Source: Rhodospirillaceae bacterium (GTDB lineage: Bacteria > Pseudomonadota > Alphaproteobacteria > CACIAM-22H2). From it: 64,000 bases of DNA. Shown in pieces: positions 1-64,000 of this stretch. How positions within the stretch are numbered: position 1 is the first letter of the stretch; the number at the start of each line of letters is the position of its first letter. The position numbers were made by a program, and so were the translations under genes. Location of the stretch: positions 1 to 64,000 of the forward strand of contig JALHMR010000005.1 in assembly GCA_022843945.1 (NCBI GenBank), given 5' to 3'. Under the pieces are notes generated by a model that had not been told where the DNA came from, made no database searches, and saw only the letters and a list, made by a program, of their open reading frames with translations.

Positions 1-1
1 C

Positions 2-91
2 GTCGCGGTCGCCCGAAAGCTGCTCGTTCTCGCCAACGCCCTCGTCAAACACGACCGTCTCTATGATCCCAATCACCAGCCCGGCTCTTGA
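2..91 (+). CDS. C-terminal end of a gene entering from the left, IS110-like transposase tail
   Basis: An open frame runs from the window edge to a TGA at 89-91 and encodes 29 residues including RKLLVLANALVKHDRLYD. IS110/IS116/IS902 transposases commonly end with a similar 'RKLLVLANALL' helix followed by a short tail, so this may be the end of such a transposase. Only the last few percent of the protein is visible. The assignment rests on one short motif and would be settled by the sequence to the left. Confidence 0.35.
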   Translation, partial: VAVARKLLVLANALVKHDRLYDPNHQPGS

Positions 92-104
92 CGACCAATA
101 CAGT

Positions 105-183
105 CGCCGGATCGCGCGGCCTCGGAAGGCCGCTTGTCCGGGGTGACAATGGGAGTCTTCGGCCGCCGCTTGGCCGGATGACA
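105..183. repeat. Dispersed intergenic repeat (GCTTGTCCGGGGTGAC family)
   Basis: The stretch contains 'GCTTGTCCGGGGTGAC' and ends 'GCCGGATGACAG'. Near-identical strings recur in other gene-free stretches at about 4138-4158 and 9961-9981, and in reverse complement near 1094-1105. It lies between the transposase tail and the end of the Nudix gene and has no ORF of its own. Its role is unknown; it belongs to a set of short multicopy intergenic elements. Confidence 0.6.
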
Positions 184-189
184 GAAAGT

Positions 190-1035
190 TTACCGCTTCA
201 ACCCTTGGCAGATCTCGACATAGTCCGGGTGATCGGGCGGCAGCAGGCCGTGGCGGACCAGGAAATCGATGATCACCAGGTTGCAGTTGAACTTGAACTC
301 CTGCGTGGTCTCGACGACCTCCGCCACCTTCTCGATCGGCCAGAGGAAGAACTCTTCGATCTCGCCGTCGGTGTTCTTCGGCGTGAAGCCCTCCGGCAGT
401 TCGAGGTCGTAGCAGAACTGCACGTCGGGCTTGAGGCCGTCGGAAGCCTCGAGCGTGTAGGTGATGCTGCCCACCGCGACCGCCTGGCGGGCCATCGCCT
501 CGGGGATGTTCGCCTCTTCCTGGCATTCCTTGATCAGGTTGTCGCGCAGCGAAATGCCGATCGGCTGGCCGCCGGCCACCGTGTTGTCGAGCATGCCGGG
601 ATAGGTGGGCTTGTCCTTCGCCCGGCGGCCGATCCACATATGGATGCCGTCCTTGCGGCGCACGTAGCCGTTCATGTGCACGCCGAAGGCGCGCACGCCG
701 AAAGCCGGGACGCCGGCGCGCTCCATCTGCAGGAAGGGCGGCTCGGAGAATTTTCGGGTCACCGGGTAGTACTCGTTGCGCCGGCCCTTGACGATGCCGT
801 CCTCCTCCAGCCGGCGCAGCACGTCGTCCATGGCCGCCGTGCGCGCCGAGAAGGTGGTGAAGCGCGGATGCAGGTGCACCGCGTCGTCCTCGATGACGAA
901 GCTGTCGCCCAGCTTCTTGAGCTGCGGCACCAGGTCGTGACGGATGCGCCCGACCCGGCAGCCATCGACCACCCAATGGCGGAAATGCTCCGGGTGCCAG
1001 ACGTTGTTCTCGTTGATGCGGTCGAGGAAGGACAT
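190..1035 (-). CDS. Nudix hydrolase with DUF4743 N-terminal domain
   Basis: This 281-residue protein has the two-part build of the DUF4743/Nudix family, related to the C-terminal part of eukaryotic thiamine pyrophosphokinase-type proteins. Residues about 10-125 form the DUF4743-like region. A Nudix box lies at about 155-177 (GGQPIG...LIKECQEEANI), with the metal-binding K-E-x-x-E-E core at 169-174. The first Glu of the classical GX5E motif is not obvious, as in relatives of this subgroup. It probably hydrolyses a nucleoside-diphosphate-linked compound; the substrate is unknown. Length matches the family and the ATG at 1035 is the natural start. Confidence 0.88.
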   Translation of the reverse strand: MSFLDRINENNVWHPEHFRHWVVDGCRVGRIRHDLVPQLKKLGDSFVIEDDAVHLHPRFTTFSARTAAMDDVLRRLEEDGIVKGRRNEYYPVTRKFSEPPFLQMERAGVPAFGVRAFGVHMNGYVRRKDGIHMWIGRRAKDKPTYPGMLDNTVAGGQPIGISLRDNLIKECQEEANIPEAMARQAVAVGSITYTLEASDGLKPDVQFCYDLELPEGFTPKNTDGEIEEFFLWPIEKVAEVVETTQEFKFNCNLVIIDFLVRHGLLPPDHPDYVEICQGLKR

Positions 1036-1089
1036 GCGGGGATACCGGCGTGGAGAGTGACAAGCTATAGATAACGGATGAGCCGCCTA

Positions 1090-1226
1090 AACGTCACCCC
1101 GGACAATTGCGCGTGATCGGGCCGCACCATCCAACTGTCACCCCCGCGAAAGCGGGGGTCCATTGCGCCGCCGGCACGATGGATCCCGGCTCGCGCCGCT
1201 GGCGCGGCTTGGCCGGGATGACAGTT
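1090..1226. repeat. Dispersed repeat with GNRA-tetraloop hairpin upstream of the barnase-like gene
   Basis: It contains a perfect 7-bp hairpin CCCCCGC-GAAA-GCGGGGG at 1141-1158 and the ending 'GGCCGGGATGACAG' that is common to this repeat class. It also carries a reverse-complement copy of the 'GTCCGGGGTGAC' unit at its left end. The repeat runs right into the downstream reading frame: the ATG of its 'GGGATGACAG' terminus (1218-1220) is the best start codon for the RNase gene. Confidence 0.65.
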
Positions 1227-1643
1227 GTGCTTGTGGTGGCGCTGTTTCTCTCGACGGCCGCCCTCGCCTTCTCCGGCGACGCGCTGCGCGACTTCGCCCG
1301 CCACGCCGGCCTGTCCCAGGCGGATGCCTTCGCCGAGACCGTCACCGCCCTGCGCGACACCAAGGCCCTGCCGAAGCACTACCTCAGCAAGCGCGAGGCC
1401 GGGCAGCTCGGCTGGAAGCCGGGCCAGGACCTCTGCCGCGTGGCGCCCGGCAAGGCCATCGGCGGCGACCGCTTCCACAATCGCGAGCAGCGCGTGCCGC
1501 AGGCCGTCGGCCGGCTGTGGTTCGAGGCCGATCTCGATTACGCCTGCGGCAAGCGCGGCGCAAGGCGGCTGGTCTGGTCGAATGACGGCCTGATCTACGT
1601 CACCACCGATCACTACGGCACGTTCAAGGAGGTGCCGAAATGA
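1218..1643 (+). CDS. Barnase-type secreted ribonuclease
   Basis: From the ATG at 1218 the protein is 141 residues: a signal peptide (about 1-19, hydrophobic core then ALA-FS) followed by a microbial RNase domain like Bacillus barnase. The match includes LPKHYLSKREA, VAPGKAIGGD and TTDHYGTF. Catalytic residues keep exact barnase spacing: Glu103 (barnase E73), Arg113 (R83), Arg117 (R87) and His132 (H102). It should cleave RNA, probably after G, outside the cytoplasm or in competitors. A longer in-frame start at 1107 would only translate the intergenic repeat, so it was not used. A barstar-like inhibitor gene follows at 1825, as expected for a toxic RNase. Confidence 0.92.
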   Translation: MTVVLVVALFLSTAALAFSGDALRDFARHAGLSQADAFAETVTALRDTKALPKHYLSKREAGQLGWKPGQDLCRVAPGKAIGGDRFHNREQRVPQAVGRLWFEADLDYACGKRGARRLVWSNDGLIYVTTDHYGTFKEVPK

Positions 1644-1649
1644 AGAACA

Positions 1650-1815
1650 ACCCTCATCCTGAGGAGCCGCCCGCCTTGATGACAAAGACACCCTTCGAGG
1701 CTCCCAGTCCTTTTCCTGGCGCGCGCAGCCGCCACACCAACCCTGCGCGCGCCAGAATAGTAAGCCGCTCGCACCTCAGGGTGAGGAAGCAAGGCGGGCG
1801 GCGTCTCGAAGGATG
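1650..1815. repeat. Dispersed repeat between RNase and inhibitor genes
   Basis: The left end reads CCTCATCCTGAGGAGC and the right end CTCAGGGTGAGG...CTCGAAGGATGG. These are the same building blocks seen at 6797-6868 and 7747-7855. The element separates the RNase gene from its inhibitor gene by about 170 bp. It supplies a GAAGGA sequence at 1808-1813 that can act as the ribosome-binding site of the inhibitor. Confidence 0.6.
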
Positions 1816-1824
1816 GCCACGTTC

Positions 1825-2094
1825 ATGACCACCGTCACCCTCACCGCCGCGCACGACACCATGGACGCGATCTACAGCGCGCTGCAGGACCAGCTCGACC
1901 TGCCGCGGCATTTCGGACGCAACCTCGATGCGCTCTACGACGTGCTGACGACCGACGTTGCCGGCCCGGTCGAGATCGTGTGGAAGGAGCACGCCTGGGC
2001 GAAGCCCAAGCTCGGCGCCAATTACGACCGGCTGGTCACGACGTTGCGCGACGTGGAGAACGAGCGTGAGGATTTCACTCTGGTTCTGAAATAA
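1825..2094 (+). CDS. Barstar-family ribonuclease inhibitor
   Basis: The protein is 89 residues from the ATG at 1825 (93 from the alternative ATG at 1813). The segment LDLPRHFGRNLDALYDVLT is the diagnostic barstar helix/loop that enters the barnase active site. The acidic character and C-terminal 'DFTLVLK' strand also fit the family. It should bind and neutralise the RNase encoded just upstream while that enzyme is still cytoplasmic. GAAGGA at 1808-1813 serves the 1825 start. Confidence in the family is high; the exact start is uncertain by four codons. Confidence 0.92.
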   Translation: MTTVTLTAAHDTMDAIYSALQDQLDLPRHFGRNLDALYDVLTTDVAGPVEIVWKEHAWAKPKLGANYDRLVTTLRDVENEREDFTLVLK

Positions 2095-2155
2095 AGGGCT
2101 AGCGACACTATTTTATAGATCGCCGTGTCGACGCAGGTCGATCATTGCGCTCGGC

Positions 2156-3265
2156 TTAGCCCAGGAATTCTTCGGGCCAAAACTTGCCCCAGGCGTTCTC
2201 ATCATTTGGATCTATTTCGTTCCCATCTCGATCCATAAATCTAGCGCCACTACGGATAATGTGCGCGTATTGCTCATCGGTGGCTCTCGGCAAATGATGC
2301 CGCGTCATCCACGTGCCCTCAAACGTTGTTCCCGAAATATCCGCTTCTCGAAAATCGACCATATGAAGTTTAGCCCTGCTTAAATTGGCGCCCACCAAGC
2401 TAGCTCCAGTAAAATTCGCCCCTGTAAGGTAAGCCTCGTTCAGCGAGGCGCCATTGAGATTGGCGCCTTGAAAGTCACTCTTCTCGAACTCACCATGGTC
2501 CATATTCGCGTTCTGCAGATTACATCTGCGGAAATTAGTTTCCTGCGCGAAAGCCCTGCCCAGGTTAGCGTTTCGTAAATTTGAGTCTGAAAGCTTAGCA
2601 CGCGCTAGAATCGATCGGAAAAACGAGCAGCCTTCAAATTTTCCGGCTGAAAGGTTGGCGGCATAGAGATTACTCATCGTCAGATCGACCCGCTCTGGCA
2701 ATTCAACCGCCTCGCCATAGCCGAACCGTAGGATCTCAAGTATCGACGCGATATCCTCTCGCCTGGCAGGCGCGTCTTTGATGCTTTGCTTTTGTACCTC
2801 CTCCACAGTCTCCTTGATCTTCTTTGGGATAACTCGAAGTTCAGATCGGACGAAGGTGTTCAATACCCGAAAGGTCGATTTGCGCAGAACCGGCTCGATC
2901 TCACTTAGCTCCTTGAGCGTAACGACTGCGAAGACTCTCTTGTGGATGGGCGCGTTCGCTTCAGCCAGCAGCTCAACTGCCTTTAAATGCCTATCAACCC
3001 GATTTTTAAGGGTGCTTTCTTCTGCTTGTTTGAGTGACGCTTCTGAAGACCTTTGGGCAGCTAGAGCTGCCGTCAATTGAGCCTTCGAAGTTCGATCGGC
3101 GCTCCAAGCCCGCCACACTGCCAGAGGCAATCCGAGAAGCCCCAGTACGATAATGGCTACGTCTTTAAGATCCGCGCTGGGCAGCAGGGGCAGCGAGCGA
3201 ACGAGCGCCGCTCCCATCACAGCACCAGCAAGAAGTAGCGCTATCGCGCCTAAGGCCGCGCCCAT
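2156..3265 (-). CDS. Pentapeptide-repeat protein with N-terminal membrane anchors
   Basis: 369 residues. Two hydrophobic segments (about 3-25 and 34-52) are followed by a charged, coiled-coil-prone stretch (about 55-100) and an alpha-helical linker. A run of pentapeptide repeats (A(N/D)LXX: SNLYAANL, SNLRNANL, ANLNGASL, ANFTGASL and others) covers about 195-310. A short C-terminal tail holds 'DRDGNEIDPND'. The repeats should fold as a right-handed quadrilateral beta-helix facing the cytoplasm. No enzymatic motif is visible. Base composition is clearly lower in GC than the flanking genes, suggesting acquisition by transfer. The function is unknown. Confidence 0.85.
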   Translation of the reverse strand: MGAALGAIALLLAGAVMGAALVRSLPLLPSADLKDVAIIVLGLLGLPLAVWRAWSADRTSKAQLTAALAAQRSSEASLKQAEESTLKNRVDRHLKAVELLAEANAPIHKRVFAVVTLKELSEIEPVLRKSTFRVLNTFVRSELRVIPKKIKETVEEVQKQSIKDAPARREDIASILEILRFGYGEAVELPERVDLTMSNLYAANLSAGKFEGCSFFRSILARAKLSDSNLRNANLGRAFAQETNFRRCNLQNANMDHGEFEKSDFQGANLNGASLNEAYLTGANFTGASLVGANLSRAKLHMVDFREADISGTTFEGTWMTRHHLPRATDEQYAHIIRSGARFMDRDGNEIDPNDENAWGKFWPEEFLG

Positions 3266-3337
3266 CTAGGCCTCAACGTCCTGAATGCAGGCCATCTTCC
3301 CACATTCACCCGAGTCGTGGAAAATTGCGGCGCTTAT

Positions 3338-3949
3338 CTACCCTTTGATCCACGTCTCCGAAAACGCGAGCATCGCCGTGGTGATGGTGCGGCCGGCGAT
3401 GTCGCGCGGCACGGGCTTGCCCTTCAGCTTCCGGCCGTTGACCGTAATGGTCGCGTCGCTGCAGGGCACGAACAAGCTTGGCATATAATGCTTGCCGGTC
3501 GCCGACTTGTCGGGCGGGAAGGCGAAGCAGAAGGGCTCGCCCAGGCCGCTCCAGGTCAGCACCACCTTGGTCGCGCCGGCGGTCACCGTCTCGCTGTATT
3601 TCTTGCGCGCATCGCCCGAGGCCGCGACCTTGCTCAGCTTTTTGTACTGCGCCGAGGCGAGGCCGGGTTGCCCGCGCATGGCGCCGAAATGCGCGCAGAA
3701 ATCCGAGACCAGAAAGCGCGCCAGCTTCTCGTTGTCGTGCAGCACGAGGTTGGGCCGGTCTTTTGCGGGTTTGGCCTCGCCCGGCGACTGCAGCAGCACC
3801 AGCGCGTGGCCGGCGCCGTAAGGCGAGAGCACGACACGGAAGAAGCTGGCCAACGCCGTGAACGGCCCGTCCGGGCGCTCCTTGAGCGAGATGCCCGGGT
3901 TCTCGCCCGACCACTCGACGGTGCCGGGAAACTGGATGATGTCGGCCAT
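3338..3949 (-). CDS. Conserved hypothetical protein
   Basis: A 203-residue protein with no signal peptide or membrane segment. It starts MADIIQFPGTVEW; the ATG is preceded on its strand by a GGGGGAGGACACC ribosome site. Composition and codon usage match the high-GC host. I recognise no catalytic motif. Short hydrophobic beta-like stretches (FFRVVLSPYGAGHALVLLQ; TKVVLTWSGL) suggest a mixed alpha/beta soluble fold. It stands alone between the pentapeptide-repeat gene and a repeat block. Confidence 0.7.
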   Translation of the reverse strand: MADIIQFPGTVEWSGENPGISLKERPDGPFTALASFFRVVLSPYGAGHALVLLQSPGEAKPAKDRPNLVLHDNEKLARFLVSDFCAHFGAMRGQPGLASAQYKKLSKVAASGDARKKYSETVTAGATKVVLTWSGLGEPFCFAFPPDKSATGKHYMPSLFVPCSDATITVNGRKLKGKPVPRDIAGRTITTAMLAFSETWIKG

Positions 3950-3984
3950 GGTGTCCTCCCCCTGATTGGTTGGGGGGAGGATAG

Positions 3985-4175
3985 CGGCTTATGCCCCTCT
4001 CCGCACGAAGTGGGGAGAGGGAGGGGCCCGTCACCGCAGGTGACGGGAGGGTGAGGTGTCGTGCCGCCGGACCACCTCACCCGGCTCGCTGCCGCTCGCC
4101 ACCCTCTCCCCCGCCTTGCGGCGGAGAGGGTTAGGCTTGCCGCTTGTCCGGGGTGACGACCGTTCTTATTGCAGG
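3985..4175. repeat. Cluster of dispersed repeats
   Basis: This gene-free stretch holds several imperfect inverted repeats. 'CCCCTCTCCGC...GTGGGGAGAGGG' and 'CACCCTCTCCCCCGCC...GGCGGAGAGGGT' frame 'GTCACCGCAGGTGACGGGAGGGTGAGG'. A 'GCTTGTCCGGGGTGAC' unit follows at 4142-4157. This is the same repeat vocabulary as at 105-183, 1090-1226 and 9870-9985. Confidence 0.55.
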
Positions 4176-4181
4176 CCGCCG

Positions 4182-4976
4182 TTACTTCTTCATCAGCCGC
4201 GCCACCTCCCGCTTCAGCTCCAGCACCTCGACCGGCGCCTCGGGCCAGTTGTCCTCCCAGCAGACGATGAGGTCGCAGCCCTTCGGATGGTGCGCATGAA
4301 CATGGAAGTTGCGGCTGCGATGCTCGAACTCGATGCGCACGCGCTGCCAGCCGCCGTCGACGCGCCGCCGGCCGGCGGCGTCGGGAAAGCCGGGGCCGAG
4401 GCTCTCCAGGACGAAGCCGAGCTCCTCCGCCACCAGGCCGAACAGGAAGATCACCGCCGATTCGCTGGTCGGCGCATGATCCAGCGCGCGGAAGCGCAGC
4501 AGCTCGCCGCAGGATGGCAGGCGCTGGATCGGCGCCACCGGATGCGCCGCGCAGTAACCGCGTAGGGCCGCCAGATGCGGGGCGTCCGGTTCCTGCCGTT
4601 CCAGCCAGTCGCGTAGCACCACCAGCGCCCGCTTCCAGCCCTTCCAGCGGCCGACGATCGCTCGCCGGTGCCGGCGGACCAGCGGTGCTTCGCCCAGGCG
4701 CTCGACCGCGCCGCCGACCGCAGTCAGCCCGTCGCGCAGGATCTTCAGCAGGTCTTCGTCCGTCCGCCCCGGCCCGGTATGTCCGCTCATCAGGCCGGCC
4801 GCCCGAATCAGCTCGTCGTAGGTGCCGCCCACCAGGCGGGCGGTGCGGCGCGAGAAGCCGGTCGCCCGGCAGAACTCGTCGCGCCGGGGGCGGCGGCCCA
4901 GGCGCAGGGCCAGGCCCTGCAGCGCCGCTATTGCTGCCGCGCGCGTCTCTTCGATAGCGTCGGGCCTCATAGACAT
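4182..4976 (-). CDS. Homing-endonuclease-associated-repeat protein with a PD-(D/E)XK-like nuclease domain
   Basis: 264 residues. Two helical repeats of the homing-endonuclease-associated type are visible: about 9-62 (LGRRPRRDEFCRATG ... TYDELIRAAGL) and about 72-122 (VERLGEAPLVRRHRRAIVGRWKGWKRAL). These are DNA-binding modules. The C-terminal part (about 170-255) contains FPDA (198-201), RIEFE (214-218) and CDLIVCWEDNWP (234-245), with the spacing and hydrophobic strands of a PD-(D/E)XK nuclease core. It is likely a DNA-binding nuclease; its target and biological role are unknown. There is no ribosome site; the start overlaps the palindrome at 4970-4984. Confidence 0.75.
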   Translation of the reverse strand: MSMRPDAIEETRAAAIAALQGLALRLGRRPRRDEFCRATGFSRRTARLVGGTYDELIRAAGLMSGHTGPGRTDEDLLKILRDGLTAVGGAVERLGEAPLVRRHRRAIVGRWKGWKRALVVLRDWLERQEPDAPHLAALRGYCAAHPVAPIQRLPSCGELLRFRALDHAPTSESAVIFLFGLVAEELGFVLESLGPGFPDAAGRRRVDGGWQRVRIEFEHRSRNFHVHAHHPKGCDLIVCWEDNWPEAPVEVLELKREVARLMKK

Positions 4977-4984
4977 TATGTCTA
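4970..4984. promoter_or_regulatory. Perfect 15-bp palindrome over the start of the nuclease gene
   Basis: TAGACATTATGTCTA is a perfect palindrome (7-1-7) covering the start codon of the 4182-4976 gene. A related TAGACA-TT-TGTCTA occurs at 6761-6774 and a half-site at 5021-5027. It is a candidate operator, possibly for autoregulation. The regulator is unknown. Confidence 0.4.
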
Positions 4985-5018
4985 AAATGGGCCGGCTTTG
5001 TCCCCTGTCCAGCTTTCA

Positions 5019-5054
5019 AAATGTCTATAGAGGCGATTATCCCGGACTTGACTT
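5019..5054. repeat. Left terminal inverted repeat of the IS1595-type element
   Basis: 36 bases beginning AAATGTCTATAGAGGCGATT and ending GGACTTGACTT. They are identical to the reverse complement of 6734-6769. The next base on either side does not pair, so the repeat is exactly 36 bp. Confidence 0.9.
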
Positions 5055-5121
5055 GTCCGGGAGTACCCCACTATAGGCAACCGGGGGTAGCTTTATCCCC
5101 GCAACCTGTAGGGGGGTCGTC

Positions 5122-5694
5122 ATGGACATATGGTCTGCCGTCGATATCGGCGCCACATTTGGGCTCGGTGCTTGGGGTGCTTACATGACCCTGAGGCCGC
5201 TGAAGGATGGCACTCCCGATCACAAGGTGAACCGGGTGCTTGCGGTTTTCATGATCCTCGCGCTGGCTTCGGTAGCCGCGAAGTACCAACAGGATGCGGC
5301 GCTTGAGACCAAGATCACGGGCGGCGACAGCTACTGCTTTATTAGCGTAGGGGGCACGACACCGACCGGAGAGGCGCTTGTCACGCTGGCCAACACAACC
5401 GGCCCCATTCCTTACGTCCGCTGGGGCTTCTATCAGCTACAGGACGGCAATAAAGTCCCGCTCGACAATTGGTCATCGCCTCAGCCGTGCCTAAAGACAA
5501 CGGTTCTCTTACGGCAACCCCGCGCTGAAGGCGAGTATGTCATCGACTTCAACGGCAGCAATGGCGTTTGGAGCAGCTGGCTCACGCTAAAAAGGGATGG
5601 GGATACCCTGGTCGAAACGCGCCGCGTCGTTCGCGACGACGGGACGGTTCTGTCCCCCGAGCAATCATTTTCTCATCGGATAGCGGGGAGGTAA
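5122..5694 (+). CDS. Passenger gene of the IS1595-type element, predicted membrane protein
   Basis: 190 residues. Two hydrophobic segments near the N-terminus (about 7-25 and 38-56) precede a soluble domain of beta-rich character with Cys72 and Cys123 (SYCFISVGG; QPCLKTTVLL). No known domain is recognised. The gene lies wholly inside the inverted repeats and points toward the transposase gene with a 74-bp gap, so it is cargo. Its start at 5122 follows GGGGGG at 5111-5116. Whether it benefits the host or the element is not visible. Confidence 0.72.
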   Translation: MDIWSAVDIGATFGLGAWGAYMTLRPLKDGTPDHKVNRVLAVFMILALASVAAKYQQDAALETKITGGDSYCFISVGGTTPTGEALVTLANTTGPIPYVRWGFYQLQDGNKVPLDNWSSPQPCLKTTVLLRQPRAEGEYVIDFNGSNGVWSSWLTLKRDGDTLVETRRVVRDDGTVLSPEQSFSHRIAGR

Positions 5695-5768
5695 TGGCAA
5701 CTCCAGTTGCTCCGGTCCGCGTGGCGTCGCCCCATCTGGTGGCTGAGGCGGACGCCAATCTTTGCGCC

Positions 5769-6680
5769 TCAGCATTTTGCTATAGCCGCTCCAAAGATGT
5801 CGTCGTTGTCGCGGTTGTTGTAGCGGAATTCAAACTCCGCGACGTAGAGCGGCAGATACTTGGCGCTGACCTTGTGGAACGTGCCGACGATGCCGCGCTT
5901 GAGGATGCTCCAGAAGCCCTCAATCGTGTTGGTGTGAACCGCGCCGACAACGTATTCGCCCTTCCGGTGGCGCACGAACTTGTGCGGGTAGATCGTGCCG
6001 AGATCGCGGTAGCCCCAAGCCTCGTCGCTCGCCAGAAGGCTGACCTTCTCGGAAACGGCGCTGCGAACGAACTGGCTGATATGCTCGCCGCGGACGCTCT
6101 CGATAACGCGGGCAACCACGTTGCCCTTGCGCGAGACAGCGCCAGCGACAATCGCCTTGCCGCCGGGGCCGCCCTTACGACCGCTGCGGCCACCATGCTT
6201 GTTGATCGCCTTGCCGCCAACGTAAGTCTCGTCAACCTCGACGATGCCCATAAGCTTCACGAATTCCTTGTCGCGCATCGCGGCCCGGATGCGGTGGCAC
6301 ATATACCAAGCCGTCTTGTAGCTACCGAAGCCCATGTACCGCTTCACCTGAAGGGCGCTGATGCCCTTCTTGCTGGTGACCATGAGGTGAATGACCTTGA
6401 ACCACTCGGTCAGGTCCACGTTCGTGTTCTCAAAGATCGTCCCGACGAGATGAGAGAAGCGATAGGAAGTCTGGTCGGCGCAGTCGTAGCACTGCCAGCG
6501 GAACGGCATGGTCGTGAGTTCGCCAACGTTGACCGATCCGCAGCGGGGGCAATGGACGCCGGTCGGCCAGCGGCGGCAGACGAGGTAGCGGTCGCAAGCC
6601 TCTTCGTTCGGGAAAGCCGCCTTAAACTGGGCGTCCGTCATCTGCTTGATCGGCTTACGTGTTTTCCGGGTCTTGGCCAT
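5769..6680 (-). CDS. IS1595-family transposase
   Basis: 303 residues. It has the family's N-terminal zinc ribbon (Cys44-x2-Cys47, Cys64-x2-Cys67) and helical linker. The catalytic core includes Asp150 (VEVDETYVGG), Asp219 (LASDEAWGY) and a terminal NTIEGFW (Asn251, Glu254) in the place of the third catalytic residue. The basic linker GGRSGRKGGPGGKA follows the first Asp as usual. Length is normal and the frame is intact, so the element may be active. It is transcribed from the right end of the element inward. Confidence 0.95.
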   Translation of the reverse strand: MAKTRKTRKPIKQMTDAQFKAAFPNEEACDRYLVCRRWPTGVHCPRCGSVNVGELTTMPFRWQCYDCADQTSYRFSHLVGTIFENTNVDLTEWFKVIHLMVTSKKGISALQVKRYMGFGSYKTAWYMCHRIRAAMRDKEFVKLMGIVEVDETYVGGKAINKHGGRSGRKGGPGGKAIVAGAVSRKGNVVARVIESVRGEHISQFVRSAVSEKVSLLASDEAWGYRDLGTIYPHKFVRHRKGEYVVGAVHTNTIEGFWSILKRGIVGTFHKVSAKYLPLYVAEFEFRYNNRDNDDIFGAAIAKC

Positions 6681-6733
6681 GCCTGCTAGCTCCTATCCAA
6701 CCTTGAGCTTGAACATAGCCGTTCCCGGCCAAG

Positions 6734-6769
6734 AAGTCAAGTCCGGGATAATCGCCTCTATAGACATTT
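6734..6769. repeat. Right terminal inverted repeat of the IS1595-type element
   Basis: The reverse complement is identical over all 36 bases to 5019-5054. It lies 53 bp upstream of the transposase start codon. The flanking TGTCTA at 6769-6774 extends it into the palindrome TAGACA-TT-TGTCTA. Confidence 0.9.
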
Positions 6770-6796
6770 GTCTACTCGCCGCCGGCGGGCCGCCGT

Positions 6797-6868
6797 TTGA
6801 CATCCTTCGAGAGCCTCAGGATGAGGTTTGTTCTCAGGAGCCTCACCCTGAGGCTCTCGAAGGGTGAG
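6797..6868. repeat. Dispersed inverted repeat (CCTTCGAGAGCCTCAGGATGAGG type)
   Basis: CATCCTTCGAGAGCCTCAGG on the left and CCTGAGGCTCTCGAAGGGTG on the right form an imperfect inverted repeat around 'ATGAGGTTTGTTCTCAGGAGCCTCA'. The same units occur at 1650-1815 and 7747-7855. Confidence 0.6.
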
Positions 6869-6920
6869 GTCGATAGGAGCCCGCCTTGTTTCGCTCAAAA
6901 CCCTGCCTATAGTGGCCAGC

Positions 6921-7148
6921 ATGCAGATTCTCCTCGCCGTCCTCCCCTACCTGATCGGCCTCGGCCTGATCGGCGTGGTGATCACCTTGCTCACCGGCCT
7001 GACCACGCTCGGCAGCGGCGAGGGCGGCACGGACGGCATGGACAAGCGGCGGCGCAGCAACCGGCTGATGATGCTGCGCGTCGGCCTGCAGGCCGGGACG
7101 GTGGCGCTGGTCCTGCTCTACGTGGCGCTGATGCGCTGGGGTTCCTGA
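6921..7148 (+). CDS. HIG1-type twin transmembrane protein
   Basis: 75 residues from the ATG at 6921. There are two membrane helices (about 3-27 and 52-70) joined by a short polar loop with GSGEGGTDGMDKRRRSNRLM. This is the pattern of the 'twin transmembrane'/HIG1 small proteins that in alphaproteobacteria commonly precede a PduO-type adenosyltransferase gene, as here (20-bp gap). HIG1 relatives are linked to respiratory-complex assembly or stability; the role of this one is inferred only. An earlier in-frame ATG at 6864 would translate repeat sequence and was not used. Confidence 0.8.
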   Translation: MQILLAVLPYLIGLGLIGVVITLLTGLTTLGSGEGGTDGMDKRRRSNRLMMLRVGLQAGTVALVLLYVALMRWGS

Positions 7149-7168
7149 GGACCCCCAAGGAAACCCCG

Positions 7169-7732
7169 ATGGTCAAGCTCACCCGGATCTACACGCGCGG
7201 CGGCGACGGCGGCGAGACCTCGCTGGGCGGCGGCGAGCGCGTGGCCAAGCATTCGTTGCGCGTCACCGCCTACGGCACGGTGGATGAGGCCAACGCCACA
7301 GTCGGCCTGGCGCGGCTGCACACGGCTGGAGACGCGGACGCCATGCTGGCGCGCATCCAGAACGACCTGTTCGATCTCGGCGCCGATCTCTGCACGCCGG
7401 AAGATCCACCCCCGAAGCACCAGGCGCTACGCATCAGCCAGGCGCAGATCGACCGGCTGGAGCACGAGATCGACGCGATGAACGGGATGCTGGCGCCGCT
7501 CGAGTCCTTCGTGCTGCCTGGCGGCACGCCGGCCGCCGCCGCCCTGCACCTGGCGCGCACCGTGACGCGCCGGGCCGAGCGCCTGATCAGCGAGCTGGCG
7601 ACGCAGGAAAGGCTCAACCCGCTGGCGCTCAAATACGCCAACCGGCTGTCCGATCACCTGTTCGTGCTCGCCCGACATCTCAACGACGACGGGGCGCAAG
7701 ACGTGCTTTGGGTGCCGGGGAAGAACCGGTAG
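7169..7732 (+). CDS. Cob(I)yrinic acid a,c-diamide adenosyltransferase, PduO type
   Basis: 187 residues. It transfers the 5'-deoxyadenosyl group of ATP to cob(I)alamin to make adenosylcobalamin. The N-terminal ATP site KLTRIYTRGGDGGETSLGGG, the AYGTVDEANA segment and the C-terminal RRAERLI...NRLSDHLFVLAR stretch are diagnostic of the PduO class. The start at 7169 follows an AAGGAAA ribosome site. The coenzyme produced is the cofactor of the class II ribonucleotide reductase encoded at 60752-63142. Confidence 0.95.
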   Translation: MVKLTRIYTRGGDGGETSLGGGERVAKHSLRVTAYGTVDEANATVGLARLHTAGDADAMLARIQNDLFDLGADLCTPEDPPPKHQALRISQAQIDRLEHEIDAMNGMLAPLESFVLPGGTPAAAALHLARTVTRRAERLISELATQERLNPLALKYANRLSDHLFVLARHLNDDGAQDVLWVPGKNR

Positions 7733-7746
7733 AGGGCAAGCAGTCC

Positions 7747-7855
7747 TCATGCTTCGAGACGCGCCCTCGGAAGGGCGCTCCTCAGCATGAGGTCTCTCTT
7801 AAATCAGACCTCACCCTGAGGTGCGAGCCCCATAGGGGCGAGCCTCGAAGGGTGG
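7747..7855. repeat. Dispersed inverted-repeat block
   Basis: Units CATGCTTCGAGACGCGCCCT ... AGCATGAGG and CCTCACCCTGAGGTGCGAGC ... CTCGAAGGGTGG pair imperfectly. They share the 'CTCACCCTGAGG / CTCGAAGGGTG' vocabulary with 6797-6868 and 1650-1815. No ORF is supported here. Confidence 0.6.
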
Positions 7856-7957
7856 CGACCTTTCCCCGGGTCGGCGTTTGTCATTTTCGCCACCCATGGC
7901 ATAATCACCCCCCTCCATTGGCAATACTGCCGTCTGTCCGCCGCGCTTGAATAGGAC

Positions 7958-7984
7958 GATGGTGCGCGCCCTCAACGCACCATC
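7958..7984 (+). promoter_or_regulatory. Perfect 9-bp leader hairpin before the DUF4242 gene
   Basis: GATGGTGCG (7958-7966) and CGCACCATC (7976-7984) form a perfect stem with a 9-base loop. It ends two bases before the GGAG ribosome site (7987-7990) of the gene starting at 7999. It could control ribosome access or be the end of an upstream transcript; there is no U-tract. Confidence 0.45.
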
Positions 7985-7998
7985 ACGGAGCAGAACCC

Positions 7999-8277
7999 AT
8001 GAAGCGCTTTGTCATCGAACGCGAGATCCCGGGTGTCGGCGGCATGAACCGCCAGCAGCTCAAGGACGCCTCCGCCACCTCCAACGCCGCGCTGGAAAAG
8101 CTGGCCGGCAAGGTGCAGTGGGTGCGGTCCTATGTCGTCGCCGACAAGACCTTCTGCATCTACCTCGCGGAGAACGAGGGCCTGGTCCAGGAGCACGCCA
8201 AGCTCAGCGGCTTCCCGGCCAGCAAGATCACCGAAGTGCGCACGACGATCGACCCGATGACCGGCTATGCCGCCTGA
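7999..8277 (+). CDS. DUF4242 domain protein
   Basis: 92 residues matching the small DUF4242 family along the whole length (MKRFVIEREIPGVGGM ... LKDASATSNAAL ... VQWVRSYVVADKTFCIYLAENEGLVQEHA). The fold is a ferredoxin-like alpha/beta dimer in relatives, one of which has been reported to bind nickel; the physiological role is unknown. ATG at 7999 follows GGAG. A VOC-family gene follows about 90 bp downstream. Confidence 0.88.
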   Translation: MKRFVIEREIPGVGGMNRQQLKDASATSNAALEKLAGKVQWVRSYVVADKTFCIYLAENEGLVQEHAKLSGFPASKITEVRTTIDPMTGYAA

Positions 8278-8364
8278 TCGGGCGGCCTGAGCGAACGATC
8301 GAAGACCGGCGCCGCCGGACGGAAGACCCCGGCGGCGCCGGCTCAGGAATAGAGGAGAGCGGCC

Positions 8365-8754
8365 ATTCTTCATCCCGACCGCACGCCGCCCGGCCATTTC
8401 TGCTGGCTCGACCTGGCGGCGAGCGATGCCACGGACGCAAGCCGGTTCTACGAGGGATTGTTCGGCTGGACCTCCCACGAGCAGCGGGCCAATGGCGGCG
8501 TCTTCACCACCCTGCGCCTCGGCGGCGAGGATGTCGGCTCGCTCTACCAGTTGAGCCGGGTGCATCGCGACAATGGCGTGCCCCAGCACTGGACGCCCTA
8601 TGTGCGGGTGAGCGACGCGGCGGACACGGCCCGGCGCGCCGGATCGCTCGGCGGCGCGGTGATCGTGCCGCCCTTCGCCGTGTCCTCCATCGCGCGCATC
8701 GCCCTGATCCAGGATTCGGGCGGCGGGCAGGTCGGACTATGGCAGCCCGTATGA
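8365..8754 (+). CDS. VOC (glyoxalase/bleomycin-resistance fold) family protein, probable ATT start
   Basis: About 129 residues with the VOC fold pattern: GHFCWLDLAASDATDASRFYEGLFGW at the N-terminus, then VFTTLRLGGEDVGSLYQL, WTPYVRVSDA and a final IQDSGGGQVGLWQP. No ATG or GTG lies upstream of the first strand. The frame opens after a TAG at 8350-8352. An ATT at 8365 sits five to six bases after GAGGAGA (8353-8359) and is the best start. The only later start (TTG 8458) would delete the first beta-alpha unit. Either a rare ATT start is used or the gene has decayed at its 5' end. The substrate is unknown. Confidence 0.75.
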   Translation: MLHPDRTPPGHFCWLDLAASDATDASRFYEGLFGWTSHEQRANGGVFTTLRLGGEDVGSLYQLSRVHRDNGVPQHWTPYVRVSDAADTARRAGSLGGAVIVPPFAVSSIARIALIQDSGGGQVGLWQPV

Positions 8755-8764
8755 GAGCGCGCGC

Positions 8765-9856
8765 GTGACCCGCAACGGCAAACCCGGCAAGGCGCGCCGC
8801 GCCGCGCGAAGCGGGCAGCAGCCGGGGCCCGCCGCAAAAGGCGGCGACAGGGTGCTCGACGTCACCGTCGTGCTGCTCGAGGGCGGCTATGCCTCGACGG
8901 CGGTCGGCCCCATCGAGGTCTTCCATTCGGCGGGGATGTTGTGGAACTGGCTGCAGGGCGAGACCCCGGCGCCGCGCTTCCGGGTGCGCGCCGCCTCCAT
9001 CGACGGCCGCAGCGTGACCAGCCTCTACCCCCTGGGGCTGACGCCGGAATGCGCGATCCGCGAAATCAAGCATACGGACATCATCATCCTGCCGGCCACC
9101 AACTGGAACACGGAGCGCCTCGCGCGCCACGCCAGCCTTCTCACCTGGCTGCGCAAGTGGCATCGGCGCGGCGCACAAATTGCCGGCATCTGCTCCGGCG
9201 TCGCCTTCCTCGCCGAGGCCGGCCTGCTTGACGGGCGGCAGGCGACGACGCATTGGGCGGTCGCCGATGCCCTGCGCCAGCGCTATCCCAAGGTGCGCTG
9301 GCGGTCGGAGCAGTTCGTCACCGAGGACGGCCGGATGTTCTGCAGCGGCGGCGTCTATGCCGCCATCGACCTCAGCCTCTATCTCGTCGAGAAATTCTGC
9401 GGCCACGAGATCGCGCTGAAAACCGCCAAGTCGCTGCTGGTCAGCATGCCGCGCGGCCGGCAGACCGGCTACGCGGTCCTGCCGCTGTCGCGCCCGCACG
9501 AGGACGAGCCGGTGCGCCAGGCCGAGGAATACCTGCAGCAGCATTTCGACCGCGACCTGTCGATCGACCGGCTGGCGGCGCGCACCGGCATGAGCCCGCG
9601 CAATTTCATCCGCCGCTTCAAGGCGGCGACCGGCCGCCTGCCCGGCGCCTACGTCCAGGCGCTGCGCATCGCGGCGGCCAAGGAGCTGCTGGAGCGGGGC
9701 ACGGCCTCGATCCAGACCGTGTGCGCCAGATCGGGCTACGCCGACCTCGCCTTCTTCCGCGGCCTGTTCAAGCGCCACACCGGCATGACCCCGGCCGAGT
9801 ATCGCAGCCGCTTCGCCCGGATGAGCTTCGGCCGCGGCGAGATGGCCAGCGGCTGA
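8765..9856 (+). CDS. GlxA-type transcriptional regulator (DJ-1/PfpI plus AraC HTH)
   Basis: 363 residues from a GTG start. The N-terminal half (about 30-215) is a DJ-1/PfpI-like amidotransferase-fold sensor (VTVVLLEGGYASTAVGPIEVF; the 'nucleophile elbow' IAGICSGVAFLAEAGLL). The C-terminal half (about 250-350) is a standard AraC double HTH ending GYADLAFFRGLFKRHTGMTPAEYR. Such regulators commonly control catabolism of amines or amino-acid derivatives. The start lies 10 bp after the VOC gene, so the two are probably cotranscribed. The inducer is not predictable from sequence. Confidence 0.93.
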   Translation: MTRNGKPGKARRAARSGQQPGPAAKGGDRVLDVTVVLLEGGYASTAVGPIEVFHSAGMLWNWLQGETPAPRFRVRAASIDGRSVTSLYPLGLTPECAIREIKHTDIIILPATNWNTERLARHASLLTWLRKWHRRGAQIAGICSGVAFLAEAGLLDGRQATTHWAVADALRQRYPKVRWRSEQFVTEDGRMFCSGGVYAAIDLSLYLVEKFCGHEIALKTAKSLLVSMPRGRQTGYAVLPLSRPHEDEPVRQAEEYLQQHFDRDLSIDRLAARTGMSPRNFIRRFKAATGRLPGAYVQALRIAAAKELLERGTASIQTVCARSGYADLAFFRGLFKRHTGMTPAEYRSRFARMSFGRGEMASG

Positions 9857-9867
9857 GGCAATCCCGT

Positions 9868-9985
9868 TTGTCATCCCGGGCAAGCCACGCGTTTAGCGTG
9901 GCGCAACCCGGGATCCATGGCGCCACCCGATAGATGACCCCAGCTCGCGCAACGCTGACGCGTTGCTTGTCCGGGGTGACGGTTT
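9868..9985. repeat. Dispersed repeats
   Basis: 'TTGTCATCCCGGGCAAGCCACGCG' with 'AACCCGGGATCCATGGCGCC', followed by 'ACGCGTTGCTTGTCCGGGGTGACGG', belong to the dispersed families found at 105, 1090 and 4142. The rest of the 363-bp gene-free interval up to 10220 holds the promoter noted below and nothing else I recognise. Confidence 0.55.
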
Positions 9986-10104
9986 GGTATGGCGGCCCCG
10001 CTTCGTACGTAGCGGCAATTCCGACCGCCTATTGCCCGCGCCCCCAGCGCGCCGCACCCGCGCCAATCGTTAAGACAACCGCGCGGAAATTGCGGGCGGT
10101 CGCG

Positions 10105-10133
10105 TTGACTCGCCCCCTTCGCAGTCCTATGTT
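10105..10133 (+). promoter_or_regulatory. Sigma-70-like promoter of etfBA-hbd
   Basis: TTGACT (10105-10110), 17-bp spacer, TATGTT (10128-10133). It lies 86 bp upstream of the etfB start and is the only good promoter match in the interval. Confidence 0.5.
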
Positions 10134-10219
10134 GCAGCGCACTAATCGCCTGAAAACGCGGCAATAGACGCCAAATTGCACGGCAGACTGCAGCGCGGGG
10201 GCACGGGAGTAGAGGTCGG

Positions 10220-10969
10220 ATGAAGGTCCTGGTCGCGGTCAAGCGCGTCGTCGATTACAACGTCAAAATCCGGGTCAAGGCAGACGGCAGCGGCGTCGAG
10301 ACGGCCAACGTCAAGATGTCGATGAACCCCTTCGACGAGATCGCGGTGGAAGAGGCGATCCGGCTCAAGGAAAAGGGCACGGCGAGCGAGATCATCGCCG
10401 TCTCCATGGGGCCCCAGCAGTGCCAGGAGACGATCCGCACGGCGCTGGCCATGGGTGCGGATCGCGGCATCCTCGTGCTGACCGATGCCGAGCTGCAGCC
10501 GCTGGCCGTGGCCAAGCTGCTCAAGGCCATCGTCGACAAGGAGCAGCCCAGGCTGGTCATCGTCGGCAAGCAGGCGATCGACGACGACTGCAACCAGACC
10601 GGCCAGATGCTCGCCGCCCTGCTCGGCTGGTCGCAAGGGACCTTCGCCTCCAAGGTGGCGCCGAACGGCGAGATGGCGGAGGTGACGCGCGAGGTCGATG
10701 GCGGGCTCGAGACCCTGTCGCTCAAGCTGCCGGCGGTGGTGACCACCGACCTGCGGCTCAACGAGCCGCGCTACGCCTCGCTGCCCAACATCATGAAGGC
10801 GAAGAAGAAGCCGATCGAGACGCTGACGCCCGACGCCCTGGGCGTCGATCCCGCGCCCCGGCTGATCACCCTCAAGGTGACCGAGCCGGAGAAGCGCAAG
10901 GGCGGCGCCAAGGTGGCGGATGTCGCTTCCCTGGTCGACAAGCTGAAGAACGAAGCGAAGGTGATCTGA
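10220..10969 (+). CDS. etfB: Electron transfer flavoprotein subunit beta
   Basis: 249 residues, normal family length. The start [20 protein letters not shown] and the ETF-beta signature region around [27 protein letters not shown] are clear. With EtfA it forms the FAD/AMP heterodimer that carries electrons from acyl-CoA and other dehydrogenases to ETF:quinone oxidoreductase. It is the first gene of a tight operon (1-bp gap to etfA). Confidence 0.97.
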
Positions 10970-10970
10970 G

Positions 10971-11912
10971 ATGGCCATTCTCGTCGTCGCCGATCACGAC
11001 AACCAGTCGGTCAAGCCGGCCACGCTCAACGTCATCACCGCGGCCGGCAAGGCCGGCGGCGACATCGTCGTGCTGGTCGCCGGCAAGGATTGCAAGCCGG
11101 CCGCCGAGGCGGCGGCCAAGATCGCCGGTGTCGCCAAAGTGCTGCTCGCCGATCACGCGGCCAATGCCACGGGCTTGCCTGAGAACCTGGCGCCGCTGGT
11201 GGCCAGGCTCGCTCCCGGCTACAGCCATGTCTTCGGCTCGACCACCAGTTTCGGCAAGAACCTCATGCCGCGCGTCGCGGCCTTGCTCGACGTGGCGCAG
11301 ATCTCCGACATCGTCTCGGTCGAGAGCGCCGACACCTTCGTGCGCCCGATCTATGCCGGCAACGCGCTGGCCGAAGTGCAGTCCAAGGACAAGATCAAGA
11401 TCGTCACCGTGCGTGGCACGGCCTTCCCGCCCGCGGCGGCCGAGGGCGGCAGTGCCACGATCGAGAACGCCAGCGAGGCGGGCTCGGATGCCGGCCTGTC
11501 GTCCTTCGTGCGCCAGGAGCTGTCGAAATCCGAGCGGCCGGAGCTGACTTCGGCGCGCATCATCGTCTCGGGCGGGCGCGGCATGCAGTCGGGCGACAAT
11601 TTCAAGCTGCTCGAAGCACTCGCCGACAAGCTGGGCGCCGCGGTGGGCGCCAGCCGCGCCGCGGTCGATGCCGGCTTCGTGCCCAACGACTACCAGGTCG
11701 GCCAGACCGGCAAGATCGTGGCGCCGGATCTCTACATCGCGGTCGGCATCTCGGGGGCGATCCAGCACCTGGCCGGCATGAAGGATTCGAAAGTCATCGT
11801 CGCGATCAACAAGGACGAGGAGGCGCCGATCTTCCAGATCGCCGATTACGGCCTGGTCGGCGACCTGTTCAAGCTCGTGCCCGAGCTGACCGACGCGCTG
11901 AAGAAGAGCTAG
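10971..11912 (+). CDS. etfA: Electron transfer flavoprotein subunit alpha
   Basis: 313 residues. The C-terminal FAD-binding domain shows the ETF-alpha hallmark segments [11 protein letters not shown] (about 185-195), [27 protein letters not shown] and [20 protein letters not shown]. It is the partner of EtfB encoded immediately upstream and is expressed from the same transcript. The 3-hydroxybutyryl-CoA dehydrogenase gene follows after 10 bp, tying this pair to fatty-acid or polyhydroxybutyrate carbon flow. Confidence 0.97.
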
Positions 11913-11922
11913 GAGACGACCC

Positions 11923-12795
11923 ATGATGAAAACCATCGGCATCATCGGCGCCGGCCAGATGGGCAGCGGCATCGCCCATGTCTGCGCCCTCGCCGGCTTC
12001 GACGTGCGCATGCTCGACGCCAACGCCGAGGCGCTGCCCAAGGCGATACAGAACATCGACAGGAACATCGAGCGCCAGGTGCAGAAGGGCAAGACCTCGG
12101 CCGCCGACAAGGCGGCAGCGATGAAGCGCATCGCCACCTCGACCGACTACGCCTCGCTCGGGACTTGCGACCTGGTCATCGAGGCGGCCACCGAGAACGA
12201 GGCGGTCAAGCGCGAGGTCTTCAAGAAGCTCTGCCCGGCGCTCAAGCCCGAGGCGATCATCGCCTCGAACACCTCGTCGATCTCGATCACCCGCCTCGCC
12301 GCCGCCACCGACCGCCCGGCGAAGTTCATCGGCATGCACTTCATGAATCCAGTGCCTGTGATGGCGCTGGTGGAGCTGATCCGCGGCATCGCCACGGACG
12401 ATCCGACCTTCCAGGTAATCAAGGAGCTCACCGTCAAGCTCGGCAAGTCGGCGGCGGTGGCCGAGGATTTCCCGGCCTTCATCGTCAACCGCATCCTGCT
12501 GCCGATGATCAACGAGGCGGTCTACACGCTCTACGAGGGTGTCGGCAACGTCGAGTCGATCGACACCGCCATGAAGCTCGGCGCCAACCACCCGATGGGC
12601 CCGCTCGAGCTCGCCGATTTCATCGGTCTCGACACCTGCCTGGCGGTCATGCACGTGCTCTATGACGGCCTGGCCGACTCCAAGTACCGGCCCTGCCCGC
12701 TGCTGGTCAAATACGTCGAGGCCGGCTGGCTGGGGCGCAAGACCAAGCGCGGCTTCTACGACTATTCGAGCGAAAAGCCGGTCCCCACGCGGTAA
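11923..12795 (+). CDS. hbd: 3-hydroxybutyryl-CoA dehydrogenase
   Basis: 290 residues. An NAD-binding Rossmann motif IGAGQMGSGIAH lies at about 7-18. The catalytic region FIGMHFMNPVPVMALVELIRG and the C-terminal dimerisation domain (NHPMGPLELADFIGLDTCLAVM) follow. It interconverts (S)-3-hydroxybutyryl-CoA and acetoacetyl-CoA with NAD(P). The size is that of the stand-alone dehydrogenase, not the fused FadB type. It sits at the end of the etfBA operon. A GC-rich hairpin (CCCGCCC...GGGCGGG, about 12799-12817) follows but lacks a U-run. Confidence 0.95.
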   Translation: MMKTIGIIGAGQMGSGIAHVCALAGFDVRMLDANAEALPKAIQNIDRNIERQVQKGKTSAADKAAAMKRIATSTDYASLGTCDLVIEAATENEAVKREVFKKLCPALKPEAIIASNTSSISITRLAAATDRPAKFIGMHFMNPVPVMALVELIRGIATDDPTFQVIKELTVKLGKSAAVAEDFPAFIVNRILLPMINEAVYTLYEGVGNVESIDTAMKLGANHPMGPLELADFIGLDTCLAVMHVLYDGLADSKYRPCPLLVKYVEAGWLGRKTKRGFYDYSSEKPVPTR

Positions 12796-12906
12796 CCCCG
12801 CCCGACCCCCGGGCGGGCAAGGGACCGGGTGACTTTCGGCCGGGTTTTGGCTAGGCTTGACCCCAGCGTGCCCGGCCGCCCGGACGCCTATCCAAGGGGG
12901 ATTCCA

Positions 12907-13251
12907 ATGCGCAAAGTTCTTCTCGCCGCCGTCATCGCTCTGATCGGACTCGTGCCGCTCACCGCCCAGGCCCAGCAGGCGGCACCGGGCAAGCCCGGCG
13001 ACGTCTTCGGCCTCAACAGCAACCAGGTGGTGGCCATCGGCATCGGCCTGATCGGCGGCGCGATCGTCGCCGAGAGCGTGGTCGGCATGCCGGTCTGGGC
13101 CGGCGCCGCCGCCGGCGCGCTGGTCGGCAACTGGTACTACAGCCAAGAGGGCGGCGCCCCGGTGATCCGCCGCGCCAACGCGATGGCCGACGAGGCGAGG
13201 GTCTACCTGATCAACGCCACCGACAGCGCCGCCGTCTGGCTGCGCCAGTAA
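12907..13251 (+). CDS. Small exported or membrane protein, paralogue 1 of 3
   Basis: 114 residues from the ATG at 12907 (AAGGGGG upstream). A signal peptide ends ...LTAQAQQ at about 23. A Gly/Ala-rich hydrophobic stretch about 42-78 (VVAIGIGLIGGAIVAESVVGMPVWAGAAAGALVGNWYY, with glycine-zipper spacing) precedes a C-terminal amphipathic tail. It shares this plan with the next two genes (13281, 13693): signal, short linker, 'G-x-V-x-G-x-I-x-x-E/K-x-V-x-x-G-x-x-G' segment, Tyr-rich end. No known function. Confidence 0.75.
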   Translation: MRKVLLAAVIALIGLVPLTAQAQQAAPGKPGDVFGLNSNQVVAIGIGLIGGAIVAESVVGMPVWAGAAAGALVGNWYYSQEGGAPVIRRANAMADEARVYLINATDSAAVWLRQ

Positions 13252-13280
13252 GCCCGGCGCCAGGCGAAAGCCCGCTGGCG

Positions 13281-13655
13281 ATGGGCCGGCGCTTTCTCCC
13301 GATAGGCCTGCTGCTCGCGGCGCTGGTGTTGTTCGGCGCCGCGAACAGCCGCGCCGAGCCGGTCCAGCCGGCCGCCGTCACCCAGGCCGTCGACATCGCC
13401 AACCTCGACCAGCCGGTCCCCACCCTCACCCTCGGCCGGGTGATCGGCGTGGTCACCGGCATCGCCTTCGGCGAGGTCGTGCTGCACGGGCTGATGGGCC
13501 TGCCCGGCCTGCCCAGCATCGTGGCCGGCGGCTACGCCGGCTGGTGGGTCTACACCGGCTACATCGAGCCGCAGGTCAAGACCGGGGTGCGCAAGATCGC
13601 CGCCGCGGCCGGCGACGTACGGCTCTACTGGACCGCGGCTCACGACCCCGGCTGA
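13281..13655 (+). CDS. Small exported or membrane protein, paralogue 2 of 3
   Basis: 124 residues. A signal peptide (about 1-25, ...GAANSRAEP) precedes the linker TQAVDIANLDQPVPTLTLGRV. The Gly-rich hydrophobic segment IGVVTGIAFGEVVLHGLMGLPGLPSIVAGGYAGWWVYTGY (about 53-92) leads to the tail KTGVRKIAAAAGDVRLYW. The segment 'TLGRVIGVVTGIAFGEVVLHG' aligns by eye with 'TLGQVLGTMTGAVAGKVILEG' in the next gene. It lies 29 bp after paralogue 1. Confidence 0.75.
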   Translation: MGRRFLPIGLLLAALVLFGAANSRAEPVQPAAVTQAVDIANLDQPVPTLTLGRVIGVVTGIAFGEVVLHGLMGLPGLPSIVAGGYAGWWVYTGYIEPQVKTGVRKIAAAAGDVRLYWTAAHDPG

Positions 13656-13692
13656 TTAGCCGCGGTCCTCACGAGAAGAAACAGGGGACCCC

Positions 13693-14169
13693 ATGCTCCG
13701 TCGCAACCTGATGATCGGCGCTACCGCGCTCCTGATAGCCAGCGGGGCCGCTCCCGCCCAGTCTTATGAGATCGGGGCTGGTGAGATTGGCGCGAACGAC
13801 CGGCTGACCCCGGCCCTGCTCCAGCAGATCCAGGCCCGGCCGGCCCCCGCACCCGCCCAGGCGGCCCCGGCGCCGCAGGGCAACCTGTTCTCCAACATCA
13901 CGCTCGGCCAGGTGCTCGGCACCATGACCGGCGCGGTCGCCGGCAAGGTCATCCTCGAAGGGGCCCTCGACCTGCCGCAGGGTGTCGGCGTCGTCGCCGG
14001 CGCCATCGCCGGCTATTACCTCTGGATCACCTACTTCCAGAACATGGAAGGGCCGGGCATGCGCAAGGCCAGCGCCACCGGCTACGACGGCAAGATGTTC
14101 CTGATCGCCGATGCGCTGATCGAGGTCACCTCGCCGCTGCTGCGCCCCGCCGCGCTCGCCGCGCGCTGA
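13693..14169 (+). CDS. Small exported or membrane protein, paralogue 3 of 3
   Basis: 158 residues. A signal peptide (about 1-23, ...GAAPAQS) is followed by an Ala/Pro-rich linker (about 48-63). The family hydrophobic segment (about 68-113, NITLGQVLGTMTGAVAGKVIL...GVVAGAIAGYYLWITYF) and a tail with GYDGKMFLIADALIEVTSPLL complete it. The longer linker distinguishes it from the other two. All three point the same way with gaps under 40 bp and end at a strong terminator, so they form one transcription unit. Confidence 0.77.
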   Translation: MLRRNLMIGATALLIASGAAPAQSYEIGAGEIGANDRLTPALLQQIQARPAPAPAQAAPAPQGNLFSNITLGQVLGTMTGAVAGKVILEGALDLPQGVGVVAGAIAGYYLWITYFQNMEGPGMRKASATGYDGKMFLIADALIEVTSPLLRPAALAAR

Positions 14170-14193
14170 ACTACCCGGCTCTCGCCGCTCTTC

Positions 14194-14222
14194 GACCCCG
14201 CCCGCTCGGCGGGGTCTTTCAT
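14194..14222 (+). terminator. Intrinsic terminator after the three-paralogue operon
   Basis: GACCCCGCC (14194-14202), loop CGCTC, GGCGGGGTC (14208-14216), then TTTCATTT. The 9-bp perfect stem with a T-rich tail ends the plus-strand unit. It also lies at the 3' end of the convergent channel gene. Confidence 0.85.
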
Positions 14223-15394
14223 TTCGGCCCCTCGCTTGGCGTGGCCTTATTGGCGGCCTGGCGGCGCTTGGCCTCGGCCTCGATCGCCTGGATGAGCGCC
14301 GGCTGCTGGCCGGCGATCTGGTAGAAATCGGCGACATCGAGGACCAGCGTGGTGCACGGCGTCACCGCGATCACGTCGGCGGCGCGTGGCCGCCGGTCGA
14401 GCAGCGCCATCTCGCCGAAGAAGGCGCCCTCGCGCAGGTAGACCGGCCTGGCGCCGATGCGCACCTCGACCTCGCCCGAGACGATGAAGTACATCGAATC
14501 CCCCGGCGTGCCGCGCCGCAGGATCACCGCCCCGGCCGGGAAGTTGCGGCTGCGCAGCCGCACCACGATGTCGGAGATGGCGATGGCGCCGATATCGGCG
14601 AAGAACGGCACCTTGGCCACCAGCTCCCAGATGCGCACGAACTCGCGCCGCTTGACCTCCTCGGCGAAGCCGTTGGCGAGAATACCGGCGAGGAGCGCGA
14701 GCACGGCAATGCCGGAGACCATGAGCACGCCGCCGATCATCCGCCCCAACCCGGTCTTGGGCACCACGTCGCCGTAGCCGGTGGTGGTCAGGGTGACGAT
14801 CGCCCACCACAGGGCGGAGGGGATGGAGGAGAAGTCCGCCGGCTGCGCCGCCTCCTCGACGAAATAGGCCAGTGTGGCTCCCGAGATCAGCACGATGACG
14901 AACAGGATCGCGACGGCGCTGAGGGCCGAGCGCTCGTTGCTGACCACCCGCGCGATCAGCGAGACGCCCGGCGCGTGTGTGGCGAGCTTGACCACCCAGA
15001 GCAGCACGAAGGCGGCGGAGGAATCCGCGCCGAGCTTGGCGTTGCCCGAGAGGATCACGGCCATCGGCAGGATGGCCAGCAGGTCGATCAGGCCTTCGGC
15101 GCTGACCGCCCAGCGCCAGCGCGCGACGAGCGGCGACAGGGCGTCGCTGATATGCGGCGAGGCCGGCGCCACCCAGAGCCGCACCAGGTATTCGACCAGG
15201 AAGACCGTGGCCACGATGCCGGTCAGCGTGGCGGCCAGGCCGTGATGGGCGGGGACGAGGTCGTTCATCGTGCCGACGGCGACCGCGCCGATGCCGACCA
15301 GGATGAGCACGATCTCCAGCACCCGCATGCGGTGTGCGGCGCGGCTGCCGTTCTCCGCGTCGAGAAGCCCGTAGAGCTTTTGCTGCAAACTCAT
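14219..15394 (-). CDS. Cyclic-nucleotide-gated potassium channel (MlotiK1-like)
   Basis: 391 residues. Six membrane segments lie in the N-terminal two thirds (about 25-245). The K+ selectivity filter TTTGYGD (about 204-210) sits between S5 and S6. A C-terminal cyclic-nucleotide-binding domain covers about 265-375, with the phosphate-binding cassette GAFFGEMALLDRRPRAADV where the Arg expected to contact cNMP is present. The S4-like segment is weakly charged. The protein should open a K+ pore on binding cAMP or cGMP. The gene is monocistronic. Confidence 0.92.
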   Translation of the reverse strand: MSLQQKLYGLLDAENGSRAAHRMRVLEIVLILVGIGAVAVGTMNDLVPAHHGLAATLTGIVATVFLVEYLVRLWVAPASPHISDALSPLVARWRWAVSAEGLIDLLAILPMAVILSGNAKLGADSSAAFVLLWVVKLATHAPGVSLIARVVSNERSALSAVAILFVIVLISGATLAYFVEEAAQPADFSSIPSALWWAIVTLTTTGYGDVVPKTGLGRMIGGVLMVSGIAVLALLAGILANGFAEEVKRREFVRIWELVAKVPFFADIGAIAISDIVVRLRSRNFPAGAVILRRGTPGDSMYFIVSGEVEVRIGARPVYLREGAFFGEMALLDRRPRAADVIAVTPCTTLVLDVADFYQIAGQQPALIQAIEAEAKRRQAANKATPSEGPK

Positions 15395-15723
15395 GCCCGA
15401 AGGCGCCCCTGCCCCGTTACCCCGGGTCAGTCATAGCGAAGGCGGGGGCGGCTGTCCAAGGAACGTCGGAAGATCTCGATGCGTCACTCGCGCGCTGTCG
15501 CCGCTTTCCTATATGTCTCTAACGAAATCATCCAAGTAAAACCGGTCCTCCTCGCAGTAGTCGTCCTACTCAATATCTCTGTCTCGAATGCCTCAGTTAT
15601 ATCAGACAGGTAAACAACGCACCGAAGGCCGCGATCGGATTTCACGGCGACTATCGGCGGAGTAGTAAGGATTATTTATCTAGCGCAGCCCTCACTGCCT
15701 TCTCGTCGCAAAGCTCGGTGCCG
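15395..15723. other. Gene-free, partly low-GC interval
   Basis: 329 bp between two minus-strand genes. From about 15500 to 15700 the composition is markedly less GC-rich than the surroundings. I find no supported ORF, repeat or structured RNA. It may hold the promoter of the channel gene and remnants of a decayed gene. Confidence 0.4.
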
Positions 15724-16650
15724 TCATGGCGCGGCGTCTGACGATGGCGAGCCGCTCGCCTTTGCGGCCGTCGCCCTCGACCAGTTGGCCACGAAGATGC
15801 CGGCGATGACGAGCAGCAGGCCGGCGATCAGGGAGGCGGTCAGGTCCTCGCGGAGAATGATCACGGCGAGCAGCATGGCCGAGATCGGGTTCAAGGCGAG
15901 ATAGATCGCCGTCCGGCTCGGCAGCAGGTGGCGCAGGGCCCAGGCGAAGAGCGAAAACTGCAGCGCGCCGCCGACGGTGCCGAGAAACAGCAGGGCGAGC
16001 CAGCCTTCGGACGTGAAGCTCGGCAGGCCGCTTCCGGCGCCGTTGGCCATGGCCAGGGGCAGCAGCGCCAGGACACCGAAGCTCATCGTCAGGACCGTGA
16101 CGAAGAACGGATCGTGCCGGATGAGCGTCGGGCGTCCGAACACGGAATAGACCGCGGCGCTCAAAGCGCCGAGCAGCATCAGCCCGTCGCCCACCAGGTA
16201 TCGCGTATCGAATTCGAAGGCGGCCGGACCGAAGGCGACCGCGACACCCGCGAAGGCCAGGCCGACACTGGCGACCTTGCGCGCACTCAGCGCCTCGCGG
16301 CCCGACACAGCCGCGATGATCAACGTCTGGATCGGGATCGTGGCTAGGCCGATCGCGCCCCGCGCGGCGGGGATGTAGTCGAGCGAGGCATTGAAGGCCC
16401 AGGGAAACAGGCCGAAGAACAGCGCGCCGAGCAGGGCGAGCGTGGCCAGCTCGCGGAGCGGCAGCCCGCCGCGCGGCCAGAGCAGATAGAGAACCGGCAG
16501 GAGGCAGGCGACGCCGATGACGTAGCGGTAGAAGGCCAGCGTCGCCGGGTCCGTCTCGCCGACCACCAGCCGCGTGGCGACGACCGAGGCCCCGGCGCTG
16601 AGCGACGCCGCGGCGGCCGCCGCATTGGCCAGGAAAACCTTGCTTGGCAT
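15724..16650 (-). CDS. EamA/DMT-family transporter
   Basis: 308 residues from the ATG at 16650. About ten membrane helices are arranged as two EamA repeats, e.g. SLSAGASVVATRLVVGETDP... in the first and LVGDGLMLLGALSAAVYSVFGRP... in the second, the usual drug/metabolite exporter topology. An upstream in-frame ATG (16692) lies inside the operator region and was not used. It is divergent from the HxlR gene at 16742, whose product probably controls it. The substrate is unknown. Confidence 0.9.
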   Translation of the reverse strand: MPSKVFLANAAAAAASLSAGASVVATRLVVGETDPATLAFYRYVIGVACLLPVLYLLWPRGGLPLRELATLALLGALFFGLFPWAFNASLDYIPAARGAIGLATIPIQTLIIAAVSGREALSARKVASVGLAFAGVAVAFGPAAFEFDTRYLVGDGLMLLGALSAAVYSVFGRPTLIRHDPFFVTVLTMSFGVLALLPLAMANGAGSGLPSFTSEGWLALLFLGTVGGALQFSLFAWALRHLLPSRTAIYLALNPISAMLLAVIILREDLTASLIAGLLLVIAGIFVANWSRATAAKASGSPSSDAAP

Positions 16651-16660
16651 GGCTGGCTCC

Positions 16661-16734
16661 AGTGACTTTCTCCTGTCACTTGCAAAACGCAAGTTACTCA
16701 GAATAGCAGGGCACTTTAAAATTGCAAGTCACTA
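16661..16734. promoter_or_regulatory. Divergent operator/promoter region between EamA and HxlR genes
   Basis: Repeated half-sites of one motif occur here. GTCACTTGCAA (16675-16685) is inverted against TTGCAAGTCAC (16722-16732, 10 of 11 paired). ACTTGC-AAAAC-GCAAGT (16679-16695) is itself a perfect inverted repeat with 6-bp arms. AGTGACTTT lies at 16661. This is the arrangement expected for HxlR dimer binding. Confidence 0.55.
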
Positions 16735-16741
16735 TGCTAGG

Positions 16742-17137
16742 ATGCCAGCCATGCGCAAAAGCACGAAGCCTCCCCGGCTGCCAAAGCTGGGGGACCACGA
16801 CTTTCGCTCGAAATGCTCGATCGCGCGCGCGCTGGAGATCGTGGGCGATAAGTGGACGCTGCTGATCGTCCGGGACCTGCTCTGGCACGGCAAGCACACT
16901 TTCGCCGCGCTCCAGGGCAGCGCCGAGAAGATCCCGACCAACATCCTGTCCGACCGGCTGCAGCGGCTCGCCGACTGGGGGCTGGTGCGCCGCGAGCCGT
17001 ACCAAGACAGGCCGGCGCGGTTTGCCTACCACCTCACCGAGGCGGGCAAGGGCCTGGAGCCGGCGCTCACCCAGATCCTGCGCTGGGGGCACCGGGTCCT
17101 GGAGGGCGGGATGCCGGAGCGCCTGCGCGGGAAATAG
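16742..17137 (+). CDS. HxlR-family winged-helix regulator
   Basis: 131 residues from ATG 16742 (128 if ATG 16751). The HxlR core is clear: CSIARALEIVGDKWTLLIVRDLLWHGKHTFAALQ, then IPTNILSDRLQRLADWGLVRREPY and RPARFAYHLTEAGKGLEPAL. The Cys at the head of the domain, redox- or electrophile-sensitive in some relatives, is present. It is divergent from a DMT exporter with inverted repeats between, so it likely represses that exporter and itself. Confidence 0.92.
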   Translation: MPAMRKSTKPPRLPKLGDHDFRSKCSIARALEIVGDKWTLLIVRDLLWHGKHTFAALQGSAEKIPTNILSDRLQRLADWGLVRREPYQDRPARFAYHLTEAGKGLEPALTQILRWGHRVLEGGMPERLRGK

Positions 17138-17196
17138 CGGCGCGCGGACCGTCCGTCCTCATTCAAGGACGCCATAGTCCGTGATAGGCTCAGGGG

Positions 17197-18474
17197 ATGA
17201 AGGCGGGATTTTGGTCGCTCTCCAAGCGCCAGGTCGGGGCAATCGCCGGCATGGCCCTGTCCGTTGTCGCCGCGCAGGCCCTGGCGGAGATGCCGGTGCC
17301 CAATCGCGTCCTGCGCGACAGCGTGACCGTCGGGGAAAAACAGGTTCCCTTGCCGCAGGGCCCGTGGATCGTCGCCGCGGCAAGCTACGCGCCCTTGCCC
17401 GGGTCGGCCCCGGTGATGGCGGCGGCGGTCGCCGAGGCCGTGCTCTTCCAGGTCAACCGCGGGCGCGTCGCTTCCTTCGTCACGGTCCAGACCAACGCCA
17501 TTGCCGCACCCGGCGACTGGGGCCTGGCGCGCGACTGCACCCGGGCCGATATCCATTACGCCGTGATACATGACTTCGAGCCGGGTTCCGGCGGCTCGTG
17601 CAGCTTCGTCAATCACGTGGTCATGGCGGCCGAGCCGGCCACCGGTTCGACGTGGGACGTGGCCAGCCGGTTCGCCGCTTCCCGCGGCTGGGCGATGCCC
17701 CCGGCCTGGATCATGGCCGGGTTCCGCATCAGCGACGAAGAAGATGCGCTCGATGTCCGCTATTTCTTCAACCCGGCGATACCGGCCCAGCCGGCAGCGG
17801 TGCTGCCGCGGGCCCAGGCGACGCCCTCCGGCCTCGGGCCGGTCGCCCTCGACTGGGTCCGCCTGCAGGCTCGGGAGATCCGCGATGCCCTGGTGCCGCC
17901 GCCGCAACACGATCCGCGCTGGGAGCAAAGCGAATGGGCCCCCGCGCGGATGGCCGACGACGTACCGCGCCAGCAGGCGGTCGCCGGTCTCATCCGCTGG
18001 ACCGAGACGATGCGCGGGCCGATTCGCCTCGGCCTGCGCAAGCAGATCACCGGCATGCCGGCCCCGGCGATGCCCTGGATCGACGACGGCGCGGCGATCT
18101 CGCCGGAGACGGCGCTGCGTCTGCGCCGCCTCGAAGACGTGCGCAACGCGGGCGCGATTCCCGAGGAGCGTTATCGCGAGCTGCGCGAGCTGCTGTTGCG
18201 CGACAATGCCGGCGCTCTCGCCGCCGATACGCTGCCCTGGGAGCTCAGCCTGTGGAAGACGGTCTCCTGGCGGGCCCTGGGTTCGTCGCTCGACCTGATC
18301 ATCAGCTACATCTTCACCGGCAGCCTGGGCACGGCCGGCGGCATCACGGTGGTCGGCGGCGCGGTCAACTCGGTCGCCTACTATGGCCATGAGCTGGTCT
18401 GGAGCCTGCTCGGCCGCGGCCTGCCGCCGCCGATGCGGATCGTCGACTTCGCGAAGGTCGGACTCGACGGCTAG
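17197..18474 (+). CDS. Secreted/membrane protein with C-terminal DUF2061 domain
   Basis: 425 residues. A signal-like segment lies at about 10-30. A large exported-type domain follows (about 32-250; PQGPWIVAAASYAPLPG..., Cys pair near DCTRADIHYAV...GGSCSFVNHV). Next comes a short helical SHOCT-like segment (about 308-330, LEDVRNAGAIPEERYRELRELLL). The C-terminal two-helix DUF2061 membrane domain covers about 348-405 (LWKTVSWRALGSSLDLIISYI ... GGAVNSVAYYGHELVW). DUF2061 is usually a stand-alone protein of about 70 residues, so this is an unusual fusion. Function unknown. Confidence 0.75.
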   Translation: MKAGFWSLSKRQVGAIAGMALSVVAAQALAEMPVPNRVLRDSVTVGEKQVPLPQGPWIVAAASYAPLPGSAPVMAAAVAEAVLFQVNRGRVASFVTVQTNAIAAPGDWGLARDCTRADIHYAVIHDFEPGSGGSCSFVNHVVMAAEPATGSTWDVASRFAASRGWAMPPAWIMAGFRISDEEDALDVRYFFNPAIPAQPAAVLPRAQATPSGLGPVALDWVRLQAREIRDALVPPPQHDPRWEQSEWAPARMADDVPRQQAVAGLIRWTETMRGPIRLGLRKQITGMPAPAMPWIDDGAAISPETALRLRRLEDVRNAGAIPEERYRELRELLLRDNAGALAADTLPWELSLWKTVSWRALGSSLDLIISYIFTGSLGTAGGITVVGGAVNSVAYYGHELVWSLLGRGLPPPMRIVDFAKVGLDG

Positions 18475-18650
18475 CCCGGCGGCCAGGGGCCTGGCCGCAC
18501 CCGCGCAATTTCGGATCGAGCGGCGCGATCGGGGTATGGCAACGCTCGAAGGTCATAGCCAGTTGGTAGGGTACTGCGCGGTCCTTTGGACAGCGCGGCC
18601 GTACCCCATGACCGCGCCTGTGGCGCAGTTGGGCCTAAGGGAGCAAAACC

Positions 18651-18833
18651 ATGCCGGCTGCTGATGAACTCGAGGCGTTTCGGGAGCGGGCGCGCGCCCT
18701 GCGCCAGAGGGCGGAAACGGCGGAGACGCCTCTCGATCGCGCAACCCTGGAGGAAACCGCCAAGCGCTTCGAGACGCTGGCGGCAGAACTCGCCGTCGCT
18801 CCCCGGGCTACGCCAGGGCGCCGAAGCGCCTGA
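18651..18833 (+). CDS. Small helical hypothetical protein
   Basis: 60 residues, charged and almost entirely predicted helix (ELEAFRERARALRQRAETAETPLDRATLEETAKRFETLAAELA). It resembles the many short coiled-coil proteins of alphaproteobacteria. The ATG at 18651 follows AAGGGAG (18638-18644). The preceding 176 bp contain the inverted repeat GGTACTGCGCGGTCC...GGACAGCGCGGCCGTACC but no gene. Confidence 0.6.
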   Translation: MPAADELEAFRERARALRQRAETAETPLDRATLEETAKRFETLAAELAVAPRATPGRRSA

Positions 18834-18890
18834 ATGTAGTTCTGTAAGAGCCAGGAGCCGATCGACAATGCCGCTCCAGGCGCCGGCCCG

Positions 18891-19007
18891 ATGAGTCCGC
18901 GTCACGCGCCGCCGCCTTCCGGATCGCGCGACAAGCTGCGGCTGCCGATCGTCATCGTCCTCATCCTGCTGATCGTTCTCGGCTCGGGGCTGGAGATGTT
19001 TCTCTAG
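18891..19007 (+). CDS. 38-residue single-pass membrane peptide
   Basis: ATG at 18891 to TAG at 19005-19007. A polar, Pro-rich N-terminus (MSPRHAPPPSGSRDKLRL) is followed by one hydrophobic helix PIVIVLILLIVLGSGLEMFL. It is homologous by eye to the 39-residue ORF at 34517-34636 (same length, same RLP-(I/V)VIV start of the helix, same GLE-(M/V) ending). That argues strongly that both are real genes. An 8-codon ORF (18868-18894) overlaps its start as ATGA and may couple translation. Confidence 0.65.
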   Translation: MSPRHAPPPSGSRDKLRLPIVIVLILLIVLGSGLEMFL

Positions 19008-19027
19008 CCCCGTCTCGTCCCCGTAGC

Positions 19028-20032
19028 TCAGGCGGAGAAGTCCATCGGCTGCCCGCGGCCCGCCGCGAGCGCCCGCTCATAGGCCAGGGTGGCGGCGGCG
19101 ACATCGGTCAGCGCCGTGCCGGTCGAATCGAACAGGGTGATCTCGTCCGCCCGGCGACGGCCGGGTTTGCCGCCCGAGACGAGATCGGCCAGCTCGGCGT
19201 GAACATCGGCCCGGGTCATGATGCAGGCCTCGATGGCGTGGTGCAGGTCGCCCCCGGCGGCGCACTGGTCGAGGATGTCGACGACCACCGTCGCCGCCGC
19301 CATCAGCGCCGGCTCTATCTCGCTCTTGACCGGGTTGTCGGCGCCGACGGCCGCCACGAAGGTGCCGGGTCGCACGTCGTCGCGCCGCAGGAACGGGATA
19401 TGCGACGGGGTGCAGGTGACGGCGATGTCACTGAGCCGCAGCGCCGCGGGGAGGTCGGCACCCGCTTCGATCACGAGGTCGGTGTCGCGCGCCAGGGTTT
19501 TCGCCAGCGCCCCGATGCGCGCCGGATCGAGATCGAAAGCCAGGACCCGGCGCAGCGGCAGGATCCGGCTGAGGGCGCGCAGCTGGGCGGCCGCCTGGGC
19601 GCCGCAGCCGCACAGGGTGGCGACAGCGGACTCGGGACGCGCCAGGTACTTGGCGGCGACGGCACTGGCGGCGGCCGTGCGCAGAACGGTGATCTCCATC
19701 GAATCCATCACCGCCAGCAGGCGGCCGGTCGAGCCGTCGCACAGCACGACGGCGCCCTGGATGGTCGGCAGGCCATGACGCGCCGGGTTGCCGGGAAAAT
19801 TGGCGTTGGTCTTGGCGGCGAAGGTGCCCGGCGCCCCCTGCAGGCCGGCGGCCTTGACGTGAAAGCTGCCGTCCTCGGTCAGCACCCCAAGCGAGGCCGG
19901 GCCGCGGGCCCGACCCTGGGCATGCGCCAGGAAGGCTTCCTCGACCGCGGCGATGCAGCTGTCCGGATCGACCACCGCCGCCACGTCGCTGCGCGAGAGC
20001 AGCAGGGTCGGCGAAGAGGCTGCCCGCGTCAT
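19028..20032 (-). CDS. Ornithine cyclodeaminase/mu-crystallin family protein
   Basis: 334 residues. The substrate-binding N-terminal half contains FHVKAAGLQGAPGTFAAKTNANFPGN. A Rossmann fold follows (ATLCGCGAQAAAQLRALSRILPLRRVLAFDLD; ITVLRTAAASAVAAKYLARP). The family includes ornithine cyclodeaminases, alanine dehydrogenases and ketimine reductases using NAD(P)H. The exact reaction cannot be assigned. Its start overlaps the stop of the upstream MATE gene by 4 bp, so the two are translationally coupled and the exporter may handle the product or a related compound. Confidence 0.9.
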   Translation of the reverse strand: MTRAASSPTLLLSRSDVAAVVDPDSCIAAVEEAFLAHAQGRARGPASLGVLTEDGSFHVKAAGLQGAPGTFAAKTNANFPGNPARHGLPTIQGAVVLCDGSTGRLLAVMDSMEITVLRTAAASAVAAKYLARPESAVATLCGCGAQAAAQLRALSRILPLRRVLAFDLDPARIGALAKTLARDTDLVIEAGADLPAALRLSDIAVTCTPSHIPFLRRDDVRPGTFVAAVGADNPVKSEIEPALMAAATVVVDILDQCAAGGDLHHAIEACIMTRADVHAELADLVSGGKPGRRRADEITLFDSTGTALTDVAAATLAYERALAAGRGQPMDFSA

Positions 20033-21465
20033 GTGCGTCCCTCCGGCTTCTGCCAGGCCCCCGCCCGGAAGGCCGCCGCCAGGCTGGCGCCGTAGACCAC
20101 GAGGCTGGTGGCTGCGATCAGCGCCAGGCCGCTCAGGTCGGTGCCCGCGATACGCAGGGCGAGCCAGCCGCCGGCCACGACGACGAGCACGCGGGCGGTC
20201 ACCCCGAGCAGCGGCCAGAGCGGCCGGCCGGCCGCCTGGAACGACGTCGCCAAAGTGAGCCCGGCGCCGAGGAAGGGAAAGCCGAGGCCGAGGATGGCGA
20301 GATAGGCGGCCGCCGCGGCGTGGATCTCCGGCGTGGCGGCGAACAGGAACGTCCACAGGCCCGGCACGACGGCGCCGAGCAGGCCGATGGCGCCGGTGAC
20401 GGCGCCGGCGATCGCCGCGCCGGTCCAGACGATGCGCGCGGCACGCGCCCGGTTGCCGGCGCCGATATTGGTGCCGACCATGGCGAGCAGGCCGGCGCCG
20501 AGGCTGAAGGCCAGCGGGTACACCAGGTATTCGAGCCGCACGGCGATGCCGAAACCGGCCAGCGCCGTGGCACCGAGCGAGGCGACGTAACCGGTGAGCA
20601 CGGCAAGGGCGAAGTTGTAGAGCAGCGGCTGCAACGACATCGGCGCGCCGACGCGCAGGATCTCGATGAACAGCCGCCGACTCAGCCGCACACCGCGCAG
20701 TGAGAGCCGGATGGCGGTGCGCCCGGAGGCGATATACCAGGCGAGGAAGGCGGTCGAGGCGACGAAGGAGAGGACCGTGGCGATCCCCGCGCCGGCGATG
20801 CCGAGCGGCGGCAGCGGCCCGGCGCCGAACATCAGCACCGGCACCAGGGCGATGTGCAGGATCTCCGCCGCGATATAGACCGCCGCCAGCACGGCGGCCT
20901 GGCCGGCGCCGCGCACCACGCTGGTCAGCGTGCTGAGCAGCCAGTAGGCCAGCGCTCCGGCGAAGATCGCATTCGAGTACTCGACGGCCGCCGCCAGGCT
21001 CTCGCCGCTGCCGCCCATCGCCGCGTAAAGCGCGGGGCCGCCGAGAAGCAGGACCGCCGAGAAGAGCGCGGCCATGCCGGCGGCGATGACCACCGCATGC
21101 ACGACCAGCGCCGAGGCGTCCGCGTGGCGCCCGGCGCCGATGGCGCGGGCGACGGCCGAGGCGACGGCACCGCCCATGCTCGAATTCGAGACCTGCTGCA
21201 GCAGCATGATCAGGGGAAAGACCAGCGACAGCCCGGCCAGCGCGGCCGGGCCGAGCCGGGCGACGAAGTAGGCATCGACCGTGGCGGTCACGGCGATGAG
21301 CACGATGTTCACCATCAGGTTCGGCGCCGCCAGGCGCAGCAGCGTGGCGACGATCGGGCCCTCGAGAAGCAGCTTCGTGCGGGAAGCCGCCGGATTCTGC
21401 GCGGGTGTGCCCGGGCCGGGGGCAGCGCCGGTGGTCGGGGAGATTGAACCGCGTGCGTCGCTCAT
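20029..21465 (-). CDS. MATE-family multidrug/metabolite efflux transporter
   Basis: 478 residues from the ATG at 21465, which has a GGAG ribosome site; a start at 21549 would add a basic 28-residue extension without support. About 12 hydrophobic helices form two MATE repeats (LAAPNLMVNIVLIAVTATVDAYFVARLGPAALAGLS ... EILRVGAPMSLQPLLYNFALAVLTGYV). It probably exports small organic molecules using Na+ or H+ gradients. It is the first gene of a two-gene operon with the cyclodeaminase-like gene. Confidence 0.92.
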   Translation of the reverse strand: MSDARGSISPTTGAAPGPGTPAQNPAASRTKLLLEGPIVATLLRLAAPNLMVNIVLIAVTATVDAYFVARLGPAALAGLSLVFPLIMLLQQVSNSSMGGAVASAVARAIGAGRHADASALVVHAVVIAAGMAALFSAVLLLGGPALYAAMGGSGESLAAAVEYSNAIFAGALAYWLLSTLTSVVRGAGQAAVLAAVYIAAEILHIALVPVLMFGAGPLPPLGIAGAGIATVLSFVASTAFLAWYIASGRTAIRLSLRGVRLSRRLFIEILRVGAPMSLQPLLYNFALAVLTGYVASLGATALAGFGIAVRLEYLVYPLAFSLGAGLLAMVGTNIGAGNRARAARIVWTGAAIAGAVTGAIGLLGAVVPGLWTFLFAATPEIHAAAAAYLAILGLGFPFLGAGLTLATSFQAAGRPLWPLLGVTARVLVVVAGGWLALRIAGTDLSGLALIAATSLVVYGASLAAAFRAGAWQKPEGRT

Positions 21466-21603
21466 GGTCGCTCCTGCCCCGCTGGGGACTGGAGCAGAAC
21501 TTGGACGCGAGCGTCTTGGGGAAGCCGGGCGTCTGCCGTAGCCCGACACCGACTATCATGCGCCGATCGCGGATACTGTCAAGCCGTAGACCGGTTGGCC
21601 GGT

Positions 21604-22893
21604 TCAGGCGCCGTCGGCGCGCGAGGCGAGGACCTTGTCGATGCGACGGCGATCCATGTCGACGATCTCGAAGCGCCAGCCCTCGATGGTGGTGCGGTCG
21701 CCAGCCTTGGGGATGCGCGGCAAGTGCTGCAGAACGAACCCCGCGACCGTGTGATACGGACGGTCGCTGGGCAGGGACAGGCCCAGGGCGTCGGCCATCT
21801 GGTCCACGGGCAGGGCGCCATCCAGCAGCCAGGAGCCGTCGTCACGCGGGATCACCCTCGGCGTTTCCGAGCCGAGCTCGGCCACGAAGTCGCCGGCAAT
21901 CGCCTCGAGGATGTCGGCCGTGGTGACCACGCCCTCGAACACACCGTATTCGTCGACCACCAGGGCCATGTGGACCGGGGAGGTCTTCAGCGTGGCCAGC
22001 ACCTCGAGCGCGTCGGCCGAATCCGGGATCACGGGCGCGGGCTTGACGTGATCGCGCGCCCGGATGCTGCCACGCCGGATGCAGCCCGCGAGCATGTCCT
22101 TGGATTCGATGATGCCGAGGACCTGGTCGATGCCGCCGCGGCCGACCGGCAGGCGTGAATGAGGGGTCGTCAGGATCCGCGCGTGGATCTCCTCGTCGCT
22201 GTCGTCGAGATTGATCCAGTCGATATCGTGGCGCGGGGTCATGATCGACTGGACGGAACGATCGGCGAGGCGCAAGACCCCGGCGATCATGTCCTGCTCC
22301 ACCTTCTCGACCACGCCGGCACTTTCCGCCTCGGCCACCAGCGTCTTGATCTCTTCTTCCGTCACCGTCCCGCTGGCCGCCTCCCTGGCGCCGATCAGCC
22401 GCAGCCCGAGCCGCGACGAGGCGTCGAGAAGCGTCACGAACGGCGAGGCGACGCGCGACAGGACGATCATCGAGCGCGCGACCGAAGCGGCGACGCGCTC
22501 CGGGTTGCGCAGCGCGATCTGCTTGGGGATCAGCTCCCCGACGATCAGCGAGAGATAGGTGACGACGGCGACGACCAGAACCACGGCCAGCGCCTCAGCC
22601 AGCGTGGGAGAGAGCGACAGGGTTTCCAGGTAATCGGCGAAGCGCTCGGCGATGGTGGCGCCGCTGAAGGCGCCGGCGAGGATGCCGATCAGGGTGATGC
22701 CGATCTGCACCGTCGACAGGAAGCGGCCGGAATCCTCGGCGAGCGCCAGGGCCATGTCGGCCCCCGGCACGCGGGAATGGGCCAGCCGCTGCAGGCGGGG
22801 CTTGCGCGACGAGACGACGGCCAGCTCGGAAGCGGCGAGAAAACCGTTCGCCGTGATCAGTATCACGACTATCCCCATCTCGATCCAGATCAT
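21604..22893 (-). CDS. CorC/HlyC-type hemolysin-family protein (CNNM + CBS + transporter-associated domain)
   Basis: 429 residues. An N-terminal DUF21/CNNM membrane domain (about 1-190, four helices, ELAVVSSRKPRLQRLA and GELIPKQIALRNPE motifs) is followed by two CBS domains (about 210-330; SIMTPRHDIDWINL, DEYGVFEGVVTTADILEAI). The C-terminal CorC_HlyC domain covers about 345-425 (DGSWLLDGALPVDQM). Relatives take part in Mg2+/Co2+ export or membrane ion homeostasis. The domain order and length are complete, and the gene stands alone. Confidence 0.93.
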   Translation of the reverse strand: MIWIEMGIVVILITANGFLAASELAVVSSRKPRLQRLAHSRVPGADMALALAEDSGRFLSTVQIGITLIGILAGAFSGATIAERFADYLETLSLSPTLAEALAVVLVVAVVTYLSLIVGELIPKQIALRNPERVAASVARSMIVLSRVASPFVTLLDASSRLGLRLIGAREAASGTVTEEEIKTLVAEAESAGVVEKVEQDMIAGVLRLADRSVQSIMTPRHDIDWINLDDSDEEIHARILTTPHSRLPVGRGGIDQVLGIIESKDMLAGCIRRGSIRARDHVKPAPVIPDSADALEVLATLKTSPVHMALVVDEYGVFEGVVTTADILEAIAGDFVAELGSETPRVIPRDDGSWLLDGALPVDQMADALGLSLPSDRPYHTVAGFVLQHLPRIPKAGDRTTIEGWRFEIVDMDRRRIDKVLASRADGA

Positions 22894-23101
22894 CTCGGCA
22901 TCCTCTCCCCGGCATAGTTTGCGCGCACTTGGATTCTTATCTTGTGTAGTTGGACTATTCCACGACGGCTACGGTGTTCGATGGTGCGTCGCAGCACGAC
23001 ACGCGCTTGTGAGTCCGCAGACGAGTCCATACACTGATTAAGTGTCTAAACAAACCGGCGGCCAACGCACGGGACACGATCCACGGAGGAGGAAAGCGCC
23101 A

Positions 23102-24127
23102 ATGACGACGACACGCAGGACATTCAGCGCGGCCGTCTGCCTCGGACTGGGCCTTATCAGTGCCTCGTTCCTAGCCGGGGACGCCGCCGCCCAGACCAAG
23201 AACATCACCTTCATCCACCCCAATCCCTCGGCGATCAACTCGTTCCAGGTGTTCATCGCCATCGGCGAAGGCTATTTCAAGGACGAGAACCTGAACGTCC
23301 GGGTCGAGACGGTGGACGGCTCGGCGCCGGTGCTGCAGGCGCTCGCTGCCGGGCAGGCGCAGATCGGGCGGCCGGGCCCCGCCCCCGTTCTCAACGCCAG
23401 GGCGCGCGGCGTCGACGTGGTGTTCATCTATAACGCGCTGCCCAAGAGCTCCTTCGGCATCGCGGTGAAGCGCGATTCACGCTACCAGCAGGCGACCGAC
23501 CTCAAGGGCAAGGTGATCGGCACGGGCACGCGAGACGGCGCCGAAGTCGGCTTCGCGCGCGCCATCTTCACCGATCTCGGCATGAAGGAAGGGACCGACT
23601 ACACCTTCATCCCGGTGGGCGACGGCGGCCCGGCCGTGGCCGGCTTCCTGCGCAACGACATCGAGGCCTACATCGCCGCCACCAGCGACGTCGCCATTCT
23701 CAACCAGCGCGGCATGCCGGTGCGCGATATCACGCCGGAGAAGTTCAAGGGCTATTTCGGCAACGGCTACGCGGCGATGGGCGACTACATCGCCAAGAAT
23801 CCGGATGTCATCGAAGGCTTCGGCCGCGCGCTGGTGCGCGCCACGAAGTTCGTCATGGAGCCGGCCAACCGCACCAAGGCGCTGGCCCACCTCGAGGCCG
23901 GCAATCGCCAGGAAGGCGAGAACAAGCAGTTTGCCGCCGCCCTGCTCGAAGCCGTCCTCGCCAAGGCCGTGCCGAATGACCCGTCCAAGGGCTGGGGCTA
24001 CCAGAACCCACAGGACTGGGAAAACTGGCAGAAATCGCTGCTCGCCGGAGGCGACCTCAAGCAGCCGCAGGACCTGACCAAGGCCTACACCAACAAGTTC
24101 ATCGAGGCCTGGAACAAGCCGGAATGA
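23102..24127 (+). CDS. NitT/TauT-type ABC transporter substrate-binding protein
   Basis: 341 residues from the ATG at 23102 after GGAGGAGGAAAG. A Tat-like or Sec signal (MTTTRRTFSAAVCLGLGLISASFLAGDAAAQ) is followed by the SsuA/TauA/NMT1-type fold (AIGEGYFKDENLNVRVETVDGSAPVLQALAAGQAQIG; TDLKGKVIGTGTRDGAEVGFAR). It captures a small organic solute in the periplasm for the ATPase and permease encoded next. The substrate is unknown; alternatives are sulfonates, pyrimidine precursors or amines. It overlaps the ATPase gene by 4 bp. Confidence 0.93.
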   Translation: MTTTRRTFSAAVCLGLGLISASFLAGDAAAQTKNITFIHPNPSAINSFQVFIAIGEGYFKDENLNVRVETVDGSAPVLQALAAGQAQIGRPGPAPVLNARARGVDVVFIYNALPKSSFGIAVKRDSRYQQATDLKGKVIGTGTRDGAEVGFARAIFTDLGMKEGTDYTFIPVGDGGPAVAGFLRNDIEAYIAATSDVAILNQRGMPVRDITPEKFKGYFGNGYAAMGDYIAKNPDVIEGFGRALVRATKFVMEPANRTKALAHLEAGNRQEGENKQFAAALLEAVLAKAVPNDPSKGWGYQNPQDWENWQKSLLAGGDLKQPQDLTKAYTNKFIEAWNKPE

Positions 24128-24933
24128 CGTCAGCGGTTACCGCCTTTGCGCCGGCCGGGCTCGACGCCCGGCCGGTGTACGAGCTGCGCAACGTCACCAA
24201 GACCTTCCCCAAGCGTAACGTCCACGCGCTCGACCGCGTCGACCTGACGCTGCGGGAAGGCAGCTTCGCCTCGGTCATCGGCGCCAGCGGCTGCGGCAAG
24301 TCGACGCTGCTGAAGATCATGGCCGGGCTGCTGCCGCCCTCCTCGGGCAGCGTCGTGCTGGCCGGCAAGCCGGTCACCGGCCCGCGCCGCGACATCGGCA
24401 TGATGTTCCAGCAGGCCACGCTGTTTCCCTGGCGCACGGCGATCGAGAACGTCGTCCTGCCGATCGAGATCCGCGACGGCAAGAGCGCGGCCCAGGCCAA
24501 GCACGCCGATGCAAGGGCGCTGCTCGAACTCGTCGGGCTCAAGGACTTCGCGCATGTCTTTCCCAACGAGCTGTCGGGCGGCATGGCCCAGCGCGCGGCG
24601 ATTTGCCGAATGCTGATCACCGAGCCGGCCGTGCTGCTGCTCGATGAGCCGTTCAGCGCCCTCGATGAGCTAACCCGCGACTTCATGAACATGGAGCTGC
24701 AGCGCATCTGCCTGGCGCGCAACGCCACCTCGTTTCTTGTCACCCATTCGATCCAGGAGGCCGTCGTGCTCTCGGACGTGGTCTACGTCATGTCGCCGCG
24801 CCCCGGACGTTTTGTGGAAGCCGTGACGGTGGACCTGCCGCGGCCGCGCACCCTGGAGATGATCACCACGCCGCGCTTCGGCGCGCTGGTCGACCGCATC
24901 CGCAGCCGCCTCGACAAGGGGGCCTTCCTATGA
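24124..24933 (+). CDS. ABC transporter ATP-binding protein (NitT/TauT type)
   Basis: 269 residues. Walker A GASGCGKST lies at about 53-61, the Q-loop MMFQQATLFPWRTAIENV after it, signature LSGGMAQR, Walker B VLLLDEPFSALD and the switch His in FLVTHSIQEAV. All are intact. It energises import by the permease encoded at 24930. It overlaps the upstream binding-protein gene (ATGA) and the downstream permease gene by 4 bp each, making a strictly coupled three-gene operon. Confidence 0.96.
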   Translation: MTSAVTAFAPAGLDARPVYELRNVTKTFPKRNVHALDRVDLTLREGSFASVIGASGCGKSTLLKIMAGLLPPSSGSVVLAGKPVTGPRRDIGMMFQQATLFPWRTAIENVVLPIEIRDGKSAAQAKHADARALLELVGLKDFAHVFPNELSGGMAQRAAICRMLITEPAVLLLDEPFSALDELTRDFMNMELQRICLARNATSFLVTHSIQEAVVLSDVVYVMSPRPGRFVEAVTVDLPRPRTLEMITTPRFGALVDRIRSRLDKGAFL

Positions 24934-25799
24934 CGCCGCCCGCCTCAACGCCGAGCGCCGCCGCCGCCGGGCCTGCCGACACGGTGTGGACCGAGGAGGT
25001 CTCGCTGATCGACCGCATCCCGCGCTCGGTCGCCATGATCGGCCTGTTCGTCGCCTTCATCGCCCTCTGGCAGTTCACCGTCTCGGTCGGGCTGGTCTCG
25101 CCGATCATCCTGGCCTCGCCCTGGGCGACGCTCGAGCAGCTCATCTTCGTGGGCAACAACCTGCTGAGCGGCGACTACATGCTCCGCGCGCTGTGGATCA
25201 CCACCAAGGAGGTGGTCTACAGCTTCGCCCTGGCCATCACGCTCGGCTTTTCTCTTGGTGTGCTCGTGGGCGAAACCGGCTTCGGCGAGCGCGCCGTGAT
25301 GCCCTACCTGGTGGCCATCGACACGATGCCGAAGATCGCCTTCGCGCCGCTGTTCATCGCCTGGCTGGGCTTCGACATCCATTCCAAGGTGGCGCTGGCC
25401 ACCTTCGTCGCCACGTTTCCCATCGTGGTCGGCACGGCGGCGGGCCTGCACGCGGCAGACGAGAATTCCCGCCTGCTGTTCAAGACGATGGGCGCCAGCC
25501 GGCTGCAGACGCTGCTCAAGATGAAGCTGCCGACCGGCCTGCCGCATTTCTTCACCGGCCTGAAGATCGCCTCGGTCGGCGTCATGGCCGGCGCCATCAC
25601 CGGCGAGTTCCTGGGCGGCGGCAAGGGCTTCGGCGAGCTGATCCGCGTCGCCGCCTCGCAGCTCGATACGGCCCGCGTGTTCGCGCTCATCATCTACCTG
25701 AGCCTGGTCGGTCTCGCGACCTTCGGGCTGGTGGTCTGGGCCCAGCGGCGCTTGGTGTTCTGGCAGAAGGCCAGCGTCGGCGGCGATGCCTTGCCGTGA
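24930..25799 (+). CDS. ABC transporter permease (NitT/TauT type)
   Basis: 289 residues. Six hydrophobic segments and a binding-protein-dependent permease EAA-like loop (DENSRLLFKTMGASRLQTLLKMKLPTGLPHFFTGLKI, about 180-217) identify it. It forms the membrane channel with the ATPase encoded just upstream. The N-terminal 25 residues are Ala/Pro-rich and cytoplasmic. It ends the operon; the next transcription unit begins about 20 bp later with its own promoter. Confidence 0.95.
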   Translation: MTPPASTPSAAAAGPADTVWTEEVSLIDRIPRSVAMIGLFVAFIALWQFTVSVGLVSPIILASPWATLEQLIFVGNNLLSGDYMLRALWITTKEVVYSFALAITLGFSLGVLVGETGFGERAVMPYLVAIDTMPKIAFAPLFIAWLGFDIHSKVALATFVATFPIVVGTAAGLHAADENSRLLFKTMGASRLQTLLKMKLPTGLPHFFTGLKIASVGVMAGAITGEFLGGGKGFGELIRVAASQLDTARVFALIIYLSLVGLATFGLVVWAQRRLVFWQKASVGGDALP

Positions 25800-25820
25800 A
25801 GACGCCTGGTCCACTTTGGC

Positions 25821-25850
25821 TTGACACGCTTTGAGGGCCGCATCTACCGT
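25821..25850 (+). promoter_or_regulatory. Candidate promoter of the tripartite tricarboxylate transporter operon
   Basis: TTGACA (25821-25826) followed after 18 bp by TACCGT (25845-25850). The -35 is perfect and the -10 weak. A GGGAGGA ribosome site precedes the ATG at 25896. Confidence 0.4.
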
Positions 25851-25895
25851 TAAAAAAAGACAGGAAATATCGGGTCAAACAGGGAGGACGTACAA

Positions 25896-26906
25896 ATGTT
25901 GAGCAAGGATTCTCTTGCCCGCAGAAGTGTTCTGCGTGCCGCGACTGCCACACTAGCTGTCACTCTCGTCAGCCTCGCCGGCGGATCGCCCGCCCTGGCC
26001 CAGATGAAGGCCCCGAAGGGCCCCGTCGAGATCACCACCGGGTCCGGGCCAGGCGGATCCCCAGACGTGATCATGCGCACCGTGATCAAGATCATGACCG
26101 AGCAGAAGATCGTCGACATTCCGGTGGTCATGCAGAACCGCACCGGCGGCTCGCATTCCAACGCCTATAACTATGTCCTGGGCAAGAAGGGTGACGAGAA
26201 CCTGCTCCTCACCCTCGCTTCGCCGGTCTTCACCACGCCGATCATGCAGGGCACGCCATCCGTCATCGACCAGACCGTACCGATCGCCGGCTTCATCCAG
26301 TCCGAGCTGGTGTTCATGGTGCAGCCGAATTCCCCGTTCCGCACGATGAAGGATTTCGTGGAAGCGGCGAAGAAGGATCCGCGCAAGCTGCGCATCGCCG
26401 GCGCGGCGTCGGGCGGCACCGACCACCTGGCGACCGCCATGATCGAGAAGGCCGCCGGCATTCGCCTCACCTATGTGCCCTACGAGAGCGGCTCGGCCGC
26501 CCTGGCCTCGTTCCTCGGCGGGAATGTCGAGGCGACCTTCGGCACGCTCGAGGAAGGCCTGCCGGTCTTCCAGAGCAACAAGTCCCGGCCGCTGGGCATC
26601 CTGTCCGAGAAGCGCCGGCCCGAGGCGTCCTACGCCAACGTGCCGACCCTCAAGGAGCAGGGCTACGACGTGGTGTTCGGCCAGTTCTGGGGCGTCTCCG
26701 CCCCGCCGGGCACCGATCCCGCCATCGCCGCCTGGTGGGAGGACAAGTTCCGCAAGGTCGTGGCCACCAAGACGTGGCAGGACGGGCTCAAGGAGAAGTT
26801 CCAGCGCAGCGATTTCTACGGCGGCGCCGCCGCCGGCGAGTACTTCAAGAAGGAGCAGGCGACCTTCCGCGCCCTGATGGAGGACGTCGGCCTCGCCAAG
26901 AAATAG
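25896..26906 (+). CDS. Tripartite tricarboxylate transporter substrate-binding protein (Bug/TctC family)
   Basis: 336 residues with a Tat-type signal (LARRSVLRAATATLAVTLVSLAGGSPALAQ). The two-domain Bug fold is visible (GSGPGGSPDVIMRTVIKIM; AGAASGGTDHLATAMIEKAAGIRLTYVPYESGSAALASFLGGNVEA). It collects a carboxylated solute for the TctB/TctA membrane proteins encoded directly downstream. The classic 'P-x-x-P-G-G-x-x-D' loop is modified to 'GSGPGGSPDV', suggesting a divergent ligand. Confidence 0.92.
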   Translation: MLSKDSLARRSVLRAATATLAVTLVSLAGGSPALAQMKAPKGPVEITTGSGPGGSPDVIMRTVIKIMTEQKIVDIPVVMQNRTGGSHSNAYNYVLGKKGDENLLLTLASPVFTTPIMQGTPSVIDQTVPIAGFIQSELVFMVQPNSPFRTMKDFVEAAKKDPRKLRIAGAASGGTDHLATAMIEKAAGIRLTYVPYESGSAALASFLGGNVEATFGTLEEGLPVFQSNKSRPLGILSEKRRPEASYANVPTLKEQGYDVVFGQFWGVSAPPGTDPAIAAWWEDKFRKVVATKTWQDGLKEKFQRSDFYGGAAAGEYFKKEQATFRALMEDVGLAKK

Positions 26907-26942
26907 GGCGGTCACGCGGATAGACGGACGAAGGCCGGCAGC

Positions 26943-27395
26943 ATGAGGACAAGCGATGTCGTTTCGGCGTTGCTGATGCTCGTGCTGTCGGCCGCGATCG
27001 TGGTCGATACATGGGGTCTCGAGTTTTACGGCGAGACCACGCCCGGGCCAGCCTTCCTTCCGGTGTGGCTGGCGATTGCCGGTGGCGTCCTGTTCGTCCT
27101 CCGCCTGGCGGAAGCGCGCCGCCTCGCGGCGAGCGCGGCCGTCGAGTGGCCGGACGGCCCCGGACTTCGCCAGGTCGTCATGACCTTCGGCGGACTGGTG
27201 GCGGTTCCGCTTGCCGCGCCGTTCCTGGGCATGATCGTGGCGATGGTCCTGTTCATGGCCTTTCTCCTGCTCGTGGTGCTCCGGCAGCGTCCGGGGCCGA
27301 GCCTGCTGGCCATCACCATAACCGGCGGCCTGGTTTACGCGATCTTCGTGCTGTGGCTCGGTGTCGCCTTGCCGACCGGAATCCTCGGAATCTAG
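26943..27395 (+). CDS. tctB: Tripartite tricarboxylate transporter small membrane subunit TctB
   Basis: 150 residues with four hydrophobic helices and the TctB pattern (SALLMLVLSAAIVVDTWGLEFYGETTPGPAFLPVWLAIAGGVLFVLRL ... GLVYAIFVLWLGVALPTG). It pairs with TctA to form the Na+- or H+-driven importer. It lies between the Bug gene (36-bp gap) and tctA (4-bp gap). Confidence 0.93.
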   Translation: MRTSDVVSALLMLVLSAAIVVDTWGLEFYGETTPGPAFLPVWLAIAGGVLFVLRLAEARRLAASAAVEWPDGPGLRQVVMTFGGLVAVPLAAPFLGMIVAMVLFMAFLLLVVLRQRPGPSLLAITITGGLVYAIFVLWLGVALPTGILGI

Positions 27396-27399
27396 CGCC

Positions 27400-28896
27400 G
27401 TGGATTCCCTCCAGCTTCTCGGGCAGGGCTTCGAGACCTGCTTCACGCCTCTCAACCTGGCTTTCATCCTGATCGGCGTGCTGGTCGGCCAGATCGTCGG
27501 CGCCCTGCCGGGCATCGGGCCAGCGGCTGGCATGGCCCTGCTGCTACCGCTCACCTACGGCATCCCGCCGGTGACGGCCGTCATGATGCTGGCCGGCATC
27601 ATGTATGGCGGCATGTACGGCGGCACGCTGACCTCGGTCCTCGTCAATGTTCCCGGCGAGGCCGCCAGCGTGATGACCGCGGTCGACGGCCATCAGATGG
27701 CCCGCAAGGGCCGGGCCGGCGCCGCGCTGAGCATCGCCGCCATCGGCTCGTTCCTGGCCGGCATCGCGGCGGTCATCGCAGTCGTCTTCGTGACGCCACC
27801 GCTTGCCGCCTTCGCGCTGAAGTTCAACGCCCCCGAATACTTCCTGCTGGCGCTGCTCGGCATCACGGCGACCGCCAGCCTCGGCAGCACCTCGCCCACC
27901 AAGGCCCTCATGGCCGCGCTGCTCGGCCTGATGATCGCCATGGTCGGCGTCGATCCGATCGCCGGCACCCAGCGGCTCACCTTCGGGCAGCTCGGCCTGC
28001 TCGAAGGAATCGACTTCCTGCCGGTCGCCATCGGCATCTTCGGCGTTGCCGAAGTTCTTGCGTCGCTGGAGCGGACGGCGGAGATCCAGCCCATCCGCAC
28101 CCGCCTGCGCGACATGTGGCTGACGACCGAGGAGTGGACGCGGAGCCGCCTGGCGATCGTCCGGGGCGGCCTCGTCGGCTTCTTCATCGGCATCATGCCC
28201 GGTGCCGGCCCGACCATCGCCGCGATGCTCGCCTATGTCGTCGAGCGGCGGTTCAGCCGCCATCCCGAGAGCTTCGGCAAGGGCGCGATCGACGGCGTCG
28301 CGGCCTCCGAATCCGCCAACAACGCGGCCTCTCACGCCGCCTGCATCCCGATGCTGGCGCTCGGCATCCCCGGCTCCGCAAGCACGGCCGTGCTGCTGGC
28401 CGCCCTGATCCTGCACGGCATCCGGCCGGGCGCCATGCTCATGGTCCAGCAACCGCAGCTCGTCTGGGGCCTGATCGCCAGCATGTTCGTCGGCAACGTC
28501 ATCCTGCTGATCCTGAACCTGCCGCTGGCCCCGCTCTTCGCCTCGCTGCTGCGCGTGCGTTACGTCTACCTGGCGCCGGGTATCCTGGTGATCTCCCTGG
28601 TCGGCGCCTACGCCAGCACCCTCGATTTCGGCACGGTATGGACCGCCCTCGCCTTCGGCGCTGTCGGCTGGCTGATGATCAAGCTCGACTTTCCGCGCGC
28701 CCCGCTGGTCCTGGCGCTGGTCCTGGCGCCGCTACTCGAAAGCTCGCTGCGCCAGTCCCTGCTGCTGTCCTTCGGCAGCCTGTCCATCTTCGTCGAGCGT
28801 CCCCTGGCAGCGCTCCTGCTGGGCTGCGTCGTCCTGTCGCTGCTGCTGCCGGTGATCGCCACCATCCGCCGGCGCGCCACGATGAAGTCCGCCTAA
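27400..28896 (+). CDS. tctA: Tripartite tricarboxylate transporter large permease TctA
   Basis: 498 residues from the GTG at 27400. About 11-12 membrane helices and the TctA hallmark segments GALPGIGPAAGMALLLPLTYG (about 28-50), MLAGIMYGGMYGGTLTSVLVNVPGEAASV and PMLALGIPGSASTAVLLAAL are present. It forms the translocation path of the secondary importer with TctB. A longer ORF frame to 27361 overlaps tctB and lacks a ribosome site, so GTG 27400 was preferred. Confidence 0.94.
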   Translation: MDSLQLLGQGFETCFTPLNLAFILIGVLVGQIVGALPGIGPAAGMALLLPLTYGIPPVTAVMMLAGIMYGGMYGGTLTSVLVNVPGEAASVMTAVDGHQMARKGRAGAALSIAAIGSFLAGIAAVIAVVFVTPPLAAFALKFNAPEYFLLALLGITATASLGSTSPTKALMAALLGLMIAMVGVDPIAGTQRLTFGQLGLLEGIDFLPVAIGIFGVAEVLASLERTAEIQPIRTRLRDMWLTTEEWTRSRLAIVRGGLVGFFIGIMPGAGPTIAAMLAYVVERRFSRHPESFGKGAIDGVAASESANNAASHAACIPMLALGIPGSASTAVLLAALILHGIRPGAMLMVQQPQLVWGLIASMFVGNVILLILNLPLAPLFASLLRVRYVYLAPGILVISLVGAYASTLDFGTVWTALAFGAVGWLMIKLDFPRAPLVLALVLAPLLESSLRQSLLLSFGSLSIFVERPLAALLLGCVVLSLLLPVIATIRRRATMKSA

Positions 28897-29062
28897 CCGC
28901 CTGTCCCGACTGGGGGTGCCCGACCGGGCAATTTCGTGGCGGTCAGGCCTCACAAATGCCCAGCCGGCTACCCCGAGTGGTCGAACCGGTTCAGGCGTGG
29001 CCGGTATTAAATACCAGGGCCATGCTTACGTGCCTCAGACCGTCAGCGGGCGAGACCTGCCC

Positions 29063-30121
29063 GTGAAAGCCGCCGAATCCCCGATCCGCGCCAGTGCACC
29101 GGCCGAGGGCACGCACACCTTCGCGCCGAGCTACCTTCTGGCCATGGCCGTCGGCGCGCTCGGCATCATCGTGCTGTTCGCTCTGACTATGGTCTCACTG
29201 GACCGGGCGGGCTACTTACCGCCGCCGCAGATCGCCAACAATCTCTGCGTCGACGAGAAGCTGCGCTTCCTGCGCAACTCGCCGGTCTTCGACTCGCCCA
29301 GCTTCGCACCCGACGTACTGGCGGTCGGCTCGTCGGTGACCTGGCGGACATTGGACGGCGAGGCGGTGGAACGCGCCGCCGCCGGCCGAGCCCGGTTCTT
29401 CAATGGCGGGTTCTGCGCGCTCAAGGTCAACGAGACGGCGTTCACCATGCGCTATTTCCTGGAGCGCTATCCGAGCGTACGCGAGGTGGTGACTATTCTT
29501 GCCCCCCAGGACCTCACCGACTGTCGCACCACGGATGCGCGGGTCTTCGACGCCGCCGACGTTGACGGCTACATCTACGGCGATGCCTGGGTTTTCCCGC
29601 TCTATCTCAAATACTTCGACCCCTTCACCTTCGCCAAGAATGTTTACATCCTGCGCTCGAAAGACCTGTTCCGCTGGAACCGCGGCTTCGACCGCTTCGG
29701 CAGCCTGCCGATGGACACGCGCGAGATCAATCACAAGTTGGTCTACGGCAAGCTCGAGCCCTTCGATCCGGCGTGCTTCGACGCGCTGCGAGCCCTGGCG
29801 AAGGAAGTTCAGGCCGGCGGCCGGCGCCTGATTGTCGCCACTATGCCGATGAACCCCGCCTGGGTTGACCGCTACGACCAGCAGCACCAGCTCCTGCCGC
29901 GGTTCGTGGAGCTCGTGCGCACCGCGCTGACCGGCACCTCGGCAACTCTGTGGGACGCCCACACGGCCCTGTCCCTGCGCCGCGAGGATTTCCTCGACGC
30001 CATCCATATCCGCTGGTCGGCGGCGCAAGACTTCTCGCGCGCCCTGGTCGAGGAAACGCGCCTCGGCCAGTGGGGTATGGGCGAGACCCGTCCCGGCCCC
30101 ACCTCCATCACGCGCAACTAG
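29063..30121 (+). CDS. Membrane-anchored SGNH-like protein, partner of the MBOAT acyltransferase
   Basis: About 352 residues if the GTG at 29063 starts translation; ATG 29143 is an alternative. One membrane helix (about 23-46) precedes a periplasmic domain. This has a block-I-like VGSS (Ser90/Ser91) and a C-terminal D-A-I-H (Asp312, His315), the Ser and Asp-x-x-His arrangement of SGNH hydrolases and AlgJ/AlgX-type acetyltransferases. It is immediately upstream (7 bp) of an MBOAT gene. It may complete acyl transfer onto a surface glycan, or remove acyl groups. The acceptor is unknown. Confidence 0.72.
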   Translation: MKAAESPIRASAPAEGTHTFAPSYLLAMAVGALGIIVLFALTMVSLDRAGYLPPPQIANNLCVDEKLRFLRNSPVFDSPSFAPDVLAVGSSVTWRTLDGEAVERAAAGRARFFNGGFCALKVNETAFTMRYFLERYPSVREVVTILAPQDLTDCRTTDARVFDAADVDGYIYGDAWVFPLYLKYFDPFTFAKNVYILRSKDLFRWNRGFDRFGSLPMDTREINHKLVYGKLEPFDPACFDALRALAKEVQAGGRRLIVATMPMNPAWVDRYDQQHQLLPRFVELVRTALTGTSATLWDAHTALSLRREDFLDAIHIRWSAAQDFSRALVEETRLGQWGMGETRPGPTSITRN

Positions 30122-30128
30122 ACAGCCG

Positions 30129-31754
30129 ATGCTGTTCAACTCGGCCGCCTTCATCGTCTATTTCCTGCCGGTCTGCCTGGCGGGATTCTACGCCCTGGGC
30201 CTGCTGGGCCGGCATCGGCTGGCGCTCACCTGGCTCACGCTCATGTCGTTCGTCTTCTACGGCTGGTGGAACCTGTGGTCGGTGCCGCTGCTCGCCGGCT
30301 CGATCCTCGTCAACTTCCAGCTCGGCCGACTCCTCGCCAGGAACCAGTCGCGCGCGCTGTTCCTCGCCGGCGTCGCCGCCAACGTGGCTCTGCTCGGATT
30401 CTTCAAGTACACGGGCTTCGCCGGCACCACGGTGTCCGGCCTGCTCGGGCTGGACTGGGAGGTGCCGGAGATCGTCCTGCCGCTGGCCATCTCGTTCTTC
30501 ACCTTCCAGCAGATCGCTTTCCTGGCGGATTCCTACGACGGCGTCGCCGAGGAGCCGAAGCTGCTGAACTACAGCCTGTTCATCACCTTCTTCCCGCACC
30601 TGATCGCCGGGCCGATCACCCACCACAAGGAGATGATCCCGCAATTCGACGAGAAGGCGATCTTCAAGCCGCGGGTCGACCTGTTCTCGCTGGGCCTGAC
30701 GGTGTTCCTCGCCGGCCTGTTCAAGAAAGTGGTGATCGCCGACAGCATCGCGCTCTACGCACGCCCCGTCTTCGAGGCGGCGGCAACGGGCGTGGAGCCG
30801 ACCCTGCTCGAGGCCTGGGGCGGAGCGCTGGCCTACGCCATGCAGATGTATTTCGACTTCTCCGGCTATTCGGACATGGCCGTCGGCCTCGGCCTGCTCT
30901 TCGGCATCAGCCTGCCGCTCAACTTCAACTCGCCCTACAAGGCGCCCAGCATCATCGAGTTCTGGCAGCGCTGGCACATGACGCTGACCCGCTTCCTCAC
31001 CGCCTACATCTACAACCCCATCGTGCTGGCGCTGACGCGCCGGCGCATGGCCGCGAAGAAATCGATCCTGCGGACCGGCCGCACCGACCTCGCCGCCTTC
31101 GCCATGCTGGTGGCTGTGCCGACCATCATCACCATGTTCATCTCCGGCTTCTGGCATGGCGCCGGCTGGCAGTACATCGTCTTCGGCCTGCTGCACGGCG
31201 TGTTCCTGACCGTCAATCAGGGCTGGCGCATGCTCAAGGCGCGCTGGGGCTGGAAGGATCCCGGCACGAACTCGCCGCGCCACGCCGCCAGCGTCCTGCT
31301 GACCTTCCTCTGCGCAACCCTGGCGCTGGTCTTCTTCCGCTCGACCGACGTGCCCTCGGCCCTGCGTGTCGTTTCCGGCATGATCGGCGCCAACGGCGTC
31401 GTGCTGCCCTACGACGTGGCGGCCCTGCCCTTCGCCCAGACCATCGTCGAGACCCTCGGCCTCACCCTTGGCGAGATGGACCTGTTCTGGGTCCGCGAGG
31501 TCTTCTGGCTCACCCTGCTCTTCTGGATCGTCTGGTTCATGCCCAATGTCGGGCAGTGGATGCGCCACTACCAGACGGCGCTGGCGCCGAGGATGAAGGC
31601 CATCTGGTACGACCGGCGGGCGCTGGCCGACTCGCCGCTCGCCGCCTGGCACCCGACGGTCGCCTGCGGCCTGATCGTCGGCGCGATCGGCGTCACCGCG
31701 CTGCTGCGCACCTTCTCCAGCGCGCCCACCGAATTCCTCTACTTCCAGTTCTGA
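30129..31754 (+). CDS. MBOAT-family O-acyltransferase (AlgI/DltB-like)
   Basis: 541 residues, polytopic. It has the MBOAT core YFDFSGYSDMAVGLGLLFGI, LPLNFNSPYKAPSIIEFWQRWHMTLTRFL and the catalytic SGFWHGAGWQYIVFGLLHG with His343 and His356. AlgI/DltB-type members pass acyl groups across the inner membrane to a periplasmic acceptor. Here an ACP (33671) and an FkbH-like loader (31767) lie in the same operon, pointing to an ACP-bound donor as in DltB. An SGNH-like partner lies upstream. Confidence 0.95.
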   Translation: MLFNSAAFIVYFLPVCLAGFYALGLLGRHRLALTWLTLMSFVFYGWWNLWSVPLLAGSILVNFQLGRLLARNQSRALFLAGVAANVALLGFFKYTGFAGTTVSGLLGLDWEVPEIVLPLAISFFTFQQIAFLADSYDGVAEEPKLLNYSLFITFFPHLIAGPITHHKEMIPQFDEKAIFKPRVDLFSLGLTVFLAGLFKKVVIADSIALYARPVFEAAATGVEPTLLEAWGGALAYAMQMYFDFSGYSDMAVGLGLLFGISLPLNFNSPYKAPSIIEFWQRWHMTLTRFLTAYIYNPIVLALTRRRMAAKKSILRTGRTDLAAFAMLVAVPTIITMFISGFWHGAGWQYIVFGLLHGVFLTVNQGWRMLKARWGWKDPGTNSPRHAASVLLTFLCATLALVFFRSTDVPSALRVVSGMIGANGVVLPYDVAALPFAQTIVETLGLTLGEMDLFWVREVFWLTLLFWIVWFMPNVGQWMRHYQTALAPRMKAIWYDRRALADSPLAAWHPTVACGLIVGAIGVTALLRTFSSAPTEFLYFQF

Positions 31755-31766
31755 CGGGAGGGGGAA

Positions 31767-33674
31767 ATGATCGAGCTCGATTGGCTGCCGCGCCATCCCG
31801 GTCTTGCCGCCGCGATCACGGCGGCGCGCACGCTGCCAACGGCGGCCGAACGGCTCGACGCCGCCATCCGGCTCAGCGGATTCGGCCGCGACGCGCTGGC
31901 CACCACGCGCCTGGACAGGCTGGCGCAGGAGGCGCTAGCCGAGACGCCGCCGCCCGCCGGCTGGCAGCGGCGTCGCCTCGCCGTGCTCGGCTCCTCCACG
32001 CTCGAGACCGTCATCCCAGCCCTGCGCGTAGCGGCGCTCGAGCGCCGACTGGTGCTCGAGGTCACCGCGGCGCCGTACGGCCAGGTGCGGCAAGCGATCC
32101 TCGGTCCCGCATCGCCGCTCGCTGACGCCAAACCCGATTTCATCCTGCTGGCGATGGATGAGGGCGCCGTGCTGCCCCCTCTGCCGCTCGCCGCCAATCA
32201 GGAAGAGGCCGACGCCGCGGTCGAGGCGGAGCTCAACGGGCTGGTCACGCTGTGGCGCGCCGCGCGCCAGCGCTTCGGCGCCACGGTCATTCAGCAGACG
32301 ATCCTCAATACCCGCCTGCCGCTCTTCGGCAGCTACGAGGCGGCCGTTCCGGCCGCGCCCGCCGCCCTGGTCGAGCGCCTCAACCGGCGGATGGCGCAGA
32401 GCGCCGCAACGGAGGGCGTGCTGCTGGTCGATCTCGACGGCGCCGCCGCCGGCTCCGGGCGCGCCCACTGGCACGATCCCGTGCGCTGGCACCAGGCGAA
32501 GCAGGTGCTGTCACCGGCCGCGATCCCGCTTTACGGCGACCTCGCCGCCCGGGTCATCGCGGCGGCTTGCGGCCTGTCGCGCAAATGCCTGGTGCTCGAT
32601 CTCGACAACACGCTGTGGGGCGGCGTGGTCGGCGACGACGGCATCGAGGGCATCGTACTCGGCCAGGGCAGCGCCGTCGGCGAAGCCTATCTCGCCGTCC
32701 AGCGCTATGCCGCTTCGCTGGCCGAGCGCGGCGTGGTGCTGGCGCTATGCTCGAAGAACGACGCCGAGATCGTCGAGCGGGTGTTCAAGAGCCATCCCGA
32801 GATGCACCTGAAGCGAGACGCGATCGCCGCCGCCGCGGTCAACTGGGCGGACAAGGCGACGAACCTCCGGTGTCTTGCCAAGACCCTGGACCTCGGCCTC
32901 GACTCCTTCGTCTTCGTCGACGACAACCCGGCCGAACGCGACATCGTGCGCCGCGAGCTGCCCATGGTCGCGGTGCCGGAGCTGCCCGACGACGTCGCGC
33001 ATTACGCCGCGACGCTTGCCGCCGCCGGCTACTTCGAATCCGTCGCCTTCACCGCCGAGGACAGCACCCGTTCCCGGCAGTACACGCAGAACGCCCAACG
33101 CAAGGAGCTGCTGGCGACTGCGACCGACATGGAGGGCTTCCTCAAGAGCCTCGACATGCAGCTTGACGCCCGTCCGCCGGCCAACGGCGATCTCGCGCGC
33201 CTCACCCAGCTGATCAACAAGTCCAACCAGTTCAACCTGACCACGCGGCGCTACACGGCCGAGGAAGTGGAGCGCGCGGTCAACGACCCCGAGGTCGTGG
33301 TCCGCGGTTTCCGCCTGGTCGACAAGTTCGGCGATAACGGCCTGATCGCGGTGATCATCGCCCGGCCCCACGAGCAGGAGCGCGCGGCGTTGGTCGTCGA
33401 CACCTGGCTGATGAGCTGCCGGGTTCTGGGCCGCGGCGTCGAGGCCGCCTGCCTGTGCGTCCTGGCGCATGAGGCGGCACGGCGCGGCGCCAAGGCGCTG
33501 ATCGGCGAATACCGGCCCACGCCCCGCAACGGCATGGTCCGCGACCACTATCCGCGCCTGGGCTTTACGCCGGCCGGCCCCTCTGCCGGAAAGGGGGGCG
33601 GCGAGGCCTCCTACTGGCGGCTCGATCTGCAGCACTTCACCGAGCCTGAATGCCACATAAGGATCAGCGAATGA
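31767..33674 (+). CDS. FkbH-like HAD-IIIC family protein
   Basis: 635 residues. An N-terminal SGNH-like domain (about 70-260; VLGSSTLETVIPALRV ... LPLFGSYEA) precedes a HAD-IIIC catalytic core with LVLDLDNTLWGG (about 276-287), LCSKND and FVFVDDNPAERDIV. A C-terminal GNAT-like domain lies at about 480-610. FkbH proteins load phosphoglycerate-derived glyceryl groups, or a related hydroxyacid, onto an ACP. The matching ACP gene overlaps by 4 bp. The N-terminal extension is typical of the long FkbH-like proteins found in surface-polymer loci. Confidence 0.9.
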   Translation: MIELDWLPRHPGLAAAITAARTLPTAAERLDAAIRLSGFGRDALATTRLDRLAQEALAETPPPAGWQRRRLAVLGSSTLETVIPALRVAALERRLVLEVTAAPYGQVRQAILGPASPLADAKPDFILLAMDEGAVLPPLPLAANQEEADAAVEAELNGLVTLWRAARQRFGATVIQQTILNTRLPLFGSYEAAVPAAPAALVERLNRRMAQSAATEGVLLVDLDGAAAGSGRAHWHDPVRWHQAKQVLSPAAIPLYGDLAARVIAAACGLSRKCLVLDLDNTLWGGVVGDDGIEGIVLGQGSAVGEAYLAVQRYAASLAERGVVLALCSKNDAEIVERVFKSHPEMHLKRDAIAAAAVNWADKATNLRCLAKTLDLGLDSFVFVDDNPAERDIVRRELPMVAVPELPDDVAHYAATLAAAGYFESVAFTAEDSTRSRQYTQNAQRKELLATATDMEGFLKSLDMQLDARPPANGDLARLTQLINKSNQFNLTTRRYTAEEVERAVNDPEVVVRGFRLVDKFGDNGLIAVIIARPHEQERAALVVDTWLMSCRVLGRGVEAACLCVLAHEAARRGAKALIGEYRPTPRNGMVRDHYPRLGFTPAGPSAGKGGGEASYWRLDLQHFTEPECHIRISE

Positions 33675-33925
33675 CGACCACCGCGCACGACCAGATTCTC
33701 GCCGAGCTGCAGGAGATCTGCCGCGAGGTCTTCGAGAACCCGGAGCTGACCATCAGCGAAAGCACGACCGCCGAGGACGTGCCCCACTGGGACAGCCTGA
33801 ACCACCTCAACGTCGTCGCCGCAGCCGAGCAGCGCTTCGGTATCCGCTTCCGCACCAGCGAGGTCGAGGGTCTCAAGAACGTCGGCGATTTCGTCGGCCT
33901 GGTTGCCGCCAAGCGCCAGCACTGA
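33671..33925 (+). CDS. Acyl carrier protein
   Basis: 84 residues from the ATG that overlaps the FkbH stop (ATGA). The phosphopantetheine site is in HWDSLNHLNVV, with Ser42. The N-terminal helix and a final helix GLKNVGDFVGLVAAK match stand-alone ACPs of FkbH loci. A 4'-phosphopantetheinyl transferase is needed in trans. It is the last gene of the operon 29063-33925; the GC-rich hairpin CCGCCCC...GGGCGGGG lies just downstream without a U-run. Confidence 0.93.
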   Translation: MTTTAHDQILAELQEICREVFENPELTISESTTAEDVPHWDSLNHLNVVAAAEQRFGIRFRTSEVEGLKNVGDFVGLVAAKRQH

Positions 33926-34007
33926 CCCGGCACCGCCCCGATCGGGGTAGGGCGGGGATAATAACTTGAAGACCCGCGCGGGCCGCCACACCTCTAGCGT
34001 TGGCGGA

Positions 34008-34031
34008 GGCTGCGGTTTATCGACCGCAGCC
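34008..34031 (+). ncRNA. Perfect 9-bp stem-loop in a possible structured leader
   Basis: GGCTGCGGT (34008-34016), loop TTATCG, ACCGCAGCC (34023-34031). It sits 68 bp upstream of a 40-codon basic ORF with a GGAGGT ribosome site. It may be part of a leader RNA; no Rfam-type motif is recognised by eye. Confidence 0.3.
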
Positions 34032-34098
34032 AGGCACCCGCTTCTGGCCGTGCACCCGCGTGCGGCAGGCGGGACCCTGCGAAAGCGCGGAGGTCATC

Positions 34099-34221
34099 AT
34101 GCGAAGAGCACGACGACAACAGTTAAGGCTTCCACCGGGAAAGGGCATCAGGCCTGGCGCCATGAAACGGCGCCGTGTCGGCGCGCGTCGCGTCGGCCTG
34201 ACCACAGAGGCCCCGATTTGA
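34099..34221 (+). CDS. Possible 40-residue basic peptide
   Basis: ATG at 34099 preceded by GCGGAGGTCATC, a good ribosome site. It encodes a strongly basic peptide (MRRARRQQLRLPPGKGIRPG ... MKRRRVGARRVGL) ending at TGA 34219-34221. The Arg/Lys-rich composition would suit nucleic-acid or ribosome binding. There is no recognised family and high-GC DNA readily yields Arg-rich frames, so support comes mainly from the ribosome site. The following 295 bp to 34516 contain only the palindrome GCGCGCATGCGCGC and no clear gene. Confidence 0.35.
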   Translation: MRRARRQQLRLPPGKGIRPGAMKRRRVGARRVGLTTEAPI

Positions 34222-34516
34222 TTTAACGGGTGGCCGCGCGCATGCGCGCCGGTTGCCCGATTTCGGTAGCGCTGCGCGCCGCCTCCGCCTTCCCGGCGCC
34301 TACCGGATCAGCCCCCCATCGAGCCGCGCCCTCCCGCGAGGAGCCGCAGGCCTTTGCCTCCCGGCATCCGCCGCCTTGCGGCGCGTGGTGCGGCCCCAGG
34401 CATGACTGGGGGCTGACCTATCCCCGAACCCGTCACCGATGGCTCGCGACGGCACGCCCCCTGCGGCGCGCCGGCCTCACGCCTGCCTTTCGTCAACTCG
34501 CCAGCGGACCAGACCC

Positions 34517-34636
34517 ATGACACCCCTTCAGAACCACCCCTCATCCTCGCGCGAGCCGCTTCGCCTGCCCGTGGTCATCGTCGTCATCGTCGCCCTGCTG
34601 CTTCTGGCCTGGGGGCTGGAAGTGCTGCTTTCCTAG
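34517..34636 (+). CDS. 39-residue single-pass membrane peptide
   Basis: ATG at 34517 to TAG at 34634-34636. A polar N-terminus (MTPLQNHPSSSREPLRL) is followed by the helix PVVIVVIVALLLLAWGLEVLL. It is closely similar to the peptide encoded at 18891-19007 in length, N-terminal M(S/T)P..., Ser/Pro linker, R(D/E)-x-LRLP and terminal GLE. Its role is unknown; such peptides often modulate membrane complexes. Another small membrane ORF follows 9 bp later. Confidence 0.65.
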   Translation: MTPLQNHPSSSREPLRLPVVIVVIVALLLLAWGLEVLLS

Positions 34637-34645
34637 CGCGCGGCG

Positions 34646-34786
34646 ATGCCGGCCGCTTCGGTGAGAACGCTGCTCTGGGTCGTGGCGGGCCTGCTCGCCC
34701 TGCTCGTCGCCACGGTGACGATGTTCGAGGTCCAGCAGGCCCGGCGCGATCCCGAGGTATTCGGAATATCGCGACCCGCGAATTGA
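34646..34786 (+). CDS. 46-residue single-pass membrane peptide
   Basis: ATG 34646 to TGA 34784-34786. It encodes MPAASVRTLLWVVAGLLALL followed by a short hydrophobic stretch and a charged C-terminus (FEVQQARRDPEVFGISRPAN). One membrane helix is predicted at about 7-28. It lies 9 bp after the 39-residue peptide gene and is probably cotranscribed. Not recognised as a known family. Confidence 0.5.
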   Translation: MPAASVRTLLWVVAGLLALLVATVTMFEVQQARRDPEVFGISRPAN

Positions 34787-34846
34787 TGGTGCCGGGATTC
34801 GCTCGCTCGGGTGCGGGCCTGGAGCGGCCCGCACCCGGCGGAACAC

Positions 34847-35911
34847 CTACATCGTGCGTTTCGGCGCGGTGCGCAGCAGCTCCGCCAGCTCGTTGGCGTA
34901 GAACTTCGCGTTGCCGGTGGTGCCGTGGCCGCGGGTCTCGGCGCTCCCGGGGATCAGATGGAGCTTCACGTCCTTGATCTTCTTGAGCGCGTTCTCGGTG
35001 ATGCCGGTCTCCGGCGGGTTGCGCTCGTCATCGGCGGCGTTGATCACCAGCACGCGGGCCTTGATGCGGTCGAGCTTGGGCTCGGGATCGTAGCTGCGCG
35101 AGGATTCCCAGGCGTAGAGGAAGTCGTTGGTGTCGGCGGTGCTGAGCGACTTGAGCCGATCGTCCAGCAGCTTGTCGGCCAGGGCCGAGGTCGGCGCCGT
35201 GTTCTGATAGAAGTGCGTGCCGCCGTTGGTGGCGATGCCGTAGAACACGTTGGCTACCCGCCACGCCTGCGGCTGGGTGGTGTAATCGCCGTTCATCCAG
35301 GCCGGATCCTTGCGGATGGAATCGACGATCAGGCGACGCATCATCCAGTTGCGGCTGGCCATGGCCGTGGGCTGCGAGGCCATCGGCGCGAGGGCGTCCA
35401 TGTAGTCGGGATAGTTCACCGCCCAGACCCAGCTATGCATCCCGCCCATCGAGTTGCCGGTGATCAGGCGCACATGGCGGATGCCCAACCCTTCGCTGAC
35501 CAGCTTGTGATAGCCGGCGACCATGTCGTCGTAGTTGTAGAGCGGGAACTTGCCCTTCATGCCGTCCGAGGGCTTGGACGATTTGCCGTGGCCGATGGCG
35601 TCCGGGATGATGATGTAATACTTGGTCGCGTCGAGCGCCTGGCCGGGGCCGAAGAGCTGTCCGGCGTAGCCCGGCGTGAGCTGGCCGAGCCCCGAGCCCG
35701 AGGTGCCGTGCAGCACGACCACCGGCTCACCCGTCGGCTCGCCGACCGTCCGGTAATGCATGCGCAGCTCCGGCATCACTTCGCCGGTGTGGAACTTGAA
35801 ATCCTTGGCCACCCAGGAGCCTTCCCTGGGGGCGGGATAGTTGGTCTGCGCCGCGGCCGCGAACGCGGCCAGCGAAAGGACGGCGCCTAACAGGACGCTA
35901 CGGATCGTCAT
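34847..35911 (-). CDS. Secreted alpha/beta hydrolase, homoserine-acetyltransferase-like
   Basis: 354 residues from the ATG at 35911 (GGGAGGAAAG ribosome site). A signal peptide ends ...AFAAAAQ at about 22. The alpha/beta-hydrolase core has an oxyanion segment VVVLHGTSGSG (about 65-74), nucleophile elbow GNSMGG with Ser154, late Asp in VLVINAADDERNPPE and a final His in RGHGTTGNA. The arrangement resembles MetX-like hydrolases. The signal peptide argues against a role in methionine synthesis and for a periplasmic esterase. It is monocistronic. Confidence 0.9.
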   Translation of the reverse strand: MTIRSVLLGAVLSLAAFAAAAQTNYPAPREGSWVAKDFKFHTGEVMPELRMHYRTVGEPTGEPVVVLHGTSGSGLGQLTPGYAGQLFGPGQALDATKYYIIIPDAIGHGKSSKPSDGMKGKFPLYNYDDMVAGYHKLVSEGLGIRHVRLITGNSMGGMHSWVWAVNYPDYMDALAPMASQPTAMASRNWMMRRLIVDSIRKDPAWMNGDYTTQPQAWRVANVFYGIATNGGTHFYQNTAPTSALADKLLDDRLKSLSTADTNDFLYAWESSRSYDPEPKLDRIKARVLVINAADDERNPPETGITENALKKIKDVKLHLIPGSAETRGHGTTGNAKFYANELAELLRTAPKRTM

Positions 35912-36091
35912 GCTTTCCTCCCGGGATGGGCGCCGTTGGCCAGCGCCGGTTCGATGCCGAAATGTGACTCCGGAAGGGGGCGAAGTCCATGCCAAGGCCG
36001 GCATGGGACCCGTCCCCAAAAAAACACACCGGCACCCTGTCGGCCGGGGCCCTCGCCGTTCGTCGTTCCGTCGAAGAGACAGGAGCCGACG

Positions 36092-36262
36092 ATGTGGACC
36101 ACCACGCCGCAGAGGGGAGAGGAAAAGGCCGAAGCCCGGATCACGGTCCAGGCCAGGCCCGTGCCGGCGCTGACGGGCTACAGCGGCAACCGGCAGCGCC
36201 CGCCGGCCTTCCGGGAGGAGCCGTTCATCGATCCCGACCTCGCCTGGGCGGTGACCGGCTGA
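36092..36262 (+). CDS. Small hypothetical protein
   Basis: 56 residues from the ATG at 36092 (ACAGGAG ribosome site at 36079-36085). It is polar with no membrane segment (MWTTTPQRGEEKAEARITVQ ... FIDPDLAWAVTG). It ends just before the terminator of the antisense small mRNA at 36279. No family is recognised; support is the ribosome site and codon use typical of the host. Confidence 0.45.
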   Translation: MWTTTPQRGEEKAEARITVQARPVPALTGYSGNRQRPPAFREEPFIDPDLAWAVTG

Positions 36263-36278
36263 CTGGCTAGTGGAGCCC

Positions 36279-36316
36279 AAAAGCAAAGAAGGGCTGCCCT
36301 TGCGAGCAACCCTTCC
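36279..36316 (-). terminator. Intrinsic terminator of the small mRNA at 36360-36447
   Basis: On the minus strand AAGGGTTGC pairs with GGCAGCCCTT (9 bp with one G-U), followed by CTTTGCTTTT. A second hairpin CCTCGG-CCTTCGT-CCGAGG lies just upstream at about 36328-36346. Confidence 0.75.
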
Positions 36317-36359
36317 ATTGTCTGAACCTCGGACGAAGGCCGAGGGACCAAAACTCAGG

Positions 36360-36431
36360 TCAGCCCACGCCCCAAGAAGTGGCAGTGGCAACCCAGGTCC
36401 CGGCATTGGTCCGAACGTGACAATGAGACAC
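36360..36431 (-). CDS. 23-codon ORF of an rreB-like small mRNA with extended Shine-Dalgarno
   Basis: GTG start at 36431 and TGA at 36362-36360. The peptide begins (M)SHCHVRTNAGTWVATATS and has no family known to me. It is preceded by a 17-nt exact complement of the 16S rRNA 3' end (36431-36447) and followed by two hairpins and a U-rich terminator, giving a transcript of about 170-190 nt. This matches rreB of Bradyrhizobiaceae and rreR of Rhodobacteraceae: a tiny ORF, GTG start and 16-17-nt ribosome site, where translation is weak and the mRNA is held on ribosomes. Homology of the peptide itself is not claimed. Confidence 0.75.
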   Translation of the reverse strand: MSHCHVRTNAGTWVATATSWGVG

Positions 36432-36447
36432 TGGATCACCTCCTTTC
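36431..36447 (-). promoter_or_regulatory. Extended 17-nt Shine-Dalgarno sequence
   Basis: Minus-strand GAAAGGAGGTGATCCAG is an uninterrupted complement of the bacterial 16S 3' end CTGGATCACCTCCTTTC. Its last G is the first base of the GTG start codon. Ordinary sites pair over 4-7 nt; this length is expected to trap the 30S subunit. Confidence 0.85.
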
Positions 36448-36506
36448 GGTTGTTAGAACAGGACCTCCACTATGGAGTCGCGTCGCCGGAGACACAAGGG
36501 GTTGTT

Positions 36507-36520
36507 TTGACCCAGGTCAA
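36507..36520. promoter_or_regulatory. FNR/FixK-type binding site
   Basis: TTGAC-CCAG-GTCAA fits the TTGAY-N4-RTCAA consensus of the FNR/FixK/DNR group exactly and is a perfect palindrome in its arms. It lies 56 bp upstream of the DUF2892 gene and about 60 bp upstream of the extended ribosome site on the other strand, so it could control either or both. Confidence 0.6.
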
Positions 36521-36575
36521 AGACGGCCTGACATGCCAGGCCTAGGGTGGCGGTACCGTCGCCAAGGAGGCCGCC

Positions 36576-36758
36576 ATGACCATCAATATCGGGCATCTCG
36601 ACCGCATCATCCGCTTTGCGCTGGGGATCGGGATCCTGTCGCTTTATTTCGTGCTGCCCGGCAACGAGCGGTTCTTCGCCTTCATCGGCCTGATCCCGCT
36701 GGCCACGGCCTTTATGCGCTGGTGCCCGCTCTACACCCTGCTCGGCCTGCGCACCTGA
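36576..36758 (+). CDS. DUF2892 inner-membrane protein
   Basis: 60 residues with the DUF2892 pattern: N-terminal MTINIGHLDRIIRFALGIGI, two short hydrophobic helices (about 11-28 and 34-50) and the final RWCPLYTLLGL with the conserved Cys-Pro. Relatives include the membrane part of YgaP-type rhodanese proteins; the function of the stand-alone form is unknown. AAGGAGG lies 8 bp before the ATG. A candidate FNR/FixK site upstream suggests expression under low oxygen. Confidence 0.88.
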   Translation: MTINIGHLDRIIRFALGIGILSLYFVLPGNERFFAFIGLIPLATAFMRWCPLYTLLGLRT

Positions 36759-36761
36759 CGC

Positions 36762-37910
36762 TCAGGCGAGTTGGAAGCGCTCGAAGCGGTCCAGCTCCTC
36801 GACCCGCCGCCGGAGTTCGCGACGCCGGCCGCGCGCCAGCCAGGTCCATTGCTGGAGCCGCAGCTCGCGCGCCGCGCGATCGGTCTTGAGGTCGAGCACG
36901 GCGACGATCTCGTCGCCGACCAGGACCGGCAGGGCGAAGTAGCCGAACACGCGCTTCTCCTTGGGCACGTAGGCCTCGAAACGGTGCTCGTAGTCGAAGA
37001 ACAGCTGCAGCCGCTTGCGCTGGATGACCAGCGGATCGAAGGGCGAGAGCAGGTGCGCCCGGTCCGCCGGCTGATGATCCACGGCCAGCGCCTCGGGCGC
37101 GGCCCAGTGCTCGGTCTTGCCCGCACCCTCGATCGCCAGCGGCACCAGTTCGCCGCGGCGCACGCGCCGCTCGATCAGGGTGCGGATCGCCTTCTTGCGT
37201 GGCGCGTCCATGTAGCAGATGGAATCGAGGCTCACGACCCCTTGCGCGCGCAGCGCCCGATCGAGGATGTAGTCGCGCACCTCGCTCTCGCTCGCCGGCT
37301 TCGGCCCCTTCTCCCAGCCGAAATGCCGCTCCATCATCTCGTAGGTCTTGAGCATGCCCGCGCGCTGGCTGACCGTCAGCGCCCCGGCATAGAAGGCGAG
37401 CTGCAGGGCGCGCTTTGAGGGCTTGCGGGCGGCCCAGGGATGCTCCTTCTCGACCAGCACGTCGTCGTCGATGTCGCGGATGGTCAGGGCGCCGTTCTTG
37501 CGAATGCGTGTGACAACCCGCCGCAAATCCTGCCGCGTCACCGAGCCGTACCAGCGGTTCGGGGCGATAAGGCGCTGCTTCATGGCCAGCCGGAAGAAGC
37601 GCAGGTCCCGGGTCGGCACGTAGGACAGCGCGTGCGTCCAGTATTCGAAGACGCTCTTGTCGAGGCTCTGCGCCTGGTGCAGATGCGCCCGCTCGTAGGA
37701 CGGGATGCGGCTGTAGAGGATGTGATGGTGGCAGCGCTCGATGACGTTGATCGTATCGATCTGCACGTAGCCGAGATGCTCGATGGCCAGGCGCGTGGCC
37801 TCGGGCCCGGCGCCAAAGGGCTCCGCGGTGTCGAGACGCTGGGCGTGCAGCCACAGGCGCCGGCCTTGCGCCTTGCTGAGCGGAACGGGTTTCGGCGCGG
37901 CGCGGGACAA
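36762..37910 (-). CDS. YcaQ-family crosslink-repair DNA glycosylase
   Basis: 382 residues of the winged-helix YcaQ/AlkX family. LEHLGYVQIDTINV-type start (here AIEHLGYVQIDTINVIERCHH, with the Q-x-D motif at about Gln50/Asp52) is followed by HLHQAQSLDKSVFEYWTHALSYVPTRD and a Trp/Arg-rich wing region. Relatives excise bases from interstrand crosslinks. The length is complete. It is convergent with the DUF2892 gene, leaving 3 bp between their stop codons, and the upstream serine-hydrolase gene lies 11 bp away. Confidence 0.9.
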   Translation of the reverse strand: MSRAAPKPVPLSKAQGRRLWLHAQRLDTAEPFGAGPEATRLAIEHLGYVQIDTINVIERCHHHILYSRIPSYERAHLHQAQSLDKSVFEYWTHALSYVPTRDLRFFRLAMKQRLIAPNRWYGSVTRQDLRRVVTRIRKNGALTIRDIDDDVLVEKEHPWAARKPSKRALQLAFYAGALTVSQRAGMLKTYEMMERHFGWEKGPKPASESEVRDYILDRALRAQGVVSLDSICYMDAPRKKAIRTLIERRVRRGELVPLAIEGAGKTEHWAAPEALAVDHQPADRAHLLSPFDPLVIQRKRLQLFFDYEHRFEAYVPKEKRVFGYFALPVLVGDEIVAVLDLKTDRAARELRLQQWTWLARGRRRELRRRVEELDRFERFQLA

Positions 37911-37921
37911 GGTGGGGCGCG

Positions 37922-39037
37922 TCAGACCTTGAGCAGATTGGCCAGCACGATCTCACGCCAGATGCGCCCGGAGAAGGTCTGCAGCGGCCGGTTGTAGGCG
38001 CCGGCCATGATCACGACGCAGAGCTCGGCCGAGGGCATCACCCAGAGCCGCTGACCGCCATTGCCGAATCCGGCGAACCAGCGTTGCGGGCCGCTGAATG
38101 CGGGCGTCAGGTTCTCGCCCAGCCACCACTGCCGCCCGTATTCGAGGCCATCGCCGGTCGGCAGGACGGGTTTCATCGACGCCGCGATCCAGGCTTCGGG
38201 CACCAGTCGCTGTCCCTGCCATTCGCCACGCGCCAGCACCAGCTCGCCGAGCCGCAGCAGGTCGCGCGGGCGCAGACGCAAGCCTGAAGCGGCGCTGCTC
38301 CGACCATCGGGATAGCGCCACCAGGTGAAGTTCTGGATGCCCAACGGCTTGAACAGCGTCTCGGTGCAGAAATCGGCGAGCGACTGGCCGACTCCCCTCT
38401 CGATGATCCGGCCGAGCAGCGTGGTGCAGCCGCCACTGTAGACCCATTTTGTCCCCGGCGGATCGACCACCGGCCGCTCGAGGGTGAAGCGATAGCCGTC
38501 CGGCGAGCGCTCCCGCTGCATATCGTTGTTGGCCGGGTCGGTGTAGGGGACACGCAGTTCGTTCCATTCGAGACCGATCGACATGGTGAGGGCGTGCTCG
38601 ATCAGGATGCCGGCGCGCGCCGGGTCGGCGGCGAGATCGGCATATTCCGGGAACTGCGCGTAGAGCGGAGCGTCGACCGGCGGCACCTGGCCGCGTTCGA
38701 GCGCGATGCCGTAGAGCAGGCTGACCACGCTCTTGGTCACCGAGCGCAGGTCGTGCAGCGTGCCGGTGCCGAAGCGCACCAGGCCGAGGGACCGCCCCCC
38801 GTTCTCGTCCGAACCTTCGTAGTAGCGCTCGAGCACCAGCCGGCCGGCGCGCATCACCAGCACCGCGTGGGTATTGAGCAACAGGCCGGAGCGCACACCG
38901 GCATCGAGCTTTTCAGCGATGTCGGCGGCGAAGCCCATTTCCTGGGGCGTGGCGGTCGGCGGCCCGTTATCGGCAAAGGAGGGTTTCGGCGTCAGGGCCA
39001 GCGCGGTGGTTCCGAGAATGAAGGTGCGGCGATCCAT
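37922..39037 (-). CDS. Exported serine hydrolase (class C beta-lactamase fold)
   Basis: 371 residues with a short Tat-like signal (MDRRTFILGTTALALTPKPSFA). The active-site S-x-x-K is S99-V-T-K102 (LRSVTKSVVSLLYG), the Tyr motif Y-S-G is in KWVYSGGCTTLLGRII, and a late FGNGGQRLWV replaces the KTG-like strand. Family members are esterases, peptidases or beta-lactamases; the substrate cannot be told. It may be cotranscribed with the YcaQ gene downstream and the sugar-dehydrogenase gene 10 bp upstream. Confidence 0.9.
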   Translation of the reverse strand: MDRRTFILGTTALALTPKPSFADNGPPTATPQEMGFAADIAEKLDAGVRSGLLLNTHAVLVMRAGRLVLERYYEGSDENGGRSLGLVRFGTGTLHDLRSVTKSVVSLLYGIALERGQVPPVDAPLYAQFPEYADLAADPARAGILIEHALTMSIGLEWNELRVPYTDPANNDMQRERSPDGYRFTLERPVVDPPGTKWVYSGGCTTLLGRIIERGVGQSLADFCTETLFKPLGIQNFTWWRYPDGRSSAASGLRLRPRDLLRLGELVLARGEWQGQRLVPEAWIAASMKPVLPTGDGLEYGRQWWLGENLTPAFSGPQRWFAGFGNGGQRLWVMPSAELCVVIMAGAYNRPLQTFSGRIWREIVLANLLKV

Positions 39038-39047
39038 GGCTGATGTC

Positions 39048-40196
39048 CTAGCGCGTCCGCCCGACGGGTGCTGTGACGAGGCGCACTATGCGGTCGTCGC
39101 CGGGCTGCGGGCGGCCGCGGCCGTCCTGGTTGTTGGTCAGCACGTAGAGCGCGTTGTCCGGCCCGACCACGGCGTCGCGCAGCCGGCCGAGCACGCCCTC
39201 GGTGCGGTTGCGCGCGAACCAGCGCTCGATGGCTTTGACGCGCCAGTGTCCGTCGGCCTGCTCCACCCGCAGCTGGATCAGCGCCTGGCTGCGCAGGGTG
39301 GCGATGTAGAGATCACCGTTCCAGAACGCCGAGCCCGAGGGCGGCGTGGCGCTGTCGCGCCAGGCGACCAGCGGATCCACGAAGGGCTGCCGGCCCGGCG
39401 CGCCGACCACGCGCGGCCAGCCGTAATTGGCGCCCGGATGAATGACGTTGACCTCGTCCCAGGCGCGCAGACCGAGCTCGCCCGACGGCCCGTGCTCGGA
39501 GACGAAGAGCGCGCCCGAGGAATGCCAGGCCAGGCCCTGCACGTTGCGATGGCCGAGCGAATAAACCGGCGAGCCGGGAAACGGGTTGTCGGCCGGAATG
39601 CCGCCCTCGGCATCGACGCGCAGCACCTTGCCGCCCAAGCTGGCACGATCCTGCGCCAGCTCCGCCTGGAAGATCTCGCCGGTGCCGATATAGAGATGCC
39701 CGTCGGGACCGAAGGCGATGCGCCCGCCATTGTGGTTGCGCGCCCCCGGGATGCCGCGGACGATCACCTTGTCGAAGCGCGCCGAGCGGCCCTCGACCAC
39801 CAGGCGGATGACCCGGTTGGTCGTCTGCCCACCGTCGCGGAAGGTGTGCATCGCGTAGAGGAACGGCGGATCGGGAAAGCGCGGATGCAGCGCCAGGCCC
39901 ATCAGCCCGCCCTCGCCGCCCTGCACCGAATCGACCAAGGCCAGCGGCTCGGGCCGCAGGCCGCCCTCGATCAGCCGGATGCGGCCCGGGCGCTCCGAGA
40001 CCAGCGCCCTTCCATCTGGCAGGAAGACCAGCGACCACGGCGCCTCCAGCCCCTGGACCCAGGTGGTGACGCCTATGCCCGCCGGCTCCGGCACCATGCG
40101 CTCTTCGACATCCTGCGGCGGGGGACCGACCACGGGCTGGGCCGCGGCCGGCGCCACGAGACCGGCCAGCAAAAACAGCAGGACCAGGGTACGCAT
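39048..40196 (-). CDS. Exported PQQ-dependent sugar dehydrogenase family protein
   Basis: 382 residues with a Sec signal (MRTLVLLFLLAGLVAPAAAQ). The beta-propeller of soluble aldose dehydrogenases is clear: GLEAPWSLVFLPDGRALVSERPGRIRLI, GGEGGLMGLALHPRF, HNGGRIAFGPDGHLYIGTGE, YSLGHRNVQGLAWH, SEHGP and GANYGWP. Members oxidise sugars in the periplasm with pyrroloquinoline quinone. No PQQ synthesis genes are in the window. It is divergent from the gamma-glutamyltransferase gene with only 22 bp between start codons. Confidence 0.92.
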   Translation of the reverse strand: MRTLVLLFLLAGLVAPAAAQPVVGPPPQDVEERMVPEPAGIGVTTWVQGLEAPWSLVFLPDGRALVSERPGRIRLIEGGLRPEPLALVDSVQGGEGGLMGLALHPRFPDPPFLYAMHTFRDGGQTTNRVIRLVVEGRSARFDKVIVRGIPGARNHNGGRIAFGPDGHLYIGTGEIFQAELAQDRASLGGKVLRVDAEGGIPADNPFPGSPVYSLGHRNVQGLAWHSSGALFVSEHGPSGELGLRAWDEVNVIHPGANYGWPRVVGAPGRQPFVDPLVAWRDSATPPSGSAFWNGDLYIATLRSQALIQLRVEQADGHWRVKAIERWFARNRTEGVLGRLRDAVVGPDNALYVLTNNQDGRGRPQPGDDRIVRLVTAPVGRTR

Positions 40197-40218
40197 GCGT
40201 GGCAGTCTAGCCCGCTCC

Positions 40219-42036
40219 ATGACCGGATTCACCACCCGCCCCGAGATTCGCGGCACCTTCGGGGTCGTCGCCTCGACCCACTGGCTGGCCTCGCAGACAG
40301 CGATGGGCGTGCTCGAGCGCGGTGGCAATGCCTTCGACGCGGCCTGCGCCGGCGCCTTCGTGCTGCAGGTGGTCGAGCCGCATCTCAACGGGCCGGGCGG
40401 CGAGGTGCCGATCCTGTTCTGGTCGCAAAGCGAGAAGCGCGTGCGCTGTCTCTGCGGCCAGGGTCCGGCTCCCGGCCTCGCCGAGGCGAGCACCTTCCGC
40501 GGGATGGGCCTCGACCTGGTTCCGGGCATCGGCCTGCTGCCGGCCACCGTGCCGGGTGCCTTCGGCGCTTGGGCGACCCTGCTGCGCGACCACGGTACCT
40601 GGAGCCTGGCCGACGTGCTGCGCCCGGCGATCGACTATGCGCGCGACGGCTTCATCGTCGTGCCGCGCGCCGTCGAGGCCATCGTCGCGGTCCGCGAGCT
40701 CTTCGAGAAGGAATGGAAAAGCTCGGCCGCTATCTGGCTGCCCGGCGGGCGAGCGCCGCGACCGCGCGAGACCTTCACCAATCCGGCGCTGGCCGCGACC
40801 TACACCCGACTGCTGGCCGAGACGGTGCGCACCTCGTCCGGTCGCGTCGCCCAGATCGAGACGGCGATGAATTTCTGGTATCGCGGCTTCGTCGCCCGCG
40901 CCATCGACGCCTACTACACCAACGAGGCGGTGCGCGACACCACCGGCGAACGCAACAAGGGGCTGCTGCGCTACGACGACATGGCGAACTGGGGCCCGAC
41001 CTACGAGGACCCGGTCACCCGCGACTTCGGCCGCTGGCGGGTCGCCAAATGCGGGCCGTGGAGCCAGGGCCCGGTGTTCCTGCAGCAGCTCGCCCTGCTC
41101 GAGCAGGCCGATCTCAAGGGCCTGGGCCCCGAGGACCCGGTTTTCATTCACCGGGTGATCGAGGCGGCGAAGCTCGCCATGGCCGACCGGCTTGCCTGGT
41201 ACGGCGATCCCGATTTCGTCGAGGTGCCGCTGAAGCCGCTGCTCTCGCCGGAATACGCCGCGCAGCGCGGGAAGCAGATCGGCGAGCGCGCCTCGCTCGA
41301 GCTGCGGCCTGGCCAGCCCGGCGGCAAGGCGCCGCGCCTGCCCGACCTCGTCGCCGCCGAGCGAACGCTCAAGCGTTCCGACACGCGCTACGGCATCGGC
41401 GAGCCGACCTTCGCGCAATTGGCGAAGGAAGAAGTCTTCGTCGGCGATACCTGCCATATCGACGTCATCGACCGGCACGGCAACATGGTCTCGGCGACAC
41501 CGTCGGGCGGCTGGCTGTCCTCGAGCCCGGCGATCCCGGAGCTCGGCTTCGCCGTCAGCACGCGCCTGCAGACCACCTGGCTCGACGACGGCGTGCCCAA
41601 CCAGGTGGCGCCCGGCAAGCGACCCTGCACCACGCTCTCGCCTTCGTTCGCGCTCAAGGACGGCGAGCCGGCGCTGGCCTTCGGCACGCCGGGCGGCGAC
41701 CAGCAGGACCAGTGGTCGCTGGTCTTCTTCATCCGTCACGCGCTGATGGGCATGAACCTGCAGGAGGCGATCGATGCGCCGGCCTGGCACGTCGATCACT
41801 TCCCGGCCTCGTTCTGGCCGCGCTCGACCACGGTCAACAAGGTCACGGTCGAAGGCCGTATGGCGCCGGAGACGGTGGCGGCCCTCAGGGGCCGCGGCCA
41901 CGAGGTGGTGGTCGGCGAGCCATGGTCGGAAGGCCGCCTCTCGGCCTGCGCACGCGAGCGCGATGCCAGCGGCCGCTGGATCTTGAAGGCCGCCGCCAAC
42001 CCGCGCAGGATGCAGGGCTACGCCGTCGGACGCTGA
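40219..42036 (+). CDS. Gamma-glutamyltransferase-family Ntn hydrolase
   Basis: 605 residues, no evident signal peptide. GGT hallmarks: VASTHWLASQTAMGVLERGGNAFDAACAGAFVLQVVEPHLNGPGGE at the N-terminus, the cleavage region VGDTCHIDVIDRHGNMVSATPSGG with nucleophile Thr411, and the oxyanion region WLSSSPAIPELGF. Autoprocessing at Thr411 should give two chains. It may hydrolyse or transfer gamma-glutamyl groups or act on acylated amino compounds. A Bug-type binding protein follows after 20 bp in the same operon. Confidence 0.92.
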   Translation: MTGFTTRPEIRGTFGVVASTHWLASQTAMGVLERGGNAFDAACAGAFVLQVVEPHLNGPGGEVPILFWSQSEKRVRCLCGQGPAPGLAEASTFRGMGLDLVPGIGLLPATVPGAFGAWATLLRDHGTWSLADVLRPAIDYARDGFIVVPRAVEAIVAVRELFEKEWKSSAAIWLPGGRAPRPRETFTNPALAATYTRLLAETVRTSSGRVAQIETAMNFWYRGFVARAIDAYYTNEAVRDTTGERNKGLLRYDDMANWGPTYEDPVTRDFGRWRVAKCGPWSQGPVFLQQLALLEQADLKGLGPEDPVFIHRVIEAAKLAMADRLAWYGDPDFVEVPLKPLLSPEYAAQRGKQIGERASLELRPGQPGGKAPRLPDLVAAERTLKRSDTRYGIGEPTFAQLAKEEVFVGDTCHIDVIDRHGNMVSATPSGGWLSSSPAIPELGFAVSTRLQTTWLDDGVPNQVAPGKRPCTTLSPSFALKDGEPALAFGTPGGDQQDQWSLVFFIRHALMGMNLQEAIDAPAWHVDHFPASFWPRSTTVNKVTVEGRMAPETVAALRGRGHEVVVGEPWSEGRLSACARERDASGRWILKAAANPRRMQGYAVGR

Positions 42037-42056
42037 GTTTTGCTGAGGAAACACCC

Positions 42057-43019
42057 ATGAAGACAATCAAGGTACTCATCGCCGCTGCCGCGGCCTTGCT
42101 CATCGCCGCACCGGCGACAGCCGCCTGGCCGGAGAAGCCGATCCGCCTGATCGTGCCCTGGGCGCCGGGTGGTTCGACCGATATCCTGGGACGCGTTGCC
42201 GCCGACAAGCTGCGCCAGTCGCTCGGCCAGCCGGTGGTGGTCGAGAACCGGCCGGGCGCCTCGGGCAATGTCGGCTCCGACATGGTCGCCAAGGCGGCCC
42301 CCGACGGCTACACCATCCTCTTCGGCTCGATGAGCACGCACGCCATGAACGCGGCGCTGATGACCACCATGACCTTCGACGGGGTGAAGGATTTCTCGCC
42401 GTTGGCCATGGTCGCCTTCGTCACCAACACGATGGTCATCCACCCGTCGGTGCCGGCCAAGACCGTGCCGGAGTTCATCGCCTACCTGAAAGCCAATCCC
42501 GGCAAGGTCGCCTATGCCTCGGCCGGGGCGGGCTCGACCAACCATCTGAGCGCCGTGCTGTTCGAGAAGATGGCCGGGGTGCAGATGCTGCACGTGCCCT
42601 ATCGCGGCGGGGCGCCCGCCGTGGTCGATACGGTTGCCGGGCAGACGCAGCTCCTGTTCAGCGCCGGCACCCAGACCCTGCCGCATGTCAATTCCGACCG
42701 GCTGCGCCTGATCGGCGTCACCGAGTCCAAGCGCAGCGGCCTGCTGCCCAACGTGCCGACGGTGGCCGAGACCCTGCCTGGCTACGAGATGGCGGTGTGG
42801 TACGGCGCCTTCGGCCCGGCCGGCATGCCGGCGGACCTCGTCACCCGGCTCAACGCCGAGATCAACAAGGCGATGATGCTGCCCGACGTGAAGCAGCGCA
42901 TGGCCGATATCGGCGTCGAGGTGGTCAACATCTCGGCCGCGGAGTTCGGCAAGGTGCTGGCCGCCGACGCCGATAAGTGGGGCCGGCTGATCCGCGAGAT
43001 GGGCATCAAGGGCGAGTGA
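42057..43019 (+). CDS. Tripartite tricarboxylate transporter-type substrate-binding protein (Bug family)
   Basis: 320 residues. A signal peptide ends ...AAPATAAWPEKP. The canonical Bug motifs IRLIVPWAPGGSTDILGR, VVVENRPGASGNVGSDMVAKAAPDGYTILFGS and YASAGAGSTNHLSAVLFEKMAGVQMLHVPYRGGAPA are complete. No TctA/TctB genes adjoin, so it is an orphan binding protein that must use membrane subunits made elsewhere (perhaps those at 26943-28896) or act as a sensor. It is cotranscribed with the upstream GGT gene. Confidence 0.95.
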   Translation: MKTIKVLIAAAAALLIAAPATAAWPEKPIRLIVPWAPGGSTDILGRVAADKLRQSLGQPVVVENRPGASGNVGSDMVAKAAPDGYTILFGSMSTHAMNAALMTTMTFDGVKDFSPLAMVAFVTNTMVIHPSVPAKTVPEFIAYLKANPGKVAYASAGAGSTNHLSAVLFEKMAGVQMLHVPYRGGAPAVVDTVAGQTQLLFSAGTQTLPHVNSDRLRLIGVTESKRSGLLPNVPTVAETLPGYEMAVWYGAFGPAGMPADLVTRLNAEINKAMMLPDVKQRMADIGVEVVNISAAEFGKVLAADADKWGRLIREMGIKGE

Positions 43020-43504
43020 GCCTCAGCGCCGCGCAACTGGAGACGCTGCGCCAGGCCGCGGCCGAAGCCGATCAGCCGCGGGCGCTGCTCGCCGCCATCG
43101 GCCGCGTGGCGGCGGAGGCCATGGGCTGTGCCCTGTTCACGGTCATGCGCTTCCACGAGGACGCCGTGGAGGTCGAGCGGCTCTACTCGACCGACACCGC
43201 CGCCTACCCGGTCGGCGGGCGCAAGGCCAAGCGCGACACGCAATGGGGCCGGCACGTGCTCACCGAGCGCAAGGTGTTCGTCGGCGAGGGTGAGGCGGCG
43301 ATCCGCGCCGCCTTCGACGACCACGCAACGATCCTTGGTCTCGGGCTGCGCGCGATCGTCAACGTGCCGGTGGTCTACGCCGATACCTGCCTCGGCACGG
43401 TGAACTTCCTCAAGCGCGAAGCGAGCGTCTCCGCCGATGATGTGGCGACGGCTACGGCGCTGGCGCTGATCGCGACGCCAGCGCTAGCGCCCGGCAGAAA
43501 ATAA
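43016..43504 (+). CDS. GAF domain protein
   Basis: 162 residues from a GTG that overlaps the Bug stop (GTGA). A single GAF domain covers about 15-155 (LLAAIGRVAAEAMGCALFTVMRF ... RDTQWGRHVLTERKVFVGEGEAAIRAAFDDHATILGLGLRAIVNVPVVYADTCLGTVNFLKR). There is no output domain, so it may bind a small ligand and act alone or on a partner. Its last 53 bp overlap the 3' end of the convergent MFS gene. Confidence 0.88.
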   Translation: MSLSAAQLETLRQAAAEADQPRALLAAIGRVAAEAMGCALFTVMRFHEDAVEVERLYSTDTAAYPVGGRKAKRDTQWGRHVLTERKVFVGEGEAAIRAAFDDHATILGLGLRAIVNVPVVYADTCLGTVNFLKREASVSADDVATATALALIATPALAPGRK

Positions 43505-44702
43505 AAGCGCCTATCGCGCTGGCGGTCATCACCGCCGCCATGGGCAGCGCCGTGTGATCGGACAGCAGACCGACGCCCAGCGCCACGATGCCGCCGAGAC
43601 TGAACTGCATCACACCCAGCAGCGCCGAGGCGAGACCGGCATTGGCGCCGTGCGGCGCCATGGCCAGCGCCGCCGAGTTGGGCAGCACCAGACCGATGGA
43701 AGCGATGACCACGAACAACGGTACGGCCAGGCCCCAGAGCCCGCCGGCACCGGTGAGCGCCGTCGCCAGCACGGCCAGCGCCGCGGCCAGCTGCAGGGCC
43801 GTGCCCAAGCGCAGCAGCGTCTGGGACGAGAAACGGTGCACCAGCCGGCCGTTGACCTGGGCCATGACCACGAATCCCGCGGCATTGGTGCCGAAGAACC
43901 AGCCGAAGTGCTCCGCCGGGACGCCGTAGAGCTCGATGAACACGAAGGGCGAGCCGGCGATGTAGGCAAACACGCAGCCCATGCAGCAGCTGCTGGTCAG
44001 CGCAAAGCCGAGATAGGCGCGGTGGCGCAATAGCCGGCCGTAGCTGAAGAGGATACGCAGGAAGGACAGGCTGTGCGCATCGTTGGGCACATGCGTCTCG
44101 GGCAGGCGGAGATGGGCAGCGCCCAGGCAAAGCAGGCCCAGCACGGCCATGACCACGAAGATCGACTGCCAGCCGAAGGCAATCAGCAGATAACCGCCGA
44201 AGAGCGGGGCCAGCATCGGCGCCAGGCCCGTCACCAGCATCAGAGCGCCATAGACCTTGGCCGATTCACGCGGGTCGAACAGGTCGCGCACCATGGCACG
44301 CGAGATCACGCCGCCGGCGCAGGCGCCGAAGGCCTGCACGAAGCGCAGCCCCGTCAGAAGCTCGATCGATGGCGCCACGGCGCAGCCGAAAGACGCCGCG
44401 GCGAAAAGCAGCAGGCCAGCATAGAGCGGCGGCCGGCGGCCGAAGCGATCGGTGATCGGCCCGAAAAAGACCTGGCCGACGGCAAAGCCGATGAAGAACG
44501 CCGCCAGGGTCGCGTGCACGCCAAGCATCGAGGTGGCGAATTCACGCTCCAGGGTCGGCAGCGCCGGCAGGTACATGTCCGTGGCCAGCGGCGCGAAGAC
44601 GGTGAGCGCGCCGAGCAGCACGATGAGCTCGAGGCGTGACGGCAGGGGCACGCGTTGCGCCCCCGTCGCTTCGGGCTCCTTTCCGGATGAGCTGTCGGCC
44701 AT
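43452..44702 (-). CDS. Bcr/CflA-type multidrug efflux MFS transporter
   Basis: 416 residues from the ATG at 44702. Twelve membrane helices and Bcr/CflA subfamily marks are present: LGALTVFAPLATDMYLPALPTLEREF (motif with D-x-Y-L-P), GQVFFGPITDRFGRRPPLYAGLLLF (MFS motif A) and RFVQAFGACAGGVISRAMVRDLF. It probably exports chloramphenicol- or bicyclomycin-like compounds by proton antiport. It is convergent with and overlaps the GAF gene by 53 bp. Confidence 0.94.
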   Translation of the reverse strand: MADSSSGKEPEATGAQRVPLPSRLELIVLLGALTVFAPLATDMYLPALPTLEREFATSMLGVHATLAAFFIGFAVGQVFFGPITDRFGRRPPLYAGLLLFAAASFGCAVAPSIELLTGLRFVQAFGACAGGVISRAMVRDLFDPRESAKVYGALMLVTGLAPMLAPLFGGYLLIAFGWQSIFVVMAVLGLLCLGAAHLRLPETHVPNDAHSLSFLRILFSYGRLLRHRAYLGFALTSSCCMGCVFAYIAGSPFVFIELYGVPAEHFGWFFGTNAAGFVVMAQVNGRLVHRFSSQTLLRLGTALQLAAALAVLATALTGAGGLWGLAVPLFVVIASIGLVLPNSAALAMAPHGANAGLASALLGVMQFSLGGIVALGVGLLSDHTALPMAAVMTASAIGAFIFCRALALASRSAPAP

Positions 44703-44821
44703 GGTATGGACTGTACGGGAGCCCCCCACTCGACACGAGCCTGGAATCACCGCCGGTGCGCATGGCCGCCTTGCGTGTCGAGGGCTTGCCACGGGCCAGG
44801 AGCTGGCGCAAACAGGCTCGC

Positions 44822-45676
44822 ATGCATATTGCGGTGATCGGCGCGAGCGGCGTGCTGGCGCGCAACGTCGTGCCGCGGCTGATCGGCCGGGGCCATACGG
44901 TGAACGGTCTGGTCAACCGCCCGGAAAGCGCGGCGCGGGCCCAGGCATTCGGCGCGACACCTTATGTCGGCGACATCTTCGATCCGGCGACGCTGGAGAA
45001 GCCGCTGGCCGGCTGCAAGGCGGTACTCAACCTCGCCACCTCGGTGCCGCGTCCCGGCACGCCCAATCCCGATTACGGCCGCAATGCCCGGATGCGGCGC
45101 GAGGGCGCGGCGATCCTGGTCGCAGCCTGCAAAGCCGCCGGCGTGAAACGCCTGATCCAGCAATCGATCGCGCTCTACATGGTTTCGGAGGGCGACACGT
45201 TCACGGATGAGTCCACGCCACTGCCTCCCATTCCGCCGAACCAGCCGGTGATCGCCATGGAAACGGCGCTGCGCGAGTCGGGCCTCGATTTCTGCATCCT
45301 GCGCGGCGGCGGCTTCTACGGACCGGATACCGGATACGACGCCGAGTGGCGGCGACTGGCTCGCGACGGCGCCCTGACCCATGCCGGCGACGGCGGCAAC
45401 TGGGTCTCGCTCATTCACGTCGCCGACATGGGCGCGGCCGTGGTGGCGGCGCTCGAGCGCGGCGCCTGGGGCGAGACGCTGGCCATCGTCGACGACGCGC
45501 CGGTCACGCGCCGAGCGCTGTTCGAACACGTAGCCGCTCTCGAAGGCGCGGCGGCTCCCCGGGGTACGGCCGAGCCGCGGCCAGCGTCGTTTCGCGTCGC
45601 GAATGCCCGCGCCAGACGCGCGCTGGGCTGGGCGCCGTTCTATCCGGACTACCGGACCGGCCTGGCGGCCGGCTGA
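44822..45676 (+). CDS. NAD(P)-dependent epimerase/dehydratase-family (extended SDR-like) protein
   Basis: 284 residues. The Rossmann motif IGASGVLARNVVPRLIGRGHTV at the N-terminus fits GxxGxxG. DIFDPATLEKPLAGCKAVLNLAT follows, and a Y-x-x-x-K is not evident (instead QQSIALYMVSEGD). The absence of the catalytic Tyr/Lys pair suggests an atypical SDR, closer to NmrA-like sensors or reductases. The start at 44822 was chosen because the upstream extension has no support. Confidence 0.88.
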   Translation: MHIAVIGASGVLARNVVPRLIGRGHTVNGLVNRPESAARAQAFGATPYVGDIFDPATLEKPLAGCKAVLNLATSVPRPGTPNPDYGRNARMRREGAAILVAACKAAGVKRLIQQSIALYMVSEGDTFTDESTPLPPIPPNQPVIAMETALRESGLDFCILRGGGFYGPDTGYDAEWRRLARDGALTHAGDGGNWVSLIHVADMGAAVVAALERGAWGETLAIVDDAPVTRRALFEHVAALEGAAAPRGTAEPRPASFRVANARARRALGWAPFYPDYRTGLAAG

Positions 45677-45734
45677 CGTGGAACGTTCACGGGCCTGACT
45701 CGGTTACGTCACAAGACGTACGGAGACTGGCTGC

Positions 45735-46163
45735 ATGGATGGCACCTCGATTCGCCTCGACCCGCTTCTGGCCGCCGGCACGCCGGTGTCGCGGCACGAC
45801 CTGGTGCTGGCCTTGCACGCGGCGGGGCATCGCCGGCTCGTGGTGATCGAACCGGAAGCCATGGCGGATGACGGCGTGGCCGCGCTCGCCCTGGCCAGCC
45901 GGCTGACCATCCGCCGGCTCGCGGTGGAGCCGGGCGGCGAGGCGCTCGACCGTGCCTTCTTCACGCTGTTCCGCGGCACGCATTATCCGACGGGGCTGAT
46001 CTGCGCCGATGCGAGGCTGGCGACGGCGGCGGTCCGCTGCCTGCGCGAGTTCGGTTTTCGCGTGCCCGGCGACATGACCGTCACCTGGCCGGGCACGGCC
46101 ATCGCGCCCGGCGATCCCTACTACCCGCGCGGCCCCGGCGGGGCGCCGGCCTCGCCGATGTAA
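45735..46163 (+). CDS. LacI-type sensor-domain fragment without HTH
   Basis: 142 residues. The region THYPTGLICADARLATAAVRCLREFGFRVPGDMTVTW closely resembles the C-terminal ligand-binding lobe of LacI/PurR regulators ('PTGIVCANDxxAIGAxxALxExGLxVPxDxSVxG'). No HTH or first lobe precedes it. Either a LacI gene has been truncated or a half-domain protein is in use. The ORF is intact and starts with ATG 45735. Its last 43 bp overlap the convergent tlpA-like gene. Confidence 0.6.
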   Translation: MDGTSIRLDPLLAAGTPVSRHDLVLALHAAGHRRLVVIEPEAMADDGVAALALASRLTIRRLAVEPGGEALDRAFFTLFRGTHYPTGLICADARLATAAVRCLREFGFRVPGDMTVTWPGTAIAPGDPYYPRGPGGAPASPM

Positions 46164-46747
46164 AAGCGGATCAGCGCCTCGGCGGAAGGCGAGTCCCACT
46201 CGGCCATGCCTTCGATCCGGCCGAGCTCGCTGCCCTCGCGATCGAGCAGGATGGTGGTCGGCAGGCCGCGCACGCCGAAGGCCCGCATCGAGGCGCCGGT
46301 GCGATCGAGATAGATCGGCAGCTGCTTGATGCCGATCTTGTCGAGGAACGGCTCGACCACCGGCAGTCCCTGCCGGTCGATGGAGACGGCCGCAATCTGG
46401 AAGGTGTCACCGCCCTGCCTGGCCTGCAGGCGCTCGAGCGCCGGCATCTCCTCGACGCACGGCCCGCACCACGTCGCCCAGTAATTCAGGAGCACGACCC
46501 GGCCACGGAAATCGGCCAGGGTCAGCGCCTTCTCCGCGCGGTCGTTGAAGCTGATGCCCGGCGCGGCCTTGGGCGCAGCCGCGTGCTGGAAGGCCTGCAT
46601 GGCGCCTTTGAAGGCGGGTGGCGCGCCGCGTCCGTCGCTGCCCGTGGCGAAGACCAGCACGCCCAGGATCACCGCCGCCGCGCTCGCACTCACCGAGATG
46701 AGGCCGAGGCGGGACTTCAGGAAGTGATAAAAGCGCACGAGAATCAT
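46121..46747 (-). CDS. TlpA-family thiol:disulfide interchange protein
   Basis: 208 residues. An N-terminal membrane anchor (about 13-34) is followed by a periplasmic thioredoxin fold with LNYWATWCGPCVEEMPALERL (Cys94, Cys97), FLDKIGIKQLPIYLDRTG and the cis-Pro region RGLPTTILLDREG. It should reduce or shuffle disulfides in the periplasm, for example for cytochrome maturation. It is divergent from argH with 92 bp between starts, a conserved neighbourhood in alphaproteobacteria. Confidence 0.95.
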   Translation of the reverse strand: MILVRFYHFLKSRLGLISVSASAAAVILGVLVFATGSDGRGAPPAFKGAMQAFQHAAAPKAAPGISFNDRAEKALTLADFRGRVVLLNYWATWCGPCVEEMPALERLQARQGGDTFQIAAVSIDRQGLPVVEPFLDKIGIKQLPIYLDRTGASMRAFGVRGLPTTILLDREGSELGRIEGMAEWDSPSAEALIRFYIGEAGAPPGPRG

Positions 46748-46839
46748 AGGTGTACCCGATTTGGGTCTGTCCTATAACATAGACCTGTCGGGGGTTTATT
46801 AACAGACCTCCGGTCCTGCCCGGAGAAGCAGACCCGCCC

Positions 46840-48252
46840 ATGCCGCCCCGCCCCCGGAAGTCCAAGACCGCCAACGCGATGTGGGGCGGACGGTTCGCGG
46901 CCGGCCCCGCGGCCGTCATGCAGCAGATCAACGCCTCCATCGACGTCGACAAGCGGCTCTACGCCCAGGATATCCGCGGCTCGCTCGCCCATTGCGAGAT
47001 GCTGATCAGGCGTAAGATCCTGTCGGCCAAGGACGGCGCCGCCATCCGCCGTGGCCTGCGCCGCGTGCTGGCCGAGATCGAAAGCGGCAAGTTCCGCTTC
47101 CAGACGGCGCTCGAAGACATCCACATGAACGTCGAGGCGCGGCTGGCCGAGCTGATCGGCCCGGCGGCCGGCCGCCTCCATACGGCGCGTTCGCGCAACG
47201 ACCAGGTGGCGACCGATTTCCGCCTCTGGGTCCGCGACGCGATCGACGGGCTCGACCAGCGGCTGCGCAACCTGCAGCGCGCCCTGATCGACAAGGCCGA
47301 GCGCCATGCGGGCTCGGTGATGCCCGGCTTCACCCATCTGCAGCCGGCGCAACCGGTGACCTTCGGCCACCATCTGCTGGCCTATGTCGAGATGCTGGGC
47401 CGGGATCGCGGCCGCCTGGCCGATTGCCGGCGTCGCCTGAACGAATCGCCGCTGGGCGCCGCCGCCCTCGCCGGGACGTCGTTTCCCATCGACCGGGTGA
47501 TGACCGCCAAGGCATTGGGCTTCGACCGGCCGATGGCCAACTCGCTCGACGCCGTCTCGTCGCGCGACTTCGCGCTCGAATTCCTGAGCGCGGCGTCGGT
47601 CGCCGGCATCCACCTGTCGCGACTGGCCGACGAGCTGGTGCTGTGGACGACTCCGCAATTCGGCTTCGTGCGCCTGTCGGACGCCTACACCACGGGCAGC
47701 TCGATCATGCCGCAGAAGCGCAATCCCGATGCCGCCGAGCTGGTGCGCGCCAAGACCGGCCGCCTGCTGGGCTCGCTGGTCGGCCTGTCGGTGATGATGA
47801 AGGGCCTGCCGCTGGCCTATTCCAAGGACATGCAGGAAGACAAGGAGCGCGTCTTCGCCGCCGCCGACGCGCTCGACCTGTCGCTCGCCGCCATGGCCGG
47901 CATGATCGCCGATCTCACGGTCGATACCGACGCCATGCGCCGCGCCGCCACCGGCGGCTTCTCGACCGCCACCGACATCGCCGACTGGCTGGTGCGGGCG
48001 CTGGGCCTGCCGTTCCGCGAGGCGCATCACGTCACCGGCCGCATCGTGCGCCTCGCCGAGGAGCGCGGCGGTACGCTCGAGGATCTGCCGCTCGCCGCCC
48101 TGCAGGCGATCGAGCCGCGTATCACCCGTGCCGTCGCCGGCGTACTCGGCGTCGAGCGTTCGGTAGCCAGCCGCACGAGCTACGGCGGCACGGCGCCGGC
48201 CAATGTCCGCAAGGCGGCGCGCGAAGCGCGGCGCCGCTACCTGCGAGCCTGA
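46840..48252 (+). CDS. argH: Argininosuccinate lyase
   Basis: 470 residues. It catalyses argininosuccinate to arginine plus fumarate, the last step of arginine synthesis. Fumarase/aspartase-superfamily motifs are clear: [69 protein letters not shown] and the signature [16 protein letters not shown]. It heads an operon with a lipoprotein gene and lysA, spacings 1 bp and 4-bp overlap. Confidence 0.98.
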
Positions 48253-48253
48253 G

Positions 48254-48478
48254 ATGAACGAACCGTTGCCCTCCCGTCGTGTCGTGCTGGCGCTGCTCGC
48301 CGGCCTTGTCGTCGGCGCCTGCGGTCGCAAGGCCGAACCCAAGCCGCCGCCCGACGCCGATCCGCTGGTGCCCCGCAGCTACCCCGGCGGCAGCAGGCGG
48401 CGTGACGACGACCCGTCACTGCCGCAGCCCGAGCAACCCCCACTGCCTCCAACACCGACGCCCGTCATACCGCGATGA
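48254..48478 (+). CDS. Small outer-membrane-type lipoprotein (LptM-like position)
   Basis: 74 residues: signal with lipobox LVVGAC (Cys24) and then a short Pro/Arg-rich tail (KAEPKPPPDADPLVPRSYPG ... PPLPPTPTPVIPR). A lipoprotein of this size before lysA is common in proteobacteria, and several of these are LptM-like helpers of LptD assembly. That link is inferred from position and size only. It overlaps lysA by 4 bp. Confidence 0.85.
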   Translation: MNEPLPSRRVVLALLAGLVVGACGRKAEPKPPPDADPLVPRSYPGGSRRRDDDPSLPQPEQPPLPPTPTPVIPR

Positions 48479-49878
48479 CCTCAGCCGCGTTCCGTTACGT
48501 CAACGGCGTGCTGCACGCCGAAGACGTGCCGCTCGACCGTCTCGCCGCCAAGGCCGGCACGCCCTGCTGGGTGTATTCGGCCAGCGCTCTCGAACAGCGC
48601 TACAAGGCCTTCGCCGCCGCCTTCGCCGGGCTCGACAGCCTGGTCTGCTATTCGCTGAAGGCCAACTCGAACCAGGCGGTGATCGCTACGCTCGGCAGGC
48701 TCGGCGCCGGCGTTGACGTCGTCTCGGCCGGCGAGATGCACCGGGCGCTGGCTGCCGGTATCCCGGCCGGCAAGATCGTCTTCGCGGGTATCGGCAAGAC
48801 CGCCGATGAGATGGCCGAAGCGCTCAAGGCCGGGATCCTGCAGTTCAACGTCGAGTCCGAGCCCGAGCTGCGCCTGCTGTCCAAGGTGGCGAGCGCGCGA
48901 AAGAAGACCGCGCCGGTCAGCCTGCGGGTGAATCCGGATGTCGATGCGCGCACCCACGCCAAGATCGCCACCGGCAAGAAAGAGAACAAGTTCGGTATCG
49001 ACATCGCCCAGGCCGCCGCCCTGGCGCGCCTGGCGGCAACCCTGCCCGGCATCAGGCTGCAGGGCCTCGCCGTGCATATCGGCAGCCAGGTGACCGACGT
49101 CGATCCCTATCACGACGCCTTTGCCCGGGTCGGCGAACTGGCGCAGGAGCTCAACGCCGCCGGGCACAGCATCACGCGTCTCGATTTCGGCGGCGGGCTG
49201 GGCGTGGTCTACGACCCGGCCAGCAACAGCGGCGCCCCGCCGGCGCTCGACTCCTACGCCGGCGCGGTGCGCGGCGCGCTCGCCCGGCTCCCCGGGAGCG
49301 GCAAGGGGATCGAGATCGTCCTCGCCCCGGGACGCTGGCTGGTGGCCGACGCCGGTATCCTGCTGACGCGCGTCCTCTACATGAAGAGCGGCGCCGCCAA
49401 GCGTTTCGCCATCGTCGACGCGGCGATGAACGATCTCATCCGTCCCACGCTCTACGAGGCGCACCATCCCATGCGCCCGGTGGCCGAGCCGGCCAGCCGC
49501 GAGACCGAGGTGGTCGATGTCGTGGGACCGGTCTGCGAAACTGGCGATTTCCTGGCCCTCGACCGCACGCTGCCCAGGCTGCGCGATGGGGATCTGCTGG
49601 CCATCGAGGTCGCCGGCGCCTACGGCGCGGTCATGTCCTCGACCTACAATGCCCGGCCGCTGGCCCCGGAATTGCTAGTCCGCAAGGGCACTTGGGCGGT
49701 GATCCGGCCCCGTCAGCCCTTGCAGGCGCTGATCGGGATGGACCACCTGCCGCCGTGGATAAAGCTTCCCAAGGGCCCCGCCCCCTCCAAGAAGCCGGAG
49801 AGGACCCCGAAAGGACGGAACCGGCGCTCTGGAAAAGTTGTTTCCTCGCAACGAAATAGAAAGAAGTGGCGAGGCTGA
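48475..49878 (+). CDS. lysA: Diaminopimelate decarboxylase
   Basis: 467 residues. It decarboxylates meso-diaminopimelate to lysine with PLP. LVCYSLKANSNQAVI carries the PLP lysine; HIGSQ, FGGGLGVVY and the late CETGDF and AYGAVMSSTYNARP motifs are intact. The C-terminus carries an extra basic tail of about 30-40 residues (KKPERTPKGRNRRSGKVVSSQRNRKKWRG), with lower GC than the rest, beyond the usual end. This may come from loss of the original stop. Confidence 0.97.
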   Translation: MTSAAFRYVNGVLHAEDVPLDRLAAKAGTPCWVYSASALEQRYKAFAAAFAGLDSLVCYSLKANSNQAVIATLGRLGAGVDVVSAGEMHRALAAGIPAGKIVFAGIGKTADEMAEALKAGILQFNVESEPELRLLSKVASARKKTAPVSLRVNPDVDARTHAKIATGKKENKFGIDIAQAAALARLAATLPGIRLQGLAVHIGSQVTDVDPYHDAFARVGELAQELNAAGHSITRLDFGGGLGVVYDPASNSGAPPALDSYAGAVRGALARLPGSGKGIEIVLAPGRWLVADAGILLTRVLYMKSGAAKRFAIVDAAMNDLIRPTLYEAHHPMRPVAEPASRETEVVDVVGPVCETGDFLALDRTLPRLRDGDLLAIEVAGAYGAVMSSTYNARPLAPELLVRKGTWAVIRPRQPLQALIGMDHLPPWIKLPKGPAPSKKPERTPKGRNRRSGKVVSSQRNRKKWRG

Positions 49879-50000
49879 ATAGGGCGGCCGCAATGCCGCC
49901 CCAGTTCGTCACTAGGAGTCGCGGGTCGGAAGGGCTTCCGGCATAGACCGGGGGGCCGCGGATAAGGCAGAATCGACGAGTCGTCGCACCGGAGGACCGG

Positions 50001-52550
50001 ATGCAGGCTTCAGAGCCAGGTACCACCCCCAGCCCGCCCGCCGCCCCCCGGCCGCGCAGCGCTGATCCGCTCGCCCGCCGAATCGATCTGGCGCGCGCGG
50101 TCATCGCTTGGGAACGGCTGTGGCCGGCCCTCTGGCCCGCCGCCGGCGTCGCCGGCCTGTTCATCGCCTTCGCCCTGTTCGACGTCTTGCCGATGTTGCC
50201 GGACTGGCTGCACGCCATTGCCCTGGTCGTGTTCGCCGGCCTGCTCCTTTTTGCTCTCTGGCGCATCCGCCATCTCTTCGTCCTGCCGGAGAACGCCGCC
50301 GGCCGGCGGCGGCTGGAAACCGCCAGCGGCCTGCAGCACCGGCCGCTCTTCGCGCTGCGCGACGATCTCGCCGGCGGCGCCGATGATCCGGTGGCGCGCT
50401 CCCTGTGGGAGGCGCATCGCCGCCGGGTGCGCGACGCCCTCAAAGCGGTGCGCGTCGGCTGGCCGTCGCCCGGCCTGCCCTCACGCGATCCCTGGGCAGT
50501 GCGCGCCGCCCTCGTCCTGCTGATTGCCGTCGGCCTGATCACGGCGAGCGGCGAGGTCGGCAAGCGTTTTGCACGCGCGGTCCAGCCCGGCGTGGCGACC
50601 GCCGCCCTGCCGCCGGGCGCGCTCGACCTGTGGATCACCCCGCCCGGCTATACCGGCCAGGCCCCGCTGCTGCCCAAGGCGGATGGCGGCAAGCCCGGCG
50701 AAATCCTGGTGCCGATCGGCAGCGCGCTGCTGGCCCAGGTGACCGGCGGCCGCGGCGGACCGCGCCTGCTCCTCGACAAGAACGAGACCGCGTTCCAGCC
50801 GGTCGAAGGCGCCAACAACGGCGCCACGTCGCTGCGCTCCTGGCGCGTCGGCGCCACCATCGACAACGGCCAGCGCCTGACCATCGAGCAGGGCGGCACC
50901 ATTCTCGGCGACTGGGTGCTCAAGGTCGTGCCCGACAACGTGCCGCAGGTCGAGTTCGGCACCGCTCCCGCCCGCAGCCGCCGCGCCGCCCTGCGGCTCG
51001 ACTATGCCGCCACCGATGACTACGGCCTCGCCTCGGTCACGGCCGCCATCCGCCGCTCGGGCGAGATCGTGGAAGGCGCCCCCGGTGAGCCGATCGACAT
51101 TCCACTTTCCCTCTCGGGCGCGCGCCTCAAGGAGGCGACGGGCTCGAGCTATCACGACCTGACGGCGCACCCCTGGGCCGGGCTGCCGGTAACCGTGACC
51201 CTCAGGGCCACCGACGCGCTCAACCAGACCGGCCAGTCCGAAGCCTTCGCAACGGTGCTGCCGGAGCGCGTGTTCCAGCATCCGGTGGCGCGCGCCATCG
51301 TCGAGCAGCGCAAGTCGCTGGTCGCCAACCCGGCCGACCGCGTGGTGGTCAGCCGCGCGCTGGCCGCCATCGCCGGCATTCCGCAGCATTACTACGACGA
51401 CGTGGTCGTCTATCTCGGGCTGACCATGGCCTCGGCGCGGCTGATGCGCGACCCGACGCCGCCCGGCACCGACGCGGTGCAGGGCCTGATCTGGGACCTG
51501 GCGCTGCGCATCGAGGACGGCAAGCTGTCGCTGTCGGAGCGCGAGCTGCGCGCCCTGCAGCAGCGCCTGCAGGAGGCGTTGGCCAACAACGCCCCCGACG
51601 AGGAGATCGAGCGGCTGATCAAGGAGTTGCAGGAGGCGATCAACCGCTACCTGCAGGCGATGCTCGAGAACGCCCAGCGCAACCCCGAGCAGATGCGCCA
51701 GCCGATGGACCGCAACACCATGCGCATGGAGATGCGCGACCTGCAGAAGATGCTCGACCAGGCCCGCCAGCTCGCCCGGACGGGGGCGCGCGACGCGGCG
51801 CGCGAGATGCTGGCCCGTCTCCAGGACATGCTGGAGAACCTGAAGGCCGGCCAGCCGATGATGGGCCAGCAGCCCGGCGGCTCGGAAGCACAGCAGATGA
51901 TGCAGGGCCTGCAGGAGCTGATCCAGCGCCAGCAGAACCTGCTCGACAGGACCTTCCGCCGCTCGCAGCAGGGCCGGCCGGGACAGCGCGGCCAGCCGGG
52001 ACAGCGCGGTCAGCCGCAGCCTGGCCAGCCGGGACAGCAGCCCGGCGAAGGCGGCGAAGGTGACGGGGCCGGCGACAGCGCCGAGCAGGCCGAGCTGCGC
52101 CGTCAGCTCGGCGAGCTCATGCGCCAGCTCGGCGAGATGATGGGCAACATCCCGGGCGGCTTTGGCCGCGCCGAGCGCTCGATGCGCGACTCAGGCGAAG
52201 CCCTCGAGGGCAACGCGCCCGGCCGCGCGCTGCGCCCGCAGATGGACGCGCTCGACCAGATGCGGGCCGCCGGCCGCGACCTCGCCCAGCAGATGATGGA
52301 GCAGTTCGGCCAGGGTGAGGGCGAAGGCGAGGGCATGGAGGACGGCGTCGAGCAGGCCCAGAACCGCGATCCAGCCGGCCGGCCGACCAACGGCCTCGGC
52401 GGGCTCGACGGGCGCGACGTCTCCATCCCGGAGGCGAGCGACGTGCAGCGCTCGCGCGAGATTCTCGACGAACTGCTGCGCCGGGCCGGCGAACGCTTCC
52501 GCCCGACGCTCGAGCGCGACTACATCGACCGCCTGCTGAAGCGCTTCTGA
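50001..52550 (+). CDS. TIGR02302/DUF4175 family membrane protein
   Basis: 849 residues. Two membrane helices at about 48-90 and one at about 168-185 are followed by a periplasmic beta-rich domain. A long Gln/Met/Glu-rich coiled-coil region (about 500-660), a low-complexity GQPGQRGQP segment and a C-terminal segment with RSREILDELLRRAGERFRPTLERDYIDRLLKRF complete it. The family is found in alphaproteobacteria next to lysA and is of unknown function, perhaps in envelope integrity. Position and architecture agree fully. Confidence 0.92.
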   Translation: MQASEPGTTPSPPAAPRPRSADPLARRIDLARAVIAWERLWPALWPAAGVAGLFIAFALFDVLPMLPDWLHAIALVVFAGLLLFALWRIRHLFVLPENAAGRRRLETASGLQHRPLFALRDDLAGGADDPVARSLWEAHRRRVRDALKAVRVGWPSPGLPSRDPWAVRAALVLLIAVGLITASGEVGKRFARAVQPGVATAALPPGALDLWITPPGYTGQAPLLPKADGGKPGEILVPIGSALLAQVTGGRGGPRLLLDKNETAFQPVEGANNGATSLRSWRVGATIDNGQRLTIEQGGTILGDWVLKVVPDNVPQVEFGTAPARSRRAALRLDYAATDDYGLASVTAAIRRSGEIVEGAPGEPIDIPLSLSGARLKEATGSSYHDLTAHPWAGLPVTVTLRATDALNQTGQSEAFATVLPERVFQHPVARAIVEQRKSLVANPADRVVVSRALAAIAGIPQHYYDDVVVYLGLTMASARLMRDPTPPGTDAVQGLIWDLALRIEDGKLSLSERELRALQQRLQEALANNAPDEEIERLIKELQEAINRYLQAMLENAQRNPEQMRQPMDRNTMRMEMRDLQKMLDQARQLARTGARDAAREMLARLQDMLENLKAGQPMMGQQPGGSEAQQMMQGLQELIQRQQNLLDRTFRRSQQGRPGQRGQPGQRGQPQPGQPGQQPGEGGEGDGAGDSAEQAELRRQLGELMRQLGEMMGNIPGGFGRAERSMRDSGEALEGNAPGRALRPQMDALDQMRAAGRDLAQQMMEQFGQGEGEGEGMEDGVEQAQNRDPAGRPTNGLGGLDGRDVSIPEASDVQRSREILDELLRRAGERFRPTLERDYIDRLLKRF
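51981..52016 (+). repeat. In-frame tandem repeat encoding GQRGQP
   Basis: Two 18-bp units, GGACAGCGCGGCCAGCCG and GGACAGCGCGGTCAGCCG, differ by one base. They are followed by a degenerate third copy in the Gln/Gly/Pro-rich linker of the TIGR02302 protein. Such runs vary in copy number between strains. Confidence 0.7.
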
Positions 52551-52634
52551 GCGCCGAGCGCGGGCGGTTCTGATCCGGTAGATGTGAGGACGGGTTGCCG
52601 CGCTTAATGCGCGGCGACGCTGCATGCGAGACGC

Positions 52635-53504
52635 CTAGTGCGCCGCCATGAAGGTGATCGACAGGCCGGTCGCCGCGTTCGGCGGCTGGCGGATCTCGGT
52701 GCGGAACGAGGCGCTCTCGCCCGGCGCCAGCTTCATGGTCGAGGGGTTGAAGGTCCAGGCCTGCAGCTCGCGGTCGCCGGTATCGCGCAGCGAGCCGCGC
52801 AGGGTCGGCACGGTGCGCCGGCCCTGGGTGGTGTTGGTGATCCTGCCTTCGACCACCAGCGCCGGCGAGCCTTCGATCGTGACGCGCGCCGAGGTGACGT
52901 TGGTCAGCTTCAGCCCGTCGCCCGGCCCGGGCACGTCAAAGCCCAGCGCCGCAAAGACCGGCTTGGTCTCGGGGAACTCCTCCATGACCGTCTCGCTCTC
53001 GTAGGCCGCCCCGGCCAGCCCGCCGAGGGCCAGCACGAACAGCAGCCAGCCGATCGCGGCGGCGATGCGGCCGAGGACCGAGCGCTTCTTCGGCCCCGCC
53101 TTTTTGCCGCGCATCGGCGCCGGCTCCGACGGGGCTTCGGGAATCGGCGGCGGGGGCTCGGGCTCCGCCTGCAGCTGGGCGTCCGCCGCGGCGTCGGATA
53201 GCGGGGCCGGCGGCGCCAGTTCGAGCTCCGGCGGCAGGGGCGGCGGCTCGGGCGGGGGCGGCGGAGGCGGCTCGACCGCGACGGGGGGCGGTGGAGGCGG
53301 CGGCGGGGCCGCCTTCTTGGGCTTCAGCGGGTTGCGCCGTACCGTGACCTTGGGTTTGGGCGCCAGCGGATCGGGCTGCAGGTCCCGCGCGGTGGCGTTC
53401 CACTGGTGATGGCACTGGCTGCAGCGCACCCGACGGCCGGTCGCACCGATGGCGTTGGATCCGACTCGGAATCGCGCGCCGCAGTTGGGACAACCGAGAA
53501 TCAT
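52635..53504 (-). CDS. MJ0042-type zinc-ribbon membrane protein with DUF3426-like domain
   Basis: 289 residues. An N-terminal zinc ribbon MILGCPNCGARFRVGSNAIGATGRRVRCSQCHHQW (Cys5/Cys8, Cys28/Cys31) is followed by a very Pro-rich linker (about 60-125). One membrane helix lies at about 148-168. The periplasmic DUF3426-like domain (LKLTNVTSARVTIEGSPALVVEGRITNTTQGRRTVPTLRGSLRD) ends the protein. It is divergent from ftsE, as in many alphaproteobacteria. Its role in division or envelope biology is inferred from that synteny only. Confidence 0.9.
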   Translation of the reverse strand: MILGCPNCGARFRVGSNAIGATGRRVRCSQCHHQWNATARDLQPDPLAPKPKVTVRRNPLKPKKAAPPPPPPPPVAVEPPPPPPPEPPPLPPELELAPPAPLSDAAADAQLQAEPEPPPPIPEAPSEPAPMRGKKAGPKKRSVLGRIAAAIGWLLFVLALGGLAGAAYESETVMEEFPETKPVFAALGFDVPGPGDGLKLTNVTSARVTIEGSPALVVEGRITNTTQGRRTVPTLRGSLRDTGDRELQAWTFNPSTMKLAPGESASFRTEIRQPPNAATGLSITFMAAH

Positions 53505-53706
53505 GGTGAATGCTGAAAAGCCCCGCGCATCGTGTCGCCCGCGAAGATTTTATAGGCTTGGCAAGCCCATGAAGACAAGCGAAGGAACCGCGGCGTCTTG
53601 CCGGCCTCGCAACCCGCGTGCCATCCTTGGCCCGTGATGCGGTCCGTTTGCGAATCGCGTCGACCCTTTCAACCTCTCCAAACCGGCAACGAGGTACCGC
53701 CCCGCC

Positions 53707-54381
53707 GTGGTTCGCTTCGAGAATGTCGGTCTTCGTTACGGGCTTGGGCCCGAGATCCTGCGCGACATCTACCTGGAGCTGGCTCCCGGCTCGTTCCACT
53801 TCCTCACCGGGCCCTCGGGCGCCGGCAAGTCGTCGTTCCTCAGCCTGCTCTACCTGTCGCGCCGCCCGACGCGTGGCATCGTCACGATCTTCGGGCGCGA
53901 CCTGGCCACCATCCCGCGGGCCGAGCTGCCGGCCCTGCGCCGCCAGATCGGCGTGGTCTTCCAGGACTTCCGGCTGCTGGCGCATCTCTCGGCGCTCGAC
54001 AATGTGGCCCTGCCGTTGCGCGTCGCCGGCGTGCCGGAGGAGAAGGTCCAGGAGCATGTCGTCGAGCTGCTCACCTGGGTCGGGCTGGGGGACCAGCTTC
54101 ACGCCAAGCCGGCGACGCTGTCCGGCGGCCAGCAGCAGCGCGTCGCCATCGCCCGGGCCGTGATCACCCGGCCCCGCCTGCTGCTGGCCGATGAGCCGAC
54201 CGGCAACGTCGACGACCGCATCGCCGTGCGCCTGATGCACCTGTTCGAGGAGCTGCACCGCCTGGGCACCACGGTGATGATCGCCACCCACAACCCGGCG
54301 CTCATCGCCCGCTCGCGCCATCCCGAGCTGCGGCTGGAAGCCGGCAGCCTGACCCGCGTGGCGCGGCTGGGGGCGGCATGA
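53707..54381 (+). CDS. ftsE: Cell-division ATP-binding protein FtsE
   Basis: 224 residues from GTG 53707. Walker A GPSGAGKSS, LSGGQQQR signature and Walker B LLLADEPTGNVD are intact. FVNVGLRYG-type start and VFQDFRLLAHLSALDNVALPLRVAGV are typical of FtsE. With FtsX it forms the complex that regulates periplasmic peptidoglycan hydrolysis at the septum. It overlaps ftsX by 4 bp. Confidence 0.97.
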   Translation: MVRFENVGLRYGLGPEILRDIYLELAPGSFHFLTGPSGAGKSSFLSLLYLSRRPTRGIVTIFGRDLATIPRAELPALRRQIGVVFQDFRLLAHLSALDNVALPLRVAGVPEEKVQEHVVELLTWVGLGDQLHAKPATLSGGQQQRVAIARAVITRPRLLLADEPTGNVDDRIAVRLMHLFEELHRLGTTVMIATHNPALIARSRHPELRLEAGSLTRVARLGAA

Positions 54382-55289
54382 CTGGTTTCGGCGGTCTCTT
54401 TGCCCTGCTCTCGCCCCGGACGGGATCGGCGCTCCAGCTGCGCCGCTCCGAGTCGCGGCTGCGCCTCGACTGGATCGTTGCGGCCATGACCTTCCTCGCC
54501 ACCCTGGCTCTGCTCGGGGCGCTGACCGTGGGCAAGCAGGCAGGCCAGTGGCGCGACGGCCTGCGCGGCAGCCTGACCATCGAATTGCCGGTGACGGCGA
54601 CCGCCGATCCGCAAAGCCTCGACAAGGTCCTGGCCCTGCTGCGCGCCGAACCCGCCGTGGCCCGGGCCGAGCCGCTGTCGCGCGCCCGTGTCGCCGAGCT
54701 GCTCGCCCCCTGGCTGGGAACCGCCGGGCTGTCCGAAACGCTGCCGGTGCCGCAGCTCATCGACGTGGCGCTGATTCCCGGGGCGCGGATCGACGCGGCT
54801 TCCCTGAGCCAGCGGCTGGCCGCCGTGGCGCCCGGCATCACGGTCGACGATCACGGGCGCTGGCTCAACGAGCTGCTGCGCCTCGCCACCCTGGCGACGC
54901 TGGTGGCGGTGGCCATCGTGGTCATCGTCACGCTCGCTGCCGTCATCGCCGTGACCCTGTCGACCCGCGCCGGCCTGGCGCTGCAGCAGCAGGCGATCGG
55001 CCTGCTGCACCTGATCGGCGCCGAGGACCGCTACATCGCCCACGAATTCGCCCGCGATGCCCTGACCGTGGGCCTGCGCGGCGGCCTCGTCGGCTTCGCA
55101 ACAGCCGTGCTGACCATCATCGGCCTGTTCGTCCTGGGCGGCTCGGCGCTCGAATTCGGGCTGCTGCCGCGTCCCGCACCCGGGCCGCTCGCCTTCATCC
55201 TGCTGACCGTGGTGCCGCTGGCGGCGGCGGCGCTCTGCGCCCTGACCGCCTGGGTCACGGTCGTCCTCGACCTGCGGCAACGGATCTGA
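54378..55289 (+). CDS. ftsX: Cell-division protein FtsX
   Basis: 303 residues with four membrane helices: one near 35-55, three in the C-terminal half (about 170-195, 230-255, 275-295). A periplasmic domain lies between the first two (GSLTIELPVTATADPQSLDKVLALLRAEPAVARAEPLSRARVAELLAPWLG). It is the partner of FtsE, encoded immediately upstream and coupled by a 4-bp overlap. It transmits ATP hydrolysis to periplasmic amidase activators. Confidence 0.95.
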   Translation: MTGFGGLFALLSPRTGSALQLRRSESRLRLDWIVAAMTFLATLALLGALTVGKQAGQWRDGLRGSLTIELPVTATADPQSLDKVLALLRAEPAVARAEPLSRARVAELLAPWLGTAGLSETLPVPQLIDVALIPGARIDAASLSQRLAAVAPGITVDDHGRWLNELLRLATLATLVAVAIVVIVTLAAVIAVTLSTRAGLALQQQAIGLLHLIGAEDRYIAHEFARDALTVGLRGGLVGFATAVLTIIGLFVLGGSALEFGLLPRPAPGPLAFILLTVVPLAAAALCALTAWVTVVLDLRQRI

Positions 55290-55290
55290 C

Positions 55291-55842
55291 ATGCGACTGG
55301 TCCTGATCGATCGCGACGGCGTGCTCAACGAGGAGATCGGCGACTACGTCAAGCATCCGGGCGAGCTGCGCATGATCGCCGGCTCGGCCCGTGCCGTGGC
55401 GCGGCTCAACGGCGCGGGCCTGCGGGTCGCGGTGTGCACCAACCAGGCGGTTGTCGGGCGCGGCATCATCGACGAGGCGATGCTCGAGCGCATCCACCAG
55501 AAGCTCTACGAGGAGCTGGCCCGCGAAGGCGCCCGGCTCGATGCCGTCTTCGCCTGCACCGATCACCCGGACCGCCCCTCGCACCGCCGCAAGCCGCGCC
55601 CCGGCATGCTGGAGGAAGCGATCCGTCGCTTCGGCGCCAGCCCCGCCGACACGCCGATGATCGGCGACAACCTGCGCGATCTCGAAGCGGCCGCCGCGAT
55701 CGGCTGCCCGCGCCACCTGGTGCGCACCGGGCACGGCGCCAAGGTGCAGGCCGCCGGCATCCCGCCCGCCGTCCTGCCGATCCGCGTGCACGACGATCTG
55801 GCGGCGGCCGTCGCCGCCCTGCTGGGACCGGAACGACCATGA
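55291..55842 (+). CDS. gmhB: HAD-IIIA phosphatase, D-glycero-D-manno-heptose-1,7-bisphosphate 7-phosphatase type
   Basis: 183 residues. The HAD nucleophile motif LIDRDGVLNEE (Asp7, Asp9), motif II CTNQAVVGRGI and the Cys-less zinc region CTDHPDRPSHRRKPRPGMLEEAI followed by MIGDNLRDLEAA are as in GmhB. It would dephosphorylate heptose bisphosphate for LPS core synthesis. The context of envelope genes agrees, but histidinol-phosphatase-type activity is possible. It begins 1 bp after ftsX. Confidence 0.85.
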   Translation: MRLVLIDRDGVLNEEIGDYVKHPGELRMIAGSARAVARLNGAGLRVAVCTNQAVVGRGIIDEAMLERIHQKLYEELAREGARLDAVFACTDHPDRPSHRRKPRPGMLEEAIRRFGASPADTPMIGDNLRDLEAAAAIGCPRHLVRTGHGAKVQAAGIPPAVLPIRVHDDLAAAVAALLGPERP

Positions 55843-56468
55843 GCCGCCCGCTCACCGCCATGATGCGGACCGCGCGCCGGCTGATCCTGGCGCTCGGGCT
55901 GATCGGCGCCCTCTGGGTCGCCGGCCTGGTGTGGTTCGCCGAGTCGATCCCCAAGGCGGATGCCGGGCCGGCCCCGGACACGCGCACCGACGCCGTGGTC
56001 GTGCTGACCGGCGGACCGTTGCGCCTGCGCACCGGACTGACGCTGCTCGACGAGGGCAAGGCCCGCAAGCTGTTCGTCTCGGGCGTCAACCCGCGCGTCG
56101 AGCTGACCGAGCTCTTGCGCACCGCCGAAAAGAGCACCAGCCAGGCGGATTGCTGCATCGTGCTCGGCTATGCCGCAGACAACACGGCCGGCAACGCGGC
56201 CGAGACCAAGGCCTGGATGGAGCGCGAAGGCTATCGCAGCCTGCGCCTGGTCACCGCCAGCTATCACATGCAGCGCAGTCTGAACGAGTTCCGGCGCGTC
56301 ATGCCGGGCGTGACGATCGTCGCCCATCCGGTTCATCCGGAAGGCTTCAAGGCCGACAACTGGTGGGCCTGGCCGGGCACGCTGGCGCTGATCGTCAGCG
56401 AGTATCACAAGTATGTGGCGGCGCGCCTGCGCGACATGATCGTGCGCGAGGCGGGTGTGCCGGCATGA
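55839..56468 (+). CDS. YdcF/SanA-family membrane protein (DUF218)
   Basis: 209 residues. One N-terminal membrane helix (about 13-34) and a DUF218 domain (DAVVVLTGGPLRLRTGLTLLDEGKARKLFVSGVN; AAETKAWMEREGYRSLRLVTASYHMQRSLNEFRRVMPG) are present. Relatives are linked to envelope barrier function. It overlaps gmhB and plsC by 4 bp each, so it is translationally coupled within the ftsEX-gmhB-ydcF-plsC operon. Confidence 0.92.
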   Translation: MSRPLTAMMRTARRLILALGLIGALWVAGLVWFAESIPKADAGPAPDTRTDAVVVLTGGPLRLRTGLTLLDEGKARKLFVSGVNPRVELTELLRTAEKSTSQADCCIVLGYAADNTAGNAAETKAWMEREGYRSLRLVTASYHMQRSLNEFRRVMPGVTIVAHPVHPEGFKADNWWAWPGTLALIVSEYHKYVAARLRDMIVREAGVPA

Positions 56469-57217
56469 TCAGCCGCCTCGTCCTGGTCGTCCGCTCGACC
56501 GTCTTCAACATCCTGTTCTTCGGCTTCACCACGATTGCCCTGCTCGGGGCGATGCCGCTCATCCTCATCTCCACCCGGATCGTGCGCTGGTATTCCCGGC
56601 AATGGGCGCGCATCGTCTTCGCCATGGCGCGCGGCGTCGCCGACATCACCTGGGAGCTGCGCGGCCATACCGAGCTGCTCAAGCCCGGCACCCTGGTGGC
56701 CTGCAAGCACCAGTCGGCGTGGGACACCATCGTCTTCGTCCTGCTCTTCGACGGTCCGGTTTACGTCATGAAGAAGGAGCTCGGCTACATCCCGATCTAC
56801 GGCTGGCTGGCCAAGAGCCAGGGCCACATCTTCGTCGACCGCAAGGCGGGGGCGAGCGCCATCCGCAATCTGCGGCGCCAGGCCCAGGCGGCGCTCAAGG
56901 CCGGCCGTTCGATCGTCATCTTTCCGCAAGGCACGCGCGTGGCGCCGCGCACGCCCGCCCCCTACCAGCCCGGCGTCGCCGGCCTCTACAGCGCGGCGCA
57001 GGCGCCCGTGGTGCCCATGGCGCTCAACTCCGGCCTGTTCTGGGGCCGGCGCAAATACCTCAAGCACCCCGGCACGATCCTCGTCGAGGTGCTGCCCGAG
57101 ATCCCGGCCGGGCTCGACCGCGACACCTTCATGGCCGAACTGGAAACCCGCATCGAGACCGCCACCACGCGGCTGGAGAACGAAACCCTCGCGGCGCAGG
57201 ACGCGTCTTCCCCGTAA
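56465..57217 (+). CDS. plsC: 1-acyl-sn-glycerol-3-phosphate acyltransferase
   Basis: 250 residues. An N-terminal membrane helix precedes the acyltransferase motif CKHQSAWDT (H-x4-D, His80/Asp85 by count). The substrate motif IFPQGTR (Gln in place of the usual Glu) and the later VPMALNSGLFWGRR follow. It makes phosphatidic acid from lysophosphatidic acid. It ends the operon; a transposon is inserted 20 bp after its stop codon. Confidence 0.95.
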   Translation: MISRLVLVVRSTVFNILFFGFTTIALLGAMPLILISTRIVRWYSRQWARIVFAMARGVADITWELRGHTELLKPGTLVACKHQSAWDTIVFVLLFDGPVYVMKKELGYIPIYGWLAKSQGHIFVDRKAGASAIRNLRRQAQAALKAGRSIVIFPQGTRVAPRTPAPYQPGVAGLYSAAQAPVVPMALNSGLFWGRRKYLKHPGTILVEVLPEIPAGLDRDTFMAELETRIETATTRLENETLAAQDASSP

Positions 57218-57229
57218 TCCACAGGCTGG

Positions 57230-57237
57230 GGATAAGC
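57230..57237. repeat. Left 8-bp target-site duplication
   Basis: GGATAAGC, identical to 60557-60564 and directly abutting the two terminal inverted repeats of the element 57238-60556. Confidence 0.85.
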
Positions 57238-57255
57238 GGTCGTGTCTCAGTTTGA
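57238..57255. repeat. Left terminal inverted repeat of the IS1-like transposon
   Basis: GGTCGTGTCTCAGTTTGA; 17 of 18 bases match the inverted right end. Confidence 0.88.
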
Positions 57256-57312
57256 TCGTTAACGGCGCGGCCGAGGGCTAGTCTTTCCCCGCAATTCGTG
57301 CACAATCCACAG

Positions 57313-57564
57313 ATGCCTAAACGCTCAAGCATCAAACGCCCCCGCGATACCAACCAGCTTGCGAAGCTGATCGTCGATATGGCGACCGGCGAGGCCCCGC
57401 CCGACACCGTGACCGACGAGGGCAAGAATCCCGCCGCCGTGGCGCTGGGGCGACTAGGAGGCCAGAAGGGCGGTGCGGCGAGAGCGAAGGCCTTAAGCGC
57501 GGCCGAACGAAAGAAAATTGCGCAGCGTGCGGCAAAAGCGCGTTGGGGTAAGAAAAAGCGTTAA
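57313..57564 (+). CDS. Small basic protein, transposon cargo
   Basis: 83 residues from ATG 57313. The C-terminal half is strongly basic with Gly/Ala-Lys repeats (RLGGQKGGAARAKALSAAERKKIAQRAAKARWGKKKR), like histone-H1-tail or stress-type 'GGXKGG' proteins frequent on phages and plasmids. It may bind nucleic acids. The start lies 58 bp inside the left terminal repeat, so it is part of the element. Confidence 0.7.
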   Translation: MPKRSSIKRPRDTNQLAKLIVDMATGEAPPDTVTDEGKNPAAVALGRLGGQKGGAARAKALSAAERKKIAQRAAKARWGKKKR

Positions 57565-57574
57565 CACCAAATTA

Positions 57575-57608
57575 ACTCTTGACATAATATCAAGAGTCAC
57601 CTTATAAG
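57575..57608 (+). promoter_or_regulatory. Promoter and overlapping operator of the toxin-antitoxin pair
   Basis: TTGACA (57579-57584), 18-bp spacer, TATAAG (57603-57608). A perfect inverted repeat ACTCTTGA-N7-TCAAGAGT (57575-57597) covers the -35 box, the expected site for autorepression by the HTH antitoxin. Confidence 0.75.
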
Positions 57609-57655
57609 AATCCGTTCTTTTTCAATGTTCCTTAACTCAATAAGGGCAGGATAAC

Positions 57656-57958
57656 TTGATAGAACCGCAATTACAAGCGGTCGCGAGCCGCCTACGTAAA
57701 CTTGCACGTGATCCGGACTGTGACTGGGCTTTCTGGCAGCACGCCGAACAGGAAATGGACAACGACGGGATTGAATATCCCGACGTCACCAACCTGGTCG
57801 CACGAGGAGCCGTGATTCGCGAAGAGAAGCATGGCCGAGTTTGGAGACAGACCGTTCAGGGTCGCGATAGCGAGGGCGACGGCATCTGCGCTGTTGTTTG
57901 CCTGGATGAGGAGACAAAGAGAATTGATGTTGTGACGGTATGGCGAGTGAAGAAATAG
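57656..57958 (+). CDS. DUF4258 protein, probable toxin of a toxin-antitoxin pair
   Basis: 100 residues from a TTG start (GCAGGATAAC upstream). The DUF4258 pattern is visible: FWQHAEQEMDNDGIEYPDVTNLVARGAVIREEK ... GRDSEGDGICAVVCLDEETKRIDVVTVW. DUF4258 proteins often precede a YgiT/MqsA-type zinc-ribbon HTH gene, as here (73-bp gap), and are thought to be RelE/MqsR-like RNase toxins. Toxicity is inferred from family and context. Confidence 0.75.
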   Translation: MIEPQLQAVASRLRKLARDPDCDWAFWQHAEQEMDNDGIEYPDVTNLVARGAVIREEKHGRVWRQTVQGRDSEGDGICAVVCLDEETKRIDVVTVWRVKK

Positions 57959-58031
57959 GGGCTGGTGCCGCGTGGCACCAAAAACCGGGGGGACGATGAC
58001 GATTACGACGATAAAGGCGAAGGAGGACTTT

Positions 58032-58577
58032 ATGGGCAATTGCAAGCAGTGCGGGGGCATGACGCGCCGCTTGTCCATGGGTCAGTTTGAGACTGACCGC
58101 ATGGGGATTCCATTGGTGCTGGTCGAGTCCGTGGATCAAGAAACCTGCGATTCCTGCGGCGCGCGGGCGCACATCATTCCCGATATGGCGGGACTAGTAG
58201 CGGCCGTAGCGATGTCGCTCGTCTTGGCACCGTACAAGCTCAATGGGCGCGAAATCCGGTTTTTGCGTAAGGCGGCCGGGTGGAGCAGCAAGGAGCTTGC
58301 CGACAGGCTCGATGTTGCGGCGGAGTCCATTACGCGCTGGGAGAAGGGCCAGGCCGTCGGCGATTCAATGGAGCGCGTGCTTCGGATGAAACTTGGTGGC
58401 GAACTACATCCTAGGGCGCCGGCCATCGATTACGATCCGGAAGACGTGCTCAACATGAAAATTCAACCGATGCGCCCCGCCAATCTGGAGCCACGGCGTT
58501 TCCGTCGGGTGCTGGTCAAGATTCCAAAGCAGCCAATGGAGCCGCTATGGACGGAGCCAACGCTGGTGGCCGCATAA
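58032..58577 (+). CDS. MqsA/YgiT-type antitoxin-regulator with zinc ribbon and HTH
   Basis: 181 residues from ATG 58032, chosen for its AGGAGG site at 58021-58026; ATG 57996 is a possible longer start. The N-terminal zinc ribbon has Cys4-x2-Cys7 and Cys39-x2-Cys42. An Xre-like HTH covers about 70-112 (NGREIRFLRKAAGWSSKELADRLDVAAESITRWEKG). The C-terminal extension of about 60 residues is not part of MqsA. It should bind the palindrome over the promoter at 57575-57597 and neutralise the upstream product. Confidence 0.82.
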   Translation: MGNCKQCGGMTRRLSMGQFETDRMGIPLVLVESVDQETCDSCGARAHIIPDMAGLVAAVAMSLVLAPYKLNGREIRFLRKAAGWSSKELADRLDVAAESITRWEKGQAVGDSMERVLRMKLGGELHPRAPAIDYDPEDVLNMKIQPMRPANLEPRRFRRVLVKIPKQPMEPLWTEPTLVAA

Positions 58578-58600
58578 ACTCTTAACGAGGGATCGAGTGA

Positions 58601-58627
58601 AGCCCGGCCTCGTGCCGGGCTTTTTTT
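58601..58627 (+). terminator. Intrinsic terminator after the toxin-antitoxin pair
   Basis: AGCCCGGC (58601-58608), loop CTCGT, GCCGGGCT (58614-58621), followed by six more T. It separates the toxin-antitoxin unit from the transposase promoter. Confidence 0.92.
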
Positions 58628-58633
58628 GTGCTA

Positions 58634-58672
58634 TTGACAATGCTAGAACGCTCAAGCATACTGTTCAGTATG
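58634..58672 (+). promoter_or_regulatory. Transposase promoter with overlapping palindrome
   Basis: TTGACA (58634-58639), 17-bp spacer, CATACT (58657-58662). CATACTG-TT-CAGTATG (58657-58672) is a perfect palindrome that covers the -10 box and the transposase start codon. Expected transcription start is at or next to the ATG at 58670. Confidence 0.65.
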
Positions 58673-59491
58673 AACAGGCTGGACATACAGAAGCGCGCCC
58701 AGATCATCGGCCTCCTGGTCGAGGGCAATAGCCTCCGCGCCGCTTCCCGTTTGGCCGACGTTTCGATCAACACGGTAACGAAGCTTCTCGTGGACGTGGG
58801 CATGGCCGCGATGTCCTACCAGGACGAGCACCTGCGGAACCTGCCTTGCAAGCGCATCCAGGTTGACGAGATTTGGGCCTTCGTCGGCGCGAAGCAGGCC
58901 AACGCCAGCCCCGAACAGAAGGCGCAAGGCTGGGGCGATATCTGGACGTGGACTGCGATCTGCGCCGATACGAAGATCATTCCGTGCTGGCTCGTTGGCC
59001 CGCGCAACCTAGAGGCCGCCAAGTATTTCCTTGAGGATCTATCGCTGCGGCTTAAGGACCGCGTGCAGCTTACGTCCGATGGCTGGGGCGGCTACAAGCA
59101 GGCGGTTGACCGCGCGTTCGGCGAAGAGATTGACTACGCGCAGCTCGTGAAGGTTTACGCGAGCGTGGTTACCGGAGGCCCGTCGCGCTACAGCCCGCCC
59201 CCTTGCGTCGGCGCTGAGAAGCACGCGGTTATCGGCCGGCCGGTGAAGCGCGATGTTTCTACGTCCTACATTGAGCGCAGCAACCTCACCATGCGGATGA
59301 ACATGCGGCGCTTTACCCGTCTAACCAACGCCTTCTCAAAGAAGGTCGAGAACCACGCTCACGCCGTGTCGCTTCACTTCATGTATTACAACTTCGGCCG
59401 TATCCATAAGTCGCTGCGCGTTACCCCGGCCATGGCAGCCGGCGTTGCGGATCACGTTTGGTCGCTGGAAGAGATCGCGGCCTTGGCTTAG
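58670..59491 (+). CDS. IS1-family-like DDE transposase
   Basis: 273 residues from ATG 58670; no ribosome site precedes it and the mRNA is probably leaderless. The N-terminal HTH (about 5-42: QIIGLLVEGNSLRAASRLADVSINTVTKLL) is followed by the catalytic core with Asp66 (RIQVDEIWAF), Asp137 (QLTSDGWGGY) and Glu202 (VSTSYIERSNLTMRMNMRRFTRLTNAFSKK). The single-frame form is usual for this IS1-like group, in contrast to the frameshifted E. coli IS1. The frame is intact. It lies in the centre of the 3.3-kb element. Confidence 0.93.
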   Translation: MNRLDIQKRAQIIGLLVEGNSLRAASRLADVSINTVTKLLVDVGMAAMSYQDEHLRNLPCKRIQVDEIWAFVGAKQANASPEQKAQGWGDIWTWTAICADTKIIPCWLVGPRNLEAAKYFLEDLSLRLKDRVQLTSDGWGGYKQAVDRAFGEEIDYAQLVKVYASVVTGGPSRYSPPPCVGAEKHAVIGRPVKRDVSTSYIERSNLTMRMNMRRFTRLTNAFSKKVENHAHAVSLHFMYYNFGRIHKSLRVTPAMAAGVADHVWSLEEIAALA

Positions 59492-59997
59492 TCCGCCATA
59501 ACCCCGTCGCCGCCGTAGAGAATTCGCTTCTGCTTGGCCAGCGAGATCAGCATATCGACCGCTTGGATGTTCCAAGAACGGATGGTTCGGAAGAGATGCA
59601 GAATGTCTTCGATGTTGGGGTCTTTGTTGAACCTGGACGGAACGATTCCGAGAATCGTAATAAAGCAGCGGATCGCGTAGAGCTCGTTAGTGAGCATTGC
59701 CCACTTCGTCGGGACGCATTCGGTTTCACTGCCGAACGGTCGAACCAGCACCGCCACCACTGCCGTCATGGCCGCGATCTTGTCTACGTTCACCAGCTGG
59801 GTCCTGCCGTAGGTATTGCGCCGCTTGTATCGTTTTAGCTCCAAGAGGTATCGCGTCACGAGCGCTTCGATGCGCTCTTCGTCCAATAGAATTTCTTTTG
59901 ATTTCCCGCCTGCGTCCCGATGCAAATGCCGAAAATCAGTGCGTGCTTCGCGAGCCCACCCTAGGAGCAGGCCCCGACGCCGTATGGGGTCAACCAC
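59488..59997 (-). CDS. Hypothetical protein, transposon cargo
   Basis: 169 residues from a GTG at 59997. No motif recognised. It is helical with a basic middle (LLELKRYKRRNTYGRTQ) and a moderately hydrophobic stretch (VDKIAAMTAVVAVLVRPF). It is convergent with the transposase gene and their stop codons overlap by 4 bp. It lies inside the element and shares its lower GC content. Confidence 0.55.
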   Translation of the reverse strand: MVDPIRRRGLLLGWAREARTDFRHLHRDAGGKSKEILLDEERIEALVTRYLLELKRYKRRNTYGRTQLVNVDKIAAMTAVVAVLVRPFGSETECVPTKWAMLTNELYAIRCFITILGIVPSRFNKDPNIEDILHLFRTIRSWNIQAVDMLISLAKQKRILYGGDGVMAD

Positions 59998-60015
59998 GCG
60001 AAAACGCGGTGTTAA

Positions 60016-60237
60016 TTAGGGCAGGGCGTTTACCAGCCGTTTCGCAAGGGCATTGAACGATGAGCGCGTTTTACGGCCGAACGCCCTAGCCTTCGCCTCC
60101 TCAAACTGAGGCGAACTATTGCGCGGCTTCCAGTTGTTGACCGCGTCCGCGTTGTCCCCTACGTACGTTGGCCGGTCGTAAAACCGACCCCCTCCGTTTC
60201 GTACTTCCTTTTTGGCCTTGGTCTGCATCTTAGCCAT
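60016..60237 (-). CDS. Small hypothetical protein, transposon cargo
   Basis: 73 residues if translation starts at ATG 60237 (AAAAAGGG upstream). Longer in-frame starts up to 60441 add sequence with poor codon use. It is a basic, polar protein (MAKMQTKAKKEVRNGGGRFYDRPTYVG ... RSSFNALAKRLVNALP). No family recognised. The 300 bp between it and the right end (60238-60538) contain no other gene I can support. Confidence 0.5.
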   Translation of the reverse strand: MAKMQTKAKKEVRNGGGRFYDRPTYVGDNADAVNNWKPRNSSPQFEEAKARAFGRKTRSSFNALAKRLVNALP

Positions 60238-60538
60238 CCGTCGCCCTTTTTCCTGAGGACAACGGAACCATGCCGCCACACGGGACGGCGAAGGGAAGAT
60301 CCGGGGTGCCTCAGAACAACAAAAGAGTACCGCCCGGGCTGCTGTCCCTTCAAGAGACATTGTCAAGGCACTTTCCTCAAAATTTCGGGGGTTTAGAGGA
60401 AAAATTAACCTTTTGGTAACCCCGGTATCGCGTGATCCCATGGGGTTGTGAACACACCTTCAATCCAAAAAGGTGGGTCGAGGCTTAGTGTGACGTGACA
60501 CCCCGCGTTTATAAAGCCGATGATTTCTGGGGATAACC

Positions 60539-60556
60539 TCAAACTGAGACACTACC
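60539..60556. repeat. Right terminal inverted repeat of the IS1-like transposon
   Basis: TCAAACTGAGACACTACC, the inverted copy of 57238-57255 with one mismatch. Confidence 0.88.
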
Positions 60557-60564
60557 GGATAAGC
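60557..60564. repeat. Right 8-bp target-site duplication
   Basis: GGATAAGC, same as 57230-57237. It marks the original target between plsC and nrdJ. Confidence 0.85.
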
Positions 60565-60751
60565 ATCGCTGCGCTTGCCTCCGCGGGGCCGAGTTATCAG
60601 CCGTGGAAGGCGAAAATAAGCCAGAAAATGCCTTTTATTTCTGTGTGTTATACCTATATATGCCTGTGGAAACATAACAGGAACAGGCCTTGACCCCCGG
60701 CCTGCCGCACGCCTAGACTCCCTGCCCATTCCCGCAAAGGCCGGCTTTTCC

Positions 60752-63142
60752 ATGCGCCCCATCGCTGCCGTCTCCCAGCAGATCTGGGACATGAAATACC
60801 GCCTGAAGAGCGAGGGGGGGACTCCGGTCGATCAGACGATCGGAGACACCTGGGCGCGTATCGCCGGGGCGCTGGCCGCTTCGGAGAGCGATACCGCGAC
60901 CTGGTCCGGGCGTTTTGCGACAGCCCTGGAAGACTTCAAGTTCCTGCCCGCCGGCCGCATTGTCGCGGGTGCCGGCACCGGGCGCAGCGTCACGCTGTTC
61001 AACTGCTTCGTCATGGGCACGGTGCCCGACGACATGGCGGGGATCTTCACGCACCTGAAGGAAGCCGCGCTGACCATGCAGCAGGGCGGCGGCATCGGTT
61101 ACGACTTCTCCACCCTGCGGCCCAAGGGCGCGCGGGTGAAGGGCGTGGGCGCCGACGCCTCGGGGCCGCTGACCTTCATGGATGTCTGGGACGCCATGTG
61201 CAAGACCATCATGAGCGCCGGCCACCGCCGCGGCGCCATGATGGCGACGATGATCTGCGATCATCCGGACATCGAGGCCTTCATCGAGGCCAAGCGCGAG
61301 CCCGGGCGCCTGCGCATGTTCAACCTCTCCGTCCTCATCACCGACGCCTTCATGCAGGCGGTGAAGGAAGACGCGCCCTGGGAGCTCAAGTTCGGCGGCA
61401 CCAGCTACAAGACGGTGCGCGCCCGCGAGCTGTGGGACCGCATCATGCGCTCGACCTACGGCTTCGCCGAGCCCGGCGTGATCTTCATCGACCGCATCAA
61501 CCGGCGGAACAACCTGCACTACGCCGAGACGATCCGGGCCACCAACCCGTGCGGCGAACAGCCGCTGCCGCCCTACGGCGCCTGCCTGCTCGGCTCGATC
61601 AACCTCGCCGCCCTGGTCAAGGACCCGTTCACCGAATCAGCCCATCTCGACGAGGCCGAGTTCGACCGCCTTGTGCCGCTCGCGGTGCGCATGATGGACA
61701 ATGCCATCGACGTCTCGCGCTTCCCCCTGCCCGAGCAGCAGGCCGAAGCGAAAGCAAAACGTCGCATCGGGCTGGGCGTCACCGGTCTGGCCGACGCGCT
61801 GATCTTCTGCGGCACGCGCTACGGCAGCGAGAAGGCCGTGCAGCTCACCGAGACATGGATGCGCCGGCTGCAGCGCCAGGCCTATCTCGCCTCGATCGAG
61901 ATCGCCAAGGAGAAGGGCGCCTTCCCGCTCTTCGACGCCGGGCCGTTCCTGGCCAGCGAAACGGTCGCCGCCCTCGACAAGGACGTGAAGGACGGCATCG
62001 CCCGGCACGGCATCCGCAACGCGCTGCTGACCTCGATCGCGCCGACCGGCACGATCTCGCTGCTCGCCGACAACGTCTCCTCGGGCCTCGAGCCAGTGTT
62101 CAGCTTCGCCTATACCCGCAACATCCTGATGCCCGACGGCACGCGCCGCACCGAAGAGGTCAGCGACTACGCCTACCGCACCTTCCGCCGGATGTTCGGC
62201 GACCAGGCGGAGATACCCGACTACTTCGTCGACGCCCAGCGCCTGTCGCCCGGCGACCACGTGGTCATGCAGGCCGCCTGCCAGAAATACGTCGACGCCT
62301 CTATTTCCAAGACCATCAATTGCCCCGAGGACATCTCCTTCGAGGCCTTCAAGGACGTCTACCTGCAGGCCTACGAGCTGGGCTGCAAGGGCTGCACGAC
62401 GTATCGCCCCAACGACATCACCGGCTCGGTGCTGGCGGTCAAGGAAGAGGCCAAGCGCGCCGCCAAGCCGGTGCAGACCGCCCTGCCCTTCAACAAGCCG
62501 GCGGTGCGGCCGGCAGACCCGTTCGAGGCGGGGGGCGTGGTCTACATGACCCAGCCGCTCGACCGGCCCGAAGCGCTCCCGGGGCGCACCTACAAGGTGA
62601 AATGGCCGGACAGCGAGCACGCCATCTACATCACGCTCAACGACGTGATCATGGACGGGCGGCGCCGGCCCTTCGAGGTCTTCATCAACTCCAAGAACAT
62701 GGAGCACTACGCCTGGACCGTGGCGCTGACGCGCATGATCTCGGCCGTGTTCCGGCGCGGCGGCGACGTATCGTTCGTGGTCGACGAGCTCAAGGCCGTG
62801 TTCGATCCGCGCGGCGGCCAGTGGATGGGCGGGCGCTACGTGCCCTCCCTCCTTGCCGCCATCGGCGAGGTGATCGAGCGCCACATGATCGATATCGGCT
62901 TCCTCACCGCCCCCGGGCGGCCGCATGCCGACCCTTACGCCGCCGGGCCGCTGGTGGCGGTGGCCGGCGGCACGGACGAGCCGCGGCCGGATATCCAGGC
63001 GATGCCCTCTTCCGGCGGCAGCACGACCGGCGGCCGGGTCTCGGCCTTCATGCGCCAGTGCCCGAAATGCGGCAGCGCCTCGCTGATCCGCCAGGAAGGC
63101 TGCGACAACTGCACGAGCTGCGATTACAGCAAGTGCGCGTGA
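60752..63142 (+). CDS. nrdJ: Adenosylcobalamin-dependent (class II) ribonucleotide reductase
   Basis: 796 residues. It reduces ribonucleotides to deoxyribonucleotides with a B12 radical. N-terminal FLPAGRIVAGAGTGRSVTLFNCFVMG, the catalytic NPCGEQPLPPYGACLLGSINLAALV and PTGTISLLADNVSSGLEPVFSFAYTRN are typical of the NrdJ/VdaA group. Cys residues CQKYVDASISKTINCPED and a C-terminal zinc-ribbon (CPKCGS ... CDNCTSCDYSKC) complete it. No AdoCbl riboswitch is visible upstream. A CTATATAT core at about 60652-60659 resembles half of an NrdR box. Confidence 0.97.
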   Translation: MRPIAAVSQQIWDMKYRLKSEGGTPVDQTIGDTWARIAGALAASESDTATWSGRFATALEDFKFLPAGRIVAGAGTGRSVTLFNCFVMGTVPDDMAGIFTHLKEAALTMQQGGGIGYDFSTLRPKGARVKGVGADASGPLTFMDVWDAMCKTIMSAGHRRGAMMATMICDHPDIEAFIEAKREPGRLRMFNLSVLITDAFMQAVKEDAPWELKFGGTSYKTVRARELWDRIMRSTYGFAEPGVIFIDRINRRNNLHYAETIRATNPCGEQPLPPYGACLLGSINLAALVKDPFTESAHLDEAEFDRLVPLAVRMMDNAIDVSRFPLPEQQAEAKAKRRIGLGVTGLADALIFCGTRYGSEKAVQLTETWMRRLQRQAYLASIEIAKEKGAFPLFDAGPFLASETVAALDKDVKDGIARHGIRNALLTSIAPTGTISLLADNVSSGLEPVFSFAYTRNILMPDGTRRTEEVSDYAYRTFRRMFGDQAEIPDYFVDAQRLSPGDHVVMQAACQKYVDASISKTINCPEDISFEAFKDVYLQAYELGCKGCTTYRPNDITGSVLAVKEEAKRAAKPVQTALPFNKPAVRPADPFEAGGVVYMTQPLDRPEALPGRTYKVKWPDSEHAIYITLNDVIMDGRRRPFEVFINSKNMEHYAWTVALTRMISAVFRRGGDVSFVVDELKAVFDPRGGQWMGGRYVPSLLAAIGEVIERHMIDIGFLTAPGRPHADPYAAGPLVAVAGGTDEPRPDIQAMPSSGGSTTGGRVSAFMRQCPKCGSASLIRQEGCDNCTSCDYSKCA

Positions 63143-63230
63143 GACGGCCTTAAGGCCCTTCGCTCGCCGCCCCTTGGTCACCGGCCCTTAACCCGGCATG
63201 ATCGACGGCCGAGCTGACAGGAGCCTCGCC

Positions 63231-64000
63231 ATGAGACGAGCACTACTCGCGGGTCTGGTGTTCTTCGGCGCCGTGAGCGCGGCGGCCGCGCAGGAGCCGT
63301 CGCTCGCGCAAGCCGAGATACGCCTCGCCGCCATCAACGCGCTGGCCCGCGCCCACTACGCCAAGGCCCGCGACGCGGCCCTGGCCGATGCGCCGGTGAT
63401 CGTGGTGGCGCCCGAGAGCGTGACGCTGGTCCACAAGGGCACCAGCGAAAGCCCGGCCTATCTGCCGGCGCGCTATCACCACATGAAGGCCCTGGGCCAT
63501 GTGGCTTTAGGCCTCTGGGCGCTGCTGGAGCCGAATCTCGGCCGGCCGGTCGATGCCGGGCTGGGCGCGGCGCTGGCGACCTACCGGCGGGAGCTCGACG
63601 GGCTGCTGCCGCATGTCGGAGCGCTGGGCCTGCGCTGGGACGACGCCAAGCGCCAGCGCGAGATCCTGACCACCACCATCGAGTTCATCGAGGCCGTGGC
63701 CAAAGCCGGCCGCGTCGGGGCGGAGGAGCGCGCCGCCTGGGCCGACGCCATCGGTCCGGCCCTGCTGGGCAATGCCTACGACGCCGCCGAGGCGCAGCTC
63801 GTCGCCCTGCACGCGCTGATCGAGCGCTGGCGCGCCGCCCTGCCGGAAGAGGACTGGGCGCGGCTGCGAGTCGTGGTGCTGGGCCCGAATCGACCGCGCG
63901 AGGCGCATCCGCCGCTGGCCTATTTCCAGCGCCGGCTGGGCGAAGCCGCAATCGGGGCGCGCCTCATCACCGCCGACAACGTGACCACGCCCGAAGGCGG
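63231..64000 (+). CDS. Secreted hypothetical protein, cut by the window end
   Basis: The frame opens with ATG 63231 (ACAGGAG at 63216-63222) and is still open at 64000 (256 codons). A signal peptide MRRALLAGLVFFGAVSAAAA is followed by a helical, Ala/Leu/Arg-rich periplasmic domain (ALARAHYAKARDAALADAPVIVV ... YHHMKALGHVALGLWALLEP). No enzymatic motif is recognised. Codon use is typical of the host. The open minus-strand frames here are its shadows. Confidence 0.78.
   Translation, partial: MRRALLAGLVFFGAVSAAAAQEPSLAQAEIRLAAINALARAHYAKARDAALADAPVIVVAPESVTLVHKGTSESPAYLPARYHHMKALGHVALGLWALLEPNLGRPVDAGLGAALATYRRELDGLLPHVGALGLRWDDAKRQREILTTTIEFIEAVAKAGRVGAEERAAWADAIGPALLGNAYDAAEAQLVALHALIERWRAALPEEDWARLRVVVLGPNRPREAHPPLAYFQRRLGEAAIGARLITADNVTTPEG

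Follow-up and report, generated by a model that had tools for sequence, protein, structure and literature searches.

An operon encoding SGNH-like, MBOAT, FkbH-type and acyl carrier proteins as a candidate Dlt-like glyceryl transfer system

The window, by which we mean the whole 64,000-nucleotide stretch of DNA analysed, carries an operon of four genes (29063–33925) that probably constitutes a complete, stand-alone transmembrane acylation system. We propose that this system resembles Dlt, that an FkbH-type protein acts in place of DltA and that glyceryl is passed via Tyr538 of an MBOAT protein to an acceptor in the cell envelope. A Dlt-like acylation machine with an FkbH-derived donor had been suggested in a first-pass annotation; the suggestion is now supported by an FLYFQF shuttle motif, by microproteins at related loci, by the DltD-like fold of the first gene product and by sister loci with AMP-ligase–ACP loaders.

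Layout and gene products of the operon

All four genes lie on the + strand, to which every position below refers. Gene 1 (29063..30121) encodes an SGNH-like, membrane-anchored acyltransferase, named from its modelled fold, in a DltD/PatB-like position. It is followed after 7 bp by gene 2 (30129..31754), encoding an MBOAT acyltransferase of the DltB/PatA/AlgI type (PF03062), and this after 12 bp by gene 3 (31767..33674), encoding an FkbH-type HAD-IIIC protein (TIGR01686, PF21211). Gene 4 (33671..33925), for an acyl carrier protein (ACP; PF00550), overlaps gene 3 by 4 bp (ATGA). This arrangement, reported in the first-pass annotation, was re-derived from the open reading frames; the start of gene 1 is ambiguous between GTG at 29063 and GTG upstream at 28916. 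Pfam scans of the neighbours between 21.6 and 43.5 kb revealed transporters, hydrolases and a DNA glycosylase. No glycan-synthesis gene, AMP-binding gene or nearby acceptor gene was detected in these scans, in agreement with the earlier claim that the cluster lacks a gene for polymer synthesis. Within the operon there is also no polyketide or NRPS gene.

Gene 1 matched no Pfam or NCBIfam family. A profile of its relatives had no match among PDB sequences, and comparisons of its profile with the SGNH-like proteins of other neighbours were weak. A full-length AlphaFold model (pLDDT 52) likewise gave no meaningful match, a problem solved by trimming. The model of residues 54–336, built with seven Stutzerimonas/Pseudomonas relatives, had a mean pLDDT of 66, a pTM of 0.72 and a well-predicted core. 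Its top PDB match in Foldseek was DltD of Streptococcus pneumoniae (3bma, E=2e-5), PatB was also among the matches, and comparison with SGNH esterases gave structural Z values (VIA) of up to 17. An alignment of 16 relatives showed Asp312 (29996–29998) and His315 (30005–30007) to be invariant and Gly89 and Ser91 (29333–29335) to be nearly so. Judged by its modelled fold, gene 1 is an SGNH protein; the label given to it earlier, which profiles alone did not reveal, is borne out. With an N-terminal transmembrane helix (about 29132–29206), this fold and the Ser/Asp/His residues, it has the features of the DltD-type membrane-anchored SGNH protein of the Dlt system.

The MBOAT protein matched PF03062 with E=6e-23, and the closest solved structures were those of DltB (E=2e-31). 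His343 (31155–31157) and the adjacent Trp342 were invariant in 46 MBOATs. The protein ends in EFLYFQF, an exact match to the acyl-shuttle motif FxYxxF (PMC12148441); the hexapeptide FLYFQF is encoded at 31734..31751 and its Tyr538 at 31740–31742. In the Dlt system, DltB shifts D-alanine from DltC to the FxYxxF tyrosine of DltX, a microprotein, from where it proceeds to DltD; in PatA, the motif is the protein's own C-terminus, placed on two additional transmembrane helices (PMC12148441). Against the DltB model TIGR04091 the operon's MBOAT scored 191 bits (equivalog cut-off 375), and MBOATs not linked to FkbH scored similarly. The idea that FkbH-linked MBOATs are nearer to DltB than unlinked ones was dropped because the scores overlap. 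DltB model scores provide no sequence signature for an ACP donor, so it is genomic linkage that points to one.

The FkbH-type protein scored 302.6 bits with TIGR01686 (cut-off 146.65) and also matched PF21211. It comprises an SGNH-like N-terminal domain, a HAD domain and a C-terminal acyltransferase region, and BF1531 (3slr) was found as a solved relative (E=2.5e-59). The HAD residues D278/D280/T282, S329 and D385/D386 were invariant in 69 FkbH sequences, as was Cys551 (33417–33419), and K363 was kept in 99% of them. Proteins of this family load glycerate from 1,3-bisphosphoglycerate (PMC8949500, PMC7489565) and can substitute for adenylation domains in NRPSs (PMC8949500). The ACP passed the PF00550 cut-off (21.5 bits versus 20.8), scored far under the cut-offs of housekeeping AcpP models and carries the phosphopantetheine attachment site Ser42 in a WDSL motif (33794–33796).

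These features suggest the following sequence of events. As judged from its family, FkbH would take the three-carbon unit from 1,3-bisphosphoglycerate, remove the phosphate and load D-glyceryl onto the phosphopantetheine of the operon's ACP. At the membrane, the MBOAT protein would use His343 to take over the acyl group carried by the ACP and, by analogy with the work on PatA and DltX, place it on its own Tyr538 in the FLYFQF tail. From the acylated tail, the membrane-anchored SGNH protein, with its residues Ser91/Asp312/His315, would take the group on Ser91 and use it to esterify a hydroxyl on an envelope acceptor whose genes lie elsewhere in the genome.

Recurrence of the gene set and of the tyrosine shuttle

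With gene 1 as query, seven Pseudomonas/Stutzerimonas loci were recovered from genome contigs. All four genes were present in three of these, in the order MBOAT–FkbH–ACP–SGNH, and the other four had MBOAT, ACP and SGNH genes together with a gap of FkbH size. The apparent absence of FkbH from these four proved, in the one that was read directly (L007), to be a masked run of N and not a gene swap. The set was also intact at a locus of a further genome (G421, L100). The survey for co-occurrence that had been proposed with the first-pass annotation has thus been carried out, and the set recurs. We conclude that the cluster is not a product of chance, because the complete set is found again in Stutzerimonas, where gene order and flanking genes differ from those of the window.

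FkbH was searched for in 385 genomes at class level and 398 at phylum level, and 57 FkbH loci from Pseudomonadota, an uneven sample with some related genomes and with contigs that end early, were read with their neighbours. An ACP-like ORF was present in 51 of the 57. An MBOAT gene lay near FkbH in 30 of them, where about 0.4 would be expected by chance within 16 kb; the background, counted in 30 such genomes (about 134 Mb), was about 64 MBOAT genes, or about 0.48 per Mb. Most of these linked MBOATs (24/30) ended in F/Y/W-x-Y-x-x-F/Y/W. The remaining 27 FkbH loci had no MBOAT in reach, which indicates that FkbH–ACP has other uses as well. A strict motif search found an SGNH-like partner at 13/29 MBOAT-positive versus 2/27 MBOAT-negative loci. 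This strict rule is enriched at MBOAT loci and misses divergent partners.

In a tree that included unlinked MBOATs, the FkbH-linked label required seven changes, at least four of them forced by well-supported branches, and we conclude that the association of FkbH with MBOAT was gained or lost several times. The clade of the window's MBOAT has nine members, all of them FkbH-linked.

Some FkbH-linked MBOATs are short (about 400–440 aa) and have no shuttle tail. Six FkbH loci were of this type (L086, L091, L096, L119, L138 and L262). We scanned 72 loci (0.98 Mb) for short ORFs whose product has a single hydrophobic segment and ends in a tyrosine motif. At five of the six, a separate protein of 36–50 aa with one transmembrane segment ended in FxYxxF or xVYxxF; at L138, the short-ORF scan found no microprotein. 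The protein lies between MBOAT and SGNH at L086 (...FFVYQNF), adjoins SGNH at L096 (...PFIYQGF) and precedes two SGNH-like ORFs at L091 (...NFEYRVF). These three have the strict FxYxxF motif and were the only free-standing short transmembrane ORFs matching it in 1.38 Mb. The motifs of L119 (...SLVYREF, between ACP and MBOAT) and L262 (...DLVYKIF) are relaxed, and the relaxed pattern was set after L262 and L116 had been seen. The only further matches in the 72 loci came from a truncated MBOAT, whose tail was picked up (L113), from a 27-aa ORF (L097), which was the only such ORF at loci without a short MBOAT, and from microproteins at L263 and L265 that adjoin short MBOATs without FkbH.

Loaders, acyl groups and acceptors

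Among loci found with tail-less MBOATs, three (L264, L269 and L272) have no FkbH. They encode, in this order, an AMP-binding protein whose C-terminal region resembles an ACP, reminiscent of DltA–DltC, a protein of 269–298 aa in the position of SGNH, and a short MBOAT. The replacement of FkbH by an AMP-ligase–ACP fusion in these sister loci means that one membrane chassis is served by two kinds of loader and that the loader can be exchanged.

This exchange bears on whether the operon combines two functions, the MBOAT–SGNH pair O-acetylating an envelope polymer from acetyl-CoA while FkbH and ACP supply glyceryl-ACP for another purpose. Acyl-CoA is the donor in the known Gram-negative MBOAT–SGNH systems (PMC12148441), and SGNH–MBOAT pairs without FkbH exist; in Skermanella and at locus L123, a gene-1-like SGNH gene and an MBOAT gene occur together without FkbH or ACP. 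We nevertheless regard such a division of labour as improbable: FkbH–ACP and MBOAT are associated repeatedly, both across the tree and with varying gene order, the sister loci carry AMP-ligase–ACP loaders, and the operon contains no other consumer of glyceryl-ACP.

Should a single acylation pathway be encoded, as we prefer, the group transferred could still differ from plain glyceryl. Genes recurring at FkbH–MBOAT loci encode a MaoC dehydratase, an SDR or a MaoC–SDR fusion, a SAM methyltransferase and a glyoxalase-fold (VOC) protein. MaoC and SDR enzymes together could convert glyceryl to lactyl, and bryostatin synthesis reportedly includes a lactyl route of this kind. Many sister loci include genes for MaoC, SDR or a methyltransferase, and the C3 unit is probably modified there. 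The window's chassis might carry phosphoglyceryl, lactyl or another small hydroxyacyl group that enzymes encoded elsewhere make from the FkbH product. FkbH products are also known to have other fates, such as methoxymalonyl-ACP (PMC7489565). For the window we consider this unlikely, since no tailoring enzyme recurs among the nine members of its MBOAT clade, MaoC, SDR and methyltransferase included, and the operon holds neither a dehydrogenase nor a dehydratase gene. Given that clade, plain glyceryl is the simplest prediction.

Regarding the acceptor, no polymer gene was found linked to the Stutzerimonas loci, as in the window, and the likeliest candidate is therefore a polymer encoded at another place in the genome. 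The same lack of linkage could be read as favouring a lipid head group, a secreted metabolite or a membrane protein, and MBOAT and FkbH domains do occur in metabolite pathways such as that of the aeruginosins (PMC10143770). We judge an acceptor of this type unlikely too, because the characterised bacterial MBOAT–SGNH pairs with an FxYxxF tail modify envelope polymers (PMC12148441) and the fold of gene 1 is nearest to DltD and PatB.

More tentatively, the operon may belong to a large family of Dlt-like systems spread through Pseudomonadota, with a swappable loader, customising of the C3 unit on the carrier and a fused or free acyl-tyrosine shuttle, although we would not yet expect so general a scheme to hold. 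The group transferred would be plain glyceryl for the window's clade, O-methylglyceryl at loci encoding a methyltransferase and lactyl at loci encoding MaoC and SDR. If so, this family could be the route by which the donor for glycerate esters, for example that of gellan, is provided.

Comparison with known systems

The first-pass annotation had stated that no characterised example of this exact gene set was known to its author, and our literature search agreed: no published set of FkbH, MBOAT, SGNH and ACP was found in the literature outside subscription journals and preprints. The only papers that contained both FkbH and MBOAT were unrelated studies of cyanobacterial peptides.

The FkbH–ACP module has the HAD motifs, the invariant cysteine and the partner ACP of the loading systems of FK520, tetronates and vioprolide. 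Those belong to polyketide or NRPS pathways, whereas the predicted outlet here is a membrane acyltransferase. If this is correct, FkbH chemistry gains a new outlet in envelope modification as opposed to antibiotic synthesis. An L-glycerate ester on a bacterial exopolysaccharide is known from the gellan gum of Sphingomonas (PMC9104527). Neither the glyceryl transferase nor the donor for gellan was found in the literature searched, and the present gene set is a concrete candidate for the formation of glycerate esters on exopolysaccharides of this kind.

With PatA/PatB (peptidoglycan) and AlgI/AlgJ/AlgX (alginate), the operon shares an MBOAT with an FxYxxF tail and a membrane-anchored or periplasmic SGNH protein; both the invariant histidine and the C-terminal motif of this class are present (H343, FLYFQF). 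These systems use acyl-CoA and no carrier (PMC12148441), whereas a carrier and a loader are co-encoded here, as far as the genes tell. Having its own carrier and loader, the operon is not a plain PatAB/AlgIJ system.

The Dlt system shares with the operon a carrier protein, an MBOAT, an SGNH transferase and the shuttle tyrosine of FxYxxF, and the ACP (33671–33925) with its WDSL site represents the Dlt carrier. However, Dlt has the adenylation enzyme DltA where the operon has FkbH (TIGR01686) in the loader position, and its shuttle is the microprotein DltX, whereas here the shuttle is fused to the MBOAT. Moreover, Dlt D-alanylates teichoic acids, whereas the operon is predicted to transfer glyceryl in Pseudomonadota. 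As DltA is missing, the operon lies outside the Dlt family as defined, but its proposed mode of action resembles both Dlt and the PatAB/AlgIJ systems. Dlt has been described as the carrier-protein case, with acyl-CoA users making up the other MBOAT–SGNH systems, and a built-in tail combined with a carrier protein is not described in that account (PMC12148441). If our proposal is correct, the operon would be a carrier-protein-dependent MBOAT–SGNH system outside Dlt and would widen this rule.

Genes surrounding the operon

A TctC-TctB-TctA transporter set (window 25896-28896) lies immediately upstream of gene 1, the SGNH-like gene of the operon. In Skermanella rosea, such a set (L080:11600-14633; L-numbers denote loci from other genomes) is located immediately downstream of an SGNH-MBOAT pair, and no recurrence was found at the remaining loci compared. 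Transposase genes of the IS1595 and IS1 types (window 5769-6680 and 58628-59491) are close to the window's GC dips, and the second is followed by a ribonucleotide reductase gene (60752-63142). A Barstar-like gene (1813-2094) is preceded by a gene for a small, possibly exported protein; together (1107-2094) they could be a ribonuclease-inhibitor pair.

Variant FkbH loci

Between MBOAT and ACP-FkbH, Sinorhizobium meliloti encodes a protein labelled 'TonB-dependent receptor' (L078:7394-8623). By position and size it looks like the SGNH partner, and the annotation is probably in error. FkbH-ACP pairs with no adjoining MBOAT are present at L101:6816-8941 and L102:1894-4235; in their genus, the FkbH protein was matched in 50 of 111 genomes.

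Microproteins and likeness to Dlt systems

ORFs of 36-50 aa resembling DltX, the Dlt-pathway microprotein carrying FxYxxF, adjoin FkbH-linked MBOATs that lack this C-terminal motif. They end at L086:10857, L096:4556 and L262:7700 (minus strand) and at L091:4543 and L119:9154 (plus strand). Three further pseudomonadotal loci (L264:4620-8440, L269:7167-11201 and L272:4177-7888) combine an AMP-binding+ACP fusion, a putative SGNH partner (269-298 aa, assigned by position) and a short MBOAT. No DltX-like microprotein was found for these three-gene sets, which look like Dlt systems with DltA (adenylation enzyme) and DltC (carrier protein) as one fused protein.

Follow-up and report, generated by a model that had tools for sequence, protein, structure and literature searches.

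The stretch of DNA analysed here (the window) comprises 64,000 nucleotides, and the locus lies on its minus strand between a plus-strand YgaP-like gene and, on its own strand and past a spacer, an alpha/beta hydrolase gene. The central feature is an extended Shine-Dalgarno sequence (SD), GAAAGGAGGTGATCCAG (36431-36447), which a preliminary description of this DNA had taken to be a 17-nt perfect complement of the 3' end of 16S rRNA. The assembly lacks the 3' end of the organism's own 16S, but the complement agrees with 16S sequences from the same genus and the same family; the same-genus 16S 3' end reads, in antisense, ...TTAGAAAGGAGGTGATCCAGCCGC..., and the complement is therefore exactly 17 nt, as had been claimed. 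A 15-mer of this sequence is unique in the 5.38-Mb assembly, and its first 14 bases are found in one exact copy in the window, where 0.16 matches are expected when up to two mismatches are allowed. The 17th base (G36431) is also the first base of a GTG start codon; thus the SD is placed at the start codon as described earlier, and instead of abutting it overlaps it by one base.

The GTG codon opens a frame of 23 codons (36431-36360, peptide VSHCHVRTNAGTWVATATSWGVG) ending with TGA, and downstream of it lies an intrinsic terminator, a hairpin at 36316-36287 with a T-rich tail reaching to about 36279; in both respects the preliminary description was correct. A putative promoter was found by eye, with TTGTGT (36492-36497) as the -35 and CATAGT (36469-36474) as the -10 sequence, separated by a 17-nt spacer. 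A consensus promoter scan gave no match for this pair at the locus; the position of the pair fits the trace left in the 133 loci presented below, including an upstream T/TTG trace at -50 to -47, and the locus from the same genus has a similar promoter-like pair, TTGTCG-N17-CATACT. From the putative pair, transcription is predicted to begin near 36462 and to give an RNA of about 175-180 nt.

The locus was not reported in a scan of Rfam at the gathering level. When the scan was run by E-value, it gave a full-length match (36290-36455, minus strand, model positions 1-159) to RF01867, the Caulobacter sRNA CC2171, with 74.7 bits (E 7e-16), which is 0.3 bit under the cut-off of 75. For the homologue in the same genus the score is 77.3 bits, above the cut-off. 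Judged by sequence, the locus is a homologue of RF01867: it has the same SD, the same GUGUCUCAUUGUC start region, GACAAUGGA, the terminator, and before the terminator the pairing CAUUGUC:GACAAUG, called P1a below. The printed structure of the model has P1a and differs from the locus in having no helix between the SD and an anti-SD. It should be noted that RF01867 is filed as a non-coding sRNA, whereas its consensus itself reads as a 22-codon ORF starting with VSHC. At E <= 0.001 the family is found in 26 of 142 genomes of the class and in one of 14 control genomes, that of Caulobacter vibrioides. RF01867 is among the families improved with one covarying pair in the Rfam 15 paper (PMC11701678), and a copy is listed in a survey of Mesorhizobium (PMC5596092). 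A literature search for rreB, rreR, CC2171 and RF01867 found no functional paper.

The preliminary description compared the locus to rreB of the Bradyrhizobiaceae and to rreR, a gene of the Rhodobacter/Roseobacter lineage, and the design is indeed of this type: a 17-nt SD, GTG or another start codon, a tiny ORF and a terminator, all in a short unit standing alone. The class is defined by a 16S complement of at least 16 nt ending at the start codon; at the locus it is 17 nt. The peptides of the class reportedly have 14-18 residues and the transcripts are said to be under 200 nt. The predicted transcript of about 175-180 nt at the locus encodes 23 residues with VSHC and TW motifs, which is beyond the reported peptide length. 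One of our loci (L205; 14 aa, 8-Mb genome), which is probably rreB, and two others (L214 and L217; 18 aa), which presumably are rreR, match RF01867 at 34.6-44.5 bits, below the cut-off; these assignments were made from ORF length and genome size and not from names. The rreR-like loci retain P1a in the form CATGGTT:GACCATG. RF01867/CC2171 and rreB are apparently the same class, which ties together a gene so far regarded as a non-coding sRNA and two genes regarded as isolated curiosities. The earlier suggestion of an extension to a new lineage does not hold, nor is this a new class, the locus being a homologue of RF01867 and such genes being present in many Alphaproteobacteria; sites of this kind are said to have been seen already in Rhodospirillales, Caulobacterales, Rhizobiales and Rhodobacterales.

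A search of related genomes for the motif followed by GTG had been suggested beforehand, and a search of this kind was productive. Among 385 genomes of the class, 84 contain the pattern GGAGGTGATCC-N-DTG and 2 the reversed pattern. Of the distinct loci from this pattern scan 81 were inspected, and 61 of these have the AAGGAGG form and a short ORF; the remainder look like chance. In a scan of named genomes, Methylobacterium, Bosea, Microvirga, relatives of Roseomonas, Brevundimonas and others were among the matches listed. The working set consists of 133 non-redundant homologous loci from Alphaproteobacteria. Because the SD string served to collect the loci, with the TG in CATTG as an additional criterion for the named set, the invariance of the SD and of two P1a bases is partly by construction; the SDs of CM-found members are near-perfect, not always perfect.

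Some genomes have two copies: Methylobacterium tarhaniae carries L073 and L125, and genome G034 carries L246 and L264, one of the MSHCH type and one rreR-like. The copies of each pair are probably paralogues, and because G034 has both, the rreR-like and the VSHC-type elements look like paralogues as well. An identical or almost identical extended SD is also found in front of other ORFs. At L005-L009, L035, L038, L185, L234 and L235 the ORF that follows it is a different one of about 55-63 aa, which has a Cys and an N-terminus resembling a signal peptide, and two examples of this ORF had no Pfam match; at L011-L021, which belong to a sibling genus within the same family, the ORF is again different and mostly of 39 aa (MR.GSF... 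or VKQGSF...). The 3' part of one further locus (L188, 2082-2157) weakly matches the Bradyrhizobiaceae sRNA BjrC68, with 25.5 bits against a cut-off of 39.

A conserved helix that masks the SD with a mimic of the 16S tail is brought out by these data. The mimic is a segment in codons 12-15 of the ORF, CTGGGTTGCC (36387-36396), which can form 10 contiguous pairs with GGTGATCCAG (36431-36440), a stretch made up of the 3' part of the SD together with the start codon's first base and the base that precedes it. It resembles the 16S tail (CUGGAUCACC) and reads Thr-Trp-Ile/Val in most loci. Compensation is seen for all four states of the base before the start codon (A-T, T-A, G-C and C-G): when this base is A the partner segment is CTGG[AG]T, when it is T the partner is CAGGAT, with G it is CCGGAT and with C it is CGGGAT. 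Of the 133 loci, 49 have a contiguous SD/anti-SD helix of at least 7 bp, where shuffling of the ORFs gives 3.5 with a maximum of 11, and the helix was predicted by RNAalifold, unprompted, from a 60-sequence alignment. The covariation amounts to six double-change cells against 0.6 after shuffling, with none of 500 shuffles as high, and its score is above that of all versions in which the helix was slid. The double changes are limited to one pair, that of the base before the start codon, since the ribosome constrains the SD. Permuting this base and counting best helices alone gives a signal modestly over chance, since the base is A in most loci; the cross-table and the shuffled-ORF test are more telling. 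In the rreB/rreR-like loci and in other derived ones the helix may be absent.

The second long-range helix, P1, pairs codons 2-10 with the segment just before the terminator. In P1a, CAUUGUC (CATTGTC in the DNA, 36419-36425; codons 3-5, read as His-Cys) is paired with GACAAUG (GACAATG, 36316-36322) directly before the terminator. Compensated variants are CAAUGUC:GACAUUG, CAUGGUU:GACCAUG, AUGAGAUU:AAUCUCAU and GUGAx:xUCAC, and double changes occur in seven of the nine pairs, a result reached in 0 of 500 shuffles. In P1b, TTCGGAC (36409-36415) within codons 5-10 is paired with GTCCGAG (36328-36334), 5' of GACAAUG. When partners were swapped across a wide 3' region the mean effect for P1 was weak; anchoring on the pre-terminator motif gave a clear result for P1b, with a pairing score of 15.9 against 13.1 +/- 0.34 for permuted partners (maximum 14.3 of 2000), about 8 SD above. 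The comparison of loci supports well that both helices are real. As the strands of the SD helix and of P1 interleave, the two must form a pseudoknot or be mutually exclusive. In a nested energy model, which ignores pseudoknots (P1a and the SD helix could coexist), the RNA of the locus is bistable, with -83.9 kcal/mol when the SD helix is forced and -84.0 kcal/mol when P1 is forced; in the same kind of folding the mean probability of the SD helix over 49 loci falls from 0.88 in short 5' transcripts to 0.18 in the full-length RNA.

The explanation we favour, and which we hold to be somewhat more probable than all others together, is that the locus encodes a bistable, ribosome-facing small mRNA of the RF01867/rreB class, standing alone and about 175-180 nt long. 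The layout, the long SD, the kept ORF and the two pairings can be read from the sequences, and from these we infer a gating by 30S subunits. In the nascent RNA the SD/anti-SD helix would form first and hide the start, leaving the A-rich 5' side free as a toehold. Once the 3' end has been made, P1 would compete and the SD would become available. A 30S subunit could then take the SD, the 16S tail displacing its mimic from the free 5' side, and would meet the helix of codons 2-10 a few bases past the start, where it would be held and initiate rarely. A ribosome that does initiate would open both helices, read about 24 codons and stop before the 3' strand of P1, and selection would act on the reading and on the RNA fold, not on the peptide. 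Such gating would account for the retention on 30S subunits and the weak translation reported for rreB, whose mRNA is said to co-sediment with 30S. The role is likely to be sensing or tying up free 30S subunits; this is a guess from the anatomy, with which the ribosome-occupancy role proposed in the preliminary description is in keeping.

The arrangement is like that of toehold or bistable translation switches, in that a complement in cis hides the SD while its 5' side is free for invasion, and unlike them in that the natural invader at the locus would be the 16S tail itself. A wider version of the model, possible and to be taken as tentative, is that the class represents a widespread natural toehold switch, opened when the 16S tail displaces its in-message copy, which reports or captures free 30S subunits and has its ORF only for the passage of ribosomes. 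If so, bacteria would have a means of sensing or buffering free small subunits for which there is now a directly testable model.

A special form of our favoured explanation is that the RNA is a 30S decoy which sequesters ribosomes when initiation is slow, translation serving only to trigger its decay. A perfect 16S complement of 17 nt with a blocking helix behind it is what such a decoy would have, and the sedimentation of rreB RNA with 30S and its stabilisation when a stop replaces the start codon, as both are reported, would fit; a decoy would, however, require a high copy number, and we regard this form as unlikely.

Whether the ORF is read and whether its peptide matters are two separate questions, and the answers appear to differ. 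Of the 133 loci, 123 have a frame-0 ORF that closes after 17-30 codons; for the two other frames the numbers are 16 and 24. The stop codon is TGA, TAA or TAG, so it is the place of the stop that is kept and not its sequence. The offset of the anti-SD falls in one frame in 45 of 52 cases. Gaps in close pairs are multiples of three in 19 cases and not in 62 within the ORF, against 14 and 112 downstream; as this periodicity is not strong, the conservation of the frame rests mainly on ORF length, and on the anti-SD offset in second place.

The preliminary description considered a functional peptide, and a gene whose 18-30-residue product is what matters, the RNA features only tuning its translation, would explain the GTG or ATG start, the open frame with its kept stop and the recurrent VSHC and TW residues. 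These motifs recur, however, because they are dictated by the two RNA pairings: the conserved residues lie on paired strands and change along with the pairing, and the others drift. The third-position conservation that had been proposed as a check is not seen, substitutions in 48 independent close pairs being 140, 146 and 139 by codon position, and 116, 114 and 113 outside the paired codons. Purifying selection on the amino-acid sequence was not found in the 48 close pairs of equal ORF length, where a crude test gave a dN/dS of about 0.8, and the same-genus copy differs from the locus by compensating indels inside the ORF. A small-peptide gene is thus quite improbable. Homologous loci with a broken ORF and only the SD kept had been named as the contrary outcome, and the result is mixed: the ORF stays open and closes at about 24 codons, and it is its sequence that drifts. 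Apparently the reading of the ORF is selected and the sequence of the peptide mostly is not. These data suggest that conservation of an ORF can lie in its being read, with the peptide left to drift, and such ORFs should not be counted as peptide genes.

The same observations bear on the proposal that the RNA is a non-coding sRNA acting in trans, which would pair with other RNAs through its SD-like string and its 3' region and would carry the ORF incidentally. CC2171 is classed by Rfam as an sRNA, and the unit does stand alone with its own terminator; on the other hand the length in frame 0 varies far less than that in the two other frames, TAA, TGA or TAG at the same place argues for reading, and the SD is exactly placed for the start codon, so that we see little likelihood in this proposal.

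An attenuator or leader of a downstream gene, which the short ORF, the alternative RNA folds and the terminator resemble, is hardly credible, as no neighbour is shared and the commonest neighbour family is found at 7 of the 133 loci in mixed orientations. A role as a cis leader was rejected because there are no conserved neighbours among the 133 loci.

Two further elements were seen in the window. A perfect FNR/FixK-type palindrome, TTGACCCAGGTCAA (36507-36520), which is unique in the window against an expectation of 0.04, is placed between the YgaP-like gene and the putative promoter of the small mRNA, and probably serves the YgaP-like gene. On the minus strand at 21494-21546, close to where a MATE-like ORF (20029-21549) begins, there is a chrB-b RNA (RF03086) with 50.5 bits, above the cut-off.
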